29,980 bases of DNA from a virus, in the IMG/VR virus record IMGVR_UViG_3300042895_001173, positions 1-29,980 of that record, one strand, 5' to 3'. The notes under the pieces were generated by a model, which saw only the letters and a program-made list of their open reading frames with translations, had not been told where the DNA came from and made no database searches. Each line of letters starts with the position of its first letter. The stretch's first letter is position 1. Both the position numbers and the translations under genes were made by a program. Shown here one piece after another: positions 1 to 29,980 of the stretch.

Positions 1-1568
1 TCATCGTTGGAGAACCTAATCGCTCTATCAAAATACTCACCGCCTGGTGTCCAGTGAACCCCAGGAGACTCTCCTGCAAGAATTGAGACAGTTCCCGAAG
101 GCTTTACTGTTGTCATCTTGATTGACTCACGAATTCCGAGCCACTCCGAGTAAGAAACATCATAATTCTTTACCGTGTTGTACCCAGTGTCCATCCACTC
201 ACGAAGAACTGGCATTCCCACGCGGTCAGCGAAGTTAGCAACACCGGACATTGAAGTACCGATGCGACGATTGCGTTGCATGATTGCGTTTGTCTCTTCC
301 CAGTGGGTAGGAAGAAGCGTTACGGTCTTTGCGTAAAGATATGCAAACTTCAAGGTTCGCTTGTAATCATCCAAAGAATCATGGCGATTGAGGTATGTCT
401 CCACGAGAGTACAGCACTCATATGACTCAAGAGATTGTTCTGCACATGGGTTATATCCAGCAACACGCCAGTCTTTGTTGTTTGCAGGGTCTGCAAGACG
501 ACCGTATTTACGAGACATGTCAAGCCAGATAACTCCTGGCTCTCCATTGAGCGCAATTCCGTCAACAATCTTAGAAAGGTCCTTGCCTACAGAGGTTTCA
601 ACGGAGTTGTTTGACATCCATCCCCAACCAAGTGATTCTGGGTCGTATGAGTTGCGCTCAGGAAATACTGATGAGTTTTTCAAGTTAAGAAATTCATCAT
701 CATCCAAACTACCAATCAGCAATTCTGCGGAGCGACGAACGTTTCCAGAAACAACACAAACACCAATCATGTTTCCAATGTCTGCAATATCAACCTTTGT
801 AATTAATTGACCATTGCGGTTTTCAAACATCTTTCTAATGTATTTATGCAGTCGTTCTAACGAAGCGTGACCAGCAGCAGTACCACCAAATGTTTTGATA
901 GGTGTTCCTGCAGGGCGAATTAGTGAATAATCAAAGATGATTGGTGACTGGTCTTGCTTTAAGTAAGAATTAATCAACATGCTGACAGAAGAAACCCAGC
1001 CTTCTCGGCTGTCTTCAATGACTTCTGTAACTGGTGGCTTTGTTGGCTCATAGATAGTGAATTCTTTTTCTGCACCCTTGTTGTCAAAACCAACACCGAC
1101 ACCAAGCATTGATGCTTCCATAAGAAACGCAAAAGGCTTTGCAGGATTGTTCTTTGTCATTTCAGATGTTGATACAAATGCACAGTTCTGCAACGCAGCA
1201 GAGTTTTTCTGAACATTGACTAACGGAGTTCCCATAACCCACAAGCCACGACCAGGTGGAGTCCACTTCAGGTTAAACAAACGGTCAAACGCTTCTTTTG
1301 CAGATGCTTGTGCTTTGGAATCGTTCCAGGGTAGACGATTTGTTTTGCAGTGGTCTTTCTGCAGGGAGTACATACCGTTGATTACGCGTTCACAAACATC
1401 TGACCATGTTTCTTTTGTTCCGTCTTCTTTTAAGCGCGAATAAGTACGCAAAAAAGTTATTTCTCCTACAGAGTTACCGCCGGCATCAACATAACCAAAT
1501 GGTGCTTTTTTTGTTCTGTAAGAACTAATAAAATCTTCTGATAGGCGGAATGTGAAAAATGAAGACAC
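1..1568 (-). CDS. nrdJ: Adenosylcobalamin-dependent ribonucleoside-triphosphate reductase (class II, monomeric type), C-terminus beyond window
   Basis: Reduces ribonucleoside triphosphates to deoxynucleotides using a B12-derived radical, supplying DNA precursors for phage replication. I translated the strand from a GTG at 1568, which follows an in-frame TAA and has an AGAGGAG Shine-Dalgarno sequence 8 nt upstream. About 522 residues are visible of a family usually near 740, so the C-terminal redox cysteines lie outside the window. Visible family marks are a QNCAFVST segment (Cys129), SGNVRRSAEL, the active-site NPCAEQ (Asn373, Cys375, Glu377), and a second Cys at 386. The Cys375-Cys386 spacing of 11 equals the C408-C419 spacing of the Lactobacillus leichmannii enzyme (known), and KPSGTVSIL follows. 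No separate activator or small subunit is needed for this class, which suits a phage. Family assignment is firm. Confidence 0.93.
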   Translation of the reverse strand, partial: MSSFFTFRLSEDFISSYRTKKAPFGYVDAGGNSVGEITFLRTYSRLKEDGTKETWSDVCERVINGMYSLQKDHCKTNRLPWNDSKAQASAKEAFDRLFNLKWTPPGRGLWVMGTPLVNVQKNSAALQNCAFVSTSEMTKNNPAKPFAFLMEASMLGVGVGFDNKGAEKEFTIYEPTKPPVTEVIEDSREGWVSSVSMLINSYLKQDQSPIIFDYSLIRPAGTPIKTFGGTAAGHASLERLHKYIRKMFENRNGQLITKVDIADIGNMIGVCVVSGNVRRSAELLIGSLDDDEFLNLKNSSVFPERNSYDPESLGWGWMSNNSVETSVGKDLSKIVDGIALNGEPGVIWLDMSRKYGRLADPANNKDWRVAGYNPCAEQSLESYECCTLVETYLNRHDSLDDYKRTLKFAYLYAKTVTLLPTHWEETNAIMQRNRRIGTSMSGVANFADRVGMPVLREWMDTGYNTVKNYDVSYSEWLGIRESIKMTTVKPSGTVSILAGESPGVHWTPGGEYFDRAIRFSND

Positions 1569-1638
1569 TTACTCGCTCCTCTTTCTATTTGTATGTTTAG
1601 GAAATCAATCATACAACCAACACCCTGTTTACACCCGT

Positions 1639-1941
1639 CTAAGCAATGCCCAAATTTTTTGCTTTCTCAAGTGTTACGTATGAACCTTTATGATGAATAA
1701 TCACACGTGCTTTTGTGAATGGAGTGATTTGCCTATCTTCGTAGATGTCTTCTTCTACTAAAAATGTCTGCAGTTCTTTTAATGTTTCAATAACTCCGGT
1801 AAGACCAACAATTTTTTTTGGTGGACCATCTTCTCCGTCGCAATCACCTGTAGGGTGACCGCAAACTGGACAAGGTTCACGAGTTGCTCTTAGAATAGAT
1901 ATTCCGTCGCCAAGTTTTTCAGTTGCGGAATCTCTAAACAT
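1639..1941 (-). CDS. Small Cys-containing protein of unknown function
   Basis: About 100 residues. An N-terminal CPVCGHPTGDC segment could bind zinc. The C-terminal half (FTKARVIIHHKGSYVTLEKAKNLGIA) reads as a compact beta-alpha unit. I do not recognise the family. The start is uncertain: the ATG at 1941 has GAGG 11 nt upstream, while a TTG two codons earlier (1947) has GAGG 5 nt upstream. The GAGG itself is the complement of the 5' acceptor arm of the tRNA on the other strand. The gene ends 70 nt before the reductase start on the same strand, so the two may be co-transcribed; a weak promoter (TTGTAT-17-TACAAA) lies in the gap. Confidence 0.7.
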   Translation of the reverse strand: MFRDSATEKLGDGISILRATREPCPVCGHPTGDCDGEDGPPKKIVGLTGVIETLKELQTFLVEEDIYEDRQITPFTKARVIIHHKGSYVTLEKAKNLGIA

Positions 1942-1952
1942 ACTCAATTTTA

Positions 1953-2031
1953 CCTCGCCTGGTTCACCTGGTCGGTGAACTGTGTCTTATAAACACAGTC
2001 TAAACATAAGGTTCAATTCCTTAGGCGAGGA
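1953..2031 (+). tRNA. tRNA-Ile (anticodon UAU)
   Basis: A cloverleaf can be drawn by hand. Acceptor stem CCTCGCC/GGCGAGG is 7 perfect pairs (1953-1959 with 2024-2030), discriminator A2031. D stem GTTC/GAAC encloses a loop with GG. Anticodon stem TGTGT/ACACA has loop CTTATAA, giving anticodon UAU at 1988-1990. T stem TAAGG/CCTTA has the canonical loop TTCAATT. Odd points: no free base between the D and anticodon stems (position 26), a 9-nt variable loop, and no encoded CCA. It would read the isoleucine codon AUA. It sits on the plus strand between two minus-strand genes. Confidence 0.8.
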
Positions 2032-2661
2032 CTAATAGAAAACCTGAAGGTGAAAACCGAGGTTATTAATTGCTTCCGCTGCATCGTCTTCATCTTTTTC
2101 GTTGACAATATATTGTTCCATTATTGTCTTGTACAAAAGTGCTGGATAACTCTTGTCACGCAATGTTCTTACCGCTCCGTCTGGATAAACAGTAATCGGC
2201 TTAAAAATCATCCTATTTTGGGCTAGATATTCATAAGAAATTGAAACAAGCGTTAGTTCTGCTCCTCCCATTTCGTCACTTTCGGCGTGAGTTACAGTAA
2301 TGCACTCATTTACTCCGGTAGTTTCGTCAAGAAATGCTTTCTGAAGGTCAAGTCCTCGTGTTTTTTCTATATCCGGAGAACAGTACCCCTCGGCCACCAT
2401 GGAGAGGCTGTCAATATCCCAGAAACCCTTAAGAATCCCAAGCATTGCCGCGCATCTTTGAAGCCTGTCTATTGGTTTTTCCTGCATGTGCTTCTTACTT
2501 AACTGCACAATGGCGAGAACCTTGCCATCTTTCCATCCAATAAAATTGAATGCCAAATCTTCCCCGACTCCTAACTCACTAACAAAACCTTGTTTTGCTA
2601 ATTGAGCAGATGTCAAGGCTAATGCTATTTTTGAAAATTCGTCTGGGTATAAATCATCCAC
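2032..2661 (-). CDS. Unknown protein, 209 residues
   Basis: A soluble, mildly acidic protein with no motif I recognise. The middle region (FNFIGWKDGKVLAIVQLSKK, then LTLVSISYEYLAQNRMIFKP) alternates like a beta-rich fold and the C-terminus is acidic and helical. The start is a GTG at 2661. There is no Shine-Dalgarno sequence, but a TAATGT -10 box lies exactly 6 nt upstream, so the transcript may be leaderless; no good -35 box is seen. The stop abuts the tRNA-Ile gene on the opposite strand. It is divergent from the histone-like gene that follows on the plus strand. Confidence 0.75.
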   Translation of the reverse strand: MDDLYPDEFSKIALALTSAQLAKQGFVSELGVGEDLAFNFIGWKDGKVLAIVQLSKKHMQEKPIDRLQRCAAMLGILKGFWDIDSLSMVAEGYCSPDIEKTRGLDLQKAFLDETTGVNECITVTHAESDEMGGAELTLVSISYEYLAQNRMIFKPITVYPDGAVRTLRDKSYPALLYKTIMEQYIVNEKDEDDAAEAINNLGFHLQVFY

Positions 2662-2739
2662 ACGCCCACATTAGTGCACTTAATGCTATAGTCGGGGATG
2701 TCCTATGGGGCCAAAAATCTTAACAAAGAAAGACAAGAC

Positions 2740-3030
2740 ATGAGTAAGCAACCAGCAAAGAAAACAGCAGCGAAGAAGACGGCAACAAAAAAAGCCGCTC
2801 CCAAGAAGAAGGCTGCTCCTGCGAAGAAGGCTGCAACAAAAAAGGCAGACCCAGTAAAGCGCGCCTACAACAAAGTTGAAAAAGTTGCCAAAGAAAATGG
2901 CATTGATTTTGATACTTACGAAGAAAAAGCAATTGAAGCAATTGAAGAAGCGTCAGAAAAAGTAGTCGCCGAATTTGTAAAAAATCGCAAGGGCTTACTC
3001 AGCAAACTGTTTGCTTGGATTAAGAAGTAA
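2740..3030 (+). CDS. Histone H1-like Lys/Ala-rich DNA-binding protein
   Basis: 96 residues from the ATG at 2740. Residues 5-40 are a low-complexity tail of repeated AKK, TKK and PAKK units, resembling eukaryotic H1 tails and the tails of actinobacterial HupB and phage histone-like proteins. The C-terminal half is an ordinary amphipathic, acidic then basic helical region (YEEKAIEAIEEASEKVVAEF, then KNRKGLLSKLFAWIKK). The tail likely binds DNA non-specifically, in compaction or nucleoid remodelling (inference). An upstream in-frame ATG at 2698 lies 5 nt after a TATAGT box and is an alternative leaderless start; I prefer 2740 because of the AAAGAAAG sequence before it and the MSKQPAKK start. A strong terminator follows the stop. 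Confidence 0.8.
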   Translation: MSKQPAKKTAAKKTATKKAAPKKKAAPAKKAATKKADPVKRAYNKVEKVAKENGIDFDTYEEKAIEAIEEASEKVVAEFVKNRKGLLSKLFAWIKK

Positions 3031-3040
3031 AAAACCACTC

Positions 3041-3090
3041 AAAACAACCCCTGGGGCGAAAATTTGTTCGCCTCGGGGGTTGTTTTATTT
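3041..3090 (+). terminator. Rho-independent terminator after the histone-like gene
   Basis: Stem AAAACAACCCC (3041-3051) pairs with GGGGTTGTTTT (3076-3086). An inner stem GGCGAA/TTCGCC (3055-3060 with 3067-3072) extends it, and a T-rich tail follows. Confidence 0.85.
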
Positions 3091-3132
3091 ATATGCCTAG
3101 ATACGCTTTCTTTTAATAAAGGAAGGTCTCAG

Positions 3133-3351
3133 ATGGCAAGAACACATGGCAACAAAGAGTTTGCCGCCGTAGTGCGAGAGATTGAACGCATCGGCTTCAG
3201 GGTTGAACAGACCAAGCGTGGCGTTTACAAGATTTACCCGCCACTCAGTATTGGTGGGCGTATGTACACAACCCACGGAACACCAAAGGCGATGAAAGCC
3301 ATCAAAAGCGAGTTTCGTAAAATCTACGGCATTGACTTGGCCTCAATATGA
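3133..3351 (+). CDS. HicA-like small RNA-binding protein
   Basis: 72 residues. The ATG at 3133 has a strong AAAGGAAGG ribosome-binding site. The layout EIERIGFRVEQTKRGVYKIYPP, then YTTHGTPKAMKAIKSEFRKIYGIDL resembles the HicA/YcfA fold: an initial helix with GF, a beta pair, then a conserved His-Gly-Thr followed by a helix. Classical HicA toxins have a catalytic His in a similar place, but I see no HicB antitoxin beside it. It may be a domesticated RNA-binding domain of the kind common in actinophages. The stop overlaps the next gene by ATGA, so translation is coupled. Confidence 0.6.
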   Translation: MARTHGNKEFAAVVREIERIGFRVEQTKRGVYKIYPPLSIGGRMYTTHGTPKAMKAIKSEFRKIYGIDLASI

Positions 3352-3725
3352 TTTACCCAGAAAAAGAGATGTATGGCGTTCTGGAGCCACAACCACCAGA
3401 AGTAAGACTGTCGGCAGAGCCGCTTCTTGCTCTTTTTAGGATTGATGGCTCCGAAAATAGCATTTCGGCTCTAGCAATGCGCTTAGGAACAGAACGCAAC
3501 GCCATCTACAGGTGGATAGAGAACGGCATCAACCTCAGAGTCGCCGAAAACATGGCTGAGAAAATAAACACCCATCCTGCCTTGATTTGGGGTCCTGAAT
3601 ATCACATCGCAACCTACATGGAAGCAAACCGTCAAACCATAATGGCACGTAGAAAACGGGAAAAACTCGTTCTTCGGCGTTCTATTGCGAGAAAGGAAAA
3701 GAGAGATGAAAGAATCACACAATAA
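3348..3725 (+). CDS. Helix-turn-helix DNA-binding protein
   Basis: 125 residues. Residues about 38-70 (ISALAMRLGTERNAIYRWIE, then GINLRVAENMAEKINTHPALIW) form a helix-turn-helix with a following helix, similar to small phage regulators. The C-terminus is very basic (MARRKREKLVLRRSIARKEKR) and may add non-specific DNA contacts. The start ATG overlaps the previous stop (ATGA), and the end overlaps the next gene by about 20 nt. The three genes from 3133 to 3975 therefore form one coupled regulatory operon on the plus strand. Confidence 0.75.
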   Translation: MIYPEKEMYGVLEPQPPEVRLSAEPLLALFRIDGSENSISALAMRLGTERNAIYRWIENGINLRVAENMAEKINTHPALIWGPEYHIATYMEANRQTIMARRKREKLVLRRSIARKEKRDERITQ

Positions 3726-3975
3726 GAAAAAAATTTTCTACAGCCCTGAGCAGACAGCACTAACGCTTAACTTTATTGTTGACTTCACCAAAGAACGTGG
3801 TTATCCACCGTCCGTTAGAGAAGTGGGCGAGAAAATCGGCGTTAGTTCGTCGTCAACTATCCATAAATTCATACGTCAATGCGTTGATGCAGGGTACGTA
3901 GACCTTGATGCACGCATCCCTCGGTCAATAAGAGTTTCCAAGATAGGCAAAAAGTACTTATCTTCGGCTCAATGA
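3706..3975 (+). CDS. LexA-type winged-helix DNA-binding protein without protease domain
   Basis: 89 residues from the ATG at 3706, which has GGAAAAGAGAG upstream. It matches the N-terminal DNA-binding domain of LexA: TLNFIVDFTKERGYPPSVRE, VGEKIGVSSSSTIHKFIRQC, GYVDLDARIPRSIRV. In LexA this domain recognises SOS boxes. Here the S24 autoprotease domain is absent, so it cannot self-cleave in response to DNA damage. It may act as a constitutive repressor of host SOS genes or of phage promoters (inference). It lies at the end of the coupled three-gene operon and converges on the tRNA-Arg gene. Confidence 0.85.
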   Translation: MKESHNKKKIFYSPEQTALTLNFIVDFTKERGYPPSVREVGEKIGVSSSSTIHKFIRQCVDAGYVDLDARIPRSIRVSKIGKKYLSSAQ

Positions 3976-3976
3976 G

Positions 3977-4049
3977 TGCCCTTGGTTGGATTTGAACCAA
4001 CGACCTGCGGATTAGAAGTCCGTTGCGCTATCCACTGCGCCACAAGGGC
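3977..4049 (-). tRNA. tRNA-Arg (anticodon UCU)
   Basis: Standard cloverleaf on the minus strand: acceptor GCCCTTG/CAAGGGC, D arm with GTGGAT loop, anticodon loop CTTCTAA giving UCU, T arm GTTGG-TTCAAAT-CCAAC, discriminator A, 73 nt, no encoded CCA. It reads AGA and, by wobble, AGG. Confidence 0.95.
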
Positions 4050-4059
4050 TTATGGCTAC

Positions 4060-4088
4060 AATCTAGCCTCTCCAGATAAAGAATGCAA
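4060..4088 (-). promoter_or_regulatory. Promoter of tRNA-Arg
   Basis: Minus strand TTGCAT, 17-nt spacer, TAGATT, ending 10 nt before the tRNA 5' end. Fits the TTGNNN-17-TANNNT pattern seen across this window. Confidence 0.6.
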
Positions 4089-4099
4089 GAAAGGCAAAA

Positions 4100-4597
4100 A
4101 TGGCATACAACTACATTGAGGCCTTCACCGAAGGTCATTCTTATAACAAAGTCGTTGCGAAGTATTTAATTGACAAAGGAATACCGTGTACTGTCCCCGA
4201 ACTGCAAATAGCAAAAAATCGTGAAGAGCGCCGGCAGATGACATTGACAGAAAAAGACATTACGCTTGATTTATTGCCACATATCTTGGAAGTAAAGAAC
4301 GTCAGCGTGGAATTTGGTTGGGACCCCAAAGACTTCCCGTTCCCCACAACGATTGTTGACACAGTTAACAGTTACGAAGACAAACAACAGAAACCGCTTG
4401 CATATATTTTGCGCAGTAAGAAAACTGGCGCAATGCTCGCTGTGGGACCATCATCAAAAGACAGATGGAAGAACAAGAACCTGTACGACAAGAAACAGGA
4501 ACTAACAGACAACTTCTACATAGTTGACAAACGTGACTTGCGAAGTATGGATGAACTTGTAGAGCACATCCTCAAACTCCAAAAACGTACTTCATAA
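4100..4597 (+). CDS. Probable PD-(D/E)XK-family nuclease
   Basis: 165 residues, ATG with AAAGG 5 nt upstream. Asp53 (EKDITLDLL) followed by a strand containing Glu64-Val-Lys66 (HILEVKN) is the classical D-X(n)-E-X-K metal-binding core of the PD-(D/E)XK nuclease fold. Further strands (LAYILRSKKTGAMLAVGP) and a Lys/Trp/Asn segment (SKDRWKNKNLYDKKQ) follow, then the pattern FYIVDKRDLRSMDELVEHIL, which suits the last strand and helix. Its likely substrate is DNA in recombination, repair or host DNA degradation. It is a single gene after the tRNA, followed by 119 nt of non-coding DNA. Confidence 0.55.
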   Translation: MAYNYIEAFTEGHSYNKVVAKYLIDKGIPCTVPELQIAKNREERRQMTLTEKDITLDLLPHILEVKNVSVEFGWDPKDFPFPTTIVDTVNSYEDKQQKPLAYILRSKKTGAMLAVGPSSKDRWKNKNLYDKKQELTDNFYIVDKRDLRSMDELVEHILKLQKRTS

Positions 4598-4716
4598 CTA
4601 GATAAAACATGGCAGTTCCATATATCCACATCTTTATCATCGGTTCTATGTCATTTATAAAACTCATTAGATAAATCTATCCGCACACATCAACGATGTA
4701 TTTGTATTTATGGGCG

Positions 4717-5310
4717 TCACTGTTCTAGCCAGTTCTTTTTAATCCATTTAGAAATGAACTCAGCACGCAATTTAGAACCCGTAGAACCGTAATGGACCTT
4801 ATCAGGATTCAATAGAAACCGCCTACTTTGGATAAATCTATCCCAACCAACAACGTGCATATTGGTATTTCTACTAGCCCTGTCTTTAAGCATTACGTTC
4901 CATAAGGTCGCTGAGCGGTTGTTGCCCTTCTTCCAGCCTTTCCACACCGAAACCCAAGCAACATTCTTGCCTTTAAGTTCCCTCATGACTGCCGAAACGT
5001 TATTACCAAAAGCCTCTGGCTTATGAAGGCCAGTATCGTTCGTACCAAGCGCAATCACCCAACAAGCGTCCTTGTCAACGCGCTTCTTGTAGTACCTGAC
5101 CGCTTCTAAGCCCGTGTGACGGTCGTTAGGCATCTTCGTAAACACCGACCTACTTCCGGCAGCAGAAATTATGGCGTCAGGCAAACCGATTTTTTTATAT
5201 TCAGCAGCCTGAAACTGTTTTGAATGAAGCGTTAAAGAGTCCCCGATGTGGACCACGTTTGAACATGTCCCAGGGACATTCATTAGTAGGGAGAACAAAA
5301 GACTATACAT
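4717..5310 (-). CDS. SGNH/GDSL-family hydrolase
   Basis: 197 residues from the ATG at 5310. SGNH-hydrolase blocks are in order: GDSLT with the nucleophile Ser25, GTND at 89-92 with the oxyanion-hole Asn91, and DKVH at 170-173 supplying the catalytic Asp and His. The family removes acyl groups from polysaccharides, lipids or peptidoglycan. The N-terminus (MYSLLFSLLMNVPGTCS) is short and hydrophobic and could be a weak export signal or the first buried strand. I chose 5310 because GAGGTG lies 10 nt upstream; an earlier ATG at 5328 has no ribosome-binding site. It overlaps the metallophosphoesterase gene by 8 nt, so the two are coupled. Role (cell-envelope deacylation) is inferred. Confidence 0.8.
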   Translation of the reverse strand: MYSLLFSLLMNVPGTCSNVVHIGDSLTLHSKQFQAAEYKKIGLPDAIISAAGSRSVFTKMPNDRHTGLEAVRYYKKRVDKDACWVIALGTNDTGLHKPEAFGNNVSAVMRELKGKNVAWVSVWKGWKKGNNRSATLWNVMLKDRASRNTNMHVVGWDRFIQSRRFLLNPDKVHYGSTGSKLRAEFISKWIKKNWLEQ

Positions 5311-5797
5311 ATCTATCAAGCACCTCATCTAAAAGGATTGGTTTGTAACCAGTCTGTTCAACGCTCACGCACTGATACCAGGGGTCTGGAAGCGACTCAG
5401 CGTGTAAATGTCCGTGAATATTGCCTTTATAGCGGTATTTCTGGTGGTCAGAGACCGGAATGTGAGTTAAAACAAACTTGTTGTACGAAAACGTGCCCAT
5501 GATGTCATAAAAATGTGGGGTGTAAACATTTAACGGAAGTCTATCGTGATTGCCCTTTATTAATAATTTCCTACCATGTAAGAACCGCATCGTTTTGACA
5601 CCTTTCTTGTCTATGGCAACATCACCAAGGTGGATAACCGTATCCTCAGGGCCTACCGTCTCGTTCCACAACTGAATCATCTCTTCGTCCATATCGCTGG
5701 CGGAATCCCACGGACGTAACTTGTCGCCGTGCTTGGCGGAGAACTCGCAAATGCGTTGGTGTCCCCAATGAGTGTCGGCTGTAACGAATATTGACAT
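5303..5797 (-). CDS. Calcineurin-like metallophosphoesterase
   Basis: 164 residues, matching the compact YfcE/MJ0936-like phosphoesterases. Metal-binding motifs in order: DTHWGH near the N-terminus, GDVA, GNHD, THIPV, and GHLH near the C-terminus. It hydrolyses a phosphodiester or phosphomonoester; the substrate (nucleotide, nucleic acid or signalling molecule) cannot be told from sequence. Phages often carry such enzymes in nucleotide or end-healing roles. The start ATG has GGAGAT before it, but the TACGAT -10 box is only 6 nt upstream, so transcription probably begins at or next to the ATG. It heads a two-gene operon with the SGNH hydrolase. Confidence 0.88.
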   Translation of the reverse strand: MSIFVTADTHWGHQRICEFSAKHGDKLRPWDSASDMDEEMIQLWNETVGPEDTVIHLGDVAIDKKGVKTMRFLHGRKLLIKGNHDRLPLNVYTPHFYDIMGTFSYNKFVLTHIPVSDHQKYRYKGNIHGHLHAESLPDPWYQCVSVEQTGYKPILLDEVLDRYV

Positions 5798-5803
5798 ATC
5801 TCC

Positions 5804-5831
5804 ATCGTACCGGAGAGAACTGAGAACACAA
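5804..5831 (-). promoter_or_regulatory. Promoter of the phosphoesterase/SGNH operon (leaderless geometry)
   Basis: TTGTGT, 16-nt spacer, TACGAT, then GGAGAT and the ATG. The 6-nt gap is the same as in the right-arm promoters, but the spacer is not conserved. Confidence 0.55.
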
Positions 5832-6289
5832 CGTTTTGTATGGATTTATCCAATAGTGGGCTAGACCTCAAAATTTGTGGTGTGCCCCCCCACGCGCGCC
5901 CGGCCCATCTGGAAAGGAGCCCCGAGAATGGCCCCACGGGGTCAGAAAACGACCACTTATAGTAGTTATACACAGCCCATGATGTCACCCCCTGTGGTTG
6001 TCCACACCCTGTGGATAAAGGTCAAAGCGAACATCTGTACGACGAACACATGTACTACAGGTACCTATGGAAGTGCCTATGGACCCACCATATGAACACC
6101 TCATACAAACAGTGTCAAGTAAATAGCCCATCAACCATGACGCCATACCTGATTGTGAATATCACCCTCTGGCATATCCAAAAGTGCGCCTCTCAAGCAC
6201 GCTTTTGCACACACATCAATCACATCACCAAGTCGCATCAAACTATTAGTTACACACACTTCACACACCACACAGTGAGGTGTTCTACA
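5832..6289. other. Gene-poor region with clustered DnaA boxes (candidate replication origin)
   Basis: About 460 nt between the divergent phosphoesterase operon and the giant gene. It holds TTATACACA (5966-5974), TTGTCCACA (5998-6006) and, inverted, TTATCCACA (6010-6018), all fitting the DnaA box TTWTNCACA, within 53 nt. A C/G-rich tract (5884-5935) precedes them. From about 6030 to 6280 the plus strand is pyrimidine/A-rich with CACAC runs and few G. Only one weak gene candidate (5928-6095) is seen. Confidence 0.5.
5928..6095 (+). CDS. Possible small Thr-rich protein (uncertain)
   Basis: 55 codons starting MAPRGQKTTTYSSYTQPMM. The only support is a very good ribosome-binding site, GGAAAGGAG, 8 nt before the ATG. 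The composition is odd (14 Thr) and the reading frame runs through the DnaA-box cluster, which argues that its sequence is set by other constraints. I do not recognise it. Confidence 0.3.
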   Translation: MAPRGQKTTTYSSYTQPMMSPPVVVHTLWIKVKANICTTNTCTTGTYGSAYGPTI

Positions 6290-6319
6290 ATGAGTCAATG
6301 CCTTTCTCTTATGACATAG
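6290..6319 (+). CDS. Nine-codon leader ORF overlapping the start of the giant gene
   Basis: MSQCLSLMT then TAG. Its ATG has GAGG at the ideal distance (9 nt), while the giant gene's ATG (6298) lies inside it in another frame and has no well-placed ribosome-binding site. It could couple or meter translation of the giant gene, or mark a sequencing frameshift at the 5' end. Confidence 0.3.
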   Translation: MSQCLSLMT

Positions 6320-9300
6320 AACCAAACGACTCGTCTCGTCTAAGGCGTCACATGTCAAGAGTAAAGAGTGATGACGCTCAAAGAATAGAAGTCAAGGCAC
6401 TAGGCATGAACCTAGGTCAACTCGCAAGAGGCGCACAAGTCTTTGACCCTAACGCATACGATGGTGATGGTGATGGACTAGTACAAGACAGCACACCCTT
6501 TGAAAGACCAGCGGTGTTGTCTAACATTGCCTCCATAGCACGAGGTCTCTCAAGCACCACGGGTGGCTACGGGTCATACACACCAGCAGGTTCTTGGACA
6601 GTAGGCCTAACCAATGAAGAGGTGGCAGAGAGGGCAATACCTGACAACCCTGCTGTTTTCATTGGCATGCTCAACGCTCAAGGCCCCATGGGTAGTACAG
6701 ATGTGTACCTACTAGAGGCTCTCAACGATGTTATCTTTGACCCTGAGGGCGTTGCTAAAATACGTCAATCACTAATTAAAACATTAGATGATAGACCTGC
6801 ATTACGTTCTGCCTTTGACAGGTTTGGTTGTCCACCCATAGGTCTACACCCCAAGGGCAAGCCATACAAAGGTCAAGCACATGGTCATTACGCTATCTTC
6901 ATTAACGAAGCAGCCATAGATGAGGGCGCAGTATCACGCTGGCTAGGTAAAACACCGGCACTAGCAAAACTATTCAATGAATCCATGATAGCGCCCAAGA
7001 TAAAGGGCGTGAAGCGAGCATTCTCAGGAGACAACGCAGAGGACACCATCACTCATGAGTGGGGTCACTACTTGAACTACCTAGTAGCAAACATCGCACC
7101 AGACGCACAACTGCGTGAACTCGCAGCGGCAATGGCATCAGACTCGTGGGGTTATGCACAGTGGAGAAGAACAGCATTCACAGCGTTACCCAAAGGGGCA
7201 GAAAGATTATTCTCCTACTTTGGCGAGATTACAAGCAGTGAAAACTGGAACAAGAAACATGAACTGCCCGATGAGGATGTTCCGTTCATCAAGAGCGTGT
7301 ATGGAACCACATCACCAGTTGAGTTCTTTGCCGAATCAGTGCAAGCATACTTCTCCCCCAACCCTAAAGATAGTGAACTTCTCAACTACGAAGGAACAGT
7401 GATTGTTGAGCAAATGCTTGGCATTAGACAAGTATCTCGTAGTGGATTTTCGTCAAGCACAAGTGGTCTCAAAAGCGGCACGGGTAATACTCTGCGTGAC
7501 AAGACACCACAAGAGATAGCAGACATTGTCGTACCTAAAACAAAAGAGGAAGCAATCGTATTAGCCGACGCACATATCGGTTTACTGATTGACGTAGCCA
7601 CTGGCCTTCCTTACACCGCATCAGAACCAGACACACTGAAGTTGATTACCCGTAAGGGCATTAATGGTATGGACTTCTCACCTGAAGCGGTATCTCGTAT
7701 GAAGGAGATGGTGGTAGAGGCGTTGTCAAACAACCCCAACTTCTACGAAGCAGTACAAAGATTCGGAATGCCTCCTGTCATGATAACAAAGCCAGGTGAA
7801 AGGCTAGATGCAGCGTACGCCATTGCGGGTGTAGAGGGCTTCCCTGCTATCACCATTGACTCAACCATCAGAGAGAAAGCATTGGTTGATGGGTTTCCTA
7901 ATGGCATGTATCAAGAAGACATATTCATTGAGGGAACATCGGAATTCCTCGTAAACCCTACGAGTGATGGAATGTTCATTCATGAATGGGGTCACTTTCT
8001 AAACCGTCTGGCGTATGACGCACACCCAGATGAAGAGATGAAAGACTTGGCACGTTTCTGGTGGAACAACACTTGGGACTTGGATGAATACCTACCCAAG
8101 ATTGGGAAACTTCTACGTAGGTTTGCTAAACCGGAAACACGAGTAGACGCCAGATACCTTGGCGCTCAAAGATTCGGTAAAACAGCAAAAAAAAATAAGT
8201 CCGTTGACTTCACGGGTTACCCACACGTAAAGACACAATACGGACAGTTGGAGCCATCGGAGGCATTTGCCGAAGCAGTAGCAGCAGTGCTCTCTAGCGA
8301 TGTTAATGATAAAGAGTTGGTTAGCCCTGAACTGCGCAAAGATGTTCTTGACATAATCGGTTTCTCGCCATCAGCAAAAGAAGTAGATAGAGCGGGTAGT
8401 TCAGAAGGAAGAAGTGCTGGATTCGCCTCAAAGACAGTAACAAGAGGTCTTGGCGTAAGGCTTATTAACAAATCCGACCCATTTACTCCACTCAGTGGTT
8501 CTGATTGGCTAAAAGAGGCCACGGATGAAGAAATAGCAGAGGCTGTAGTGCCTACAAACATGGATGATGCCATAGCGCTAACCGTGATGAACACGGCGTA
8601 CGGTGCAGACCCAGCAAATTTTCCCACAGAAGCAACAGTAATTGCTGAACTAGCGGAACGATTGCTATTCAAAGCAGAATGCACAGACAGTACGGGTGCC
8701 CTAATTCGTGATGCAAACGGAAACGCTGCTTTTGTGTTTGATGTACCGATTGACTTCACTCCAGCAGGTAGACAAAAAGCCAAAGACATGCTCAGACGAA
8801 TGATGGCAGAATCACCAGAGTTTGCATGGATGATTAGACGCTTCGGGTGTCCACCGGTATTGATTATGGATGAACAAAAACTTACCGACCTAAGAAACCA
8901 GGTTCAGGCGCTGCGTGATTCAGGAATGGACATACAGTTGCCTCCCCATCTTGATAGTGACTCTATTGGTGGTTTTTCAATAGCAACTCTTGGTATTACG
9001 CTTAGAACAAAACCAGGCAGAGATGACTTGCCGATGGGCTTCAATAGAGGGATAGCGGCAAAAAGAAAAACGGGCAAAAAAATAACCAACCCAGACGGCA
9101 CCATAGAGGATGAAGTAGAGCACTGGATGAACAACTTCGGTATTTCTCTTGCTGATGTCGGCATTCATGAATGGGGTCACTGGTTTTATTCAACCGTTCT
9201 AGGAAACAAACTGCTGTACAAGACGTATGGAATTAGAGGAAGGATGGGTGACAGACAATCTCGTCTTTCTTACCTGTTTCCTGGTGTACCTATTGCAGAC

Positions 9301-12300
9301 GTTGAAAAAATGACAAAAGAATTCCTTGATGCTTTTGACGCGGAGGGTTTTATTCCTTTCAACACCATGAGTGAAATGCATATTGACTCAATAGCCAAAG
9401 CGGCATACAGAAGCATAGGTAACAACTTAAGAAACAGACCACTACCAGAACAACTGGCTGCTGCTCAAAGGTTCACCGACTTAGTACAAGACTATTTAAA
9501 TAACGTAGTTAACTCATCACGCGGGTGGTCTCCATCACGCGCACAAGAGTTTGCTGACCAAATAGCGCTTGAGTTTCCGTACCTAGTAAATGACATGCCT
9601 CCACTAATAGCGGGAACCTATGCAACAGCAACTCGTCAAGAACTGTGGGCAGAGGCAGTATTACTATTCTCTTCACCTGACTCAAAGTTGAAAGCCAAGT
9701 ACCTAACGCCAGAGATAGAAGCGTTTATTGCTTACGCTTTTGGGTTGAAGCCAGACAGAGACCCCAATACTCCATATCAAAAACCTTGGGCATCTCGCAG
9801 TGGCTTCTCTTCTTCTTCACGGGTAAGAAGACTTCATGCAGCAGAGGACAGTATTCCCGACAGAGTCTCTGACAAAGATGACGGGTTAGCAAGCAGAACT
9901 ACTGGAGCATCAACTGCAAAGATGAGTCGTGAAGCCTCTAGTACTTCACGTTTCACTGTTGGTGACTACGACTTTGACATAACCGACGAAGACCTATCTA
10001 CATACGATTGGGATACCGCCTACGACCAGTGGACAACATGGTCGGGTAACTGGCGTATGCGTCACTTATCCTCAGCAATGATGGGTATAGAACAGCAACC
10101 AACCAGGGGTGGCGAAGAGTCATTATCAACCGTCCACGAGATAATGCGTTCGGGTGAACTGTCAAACGCACCAGACCACGTCAAAGAATCGGTTCGTGAA
10201 TCTCTAATCAACACTCACAAGACTATGGAAAAGATATCCATGGGTGAGACTATTAGTGATAGACCCCTCTACAGAGGCTTGGGTTCTGTTCCTGACGATT
10301 CAGAGATACTCATGGCAGAACAAGGCGAGACGATAACATTCCCACTTAGTGCTTTCACTCCAGACAGAAGCATTGCTACAACGTTTGCTGACATGAATGC
10401 CGAGAGTGACAAAAAAGTAATCCTCCAACTCAGAGATGGTGCCCATGTAGCATCTAGCGATTACACGACACAAATAAGAGACCTAGAAAGCGACTGGATA
10501 GAAGTACCTATTGAATCTGTTACTCAGGGAGAATTTACTGTCGTCTCCAAGAGCGAGAAAGACGGGTACACAGTAGTAGAACTGTCGCACTCAAAGACGT
10601 TTGACCCACTAGCAGGAAGAATGGTTCCAACCAATGTTCGTGGTGGTTTTGCTTCTTCCAGCATGAGACCAGAGCGACGGGTATCAGATAGCGCCATCCG
10701 CACATTGACAGACAATATGGACTTCCTTCGTGACAATCCACCAATCGGCAAGGGTGGCAAAGACCTGGACGACCAGTGGGCACAGAAGACAATAGAGAAA
10801 CTACGCAGTGGGGAGATATCCCAAGAAGACGCATTTGACCTAATGAATGTCGTCATTGAGATACTCAACAACGGGTTCAACGAAGACCCAAGCCAGAAAG
10901 AAAACCCAGACGGCAAACTTCTTGCTTACCAAAAACTATCCAAGCGTCTACGCAGGCTCGCTGTCGGCGCTATGGACAAAGATGATATGGAAGACTTCCG
11001 TAGAGAACAAGGCATTGGTCCTACTGCGATTACGGAACCAAAGCCAGGTCCTTATCCTGGCGGTCGCTTTGGTTTCTCGTCTACGACAGCACGGGAAACT
11101 TTGTCTACACGGACAGACCAGCGCATTAGTGACATTGACACACAGGTGGCAGAACTTGAATCCGTCAATGCTCGCCTGACTAGAGCAATAAGTGAACTTG
11201 AAGCCACGGGCAACTGGGAAGGAGTTAAGCATGACGTGTTCATCACCGAAGGCAATGACCCAAAGACTTACAGCAAGGAGCAGTTAGAGAGCAACGGCTG
11301 GTCTGAAATAGTAGTGCAAGACTCAAGAAATGCTCTATCGGCAAGGCAGAAAAAGATAGATGTTCTCAAGAAAGATAGAGACAGTCTTGAAGATAACAAG
11401 AAGCGCCTAACTGGCGACTACCCAGAAACAACAATGCTCATTGAAGAGTTGCTGCTTGACGAGAACAATACCGAGACCCTACGGGCACGGGCGTCAGAGA
11501 TTGACAGTATGAGTCAAGCAGACAGAACAGCAAGATTTACCGACCCCAATGACCCAGAGTCAGTGTATGTGGTTCACTACGGAGCAAGCAGACTAGAAGG
11601 TGGTCAGTTGGACCCTGCTCGTTCACGGGGACAGGTTGGACAGGGAATTGCTGGCAACACTCGTCAGATAAATGACGAAACAGCAAGATACATGGTCGGA
11701 TTGCGTAATGACGCAAGACGAGACCTATCCATCCTTGAGGAAATGAAGCGTCAGATTGAGACTGATGGCGTGATTGACTTTGACGCAATCGCACGAACTG
11801 ACACTAGAGACTCCTTGCGGGCAGGGAGGGCAAGACTACTGCTCGGTCTAAATCGCCGTGACCCAGAACGCTCAACACATACACCAGAAGGCTGGCAGGT
11901 TTCCAATATTGACAGTCGTATCGGTGACGAAAACAGAACCCTGTCTAGGCTTGACAAGGTTGCCGACCAGTTGATTGCAGACGACTATCAATACACGAGC
12001 ACATACAGGGCGTCAGCGCTGCAGGACCTGCTCGGCTCGTACGGGGGAAGGTATGCAGAGGGCGACTCTACTGAATGGGGCGACGATGCAAAACGCTCAA
12101 CAACTACTGGCATACATGTCTTCAAAGTAAAAATAGGTGATAACGCAATTGAGCAAAACAGTGTTGGCGAGACGCACCTTGTTGGCAAACACACTCCAAT
12201 CGCTTCTCTTGTTGTGGACAGCAGTGGAAACGGCGACAATCCTGCTCGTGAAATCTGGAAGGGTTGGCTTGATGCAGTTATTGAACAGGACATCGGTAAG

Positions 12301-12831
12301 AACGATGCGATAACACTCTCAGAAGATGGAAGAATTCCAGACATGCCAGGACGTGAGATAAGAGGCAAGTCGGTTCAGTGGGTAGACCTAGCAACCAAGT
12401 CCTTTGTATCCGATGCTCCGTCATTTGACACCAAGTCGCTTAAATACACAAAACCAGAATTGCGTGAAAGAATCAAAAACCGCATCATGGCTGGTAGCAA
12501 GGGTGGAAACCCGGGTCAGTGGTCTGCCCGCAAAGCGCAACTGGTTGCTTTGGAGTATCGTAAAGCAGGTGGCGGCTACAAGGGCGGCCTGCGTAAGACT
12601 CAGCGTTCGCTCAATAAATGGACACGAGAGAAATGGACAACTTCAGATGGAAAACCAGCGATTCGCAAAGGCGGCACTCGCCGTTACCTTCCTTCTACTG
12701 CTTGGAGTCGCCTTACGCCGGCACAGAGAGCGGCGACTAATCGTAAGAAAATCATCGGAAGTCGGCAAGGCAATCAGTTTGTTGCAAATACACGAAGTGC
12801 AGAGAATGCTTCGCGCAGAGCGAGAAACTGA
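6298..12831 (+). CDS. Giant polyvalent protein: three zinc-metallopeptidase modules, ADP-ribosyltransferase module, DUF5872-like C-terminus
   Basis: About 2177 residues numbered from the ATG at 6298 (an in-frame GTG at 6280 would add six). Order: residues 50-60 DPNAYDGDGDG, a calcium-loop-like motif. Three related metallopeptidase modules follow, each with HEWGH (253, 562, 957) and a downstream Glu in ExxxE (342, 655, 1115) as third zinc ligand; each begins with an EE/QEIA helix and a RFG(C/M)PP segment. Around 1320-1410 is an ADP-ribosyltransferase-like module: LYRGLG (Arg1326), FPLSAFTPD (Ser1351), and WIEVP (Glu1402), the R-S-E order of arginine-type transferases. Then a helical segment, coiled coil (about 1600-1720), a VHYGAS...GGQLDP motif near 1760, and from 2066 a Gly/Lys/Arg-rich domain matching DUF5872. 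A GF(S/A)S linker recurs at 383, 708, 1169, 1450 and 1592. This is the architecture of phage polyvalent proteins thought to be injected with DNA (inference). Confidence 0.85.
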   Translation: MPFSYDIEPNDSSRLRRHMSRVKSDDAQRIEVKALGMNLGQLARGAQVFDPNAYDGDGDGLVQDSTPFERPAVLSNIASIARGLSSTTGGYGSYTPAGSWTVGLTNEEVAERAIPDNPAVFIGMLNAQGPMGSTDVYLLEALNDVIFDPEGVAKIRQSLIKTLDDRPALRSAFDRFGCPPIGLHPKGKPYKGQAHGHYAIFINEAAIDEGAVSRWLGKTPALAKLFNESMIAPKIKGVKRAFSGDNAEDTITHEWGHYLNYLVANIAPDAQLRELAAAMASDSWGYAQWRRTAFTALPKGAERLFSYFGEITSSENWNKKHELPDEDVPFIKSVYGTTSPVEFFAESVQAYFSPNPKDSELLNYEGTVIVEQMLGIRQVSRSGFSSSTSGLKSGTGNTLRDKTPQEIADIVVPKTKEEAIVLADAHIGLLIDVATGLPYTASEPDTLKLITRKGINGMDFSPEAVSRMKEMVVEALSNNPNFYEAVQRFGMPPVMITKPGERLDAAYAIAGVEGFPAITIDSTIREKALVDGFPNGMYQEDIFIEGTSEFLVNPTSDGMFIHEWGHFLNRLAYDAHPDEEMKDLARFWWNNTWDLDEYLPKIGKLLRRFAKPETRVDARYLGAQRFGKTAKKNKSVDFTGYPHVKTQYGQLEPSEAFAEAVAAVLSSDVNDKELVSPELRKDVLDIIGFSPSAKEVDRAGSSEGRSAGFASKTVTRGLGVRLINKSDPFTPLSGSDWLKEATDEEIAEAVVPTNMDDAIALTVMNTAYGADPANFPTEATVIAELAERLLFKAECTDSTGALIRDANGNAAFVFDVPIDFTPAGRQKAKDMLRRMMAESPEFAWMIRRFGCPPVLIMDEQKLTDLRNQVQALRDSGMDIQLPPHLDSDSIGGFSIATLGITLRTKPGRDDLPMGFNRGIAAKRKTGKKITNPDGTIEDEVEHWMNNFGISLADVGIHEWGHWFYSTVLGNKLLYKTYGIRGRMGDRQSRLSYLFPGVPIADVEKMTKEFLDAFDAEGFIPFNTMSEMHIDSIAKAAYRSIGNNLRNRPLPEQLAAAQRFTDLVQDYLNNVVNSSRGWSPSRAQEFADQIALEFPYLVNDMPPLIAGTYATATRQELWAEAVLLFSSPDSKLKAKYLTPEIEAFIAYAFGLKPDRDPNTPYQKPWASRSGFSSSSRVRRLHAAEDSIPDRVSDKDDGLASRTTGASTAKMSREASSTSRFTVGDYDFDITDEDLSTYDWDTAYDQWTTWSGNWRMRHLSSAMMGIEQQPTRGGEESLSTVHEIMRSGELSNAPDHVKESVRESLINTHKTMEKISMGETISDRPLYRGLGSVPDDSEILMAEQGETITFPLSAFTPDRSIATTFADMNAESDKKVILQLRDGAHVASSDYTTQIRDLESDWIEVPIESVTQGEFTVVSKSEKDGYTVVELSHSKTFDPLAGRMVPTNVRGGFASSSMRPERRVSDSAIRTLTDNMDFLRDNPPIGKGGKDLDDQWAQKTIEKLRSGEISQEDAFDLMNVVIEILNNGFNEDPSQKENPDGKLLAYQKLSKRLRRLAVGAMDKDDMEDFRREQGIGPTAITEPKPGPYPGGRFGFSSTTARETLSTRTDQRISDIDTQVAELESVNARLTRAISELEATGNWEGVKHDVFITEGNDPKTYSKEQLESNGWSEIVVQDSRNALSARQKKIDVLKKDRDSLEDNKKRLTGDYPETTMLIEELLLDENNTETLRARASEIDSMSQADRTARFTDPNDPESVYVVHYGASRLEGGQLDPARSRGQVGQGIAGNTRQINDETARYMVGLRNDARRDLSILEEMKRQIETDGVIDFDAIARTDTRDSLRAGRARLLLGLNRRDPERSTHTPEGWQVSNIDSRIGDENRTLSRLDKVADQLIADDYQYTSTYRASALQDLLGSYGGRYAEGDSTEWGDDAKRSTTTGIHVFKVKIGDNAIEQNSVGETHLVGKHTPIASLVVDSSGNGDNPAREIWKGWLDAVIEQDIGKNDAITLSEDGRIPDMPGREIRGKSVQWVDLATKSFVSDAPSFDTKSLKYTKPELRERIKNRIMAGSKGGNPGQWSARKAQLVALEYRKAGGGYKGGLRKTQRSLNKWTREKWTTSDGKPAIRKGGTRRYLPSTAWSRLTPAQRAATNRKKIIGSRQGNQFVANTRSAENASRRARN

Positions 12832-12865
12832 CGTTATCCCCAGCAGGAACGAGTTCCGATAGTCT

Positions 12866-13024
12866 TCACCACTTACCTAGTGGGCAAGCCTCGCCTACAA
12901 AACGCACCTTCATAAGTAGTGGGCAACCACAAACCTTGCAGGTCTTCTTCCACTTCTTCATGTGTGGACATTCTTTACAGACTGCGTATCTACGAGCAGC
13001 GATTGACGCTGATACTTCTTCCAT
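12866..13024 (-). CDS. Small zinc-binding protein
   Basis: 52 residues that I translated from the ATG at 13024. Cysteines are arranged CKEC (14-17 region), CKVCGCP and a terminal CPLGKW, enough for one or two zinc sites, with a basic helix MKKWKK between. Short phage proteins of this kind are common and of unknown role. Its ATG shares one base with the stop of the upstream gene (TAATG), so it is the last member of the coupled replication operon that begins at 16440. It converges on the giant gene, with 34 nt between stops and no clear terminator. Confidence 0.75.
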   Translation of the reverse strand: MEEVSASIAARRYAVCKECPHMKKWKKTCKVCGCPLLMKVRFVGEACPLGKW

Positions 13025-13341
13025 TAGCGCATTCTACGCTGACATTTAAGGCAGAACTCCGACCATGGGTAGTACCTGCGCATGTTTATGGGGTGAGAAC
13101 AGTCAATAATTTCAGTGACCTTATCGTTCACCGTGTCTCTAATCATCTGAGACATGGTAACCCCAATCTTCTCCGAGGCTTCCTTCCAACGTTCTCTGTC
13201 TTTGTTCGTCAAACGAACAAGAATATTCTTGTCGGCAGGACCATCTTCTGGCGAAACCTCGGTAGAAATGGATTTATCTCCATGAGCCTCACGGTCAATA
13301 GCCGAAACTAAATTACTAATCTCTTGGTCTTTTTCACTCAT
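13024..13341 (-). CDS. Ribbon-helix-helix-like DNA-binding protein with C-terminal cysteines
   Basis: 105 residues from the ATG at 13341, which overlaps the previous stop by 8 nt. The N-terminus is acidic and probably disordered. Residues about 38-75 (KNILVRLTNKDRERWKEASE, then KIGVTMSQMIRDTVNDKVTE) follow the strand-helix-helix pattern of Arc/MetJ-type repressors. The end has C-x-H and C-x2-C (CSH, CLKC), a possible zinc site. It may regulate the operon or assist the TerS-like protein encoded just upstream; both are inferences. Confidence 0.65.
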   Translation of the reverse strand: MSEKDQEISNLVSAIDREAHGDKSISTEVSPEDGPADKNILVRLTNKDRERWKEASEKIGVTMSQMIRDTVNDKVTEIIDCSHPINMRRYYPWSEFCLKCQRRMR

Positions 13342-13936
13342 CAACTATCTCTGCGTCCTGTATTGGTGCTTGCCCGAGGATACCAGCAACCATGTCCGGT
13401 GGAAGCACGCCCGACATGCCCATGATTTCCAACAGTTTACGAGCCTCTGTCTCTGGGTCAAAGGCGTCAATAGCCGCAGGACGTCCTGATTCACCAGCAA
13501 GAGTGGCCTTCACTGACTCCGAGCCCCGTACATCCATCTGAACGTTGATATTGGTGGCTTCCATACCTAGAAGTTTTGTTCTTCTGTCCATGATTGAGAG
13601 AACTTGTTGGATTGCTTTGAGGTCTGGCTCTACAGCCACCTCTGTACCGTCATCCATCTTCACCTTGCGATGCTGGGTGAGTGGCCAGATTGCCGCTTGG
13701 AGGTTGTCCAGACGCTCCAGTTCCATCCGTAGCACCTCTGGGTATGCCATGAGTGCTTCTCTGTTCAGTTTCTCCAACTGGCGCTGTACAGCCCTGTGTA
13801 CGGAAGCAGACGTCAGGTCAAATCTTCTAGCAATCTCAGATACTGCTACGCCAGCCTGTCTCATCTTGAAGATACGTAAGTCTCGCTCTGCGATGAACTC
13901 TTTAGTCATCACTTTATTATTGCGTTCTTGACTCAT
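13334..13936 (-). CDS. Terminase small subunit-like protein
   Basis: 200 residues. An N-terminal helix-turn-helix (MRQAGVAVSEIARRFDLTSA, then SVHRAVQRQLEKL) precedes ELERLDNLQAAIWP and QQVLSIMDRRTKLLGME, the latter a segment I know from actinophage small terminases, where it forms the oligomerising helices. The small subunit recognises the packaging site and recruits the large ATPase/nuclease subunit, which is not in this window. The C-terminus is acidic and probably disordered. An alternative is a transcription factor using the same helix-turn-helix, since its neighbours are replication genes. The start overlaps the primase stop by ATGA. Confidence 0.6.
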   Translation of the reverse strand: MSQERNNKVMTKEFIAERDLRIFKMRQAGVAVSEIARRFDLTSASVHRAVQRQLEKLNREALMAYPEVLRMELERLDNLQAAIWPLTQHRKVKMDDGTEVAVEPDLKAIQQVLSIMDRRTKLLGMEATNINVQMDVRGSESVKATLAGESGRPAAIDAFDPETEARKLLEIMGMSGVLPPDMVAGILGQAPIQDAEIVDE

Positions 13937-15663
13937 TTGTTTACCTTAGCGTACTCCACTACTTCAAACGGGAAAAGCCTACCCCTCTTAATCTTGGTAG
14001 GCCATGGCCTGTCGTCACGAGCACCTCGGAAATGCTTGACATCATAAGTGTACGCCATGCCAGACGAAATGTCAGGAGTTAAGGCAATACCAAACTCTGG
14101 CCAGCGAGACCATACCGCAGAACCAAATGGACGCAACTGACGATTAGTCATGCTTTCACCTAGAGGAGCATGGTGTTCCAACCAAAGAGCACACTGATAA
14201 GAGTCTCTGATGTAGTCAAGGTACTTAGCAACCTCTACCGCTACTGCTTCTGCCGTGCGACCACCTGGGTCTACGAAAGCCTTGTAAAGAGGACCCATAA
14301 TAAGCAACTCGGGTTTGGTGTCCTCAATGGCACGTTCCAACACTTCTCTATCTTCAGGTTTCATCAAGTCAAAACCTGATGGCTTGACGAGTAGTTCTGC
14401 TGTCGGAGACTTTGTGTATCCACGAGCAAAAGCAGCATTGTAGATTTCACGAGAGGTACGTCTGATGATGCGCTCTGGGTTCTCCAAGTCAACAGTTAAC
14501 GTGCGTACTTGTCGCATCCGCTGATAAGTGAACGGGTGTACGCCGCAACCTGAAAGTATCGCAACCTGTCTAGCAAGCATTGTCTTACCAACGCCTTCGG
14601 CAGCAACAACAATAACTCGTTCTGTGCGCTCAATCAAATCGTCAATGACCCAATCGTAAGTGTCATCACTGCTCTCGGAAACAAACTCACTCCACGATAC
14701 CAGTCTACCAAAATCTCTCGGCTTGTCTCTGCCTGCTGACATTGCGATGCCTTGTGCTTTTATTAGTAACTGATGCGGCGACAAGTCGTTACGAAGAAGT
14801 AGTTGTTCCAGTTTGCTCTTCGCCTCAACAAAGACGTCAGGGTCAGGCACTGCTTCAACAACTGTCGCAGTTGCAACAACCGGGGCACTTGGTGCCGGTG
14901 TGTCTTCGTCAACTATTAGAAGTTCATCTATGTCTCCACCAATAGACAAGAAGTCAGTTATGTCTTTTTGCTTTGGTGTGTGCCAAACACGTGCTTCACA
15001 ACCAGCCTTCAATAACTCACTGCATACAGTCTTTGCATGCGCCATTCCTGGCTCGTCGTTGTCTGCGATAATCTCAACTTCTGCACCAGCAAGAGCCGAC
15101 GTATGTATTGGCAACCACTTACCAGCGCCACCTGGCATTGTTGTTGCAATAATTCCTAAGTCCATGAGAGTGTCGGCGTCTTTTTCGCCCTCAACAACCC
15201 AAATAGGGAACCCATCTTTTACAGCATTCATTACTGCTGGAAGATTGTAAAGAACCTTTGGTGTATCACCGAGGGAGTAGTCCCAGCCACCACGACCGTC
15301 TGGCTTGCGTTGTCGGAATGTTTTCTTTCCAGCACTATCTACATAACGAAGTTTCTGAAACAGAAGTTCTCCGTCTTTATCAGTGTAGTTGTAAGTCTTG
15401 ATGAGTTCAAGTTTTTCTTTAGTTCGTTTTTGTGGAGGAAATAAAGATGCTTGTGTCAAACCGATTGATTCACAAATCTCCTTACTGCTGCAGGGTGAGC
15501 CCCGATGACAAGAAACCAGAATGTTCCCAGTGTTTGCATCTTCAGAGATTGAAAGGGACGGGTTGTCGTCATCGTTACGACAAGGACACCGTGCTTCCCA
15601 ACCATTGGAAGTTTCACTAACTCCCTTTAGGCGAGCAAGAAACTCGTCTGTATGTGAAGCCAT
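13933..15663 (-). CDS. DNA primase-helicase (zinc finger, TOPRIM, RecA-like ATPase)
   Basis: 576 residues. Residues 26-58 hold C-P-C...C-H-R-G-S-P-C, a primase-type zinc site. WVVEGEKDAD at 155-163 and IIADNDEPG near 195-205 are the Glu and Asp motifs of a TOPRIM fold. A Pro/Ala/Val linker follows near 255-280. The second half is a RecA/RepA-like ATPase with Walker A AAEGVGKT near 353 and a Walker B-like ELLIMGPLYK. This is the order of phage bifunctional primase-helicases, although the polymerase core and the ATPase resemble the AAA_25/RepA type more than T7 gp4. It would prime and unwind at the phage fork, with the SSB encoded nearby. The start overlaps the WhiB stop (TAATG). Confidence 0.85.
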   Translation of the reverse strand: MASHTDEFLARLKGVSETSNGWEARCPCRNDDDNPSLSISEDANTGNILVSCHRGSPCSSKEICESIGLTQASLFPPQKRTKEKLELIKTYNYTDKDGELLFQKLRYVDSAGKKTFRQRKPDGRGGWDYSLGDTPKVLYNLPAVMNAVKDGFPIWVVEGEKDADTLMDLGIIATTMPGGAGKWLPIHTSALAGAEVEIIADNDEPGMAHAKTVCSELLKAGCEARVWHTPKQKDITDFLSIGGDIDELLIVDEDTPAPSAPVVATATVVEAVPDPDVFVEAKSKLEQLLLRNDLSPHQLLIKAQGIAMSAGRDKPRDFGRLVSWSEFVSESSDDTYDWVIDDLIERTERVIVVAAEGVGKTMLARQVAILSGCGVHPFTYQRMRQVRTLTVDLENPERIIRRTSREIYNAAFARGYTKSPTAELLVKPSGFDLMKPEDREVLERAIEDTKPELLIMGPLYKAFVDPGGRTAEAVAVEVAKYLDYIRDSYQCALWLEHHAPLGESMTNRQLRPFGSAVWSRWPEFGIALTPDISSGMAYTYDVKHFRGARDDRPWPTKIKRGRLFPFEVVEYAKVNK

Positions 15664-16025
15664 TACTTCGCTGCTGCTCTTTCTAAGAACTCTCCGCCGT
15701 TAGCATCACGAAGTCCTACGCCTCGGAATACTATGCGACCTTCACGTCCGAGTGTTACGTTCTTTGACCAACGCATCTCTGCACGCTGTTGCTCTTCGTA
15801 TCCGCCCCAAATACCCCATGGTTCCCACTTAATTGAGTACTCCAAGCACTGTACTGAAATGGGGCAAGAAGAACATACTGCTTTTGCTTTTGCTGTGTTG
15901 ACCCTAATTTCGTTTAGTTCTTCACGCTTGCCAGTTTTTTGTAGAGGGAACCACCACTCTGTTGGATAACCCTTGCAGTTACCATTATCTGGTGAAAAAC
16001 TACCCTGTTCCAAATCAACCTCCAT
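15663..16025 (-). CDS. WhiB-family iron-sulfur transcription factor
   Basis: 120 residues. The four [4Fe-4S] ligands are Cys17, Cys51, Cys54 and Cys60 (CSSCPISVQC), followed by the family motif GIWGG at 71-75. A basic C-terminal tail (TLGREGRIVFRG) would contact DNA. WhiB proteins are confined to Actinobacteria and their phages and act by binding region 4 of the principal sigma factor; phage versions can dominate the host paralogue. This one is locked into the replication operon: it overlaps the upstream gene by 11 nt and the primase by one base. Confidence 0.95.
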   Translation of the reverse strand: MEVDLEQGSFSPDNGNCKGYPTEWWFPLQKTGKREELNEIRVNTAKAKAVCSSCPISVQCLEYSIKWEPWGIWGGYEEQQRAEMRWSKNVTLGREGRIVFRGVGLRDANGGEFLERAAAK

Positions 16026-16440
16026 GCTGTTGCCCCGTTATTCTACGCACATCTCTTTCAGTAAGAAAAATTGTTGCGTAACGCATCCGAAGGTTACCTG
16101 CGTCATCCGTCATTACAACATCAACAGCATCAATTGGTATTCCAAAATGTGCAGACAACGATGCTTTCATCATTTGTGTTTCTGTTTCTATTGATGCAAG
16201 TTCATCATCATCAATAAAAGTAGCGCGAGGTTGTGCGATTGCTAAAGAAGCCATAGTGCTCTCTACTTTTTCTGCACGTAAACACCACACGCAAGCAAGT
16301 TTTGTTGCTGTCGTTGCTCTCGGTCGTTGTTCTATGTGACCACATGAAAGAACATGGTGATAAGTAACTGCACCCCAACCTCCAACTCGTCTTATTTCAA
16401 CGACGTCTCTACGGGGCGCACGGCGGTGTTCTGTCGTCAT
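16015..16440 (-). CDS. Cys-rich protein of a common actinophage type, function unknown
   Basis: 141 residues. The N-terminal half carries LSCGHIEQRPRATTATKLAC, then CVWC, which looks like a small zinc site behind a His (YHHV) in a beta hairpin. Similar open reading frames are frequent in actinophages without known role. The C-terminal half (HFGIPIDAVDVVMTDDAGNL) is an independent alpha/beta segment. It is the first gene of the six-gene operon. There is no Shine-Dalgarno sequence; a TATTGT -10-like box lies 7 nt before the ATG, inside the ssb terminator region, and no good -35 is seen. Confidence 0.7.
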   Translation of the reverse strand: MTTEHRRAPRRDVVEIRRVGGWGAVTYHHVLSCGHIEQRPRATTATKLACVWCLRAEKVESTMASLAIAQPRATFIDDDELASIETETQMMKASLSAHFGIPIDAVDVVMTDDAGNLRMRYATIFLTERDVRRITGQQHGG

Positions 16441-16455
16441 GAGTCATACAATAAC

Positions 16456-16483
16456 AAAACCCCACCCGAATAAACGGATGGGG
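16456..16483 (-). terminator. Terminator of ssb
   Basis: Minus strand: CCCCATCCG, loop TTTATT, CGGGTGGGG, then TTTTGTT. Nine pairs, one of them G-T. It lies between ssb and the downstream operon. Confidence 0.8.
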
Positions 16484-16524
16484 CATTGATAAATCTTTAT
16501 GCGCTCACGGGCGCACTTAAATGA

Positions 16525-16956
16525 TTAAAAAGGTTCGTCTGATGGGACTGTTTCTTTGGTTCGCTTAGGTGTTGGCTTTGCCGATGAATCGTTTGACGAA
16601 GCACGACGACGCTCAATTGACTCAAGAGAGCCTGTGCGGATGCCGATTTCCATCGCTTTGATTTCAATCGTTGAACGCTTCTGTCCACTTTCCTTGTCGT
16701 CCCATGAACGCTGGTCAAGAGTGCCGACGATTACTACGCCTACGCCCTTTTCAAGTACGTTCACTGAGTTCTCTGCAAGGTATCCCCAAGCGACGATGTT
16801 AAAGAACGAAGTCTTTTCCACCTTCTCGCCGGAAGCGTCTACGTAGTTGTCATTCACAGCAACAGAAAACTTCAATTGAGCCTTCTGATTTGTAGTGAAC
16901 TTCAGTTCTGGGTCTGATGTGAGGTTTCCCACAATTGTTGTTGGTGTAATTGCCAT
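16525..16956 (-). CDS. ssb: Single-stranded DNA-binding protein
   Basis: 143 residues from the ATG at 16956 (GGAG 9 nt upstream). The OB-fold signature is complete: TTIVGNLTSDPELKFT, KFSVAVND, TSFFNIVAWGYLAENSVNVL, KGVGVVIVGTL, STIEIKAMEIG. A short disordered tail ends in DEPF, the acidic-aromatic tip through which bacterial SSBs recruit partner enzymes. It coats single-stranded DNA at phage forks and probably works with the primase-helicase. It is a single-gene unit with its own promoter and terminator. Confidence 0.95.
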   Translation of the reverse strand: MAITPTTIVGNLTSDPELKFTTNQKAQLKFSVAVNDNYVDASGEKVEKTSFFNIVAWGYLAENSVNVLEKGVGVVIVGTLDQRSWDDKESGQKRSTIEIKAMEIGIRTGSLESIERRRASSNDSSAKPTPKRTKETVPSDEPF

Positions 16957-16993
16957 GTTGATTTCTCCAATGTTCGGGGGGTTGTCCAACTGG

Positions 16994-17029
16994 TTGTAAG
17001 ACTATCTTCTTATGTGTACACTCGCAACC
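16994..17029. promoter_or_regulatory. Overlapping divergent promoters for ssb and the 17030 gene
   Basis: Minus strand: TTGCGA (17022-17027), 17-nt spacer, TAGTCT (16999-17004), for ssb. Plus strand: TTGTAA (16994-16999), 17-nt spacer, TACACT (17017-17022), 7 nt before the ATG at 17030. Each -10 touches the other's -35, so only one can be bound at a time. Confidence 0.65.
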
Positions 17030-17305
17030 ATGAGTAAGAAAAATGAATTTGAAGTTCGCCTTGACGTTGTAAAGCACATGTCAAAAATGCTTCTAGAGAT
17101 GTCAGAAGTTGACTTTGAAGCAATGAGCCCCGAAGACGAGTTAATAATGTTGGAAGACTTTGAAGAAGTTGCTGGTCACTTACTTGATTCCATCGGATTT
17201 AAGCCCTCAAATAGTGAAAATGGGGTTAATTTCACTGCAGAATTCAGCATTATTGACCCTGAAAAATATATTACGGATTTTTTAGATAAAAGCAGTGACT
17301 CCTGA
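17030..17305 (+). CDS. Acidic small protein, leaderless
   Basis: 91 residues, strongly acidic (EDELIMLEDFEEVAGHLLDS), mostly helical with a hydrophobic pattern, so possibly a partner-binding or DNA-mimic protein (inference). No family recognised. The ATG at 17030 has no Shine-Dalgarno sequence and sits 7 nt after a TACACT -10 box with a TTGTAA -35, so the transcript is probably leaderless. Its promoter overlaps that of ssb in the opposite direction. Confidence 0.7.
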   Translation: MSKKNEFEVRLDVVKHMSKMLLEMSEVDFEAMSPEDELIMLEDFEEVAGHLLDSIGFKPSNSENGVNFTAEFSIIDPEKYITDFLDKSSDS

Positions 17306-17373
17306 CCCTTGCTCCGTAAGGGTTTCCCAAGGTCAAAATATGAATCCTTTGCGTACCAAGGGTTTCCTAATGG

Positions 17374-17401
17374 TTGACTGTGTGACAAAAATTGGTAAAA
17401 T
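17374..17401 (+). promoter_or_regulatory. Promoter of the Rpf-like lysin gene
   Basis: TTGACT, 16-nt spacer, TAAAAT. An 80-nt leader follows, unlike the leaderless genes. Two direct AAGGGTTTCC repeats (about 17311 and 17359) lie just upstream and could be a regulator site. Confidence 0.6.
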
Positions 17402-17488
17402 AGTTATGTTCAGTTAAACACTGACGACGACATAGGCAAGCGCTTGTTATCTGCTTGTTGACCTATCCGCCGAACACTGGAGCACCCA

Positions 17489-18244
17489 TTGACCAAGAAA
17501 CACTTCCTATTGGCTTTTGCCATCCTCTTTGTTGTATTGATACCCACTGTGGTATTTGCTCAAAGTTCACTACAAGAATTTCCAAACGGAAACGTTCCAG
17601 TAGTGATTGAGGAGGTGACGTCAAAAAACAGTGTATTAATCAGGTCAACTCTCACAAAAACAAAAAAACCAAAAGCAACTACAAAGTTCTGGGAAGAAGT
17701 TGCAGTGTGTGAGACAAATAGCAACTGGCAAGATGGTGGCAAGTGGTCTGGTGGTCTTGGCATCTATCAAGGAACTTGGGAAAACTGGGGCGGGGAAGAG
17801 TTTGCCCCTACTCCACCAAAAGCAACCAAAGAAGAACAAATCATTGTTGCCAACAGAGTCTCTACTCAGGGTTACAAAACAATCCGTCATCGTGACCCTA
17901 AATGGGCAAAGATACACGGCGTTCCCGTCTCTTACGTATGGGAAAAGGAAGCAGTTGGCTTCGGTGGCTGGGGTTGCTACAAATCAAAGTCAACAGGCAA
18001 GTACAGAATGGCTAAGCCTCGCCTTTACTACCACGACAAACCACACTTAGTTCCTCTTGCGCAGTTCTATTTCAACGAGCGAGGCATGATTGTTAAAGAC
18101 TTGCAAACGTTTCTTCGTGTCACGGTGGACGGCCACTACGGGGCTAAGACCAGAGAGGCCCACGTTAGATGGCTAAAACTTAAAGGTCACTCCACCGAAG
18201 GGGTACCAACAACTCCTTCAAACAGAGTGGTAATTACTCAATAA
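17489..18244 (+). CDS. Secreted Rpf-like peptidoglycan hydrolase (lysin candidate)
   Basis: 251 residues. The start is a TTG with GGAG 6 nt upstream. Residues 1-24 form a signal peptide (KK, then a hydrophobic core, cleavage after VFA). Residues about 67-130 match the resuscitation-promoting-factor domain: FWEEVAVCETNSNW with the expected catalytic Glu75, GKWSGGLGIYQGTW, then ATKEEQIIVANRV. Rpf domains cut the peptidoglycan glycan strand like lysozyme. Residues about 199-233 (IVKDLQTFLRVTVDGHYGAK) resemble a peptidoglycan-binding-1 domain. A segment with W, G and C residues lies between. The secretion signal means it could cross the membrane without a holin, or be virion-associated. It is the only cell-wall hydrolase in this window. 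Confidence 0.85.
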   Translation: MTKKHFLLAFAILFVVLIPTVVFAQSSLQEFPNGNVPVVIEEVTSKNSVLIRSTLTKTKKPKATTKFWEEVAVCETNSNWQDGGKWSGGLGIYQGTWENWGGEEFAPTPPKATKEEQIIVANRVSTQGYKTIRHRDPKWAKIHGVPVSYVWEKEAVGFGGWGCYKSKSTGKYRMAKPRLYYHDKPHLVPLAQFYFNERGMIVKDLQTFLRVTVDGHYGAKTREAHVRWLKLKGHSTEGVPTTPSNRVVITQ

Positions 18245-18262
18245 AACTGATACATTCGGTTT

Positions 18263-18604
18263 ATGTACTCATCACCATTTGAAGACCCAACGTTCAGAGT
18301 CCCGGACCTAACAGTTGGAGAAGTTGAACTCCTTCTTAGGGACAACGCGGAAACAATCAAACTGCTTCTCGGCGTAGTGCGTGAATGGTTTATTCCGATG
18401 ATGCAGAACTACTCGGAAGAGATATGGTGTGCTGGCTGGCTTCAAGACCTTGAAGTGCGACTTCCTCAAATGGTTCCTTCAGTGGCCATCGCCGCGGGAC
18501 TACTGGGAGAAATTCCTTTCTGGGACGATTCGGTAAAGTTGGAAGACTTTGATGACGACCCAATCCGTTGGAAAAAATACGATGTCACGCAAATCGCTGA
18601 TTGA
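18263..18604 (+). CDS. Unknown acidic protein
   Basis: 113 residues, no recognised motif. It reads as helical (TVGEVELLLRDNAETIKLLL, then a Trp/Met-rich middle WCAGWLQDLEVRLPQM) with an acidic end. There is no Shine-Dalgarno sequence; a TACATT box lies 6 nt before the ATG, which suits a leaderless transcript or readthrough from the lysin gene 18 nt upstream. It overlaps the next gene by 23 nt, so the pair is probably co-expressed. Confidence 0.65.
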   Translation: MYSSPFEDPTFRVPDLTVGEVELLLRDNAETIKLLLGVVREWFIPMMQNYSEEIWCAGWLQDLEVRLPQMVPSVAIAAGLLGEIPFWDDSVKLEDFDDDPIRWKKYDVTQIAD

Positions 18605-18758
18605 CCAATACGGTGCCGAAGTAATACTTCGTTGCAAATGCGGAAATACTCCCTCGCACATGATGGACCTCAAAGCCCCGAGATGCCCGGTTTGTCGTGA
18701 GACTACGGAGATTCTTTTTGGTGAGAACTGGGAATCAATAAAAGACAAATACAGATAA
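18582..18758 (+). CDS. Zinc-ribbon protein
   Basis: 58 residues from the ATG at 18582, with GGAAAAAA upstream. CKCG and CPVC, 16 residues apart, make a single zinc ribbon. Such small ribbons in phages often bind RNA polymerase or DNA; the role here is unknown. It overlaps the previous gene in another frame and is the last gene of the plus-strand lysin unit. Confidence 0.75.
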   Translation: MSRKSLIDQYGAEVILRCKCGNTPSHMMDLKAPRCPVCRETTEILFGENWESIKDKYR

Positions 18759-18761
18759 AAG

Positions 18762-18790
18762 TTGTAACTACAACCTCTTATAGGTATAAT
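18762..18790 (+). promoter_or_regulatory. Plus-strand promoter of the conserved-spacer type, antisense to the next gene
   Basis: TTGTAA, 17-nt spacer ending ACCTCTTATAGG, perfect TATAAT. The spacer resembles those of the 27697 and 28734 promoters. GTTGTA-AC-TACAAC inside it is an inverted repeat. It points into the 3' end of the minus-strand gene 18790-19110; a 17-codon ORF (18805-18858) is the only one in reach. Confidence 0.5.
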
Positions 18791-19110
18791 TAAGGTAACA
18801 GGTTATGAGTAACACGATTCTGATAAATCCAACCTTTGGGTCGTTTATCAAGCATTAAATACTCCGAAGGTCCGAGTCTGGCAACTTTGCCACACGGATA
18901 CTTGATTGCTTCACTAGGCGTGTACATCAAACATACAGAGCATCGCTCAACCATTTGATACTCAGGCTTTGGACTCACTCCTATGGACATCGGGTCTTCC
19001 ACTATCTCAAACTTGTGCGTTAAAAGGTTTGCTTGCACTTCTTCTTCCGAACCAGAAAACGGGACCGCATCTCCGGGCGCAAGTTGATATCTTCCCCCAA
19101 ACAGGCTCAT
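18790..19110 (-). CDS. Unknown protein with a CxxC pair
   Basis: 106 residues. The N-terminus has FGGRYQLAPGDAVPFSGSEE, a middle CSVC is followed by a lone Cys (YPCGKV), which could bind metal. The C-terminus is basic and aromatic. No family recognised. The ATG overlaps the upstream stop (ATGA) and GGGAG precedes it, so it is translated with the 19505 gene. Confidence 0.65.
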   Translation of the reverse strand: MSLFGGRYQLAPGDAVPFSGSEEEVQANLLTHKFEIVEDPMSIGVSPKPEYQMVERCSVCLMYTPSEAIKYPCGKVARLGPSEYLMLDKRPKGWIYQNRVTHNLLP

Positions 19111-19505
19111 GCTCCCACCTCGGGCTCCATGATTTCATCAACAATCAGTTTGGCGTACTTACGGCGTAAGCGCCACAACTTCTCATTTAGTTCCTTGAAC
19201 GACCTCGTGTGTCGTGCCTTTGAAGACATGTGCGGGTCAAAAGTCCCGTACTTCTTGAAAGCGATATTGTCAAGGTCGGGCGACTCAAGAATGATGTCTG
19301 AAATCCAGTCGGCTTTCTTGTCCATTGAAAGCATCAGTTCACACATTCCGTCGTAACCGAATTCGTTGTAAACCTTATGTGCAACAATGTCGCAATAGTG
19401 CTTGCGGTAAATCTGCTCTGATGTTCCTGCGCTCATGAATTGACTAAGAAACTCAGCCATCATCTCGGTTGGTTCACCTTCGGATTCAAATGATTCTTCG
19501 TCCAT
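19107..19505 (-). CDS. Unknown helical protein
   Basis: 132 residues, acidic N-terminus, then helices (YRKHYCDIVAHKVYNEFGYD, ELNEKLWRLRRKYAKLIVDE). No family recognised. GGGGG lies 3-7 nt before the ATG. It has its own promoter and is followed by the overlapping 19110 gene. Confidence 0.65.
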   Translation of the reverse strand: MDEESFESEGEPTEMMAEFLSQFMSAGTSEQIYRKHYCDIVAHKVYNEFGYDGMCELMLSMDKKADWISDIILESPDLDNIAFKKYGTFDPHMSSKARHTRSFKELNEKLWRLRRKYAKLIVDEIMEPEVGA

Positions 19506-19522
19506 AAGCCCCCATTGTAGTC

Positions 19523-19551
19523 ATACTAATTATGACACTCGGGTGTGTCAA
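19523..19551 (-). promoter_or_regulatory. Strong promoter with hairpin-type operator
   Basis: Perfect TTGACA (19546-19551), 17-nt spacer, TAGTAT (19523-19528). The spacer contains an inverted repeat GACAC/GTGTC overlapping the -35, a possible repressor site. The -35 overlaps the stop of the DUF932 gene. Confidence 0.65.
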
Positions 19552-20573
19552 GCAAGCGCAAGGATAATTGACTGTGTTTCTGCCTTTTTGCGTGAAACCC
19601 ATGAGTTGCTATCCATTGATGCGATTGCTCGTTCTTCTGGTCTGGCGTCCCGATAATGGTCAAGGTACTCACCAACAGCGTTGTATGCTGACCAACCATT
19701 AAAACCGTAGCCACCAGCATTCTTGTCATTGATGTACAAACCACGAACAAGCAGATGAATGTCGTCAACGTTTTTCTTTTGACGGTCGGTTTCGTCTTTC
19801 TTGTGAGGAAACACACCGTTTACGATTTTATCAAGGGCCGAAGAACCGGCCGGGACTGGTACTTCAAGAAGTTGCTTGGCAGTTCTCTCAAAACCTGTTG
19901 CCCAAATAGTTGAGAGTTTGATTACTTCGGTTGCATCCTCAATTGCGGCTTCTGCATTACGGGTGTGTCGTGCTGTGAAAACTGCGCTTGCCGCACCAAG
20001 TCCTGCGATGACCGTATTCTTGCAGACGGCTCGGATTGATGTGTTTGCGTATGTGATTGCTGTCTTGCCATCGTGTCCATTACGAACAAGCAGGTAACGC
20101 TGAATCTTGTCGTTGATTCCATTTGGGTCAATAATGAGTGCACCCAAGTCAAGACATGCGAAAAACTCACGACCATCGTTTAGTACGCCACAGGTATCCA
20201 CGATTGCGTCGCCCGCTGAGGCCCCGACAATCGCTAGCGCACGGTCAAGACAGTCCTTGTTTTGTTGAACTACAAAACGGGTTCCAACCGTTGAAAGCCC
20301 ATCAATAGTTCCGTCTGGATTTACCCGAACTGTCGCACGGCTGTCTGAGATGAATACGGGACTACCGTCGGGATTGCGCAGCGGGTTGAGGTCATCATCA
20401 ACTGCGATTACCTTAGTCAAGGCGACATCAAAGTCTGCCTGTGCTGCCGTGAGCATTGCTTCAGCGGTCTGGAGACCAGCCATTGGCTGTCCGAGTCTGT
20501 GCCAAGGGATTTCCCTGTCAGCGTAAGCCATCTTGGCTCTACCCATTATGTCTCGTTCTAGTTCATGTGCCAT
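19548..20573 (-). CDS. DUF932 phage/plasmid-like protein
   Basis: 341 residues from the ATG at 20573, chosen because AAAGG lies 7 nt upstream and the protein then begins MAHELERDIMGRAKMAYADR. I recognise the DUF932 family (phage/plasmid-like, TIGR03299): IPWHRLGQPM near the start, then YLLVRNGHDGKTAITYANTS and IRAVCKNT. Members occur in phages, plasmids and near replication genes; the function is not established, though a DNA-related role is often assumed. It sits between the SNF2 helicase block and the lysin block and is monocistronic. Confidence 0.85.
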   Translation of the reverse strand: MAHELERDIMGRAKMAYADREIPWHRLGQPMAGLQTAEAMLTAAQADFDVALTKVIAVDDDLNPLRNPDGSPVFISDSRATVRVNPDGTIDGLSTVGTRFVVQQNKDCLDRALAIVGASAGDAIVDTCGVLNDGREFFACLDLGALIIDPNGINDKIQRYLLVRNGHDGKTAITYANTSIRAVCKNTVIAGLGAASAVFTARHTRNAEAAIEDATEVIKLSTIWATGFERTAKQLLEVPVPAGSSALDKIVNGVFPHKKDETDRQKKNVDDIHLLVRGLYINDKNAGGYGFNGWSAYNAVGEYLDHYRDARPEERAIASMDSNSWVSRKKAETQSIILALA

Positions 20574-20602
20574 CTCTAAACCTTTCGTTAGATTTATGAG
20601 AA

Positions 20603-20631
20603 AGCATACTACGGAATAATGAAACAAACAA
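20603..20631 (-). promoter_or_regulatory. Promoter of the DUF932 gene
   Basis: TTGTTT, 17-nt spacer, TATGCT. A leader of about 25 nt with an AAAGG site follows, so this unit is not leaderless. Confidence 0.5.
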
Positions 20632-20690
20632 CTCCGCCGGGAAGTTTGTGAGCCCAGCGTTTTGTCTTGCGAATCAGGGGTGGGACAGCA

Positions 20691-20725
20691 AAAACCCACC
20701 TGTCGGAGGGCAACAGGTGGGTTTT
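20691..20725. terminator. Bidirectional terminator between the membrane-peptide and DUF932 genes
   Basis: Perfect 13-bp stem AAAACCCACCTGT/ACAGGTGGGTTTT with a 9-nt loop; T-tracts on both strands. Confidence 0.85.
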
Positions 20726-20749
20726 AAACTTGGAGGCTTTACAGCCCTA

Positions 20750-20875
20750 TCAGAATGGGGATTTTGTTTTCTTTTTCATTACACTTTTTAGTTCCACTCG
20801 TGTAATTCGGAGAGTGATGAACCCTACAACAATCGCTACTGCCAGCAGGGGATGAATGTTTATTGCTAAGTCCAT
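20750..20875 (-). CDS. Small single-pass membrane peptide
   Basis: 41 residues. Residues 9-22 (HPLLAVAIVVGFIT) form a hydrophobic membrane segment, followed by a basic tail (RITRVELKSVMKKKTK), so N-out/C-in is expected. It could be a holin-like or membrane-targeting peptide, but no family is recognised. The ATG has AAGG 7 nt upstream and overlaps the previous gene by 10 nt. Confidence 0.6.
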   Translation of the reverse strand: MDLAINIHPLLAVAIVVGFITLRITRVELKSVMKKKTKSPF

Positions 20876-21012
20876 TTCTTGACCTTCTTTCGCACCTTGA
20901 TTTTGTATCCGTTGAAACGAAGTAGTTCCATGATGTGTTCGGGTATTCCGTCAGTAACCACTATTCCCTTTTGGTTAAGTGCTAGACGGATGATGTCCTT
21001 CTTCTTGTTCAT
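20866..21012 (-). CDS. Small basic protein, leaderless
   Basis: 48 residues, rich in Lys and Ile (KKKDIIRLALNQKGIVVTDG, then IPEHIMELLRFNGYKIKVRK). The layout helix-strand-helix suits a tiny nucleic-acid-binding domain, but no family is recognised. It starts at the ATG exactly 6 nt after the -10 of a conserved-spacer promoter, and it heads a two-gene unit with the membrane peptide. Confidence 0.65.
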   Translation of the reverse strand: MNKKKDIIRLALNQKGIVVTDGIPEHIMELLRFNGYKIKVRKKVKKWT

Positions 21013-21018
21013 GCCTTC

Positions 21019-21047
21019 ATACTATCGGTAGTAAGAGGTAGATACAA
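21019..21047 (-). promoter_or_regulatory. Conserved-spacer leaderless promoter (copy 1)
   Basis: TTGTAT, 17-nt spacer CTACCTCTTACTACCGA, TAGTAT, then GAAGGC and the ATG at 21012. Confidence 0.75.
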
Positions 21048-21051
21048 CCTC

Positions 21052-22965
21052 TCAAACACCTTTTTTAAATAAACCCATCAGCAGTTCCCCTAGAGAATCA
21101 CCTTCAGCAGCGGGACCTCCGTCCACAGCCTGATTCACCACACCACGCTTGCGCTCAATGAGAGAGTAGATATCTTCATCTATCGTTCCATCACACAGCA
21201 GGTAGGTCGCCGTGACTGACGACTTCTGTCCGAGCCTATGACAGCGACTATAAGTTTGGTCTACATCGGCGGGTGTCCACGGTAATTCCACAAACAAAAC
21301 ATCTTGTGCGACTTGCAGGTTGTGCCCCGTCTTTGCCGCTTGGATTGAGAGGACAATGACTGGTGCTTCTTCACATGGCAATGTCATAAACTTGTGCTTC
21401 TGCGCTTCTATCTCGTTGATGTCCATGCCCCCTTGTATGCGTAGGTTTCCGAACGCAAGTGCGAGTTCATCTACTACATCTCTGTGGTGAGCGGCGATTA
21501 CGACTTTGCGTCCTTCGGCAACACGGGACTCCACCCACTCCTTGATGACGGGCATCTTTGCTTTGGCTGACAGACGGCGCAATACAGACAGACGAACCAA
21601 GTGTTGATTTGACTCTGCCTTGATTTTTGCTACGACCGCTGCGGAGTTGGGATTCAGTCCGAGTTCCAGTGCTATTTCTTTTGCTCGTTGCATCAGGTAC
21701 TCAACGATGTCAGTTTCGGCTTTTTTGTATTCCTTCATGCCGGCCGCAGTCCCGTCAACAAGCACAGGGTCGTGAATAACTGGGGGCAAGTCAGATAAAA
21801 CCTGTTCTTTTGTGCGCCTTATGTAACAAGTTGAGCGAAGCAAGTCATTTAGTTCATCAAGATTGCTATGTCCATCAAGATGCCATTGGCCCCACTTGTC
21901 TTTGAAGGCCCCGCAATAGCGTCGGTAGAAACCCCACTCTCCTCCGAACTTATCTAACTTTCCAAGAATGTTTAGTTGGCTTGCGTACTCGGCAGGTCGG
22001 TTGGTAACTGGAGTTCCCGTCAAACACAGAACAATTCCGTTCTTCGGGGCTGAACGTGCAATCTTCACCGCACTCTTTGTTCGCTGTGCTGTTGGCGTCT
22101 TGCAGTAATGACTCTCATCAAAAACGTAAGACTTGTGGTTTGAGAGTTGCTTTTCCCACTTATTAAGGTTAGAATAACTAATAACAACCACATCATAATC
22201 AGATGGAAACTCTTTACGGTCTTTTACGACTGCAACCCTGATGTGTGGAAGCCACCTGTTATATTCCGCTTTCCAGTTCAGCACGAGTGTTGCGGGGCAA
22301 ACGACGACCGCTGGGTACGAATTACCTACATGTTCCAATGTCGCAATTGCTTGCAATGTTTTCCCCAAGCCCATCTCGTCTGCGATGAAAGTGCGCCGTG
22401 CGTTACTTGCGTAAGCAACCCCTGCCCTTTGATACGGCAATAACGTTCCCGTCAGTCCCGACACTTCAATCTCGGCGTCAGTCAGCCGTGATGCTTCTCT
22501 AAGTTCCGACAGCGATGTGTCTACTTCTTTGAGCATTTCACGAACTTCGTCAGGAACCTGTTGCTTGAAGGTGTCTCCCCACTTCACAACGTCGGCAATA
22601 CTGGTAACCGGGGCTCGCCATGCCATCGTCTTCTTGTCCCAAGTAACTCCTGCCACTTGTTTGACTGACTGAATCATTACTCTGTCATAACCAAAAGACA
22701 TGGTAAGCCATTTGCCGTCGTAGTTAATGCCCTTCGCCTCGTTCTTGTGAGTAGGCAACGTGAATAACAGGACTTCGGGGTCAATGTCAAAGTCGTTGTC
22801 CTGTGCGAACTGCCTTGCTTCGCTGAGACTCACCATCGGGGCTCGCCACACACGTGCGACCTTGTCCCACTTGGCTCCCTTTATCTGTTTAACCTTTACA
22901 ACCTGCTCGGGGTCGTAAGGAAAGTCAAGGACTAGGTGGTCATCATCAAGGCTGAGTTTTTTCAC
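21052..22965 (-). CDS. SNF2-family helicase with two HARP-like domains
   Basis: 637 residues. Two repeats at the N-terminus, KGAKWDKVARVWRAP and AGVTWDKKTMAWRAP, are HARP (HepA-related) motifs, as found in SMARCAL1-type annealing helicases. The SNF2 ATPase follows: PYQRAGV, Walker A DEMGLGKT near 195, DESH near 281, LTGTP, and in the second lobe LSIQAAKTGHNL and QTYSRCHRLGQKS. Such proteins translocate on double-stranded DNA and rewind or remodel forks. In a phage it probably acts on its own stalled or branched replication intermediates. The start is a GTG with no good ribosome-binding site; it overlaps by GTGA the end of a 12-codon ORF (22997-22962) after the LysM gene, so translation may be coupled. 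It follows the LysM gene closely. Confidence 0.9.
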   Translation of the reverse strand: MKKLSLDDDHLVLDFPYDPEQVVKVKQIKGAKWDKVARVWRAPMVSLSEARQFAQDNDFDIDPEVLLFTLPTHKNEAKGINYDGKWLTMSFGYDRVMIQSVKQVAGVTWDKKTMAWRAPVTSIADVVKWGDTFKQQVPDEVREMLKEVDTSLSELREASRLTDAEIEVSGLTGTLLPYQRAGVAYASNARRTFIADEMGLGKTLQAIATLEHVGNSYPAVVVCPATLVLNWKAEYNRWLPHIRVAVVKDRKEFPSDYDVVVISYSNLNKWEKQLSNHKSYVFDESHYCKTPTAQRTKSAVKIARSAPKNGIVLCLTGTPVTNRPAEYASQLNILGKLDKFGGEWGFYRRYCGAFKDKWGQWHLDGHSNLDELNDLLRSTCYIRRTKEQVLSDLPPVIHDPVLVDGTAAGMKEYKKAETDIVEYLMQRAKEIALELGLNPNSAAVVAKIKAESNQHLVRLSVLRRLSAKAKMPVIKEWVESRVAEGRKVVIAAHHRDVVDELALAFGNLRIQGGMDINEIEAQKHKFMTLPCEEAPVIVLSIQAAKTGHNLQVAQDVLFVELPWTPADVDQTYSRCHRLGQKSSVTATYLLCDGTIDEDIYSLIERKRGVVNQAVDGGPAAEGDSLGELLMGLFKKGV

Positions 22966-22998
22966 ACCCGCATCATAGCCCAGCGTTTGCGCTTCACC

Positions 22999-23262
22999 TT
23001 ACTTATCGCTCAATTGAATGATGTCGCCTGTATCAAGCGTGCTAGTACCACGCTCATTGGCTATGTCCCAACTTGCTTGAAGTGTGTGCCCCTTACAGTG
23101 TCTTTCGGTAATGCCTGAGAGTGTGTCGCCTCGCTCTACTGTCACGCTTGCAGTGGGACACGAGTAGTTGTACTTGCTGTCAATAACGTTGCTGAATAGC
23201 AGGGCTACTGGCACCAATACGATAATGCCAACGGCTATGCGTCTTTTGATGTATTTACTCAT
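22999..23262 (-). CDS. Membrane-anchored LysM protein
   Basis: 87 residues. Residues 5-25 (basic KYIKRR then IAVGIIVLVPVALLF) are a signal anchor, and residues about 39-86 form one LysM domain (VTVERGDTLSGITERHCKGH ... ANERGTSTLDTGDIIQL). LysM binds N-acetylglucosamine polymers, so this protein probably tethers membrane and peptidoglycan, for example in lysis timing or superinfection exclusion (inference). Two Cys may form a disulfide outside the cell. It is the first gene of the helicase unit and starts from a conserved-spacer leaderless promoter. Confidence 0.85.
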   Translation of the reverse strand: MSKYIKRRIAVGIIVLVPVALLFSNVIDSKYNYSCPTASVTVERGDTLSGITERHCKGHTLQASWDIANERGTSTLDTGDIIQLSDK

Positions 23263-23268
23263 ATCTTC

Positions 23269-23297
23269 ACTCTATCTGTAATAAAAGGTAAAAGCAA
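23269..23297 (-). promoter_or_regulatory. Conserved-spacer leaderless promoter (copy 2)
   Basis: TTGCTT, spacer TTACCTTTTATTACAGA, TAGAGT, then GAAGAT and the ATG at 23262. Confidence 0.75.
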
Positions 23298-23384
23298 CCC
23301 CAAACAAAAGAAAGTTATCCACAGCCTTTTTGTAGATTCTTATCAGCCGAAGTCCCGGATTACGGCAGCCAGAAAATATCATCC

Positions 23385-23414
23385 CTAATCTACTAACGGT
23401 GGCGGAAAGGAATT
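23385..23414. repeat. Dispersed repeat copy A (TAACGGTGGCGGAAAG)
   Basis: CTAATC-TAC-TAACGGTGGCGGAAAG-GAATT. Copies B (26007) and C (28395) match at most positions. It lies about 120 nt upstream of the LysM start codon. Confidence 0.8.
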
Positions 23415-23480
23415 CGGAGTAACCGTCTAGACGCAAGAGGACAACGACGGGGCTGCAGCGGGAACGTGCGATAAAACAAG

Positions 23481-23508
23481 AAAAAACCCCAACCCGAAGG
23501 CTGAGGTT
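23481..23508 (-). terminator. UUCG-loop terminator after the 23874 gene unit
   Basis: Minus strand AACCTCAGCC-TTCG-GGTTGGGGTT followed by TTTT. Ten pairs closed by a UUCG tetraloop. Confidence 0.85.
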
Positions 23509-23622
23509 TATTTCCCATTTCCCGTTAGCGAAACTAATTGTGTGGTCTTACCGAATCCGATTAACCACCGCCAGTTGGCTGGCTACTTCCATTATACGGA
23601 TAGTAGAAGGCGACTGCAACCT

Positions 23623-23874
23623 TCAGTCCTTGTTGTTCTCTTCGTACCACAACGTCTTCACCACTTCAGCCACCTTGATGTGGATGTAGTCTTGGTGGAA
23701 TGGGTCAAACATGGTGCCTTGAATGTGAGCCGCTATTGCGGGGCGCTCCTTGTGGAGTTTGTTGAAGAACACCTGACCTAGACGCTTCTGATTCGCTGGA
23801 TGCTCCCAAGAGGCGTACACTCTATCCACGAACTCTTCGTAGGTACCGTCTTCGTAGTGGTCGTCAAACGTCAT
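23623..23874 (-). CDS. Unknown small acidic protein
   Basis: 83 residues with a conserved-looking aromatic/acidic pattern (FVDRVYASWEHPANQKRLGQ, then FDPFHQDYIHIKVAEVVKTL). No family recognised. The ATG overlaps the previous stop (ATGA). It is the last gene of the four-gene unit that starts at 24525. Confidence 0.65.
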   Translation of the reverse strand: MTFDDHYEDGTYEEFVDRVYASWEHPANQKRLGQVFFNKLHKERPAIAAHIQGTMFDPFHQDYIHIKVAEVVKTLWYEENNKD

Positions 23875-24257
23875 TCGCTAACCCCATCTTCGTCGTATAG
23901 TTTCTTTACTGCGAAGTAAGTGCCGACTCCATATATCACAAGGAACGTTACCAATGGCCCGAGAGGCGTTTCCTCGTCCCAGTAAACATATTCATCACTG
24001 CCGATGTATGTATGGTATGGAATATACTGCTCGTAGTCGGTGTTGTTGAGCAACACGGAATCGCACTGTTCTCCTTCTGCGTAAGAGTATCCACACTCAT
24101 CACCATACACCGGTTCAGCATTAGGGTTGTATGCGTCATTGTAAGCCCAATGCGTAGGTAGAAAAAACTCAGTGGAAAGATGCGACAGTTTCACAACTCC
24201 CGTCAATGCGACTAAAGAAATGAATCCAATACTTAATGAACGCATACTTATGCGCAT
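23871..24257 (-). CDS. Two-pass membrane protein with Tyr-rich acidic loop
   Basis: 128 residues from the ATG at 24257. An N-terminal membrane segment (residues about 6-22, RSLSIGFISLVALTGVV) and a C-terminal one (LGPLVTFLVIYGVGTYFAVK) flank an acidic loop very rich in Tyr, Asp and Glu with two Cys, probably outside the cell. A short acidic tail follows. This suits a cell-surface phage protein such as a superinfection-exclusion factor, but that is a guess. A GTG at 24290 is an alternative start. It overlaps both neighbours. Confidence 0.65.
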   Translation of the reverse strand: MRISMRSLSIGFISLVALTGVVKLSHLSTEFFLPTHWAYNDAYNPNAEPVYGDECGYSYAEGEQCDSVLLNNTDYEQYIPYHTYIGSDEYVYWDEETPLGPLVTFLVIYGVGTYFAVKKLYDEDGVSE

Positions 24258-24361
24258 TCGGCGGCCCCGTCTTCGTTCGCTGTTTCGCACAGGTAAGCGT
24301 TAGCCCATGACTCCATGAAGTCGTCATACGCCTGCATATCTTCCCATGTCCAGTCCTTCAC
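24248..24361 (-). CDS. Very small acidic protein
   Basis: 37 residues (KDWTWEDMQAYDDFMESWAN, then a CETANEDGAAEC end). Trp- and acid-rich, one likely helix. It starts at a GTG overlapping the previous stop by GTGA and overlaps the next start, so it is bridged between two good genes. No function recognised. Confidence 0.5.
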   Translation of the reverse strand: MKDWTWEDMQAYDDFMESWANAYLCETANEDGAAECA

Positions 24362-24525
24362 TTGAGTCTCCCCTTGCACCAATCGCACTTACGTCCACCG
24401 TCTATCGCAGGGTCGTCTCCATAGAGGAGTTCAATGTCGTAGCACTGTGTCTGACTATGAGTCATGCAGTAAATGTATCTGCCGTTACGCCATGCTTTTG
24501 GTTTACGTGTTTCTTGTACTTCCAT
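24358..24525 (-). CDS. Small Cys-rich (zinc) protein, leaderless
   Basis: 55 residues. C-M-T-H near residue 20, a Cys at 28 and CDWC at 48-51 offer zinc ligands; the rest is polar. Starts at the ATG 6 nt after the -10 of a conserved-spacer promoter and opens a four-gene unit reaching 23623. No family recognised. Confidence 0.65.
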   Translation of the reverse strand: MEVQETRKPKAWRNGRYIYCMTHSQTQCYDIELLYGDDPAIDGGRKCDWCKGRLK

Positions 24526-24531
24526 AGTTAC

Positions 24532-24560
24532 ACTTTACAGGTAGTAAACACTAATACCAA
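24532..24560 (-). promoter_or_regulatory. Conserved-spacer leaderless promoter (copy 3)
   Basis: TTGGTA, spacer TTAGTGTTTACTACCTG, TAAAGT, then GTAACT and the ATG at 24525. The 6-nt gap here has no GGAG, which argues the gap sequence is not a ribosome-binding site. Confidence 0.7.
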
Positions 24561-24592
24561 CATGGTGAGAAAGATTTATCTAGTCGGCGGAA

Positions 24593-24766
24593 CTAGCAGA
24601 AGTGACTGTCTATTATTGACTGAACCAAGTCGGGGCTCTGTGTCTTCGTTATCGGGATTCGCTCAGCATGGTTGTGAAACAAACAACTCTCTGACTCCTC
24701 AAACCATTTGAGGACATTGGCGATGGTGACATTGACATTGCCTTCGGGAGACACTTCTTTGCTCAT
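24593..24766 (-). CDS. Small unknown protein
   Basis: 57 residues (SKEVSPEGNVNVTIANVLKW, FEESESCLFHNHAERIPITK). One Cys and an HNH-like string (HNH followed by AER) that is too short for an HNH nuclease. The ATG shares one base with the stop of the 25095 gene (TGATG), so translation is coupled. Confidence 0.6.
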   Translation of the reverse strand: MSKEVSPEGNVNVTIANVLKWFEESESCLFHNHAERIPITKTQSPDLVQSIIDSHFC

Positions 24767-25095
24767 CAGTACAACACGGGCATAACAATAATTGGAGTTT
24801 GCTCGCCCACCCAAGCCCCGGTGCAGTTGTAACTGATGTACTCTTCTGCTTCTTCTTCGTCCATACCGTCACGAACCATACAGACTTCCATCATCTTCTC
24901 CCATGAGTACACAGCAAGGAACGGTTCGTTTATGCGTTGTGAGAAACCAATGAGTGCGTCCCCAAAGCCGTCCATCAGAAGGGTCGTCTCGCCCATCGCT
25001 TCAAGATGCTCTTGCACCTGAGCGGGTGTCGGGGGTCTCTTGGTTCTCATCATGACATCAGTCGGGTCAAAGTTTTTTGCGTCTTTTCCTACCAT
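24766..25095 (-). CDS. Unknown acidic protein, leaderless
   Basis: 109 residues from the ATG at 25095, which is 7 nt after a TAACCT -10 box; an in-frame start further upstream would overlap the promoter. The middle has TTLLMDGFGDALIGFSQRIN and an acidic MDEEEAEEYISYNC segment. This resembles small conserved phage proteins of unknown role that begin with an alpha/beta DGFGDALIG core. Coupled to the 24766 gene. Confidence 0.65.
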   Translation of the reverse strand: MVGKDAKNFDPTDVMMRTKRPPTPAQVQEHLEAMGETTLLMDGFGDALIGFSQRINEPFLAVYSWEKMMEVCMVRDGMDEEEAEEYISYNCTGAWVGEQTPIIVMPVLY

Positions 25096-25102
25096 GCCTT
25101 GC

Positions 25103-25131
25103 AGGTTACAGGTTAGAAGCAGGTACGACAA
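25103..25131 (-). promoter_or_regulatory. Divergent member of the leaderless promoter family (copy 4)
   Basis: TTGTCG, spacer TACCTGCTTCTAACCTG, TAACCT, then a 7-nt gap to the ATG at 25095. Confidence 0.6.
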
Positions 25132-25232
25132 CCCGTGCGTCGTTTTCTCTGAAGAAAGCGAGGGCGTGGTTGCGGTTCTTCCTTCGGCTCTTCCGGCTCT
25201 TTCGGAGCCCCGTCGTCTGGTTCATTTGTCAT
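25113..25232 (-). CDS. Small Pro/Glu-rich protein with basic CxxC end
   Basis: 39 residues: an acidic Pro-rich first half (NEPDDGAPKEPEEPKEEP) and a basic, Cys-containing tail (RKRRTGCRTCF). Likely unstructured apart from a metal or partner-bound end. The ATG lies 6 nt after a TATTAT box; no good -35 is seen. Its stop overlaps the -35 region of the next unit. Confidence 0.5.
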   Translation of the reverse strand: MTNEPDDGAPKEPEEPKEEPQPRPRFLQRKRRTGCRTCF

Positions 25233-25251
25233 GTACCCATAATACGTCAAA

Positions 25252-25292
25252 TGCCCCCACCTAAAAGTTTGAACAAAAACAGGGTGGGGGCA
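25252..25292. terminator. Hairpin after the 25470 gene
   Basis: TGCCCCCACC (25252-25261) pairs with GGTGGGGGCA (25283-25292), loop 21 nt. The T-tract is weak on both strands. Confidence 0.5.
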
Positions 25293-25335
25293 CTTGCGCC
25301 TCAATGAATGGGGGTGTGTGAGGTCTATGTAAAAC

Positions 25336-25470
25336 TTAGTCTTCTCGGGGCTTCTCGTCGGGAACTTCTGGAGTAAAGAACGGGGAATTCATCTTCACCT
25401 TTTCCCAAGCCTCTAGTAACTTCTTTTTTGAGATTGCTATTTCTTCTTCAGTTTCGGCTGGTCGTCTCAT
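25336..25470 (-). CDS. Small charged helical protein
   Basis: 44 residues, one long charged helix (ETEEEIAISKKKLLEAWEKV) and a Pro-rich acidic end. No family recognised. It starts 17 nt after the 25781 gene's stop; a TATTGT box 6 nt before the ATG with TTGGTG 18 nt further up suggests its own leaderless promoter. Confidence 0.55.
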   Translation of the reverse strand: MRRPAETEEEIAISKKKLLEAWEKVKMNSPFFTPEVPDEKPRED

Positions 25471-25487
25471 GGTGTCACAATAACACA

Positions 25488-25781
25488 TCATCCTGTCTTC
25501 CACCAAATTCGGTCGTCTTCGTACTCGTCTTCGTACCCGTATTCCTCTTCTAGTTCTTTATCAAAGCACGGACGACACTTGTTCTTGACGCTTACTTCTC
25601 GTCGTGCGTAATCAACCATCTCTTTTGCGGTCTTCGTGGCCCCGCATGCGTTACAGCGGGCTGGTCTGTCGGCTACGAATTTGAGGTAGTACGCCCGTCT
25701 GCGCTTACTGTTTCGTGAGAGACGCTTGTACTCGGCTTGTCGTTGCGCTCTACGCTGAGCGGGACTAATTCTCTCCATCAT
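25488..25781 (-). CDS. Basic zinc-binding protein (CxxC...CxxC)
   Basis: 97 residues. A basic N-terminus (RRAQRQAEYKRLSRNSKRRR) is followed by CNAC and CRPC, 25 residues apart, then a very acidic C-terminus. The basic-plus-ribbon layout is like small actinophage proteins that resemble inactive HNH or recombination-accessory factors; there is no HNH triad. The first ATG (25781) overlaps the upstream stop by ATGA; a second ATG follows at once. Confidence 0.7.
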   Translation of the reverse strand: MMERISPAQRRAQRQAEYKRLSRNSKRRRAYYLKFVADRPARCNACGATKTAKEMVDYARREVSVKNKCRPCFDKELEEEYGYEDEYEDDRIWWKTG

Positions 25782-25870
25782 TCCTCTATCAGTTTGAGAC
25801 AGTAATTGCACTCGCCGTTGCTACTGCAATGGCAATGGTCGGGCATCTCGGGGACTGTGTATTCATTCAT
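25778..25870 (-). CDS. Tiny His/Cys-rich peptide, leaderless
   Basis: 30 residues with HCHC at 12-15, then CNYC (22-25): two metal-ligand pairs. Starts 6 nt after the -10 of a conserved-spacer promoter and is coupled to the 25781 gene. Small size and the strong promoter both argue it is a real gene. Confidence 0.6.
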   Translation of the reverse strand: MNEYTVPEMPDHCHCSSNGECNYCLKLIEE

Positions 25871-25876
25871 ACCTTC

Positions 25877-25905
25877 ACTCTATCGGTAGTAAGGGGTAGT
25901 TCCAA
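25877..25905 (-). promoter_or_regulatory. Conserved-spacer leaderless promoter (copy 5)
   Basis: TTGGAA, spacer CTACCCCTTACTACCGA, TAGAGT, then GAAGGT and the ATG at 25870. Confidence 0.75.
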
Positions 25906-25921
25906 CCTGCAACCAAAAAAG

Positions 25922-25942
25922 TTATCCACAGGTTTATCCACA
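25922..25942 (+). promoter_or_regulatory. Two tandem DnaA boxes
   Basis: TTATCCACA at 25922-25930 and again at 25934-25942, same orientation, 12 nt apart, both perfect consensus. Confidence 0.7.
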
Positions 25943-25969
25943 TACCGTTCTGAACCGACGAAAAAATCA

Positions 25970-26000
25970 AAAAAAATCCCGCACCCCAGGGGGTGTGTCA
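25970..26000 (-). terminator. Possible weak terminator
   Basis: Minus strand CACCC-CCTG-GGGTG followed by CGGGATTTTTTTT. A short stem, but a long T-tract. Confidence 0.35.
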
Positions 26001-26006
26001 GGGTTT

Positions 26007-26036
26007 CTAATCCTTTAACGGTGGCGGAAAGCAATT
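26007..26036. repeat. Dispersed repeat copy B (TAACGGTGGCGGAAAG)
   Basis: CTAATC-CTT-TAACGGTGGCGGAAAG-CAATT. About 137 nt upstream of the 25870 start codon, between the 26360 gene's stop and the DnaA boxes. Confidence 0.8.
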
Positions 26037-26063
26037 CTCGGGGCCCCACCAGAAGACTGAGAG

Positions 26064-26360
26064 TCAGAAAACTCTCATGTCCTCAGGCTTGTGCGTGTCG
26101 TTCGGGTTACGAACCACGAATGTATTTCCTGGCGCACGACCCTTGTACTCGTAGTCAAGTGCGTCGGCGTGGTACAGGGCAAGCCCCGTCTTGGCTAGGT
26201 ATTCCTCGGCGAAACTCTCCATCTGGCTCAGGCGACCGAACGAGATTGAGACCGTGAAGGGTTTCGTCGGCGAACCGACTTCCATCTCCTTCAACAGTTC
26301 GTCTGTCGTGATGCCCAGAGCCTCGGCAAGTTTCTTGATGTCTTTGGCTATTTTCTTCAT
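26064..26360 (-). CDS. Unknown helical/beta protein, leaderless
   Basis: 98 residues. An N-terminal helical part (KIAKDIKKLAEALGITTDEL) could be a small helix-turn-helix-like pair. The rest is beta-rich with a conserved-looking core (FTVSISFGRLSQMESFAEEY). No family recognised. It starts 6 nt after a conserved-spacer -10 and follows the 26610 gene by 37 nt, the promoter occupying that gap. Confidence 0.65.
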   Translation of the reverse strand: MKKIAKDIKKLAEALGITTDELLKEMEVGSPTKPFTVSISFGRLSQMESFAEEYLAKTGLALYHADALDYEYKGRAPGNTFVVRNPNDTHKPEDMRVF

Positions 26361-26366
26361 AACTCC

Positions 26367-26395
26367 AACCTATCGGTAGTAAGAGGTAATAACAA
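26367..26395 (-). promoter_or_regulatory. Conserved-spacer leaderless promoter (copy 6)
   Basis: TTGTTA, spacer TTACCTCTTACTACCGA, TAGGTT, then GGAGTT and the ATG at 26360. The -35 almost touches the upstream stop. Confidence 0.75.
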
Positions 26396-26397
26396 CC

Positions 26398-26610
26398 TCA
26401 GTCCCCGTATTCTTCGTCTAGGGTCAGCGACCCGAGAGCGTTACTTGCTGCTGCGATTTGCTCGTCGGTCCACGGCAGACCCTCGGGCCAGTCCTCTGGT
26501 TTTCCGAACCACCATGATGTCATCTTTCCACTCGGACCAGTCAGGGCCTTGAGGGCTCCTCTTAGTTCTTCTGCCAGTCTTGCGATTTCCGCTACTTGTT
26601 GCTTATCCAT
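26398..26610 (-). CDS. Unknown small protein, leaderless
   Basis: 70 residues. A coiled or helical N-terminus (KQQVAEIARLAEELRGALKA), then SWWFGKPEDWPEGLPWTDEQ, with many Trp, and an acidic end. No family recognised. Starts 6 nt after a conserved-spacer -10. Confidence 0.65.
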   Translation of the reverse strand: MDKQQVAEIARLAEELRGALKALTGPSGKMTSWWFGKPEDWPEGLPWTDEQIAAASNALGSLTLDEEYGD

Positions 26611-26616
26611 AACTCC

Positions 26617-26645
26617 AATATATAGATAGTAAAGGGTAGAAACAA
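26617..26645 (-). promoter_or_regulatory. Conserved-spacer leaderless promoter (copy 7)
   Basis: TTGTTT, spacer CTACCCTTTACTATCTA, TATATT, then GGAGTT and the ATG at 26610. Confidence 0.75.
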
Positions 26646-26670
26646 CCTCACCCCAAACTTTTTTTCAGAA

Positions 26671-26686
26671 TGTTTCACGTGAAACA
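26671..26686. promoter_or_regulatory. parS: parS centromere-type site
   Basis: TGTTTCACGTGAAACA, a perfect 16-bp palindrome identical to the canonical bacterial chromosomal parS bound by ParB. No ParA or ParB gene is seen in the window. Confidence 0.85.
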
Positions 26687-26700
26687 TTAGGCATGCCTAA
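26687..26700. repeat. 14-bp perfect palindrome abutting parS
   Basis: TTAGGCATGCCTAA starts at the base after parS ends. Binding protein unknown. Confidence 0.7.
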
Positions 26701-26727
26701 CAAGCATTACGCAACCTACTAGCGTTA

Positions 26728-26763
26728 CGAAACTGACTGGGTTAGATAATGAAACTGACTAGG
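26728..26763. repeat. Direct repeats GAAACTGACT
   Basis: GAAACTGACTGGGTT and GAAACTGACTAGGTT, 22 nt apart, differing at one base; flanked by CTAG and CGTTACG-type short repeats. Iteron-like. Confidence 0.6.
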
Positions 26764-26917
26764 TTTCGTGAAGCAACTAGAAAATTGCGTGACGCTACTT
26801 TCTAAATTACGGCCCGGCGGCCGGCGAGCCCCGACTCTCGCATCTGGTTACAGAACGTTCTGGTGCTGGCTCCGGGGCTGCGGGCAGAACAACGAAGGCG
26901 CATAAAAGGGGACAGCG

Positions 26918-26958
26918 AAAAGCCCCCTAGCCTGTCCTGTCGGAGGGCTTCGGGGGCT
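26918..26958. terminator. Probable terminator after the 27087 gene
   Basis: AGCCCCC (26921-26927) pairs with GGGGGCT (26952-26958), with a structured loop. AAAA/TTTT flanks one side. Confidence 0.55.
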
Positions 26959-26964
26959 GTGTGG

Positions 26965-27087
26965 TTATTGTTCTGCTTCGCAGTCAGGGCAAGTCCCTGC
27001 AGGCTCGGTACCGCCGTTGGGCAGTTCCACAAAGCCTTGGATTGGGCATAGCACACCGCAAAACCAGCAAGTCGTGGTTGTAATCAT
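26965..27087 (-). CDS. Small zinc-ribbon protein
   Basis: 40 residues: CWFC at 7-10, a further Cys at 13, and CPDC at 34-37, the classical two-knuckle ribbon. The ATG at 27087 has a very strong GGGGGGAGG site. A five-codon ORF (27107-27090, MNGGR) starts 6 nt after the promoter's -10 and its Gly-Gly-Arg codons are the ribosome-binding site itself, so the leaderless ribosome could occlude it. Partner unknown. Confidence 0.7.
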   Translation of the reverse strand: MITTTTCWFCGVLCPIQGFVELPNGGTEPAGTCPDCEAEQ

Positions 27088-27113
27088 TTTCACCTCCCCC
27101 CATTCATAACTTC

Positions 27114-27142
27114 ATCATAGCGGTAATAAAAGGTAAAAACAA
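27114..27142 (-). promoter_or_regulatory. Conserved-spacer promoter (copy 8)
   Basis: TTGTTT, spacer TTACCTTTTATTACCGC, TATGAT, then GAAGTT and the ATG of a five-codon ORF at 27107. Divergent from the 27181 gene promoter. Confidence 0.75.
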
Positions 27143-27144
27143 CC

Positions 27145-27174
27145 TTGCAGCAAAAATAAAGTTTGTGGTATTCT
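27145..27174 (+). promoter_or_regulatory. Leaderless plus-strand promoter of the 27181 gene
   Basis: TTGCAG, 18-nt spacer, TATTCT, then GCGTTT and the ATG at 27181. The spacer is not of the conserved type. Confidence 0.55.
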
Positions 27175-27180
27175 GCGTTT

Positions 27181-27447
27181 ATGCCAAGCACGTGGGGGAG
27201 TAGCCCCGAAGAAGACAACTCATACGCAGGGAACGATATTCCTCAATACACGAAGTTCTTTGACTTGCATGACATGGACTTTGAGATGCGACGCGTCTCG
27301 GGGCTCTGGGACGTTCTGGCGTGGACTCGCGGTGAAGACGATGTGTGGGCTGTATCAAAGAAGTTTGAGTCACTCGGAGATGCGTTCAACTCCTGTTACA
27401 CAGAAGTGAAAAAACAGATGCGTCTTCTCAGCCCCGAGGAAAACTAA
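27181..27447 (+). CDS. Unknown acidic protein, leaderless
   Basis: 88 residues from the ATG at 27181. The core (FFDLHDMDFEMRRVSGLWDV, then LAWTRGEDDVWAVSKKFESL) alternates aromatic and acidic residues. No family recognised. It is one of the few plus-strand genes in the right arm; its stop lies inside the shared terminator with the 27697 gene. Confidence 0.65.
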   Translation: MPSTWGSSPEEDNSYAGNDIPQYTKFFDLHDMDFEMRRVSGLWDVLAWTRGEDDVWAVSKKFESLGDAFNSCYTEVKKQMRLLSPEEN

Positions 27448-27478
27448 AAAAGCCACCCACCCGAAGGCAGATGGCTTT
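27446..27478. terminator. Bidirectional UUCG-loop terminator
   Basis: Minus strand AAAGCCATCTGCC-TTCG-GGTGGGTGGCTTT followed by TTT, 13 pairs with three G-T. It ends both the converging 27181 and 27697 genes. Confidence 0.85.
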
Positions 27479-27493
27479 CGTTTGAGAAAACTC

Positions 27494-27697
27494 TCAGTTG
27501 TGGAAACTCCAGTCGTCGTTACTGATGTAGTCGTTGTCAGCCCACAGTTCGCCTTTGTACTGACTTATTTCATCCGTCTCCTCAATGAAGCGAGGAGCGA
27601 AGATGAGAGGGCACACACGGAAGGCGTAGCGCACAAGGACGGAAGCCAACGCAAAGCGCAGGCAAGACAGACGGGATGGAAGTGGAGGATTACTCAT
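27494..27697 (-). CDS. Unknown small protein, leaderless
   Basis: 67 residues. The N-terminal half is hydrophobic and basic (SRLSCLRFALASVLVRYAFR, VCPLIFAPRF) and the C-terminal half is acidic (EETDEISQYKGELWADNDYI). It could associate with a membrane, though the basic breaks make a true transmembrane span doubtful. Starts 6 nt after a conserved-spacer -10. Confidence 0.6.
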   Translation of the reverse strand: MSNPPLPSRLSCLRFALASVLVRYAFRVCPLIFAPRFIEETDEISQYKGELWADNDYISNDDWSFHN

Positions 27698-27703
27698 AAC
27701 ACC

Positions 27704-27732
27704 AATCTATCCATAAGAGGTCAAAAAAACAA
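27704..27732 (-). promoter_or_regulatory. Leaderless promoter, CTTAT-type spacer (copy 9)
   Basis: TTGTTT, spacer TTTTGACCTCTTATGGA, TAGATT, then GGTGTT and the ATG at 27697. Confidence 0.7.
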
Positions 27733-27733
27733 C

Positions 27734-28084
27734 CTAATCTTCGTCATCTTCGTAAGCCCCACAAGAACGAAGGAACGGCTCACATTCTTCAAGTTCAAGG
27801 TCTGGGTTACTTTCGCTGTTATCACGAGGCTTTCCGTCTGACCCTGCAATGACACACAACTCAACTAGGTCAAGTCCGTCCAGTCGGGACTTATCCTCTA
27901 CGCAATCTATAACAAAATGTAATGCCTGATGAAAATCAAAACGCTGACCCTCCAACTCAACCAAGCGATGAAAACACTCGTCCATGAGCCCAGCATCCAC
28001 CTTCTCGTCTGGTAGTTCAAGCACAAAAGTAATAAACTCGCTGTTGCTCATGTTTTTCATTGGTCTGTCGTGTCTGTACTTCAT
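27734..28084 (-). CDS. Unknown acidic protein
   Basis: 116 residues. Helical core (SNSEFITFVLELPDEKVDAG, FHRLVELEGQRFDFHQALHF) and a long acidic tail ending DDED. Such acidic helical phage proteins sometimes mimic DNA or block host enzymes; nothing more specific can be said. A TTGTGT-17-TAATGT promoter lies 7 nt before the ATG, so the message is probably leaderless, though the spacer is not conserved. Confidence 0.65.
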   Translation of the reverse strand: MKYRHDRPMKNMSNSEFITFVLELPDEKVDAGLMDECFHRLVELEGQRFDFHQALHFVIDCVEDKSRLDGLDLVELCVIAGSDGKPRDNSESNPDLELEECEPFLRSCGAYEDDED

Positions 28085-28091
28085 AGTCTAA

Positions 28092-28120
28092 ACATTATCC
28101 CTACATTGTCGCAAACACAA
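28092..28120 (-). promoter_or_regulatory. Leaderless promoter without the conserved spacer
   Basis: TTGTGT, 17-nt spacer, TAATGT, 7 nt before the ATG at 28084. The same core geometry, but the spacer differs. Confidence 0.55.
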
Positions 28121-28128
28121 ATGCTGGG

Positions 28129-28296
28129 CTACCGAGCACGGGCGTTGATGTCAATGAAGCGGAAGCAGGCTTGGTCACGCTCAGACTCGTCTTCGCACAG
28201 CAGTACGCCTGCGGCTTGAGCCCCGGTGAGGTCGTAGAGGCGGACATATCTGGCGTGTTCGCAGACATAGGGGTTTCCTGTTAGTTCATCTTTCAT
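28129..28296 (-). CDS. Small unknown protein, leaderless
   Basis: 55 residues. VCEHARYVRLYDLTGAQAAG, then LCEDESERDQACFRFIDINA: three Cys and a His that might bind a metal, in a beta-alpha-beta-like pattern. No family recognised. Starts 6 nt after a conserved-spacer -10. Confidence 0.6.
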   Translation of the reverse strand: MKDELTGNPYVCEHARYVRLYDLTGAQAAGVLLCEDESERDQACFRFIDINARAR

Positions 28297-28302
28297 AATT
28301 CC

Positions 28303-28331
28303 AGTCTATCGGTAGTAAAGGGTAAAAGCAA
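28303..28331 (-). promoter_or_regulatory. Conserved-spacer leaderless promoter (copy 10)
   Basis: TTGCTT, spacer TTACCCTTTACTACCGA, TAGACT, then GGAATT and the ATG at 28296. A TCGGA-TTAT-TCCGA inverted repeat follows upstream (about 28335-28348). Confidence 0.75.
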
Positions 28332-28394
28332 CATCGGATTATTCCGACGGTTTTAGTGGTTTTTGTTTCCTTGCGTCACAAGAATTAAGTGTTT

Positions 28395-28424
28395 CTAATC
28401 TTTTAACGGTGGCGGAAAGCATTT
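28395..28424. repeat. Dispersed repeat copy C (TAACGGTGGCGGAAAG)
   Basis: CTAATC-TTT-TAACGGTGGCGGAAAG-CATTT. It directly follows, and overlaps by two bases, the stop of the 28734 gene and lies about 99 nt upstream of the 28296 start codon. Confidence 0.8.
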
Positions 28425-28734
28425 AGTCGGCGATTGCCCAGACTCGTGAAGGACGCCCCGGCTTACCGAGTGTGTTGCAGTCGTCAATGACTTCCACTCT
28501 GCCTTCTTCTTCCAAAGACAGCAGACGCTTGGTTGCGTTAGCCTTGTCCATGTCAAGCAGTTCTGCTACGGCAACTGTGCGAGCCTCACCCATTAGGGCT
28601 ACTGCTAGATACACGGCTTCGGTACGAGTCAATTTGTCAAACAAAGCATCACGGAGAGATGGGAAGTTGCTGATAGATGCAACAACCTTTCCATCAACCA
28701 TGAGGTTTGTTCCTGTCATAGTAATGTTGTTCAT
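28423..28734 (-). CDS. Winged-helix DNA-binding protein, leaderless
   Basis: 103 residues from the ATG at 28734, 6 nt after a TATTAT -10. Residues about 30-100 follow a MarR-like winged helix: LTRTEAVYLAVALMGEARTV, AELLDMDKANATKRLLSLEE, then a wing with GRPSRVWAI. The first 30 residues form a beta strand pair. It probably regulates phage or host promoters, and the repeated promoter spacers in this arm are an obvious candidate target (inference). Confidence 0.75.
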   Translation of the reverse strand: MNNITMTGTNLMVDGKVVASISNFPSLRDALFDKLTRTEAVYLAVALMGEARTVAVAELLDMDKANATKRLLSLEEEGRVEVIDDCNTLGKPGRPSRVWAIAD

Positions 28735-28740
28735 AAGTCC

Positions 28741-28769
28741 ATAATACCGATAAGAAGTCAAAACAACAA
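28741..28769 (-). promoter_or_regulatory. Leaderless promoter, CTTAT-type spacer (copy 11)
   Basis: TTGTTG, spacer TTTTGACTTCTTATCGG, TATTAT, then GGACTT and the ATG at 28734. Confidence 0.7.
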
Positions 28770-28786
28770 CCTCTCGTTGAGATTTA

Positions 28787-28978
28787 TCAGAACAAAGATG
28801 GTTGGTCGTCACCGGCATTGCGGGGCATGCAGAACTCATGTGCGTACTTGTGGTGGTTTGTGTCCACATACTTCACATTCTGTGTTGCGCCTTTAGCCCA
28901 CCCTGTAATTAAGTGATAAACGCTTGCTGACCTAGGGTCTACTTCGTGGTCGCAAAAGTCGCATTTGTACTGAGCCAT
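28787..28978 (-). CDS. Small zinc-finger protein
   Basis: 63 residues. CDFC-x-H at 6-11 and a later HHKYAHEFC give four or more ligands, a C2-plus-H/C finger. The C-terminus has an acidic SLF end. The ATG lies 13 nt after the stop of the tiny membrane peptide gene, with no clear ribosome-binding site other than CGGGGC. No family recognised. Confidence 0.65.
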   Translation of the reverse strand: MAQYKCDFCDHEVDPRSASVYHLITGWAKGATQNVKYVDTNHHKYAHEFCMPRNAGDDQPSLF

Positions 28979-28990
28979 GTAGCCCCGAGT

Positions 28991-29065
28991 CTAATAGTGC
29001 TTGATTGTGTAAGCAACCAGTACGAATAAAAAACATACTGTTGCAAGAAAGCCTAAATATTCCAT
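28991..29065 (-). CDS. Tiny membrane peptide
   Basis: 24 residues that are almost entirely one membrane span (YLGFLATVCFLFVLVAYTI) followed by KHY. AAGAGAG lies 7 nt before the ATG. Small holin-like or regulatory membrane peptides of this size exist in phages; the function is unknown. Confidence 0.5.
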   Translation of the reverse strand: MEYLGFLATVCFLFVLVAYTIKHY

Positions 29066-29121
29066 TGTTTACTCTCTTGTTGTAGGTAGAGGTTGTGTCT
29101 TCGCGTGTCCGCCAGTTTCAC
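29053..29121 (-). CDS. Possible 22-codon peptide in a stop-start chain
   Basis: VKLADTRRHNLYLQQESKQW then NI and stop. The GTG overlaps the stop of a three-codon leaderless ORF (MKL, 29129-29118) by GTGA, and its end overlaps the ATG of the membrane peptide. It may only serve to pass ribosomes on. Confidence 0.3.
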   Translation of the reverse strand: MKLADTRRHNLYLQQESKQWNI

Positions 29122-29135
29122 AACTTCATACTTCT

Positions 29136-29164
29136 ATCTTACGGGTAGTAACGGGTAATAACAA
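29136..29164 (-). promoter_or_regulatory. Conserved-spacer promoter (copy 12)
   Basis: TTGTTA, spacer TTACCCGTTACTACCCG, TAAGAT, then AGAAGT and the ATG of a three-codon ORF at 29129. Confidence 0.75.
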
Positions 29165-29166
29165 CC

Positions 29167-29628
29167 TCATTCTGGAATTTGTTTCACCTTGCATCTAAGG
29201 CACTCTCGTTTGCGCCATCCGCCATTCGGGGCTCCGAAGTAAGTGATTGGGTCATTGCAACCCTCGCACTCTCCACTCCAAGTCCATGCGTACTCACAGC
29301 ACGAGGGAATGTCTATGCCAGTGCCGTCAACACTTGTGTTCCTACCGCTGTTTGGAAAGCCATTTACGTTCGGGTGACCACCGCCGTTGGGAAACAGGTA
29401 CTTAGCCAGCCCCGGAAGTGCTTCAAGCATCTTCACGCAGCAGTCATGGCATAAGTGTGCGTACTGTTTGTCAGTAGACAGATTTCTCTCATCACATGGG
29501 AAGTTGTCAGAGAAGCCACCGTAGTGACCTAGAGAGCAGTTGTTTAGCGACCAGCCGTAGTCAATAAAGTTGCCTTGTTGCTGAGTAGCCGGGGCCCCCA
29601 CACCGCAGTTAGTGCAGATGAGCGTCAC
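29167..29628 (-). CDS. Cys-rich zinc-binding protein of an actinophage type
   Basis: 153 residues with about fourteen Cys: CTNCG at the start, DYGWSLNNCSLGHYGGFSDN, LCHDCCVKMLEALPGLAKYL, then a CC and CEGC...CLRC C-terminal ribbon. I know similar conserved proteins from actinophage genomes, all of unknown function; the ribbon parts suggest zinc binding and a role in nucleic-acid or protein binding. The start is a GTG overlapping the previous stop (GTGA). It is the second gene of a unit headed by the 29858 gene. Confidence 0.75.
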   Translation of the reverse strand: MTLICTNCGVGAPATQQQGNFIDYGWSLNNCSLGHYGGFSDNFPCDERNLSTDKQYAHLCHDCCVKMLEALPGLAKYLFPNGGGHPNVNGFPNSGRNTSVDGTGIDIPSCCEYAWTWSGECEGCNDPITYFGAPNGGWRKRECLRCKVKQIPE

Positions 29629-29858
29629 CCTTTCACCATCACGTTCAGTACGTTCTCGCTAGCCCACTTCACAGCGAGACGGTTCACGGTCATCAGGAAC
29701 TCGGCTTCAGTGACTTCCTGCTCGGCAAGAAACTCGGTGAGGCTACCATCGTTGAAGTCGCCAAGCATATTGCATAGCGCCTCAGCGCCAGTTACGCCGA
29801 TGGAGTAGTACTCCATGTCAAGTAAGCCCTGAAAAGTGTCTGTGTATTTTTCTTTCAT
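29625..29858 (-). CDS. Unknown small protein, leaderless
   Basis: 77 residues from the ATG at 29858. The core (AEALCNMLGDFNDGSLTEFL, AEQEVTEAEFLMTVNRLAVK) is helical and acidic. No family recognised. It starts 6 nt after a conserved-spacer -10 and is coupled to the 29628 gene. Confidence 0.65.
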   Translation of the reverse strand: MKEKYTDTFQGLLDMEYYSIGVTGAEALCNMLGDFNDGSLTEFLAEQEVTEAEFLMTVNRLAVKWASENVLNVMVKG

Positions 29859-29864
29859 AACTCC

Positions 29865-29893
29865 ATGATATGGGTAGTAAGGGGTAATCACAA
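29865..29893 (-). promoter_or_regulatory. Conserved-spacer leaderless promoter (copy 13)
   Basis: TTGTGA, spacer TTACCCCTTACTACCCA, TATCAT, then GGAGTT and the ATG at 29858. Confidence 0.75.
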
Positions 29894-29906
29894 CTTTTAT
29901 TGCGGA

Positions 29907-29960
29907 TTATTTCAGAAGTTCTCGCATTAGGGGCGTCGCACGTGGGTGCCCCGGGTTCAT
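29907..29960 (-). CDS. Possible 17-codon peptide at the window end
   Basis: MNPGHPRATPLMRELLK. Its ATG overlaps the stop of a partial frame entering from the right edge (ATGA). Only the overlap supports it. Confidence 0.25.
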   Translation of the reverse strand: MNPGHPRATPLMRELLK

Positions 29961-29980
29961 TGCTCGTACTCACATTCCAT
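29957..29980 (-). CDS. 3' end of a gene entering from the right edge
   Basis: Only the last seven codons (MECEYEQ) and a TGA are visible; the true start probably lies outside. Confidence 0.3.
   Translation of the reverse strand: MECEYEQ

Follow-up and report, generated by a model that had tools for sequence, protein, structure and literature searches.

What is an exact copy of a bacterial centromere motif doing on the genome of a phage? The ParB-parS complex is the main chromosome segregation mark in many bacteria, and phages are generally assumed to make no use of it except where they carry a parABS system of their own. The locus considered here lies near the end of the window, i.e., the whole stretch of DNA that was analyzed (29,980 bp, GC content 47%), which is a complete virus record and, because its first gene runs past the record end, a fragment of a genome. 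Our preferred reading, to which we give a probability of about 0.6, is that the site may be an orphan parS that recruits the ParB protein of the host and would serve the segregation or retention of the phage DNA.

The site and its surroundings

The following features are referred to below (window positions):

26398 to 26610, minus strand: gene for a 70-aa protein with no assigned function, downstream of the site, with 60 bases between
26617 to 26622, minus strand: putative –10 element TATATT, read from the sequence; the transcription start would be the ATG
26640 to 26645, minus strand: putative –35 element TTGTTT in the conserved AGGTTG motif of a candidate leaderless promoter; AGGTTG lies 22 bp from the site
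26671 to 26686, no strand: parS-type 16-mer TGTTTCACGTGAAACA, an exact consensus match, centered in a perfect palindrome of 20 bp (26669 to 26688)
26687 to 26700, no strand: second palindrome TTAGGCATGCCTAA, 14 bp, perfect, overlapping the 20-bp palindrome by 2 bp
26729 to 26738, plus strand: first GAAACTGACT repeat ("iteron"), not conserved
26751 to 26760, plus strand: second GAAACTGACT repeat, not conserved
28423 to 28734, minus strand: gene for a 103-aa winged-helix (TrmB-like) protein, with a weak Pfam match below the cut-off

The sequence-only reading of this DNA had described an exact parS consensus followed at the next base by a perfect 14-bp palindrome. Both are present, and the perfect palindrome around the 16-mer proved longer than reported (20 bp). 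Its estimate that a chance match would be expected far less than once was also borne out, as base composition predicts 8.6 × 10^–6 exact 16-mers in the window. The 16-mer is the sole match in the window even with three mismatches allowed, a tolerance at which shuffled sequence averages 0.21 matches.

The window encodes a ribonucleotide reductase, a primase/helicase, a WhiB-type regulator, and a DNA helicase that appears from its sequence to be SNF2-type; one further protein, which we take to be DUF932-like, belongs to a PHROG with no assigned function. A 96-aa protein matching a LexA-type DNA-binding domain is encoded at 3685 to 3975, directly downstream of a small possible HTH protein (a reading, without family match). 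The WhiB gene presumably points to an actinobacterial host. A helicase relative with 62% identity is binned in an Actinomycetota metagenome-assembled genome (MAG); this is one of six MAG matches in all, and because the other five are in unrelated taxa an actinobacterial host is not proven. In the 132-kb relative G019, the final 227 bp repeat the first bases of the record, 99 of them without a break, suggesting a near-complete genome. Its terminase and tail sheath are closest to those of phages of Gordonia, Brevibacterium, and Arthrobacter (best identities, 44% for the terminase and 38% for the sheath). The window virus is probably an actinobacterial-type myovirus, probably virulent, and its hosts are probably lake-dwelling actinobacteria.

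Conservation in related phages

A helicase search yielded 60 related loci, all of which were scanned for the 16-mer with up to three mismatches allowed. Fifteen of these loci carry 18 sites (14 distinct after near-identical records were merged), each with no mismatch or one, and any mismatch falls within the central four bases. The pattern TGTTTC-N4-GAAACA thus occurs 18 times in the 15 site-bearing loci against 0.02 occurrences expected from composition, and in whole records (those of 40 of the 60 loci) the site was found in 15 of 40 and a reversed control pattern in 0 of 40. Window and relatives accordingly share a 16-bp palindrome of the parS-type consensus TGTTTCACGTGAAACA with few mismatches, in one or two copies per site-bearing record; in G019 a second copy lies within the gene that comes next.

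Among loci that include 10 kb of sequence upstream of the helicase, all 12 with at least 76% helicase identity have the site and none of the six with at most 67% identity does. High-identity loci without the site (such as L123, L125, L127, L133, L134, L135, and L166) have less than 3.5 kb of upstream sequence and lie outside this comparison. No relative was found that keeps the flanking genes and has lost the site, the case that the sequence-only reading had named as evidence against it; the six site-less relatives are no test of this, since they also lack the window's neighboring genes, a difference in gene content and not the loss of the site alone. None of seven cultured phages sharing the tail sheath has the site, though it was expected there. 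As these seven isolates and the six distant helicase relatives are without it, the site is not general to such phages.

The proteins encoded downstream of the site in the relatives fall into four groups with no blastp link between them, so the site is not tied to one neighboring gene; in L132, L136, L138, L139, and L141, unrelated small proteins replace the 70-aa protein. The site appears to be kept by selection as DNA, independently of any one adjacent gene.

The second palindrome varies among the relatives. TTAGG-type palindromes adjoin the site in the window and in L122, L168, L124, L140, L126, L129, L130, L137, L138, and L139, and a CTTGTAnTGTGCAAC-like element takes this place in L128, L131, L132/L141, and at both sites of L136. 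Every exact match to the second palindrome in the scanned sequences lies beside a site, and a general dispersed phage operator was rejected for that reason. It was also rejected as a host operator, being found in 1 of 61 genomes of the likely host order, where one match is no evidence; the gene after that match (L419) is presumably an FTR1-type iron permease, as read from its REGLE motif. The second palindrome looks like the binding site of another protein, for which the winged-helix protein is a candidate. The GAAACTGACT repeats, which had been counted as iterons of the site region, do exist, but they are not conserved: within 150 bp of the relatives' 18 sites, the pair is present only at L122 and L168, and a single copy at L139.

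parS in likely host chromosomes

From the 81 genomes of the likely host order (that of the Actinomycetota MAG) we selected 20. All 20 encode ParB and have parS-like sites (at least 14 of 16 bases) near it, two sites in 19 of them (one contig ends early). The central bases of these sites read ACGG, CCGT, ATAT, or GTGT in 4 of the 20 genomes; the chromosomal parS of likely hosts varies in the same center as the phage sites. At the class level, a site with at most one mismatch is present, among the matches listed, in 44 of 60 genomes versus 2 of 60 for the reversed control, and these host sites often vary in the outermost base, unlike those of this phage group. A looser pattern is noisy in the host order (20 of 81 genomes versus 8 of 81 for the reversed control).

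Given the identity of sequence, the variants in host chromosomes, and the preference for parS that tested ParB proteins share (PMC7383237, in extract), host ParB likely binds the phage site. The mechanism that we propose would be as follows. Selection would keep a copy of the host centromere motif in the genome of an actinobacterial myovirus that is probably virulent. The ParB protein of the host acts as a CTP-dependent clamp; it would be loaded at this single site of the phage DNA, move away from it by sliding, and so link the phage DNA to the ParA and SMC machinery of the host. The most likely benefit would be that the phage DNA is placed within the cell, passed to both daughters, and not lost during a slow or stalled infection, as has been proposed for phi29 and Spo0J. 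In Corynebacterium, a single parS keeps ParB on about 32 kb of DNA and is enough for the chromosome arms to align (PMC7083940, in extract). The segregation or retention role itself is a guess, which we would place a little short of an even chance.

The adjacent promoter

In the main rival to the ParB reading, the palindrome would control the neighboring leaderless promoter as its operator. The protein that binds it would be a phage regulator (e.g., the winged-helix protein encoded at 28423 to 28734) or host ParB in the role of a transcription factor, and a parS role would be secondary or absent. At 17 of 17 sites with a downstream motif, the distance from AGGTTG to ATG is exactly 38 nt. Taking the ATG as +1 places TTG at –35 and, in the window, TATATT at –12 to –7, so that a leaderless promoter, which we call an early gene switch, appears to lie between the site and the 70-aa gene. 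Six promoter-like motifs (AGGTTG plus an ATG at the leaderless distance) are present on the minus strand of the window between 21052 and 29168, and the AGGTTG motifs may constitute a promoter family of this phage group.

The distance between AGGTTG and the site, in 13 distinct sites, falls into three classes of 9 to 10, 20 to 22, and 30 to 31 bp, about 10.5 bp apart. None of 20,000 random sets was as regular if the 13 sites are taken as independent, and p is about 0.05 if only the three classes are counted. This set was obtained by merging near-identical records and omits the second L132/L141 site, which has no downstream AGGTTG. A site directly upstream of a promoter, at distances one helical turn apart, suggests transcription control. 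Moreover, the second palindrome or its substitute adjoins every site that has an AGGTTG promoter, and two nearby genes track the site among 12 site-bearing loci, chosen from the 15 so as to avoid near-identical ones: the winged-helix gene, whose start we set at the ATG 38 nt past an AGGTTG motif (11 of 12 versus 0 of 6 site-less loci), and a 94-aa gene at 27163 (12 of 12 versus 0 of 6), an association that may reflect kinship. The winged-helix protein would, in the operator reading, be a candidate binder of the site as well.

Several observations nevertheless leave the operator reading unlikely. The motif equals the parS consensus, its tightly kept center included; the downstream gene changes while the site persists; the second L132/L141 site lies inside a gene with no such promoter following; and of the 12 AGGTTG promoters that G018 and G019 each have, one only is accompanied by the site. 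Unrelated phages also have the same motif inside portal and other genes. When viral contigs were scanned for the site together with AGGTTG, the matches listed came chiefly from other phages, in many of which the site lies in coding DNA, so that the set of 13 distances was not enlarged.

A further alternative, rather improbable in our view, shares the recruitment of ParB with the preferred reading and differs in its purpose: the site would draw host ParB and condensin either to interfere with segregation or division in the host or to compact or shield the phage DNA. The evidence for ParB recruitment fits this equally well, and replicated phage genomes would multiply the site. One or two copies per record are few for titration, however, and the earlier suggestion that the phage titrates host ParB is unlikely with that number; yet six copies are found in an inovirus (see below).

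Partition genes in this phage group

A search of 22 records, among them that of the window and many fragments, found neither ParA (PF13614) nor the DNA-binding domain HTH_ParB (PF17762). The sequence-only reading had noted the lack of ParA and ParB nearby and proposed to search further sequence. For the window its observation holds; a protein whose N-terminal domain is of the ParB type is encoded in five longer relatives. Because the site seemingly comes without matching proteins and the same address is present in other phages, borrowing of the host segregation protein is probable, and the use of a host-type parS without phage ParAB is well supported by its conservation, by the 0 of 22 counts for ParA and HTH_ParB, by the host variants, and by the other phages described below. 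The proposed state of an extrachromosomal (plasmid) prophage, in contrast, found no support: neither a tyrosine integrase (PF00589) nor ParA or HTH_ParB was detected in the 22 records, many of which are fragments.

The ParB N-terminal domain (ParB_N, PF02195) was found in 5 of 26 records, in open frames of about 270 codons; in G018 and G019 the protein is encoded about 67 to 70 kb from the site. It is the basis of another reading, in which the site would be the centromere of a phage-encoded partition system located elsewhere in the genome, and PHROGs names the best-matching families of these proteins ParB-like partition proteins. In the three ParB_N proteins examined, however, ParB_N is the sole Pfam match above the cut-off; for one of them, a comparison with solved structures gave ParB and Noc as matches over the N-terminal part only (about residues 13 to 135), and the predicted model is uninformative (mean pLDDT, 51). 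No HTH_ParB and no ParA accompany these proteins, and G020 and G021 have the protein and lack the site. A phage-encoded system is on these grounds very improbable, and the ParB_N protein was rejected as the partner of the site, no DNA-binding domain having been found in it. A phage protein with ParB_N only might touch host ParB rather than DNA. In L185, L187, and L189, such a protein is encoded near a possible RuvC-like resolvase (a reading).

Comparison with known systems

With bacterial chromosomal parS, the site shares an identical 16-bp consensus and the central variants of the likely host order. It differs in being phage borne, in one or two copies, with a second palindrome and a leaderless promoter alongside and no adjacent parAB. 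The chromosomal type would be expected near parAB and oriC; neither ParA nor HTH_ParB was found in the window or in the records of 21 relatives. Since it lies on a phage, we class it as working like parS and not as a chromosomal centromere.

Another parallel is phi29. Meijer et al. reportedly described in 2005, for phi29 and Spo0J, that the retention of a virulent phage genome in spores involves host ParB. We know of no sporulation in the actinobacterial-type host of the present group. The phi29 relative B103 has the exact 16-mer inside gene 15, and HTH_ParB was not found in it; the window's group likewise has a host-type parS and, in the 22 records, neither ParA nor HTH_ParB. For phi29 the proposed use is spore entrapment, and the window's group differs in being a myovirus with an actinobacterial-type host. 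The involvement of host Spo0J in the trapping of the phi29 genome in spores is also described in PMC9437464 (in extract).

RedRock and Miko are mycobacteriophages whose extrachromosomal prophages have their own parABS (PMC7157519, in extract). They resemble the window virus in being actinobacteriophages with centromere-type DNA but encode ParA and ParB, and the parS loci of RedRock, according to the same extract, consist of an 8-bp motif repeated directly eight times, which differs from the host motif. A parABS cassette of the RedRock or P1 type is not apparent in the present group, as neither a ParA-type ATPase nor an HTH-containing ParB was found in the 22 records. Phages are also known to co-opt the host regulators CtrA and Spo0A via binding sites, kept near promoters as here (PMC9437464, in extract); those are classical regulators, while here the host protein would be a partition clamp. 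In Staphylococcus phage Lacachita, partition was likewise proposed from an incomplete gene set, namely, a ParB-like gene without ParA; there the phage gene is the evidence for plasmid-like maintenance, and here it is a bare host-type site (PMC10286716, in extract).

The site in other phages

The exact 16-mer is present in at least 120 viral contig stretches, compared with 33 for TGTTTCAGCTGAAACA and 1 for the reversed palindrome. Among 50,697 phage records, 286 hold it, at 824 places over both strands, i.e., about 412 sites, against a uniform expectation of 0.5. Control palindromes were found in 5, 0, and 0 of these records, the 5 being Erwinia phages of about 243 to 246 kb. As many of the 286 are near-duplicates, the number is not a tally of independent origins. 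A chance origin of the site in the window is virtually nil given its expectation there and these controls, and is already refuted by its conservation across the relatives. The central variant ACGG, common in the window's group, was found in only 4 of the 50,697 records.

The commonest names among the 286 are Listeria (87), Microbacterium (49), Arthrobacter (29), and Gordonia (25). Ten names listed account for 258 records and the remaining 28 are spread over 17 further names, so that phages of Escherichia and Salmonella can be a handful at most. Salmonella lacks ParABS. E. coli also lacks it (PMC7383237, in extract). HTH_ParB was found in none of 49 site-bearing viral contigs, which we picked, mostly for length, from 120 such records and examined together with one MAG as the positive control, nor in any of 10 site-bearing isolates tested.

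Many of the sites lie within open frames, which translate them into VSRET or FHVK; the remaining frame has a stop. One family of portal-like genes (a reading), chosen because one member had the site, was explored by gathering 25 homologues through peptide patterns that exclude the site, so that only the homologues were gathered blind. GTT TCA CGT GAA is invariant in all 24 homologues that cover the site (of 25 loci), and the whole 16-mer is kept in 19 of the 24, with changes at positions 1, 15, or 16. Among the 19 distinct genes (of 25), the site codons form the longest invariant run and supply four of the five invariant codons ending in A or T. Such invariance implies that the constraint acts on the DNA. 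A blastn search of the portal-gene region against isolates gave no matches.

It is rather probable, in our estimate, that an orphan host parS is a widespread and repeatedly evolved phage strategy, with host ParB (plus SMC) as the common factor for positioning and retention. The strategy would extend over tailed phages, filamentous phages, and microviruses, with sites that are intergenic or hidden by fixed codons, and would be unrelated to lysogeny or sporulation. The orphan parS looks like a common, little-noticed phage feature; no report of an orphan host-type parS across phages was found among the titles and abstracts listed from an open-licence library. If the reading is true, host ParB and condensin would take part in many infections, those by virulent phages included, and the persistence of "lytic" phages in dividing cells (carrier state, pseudolysogeny) would become testable with a one-motif marker. 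Cultured site-bearing phages are recorded on strains of Bacillus subtilis, Arthrobacter, Microbacterium, and Gordonia, which already allows the idea to be tested.

Individual cases differ in how the site is placed. The inovirus bajarodino virus 6 (L414; PQ006149.1, 5910 bp), a small filamentous phage, has six exact parS 16-mers, five intergenic and one near a gene start according to the gene table, and HTH_ParB was not found in it. Ranunculus and Rizwana, isolates among the best matches to the window's primase, have the motif inside a portal gene, as parS at 1501 in Ranunculus (L415) and as parS or the ACGG variant at 9762 in Rizwana (H228). In Gordonia phage Woes (L411), the parS copies at 2701 and 3122 center perfect palindromes of 36 and 30 bp, which look like terminators or extended sites. 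Finally, in another phage group an exact parS lies closely upstream of a short possible leaderless gene (L033, position 7759; L060, position 10534).
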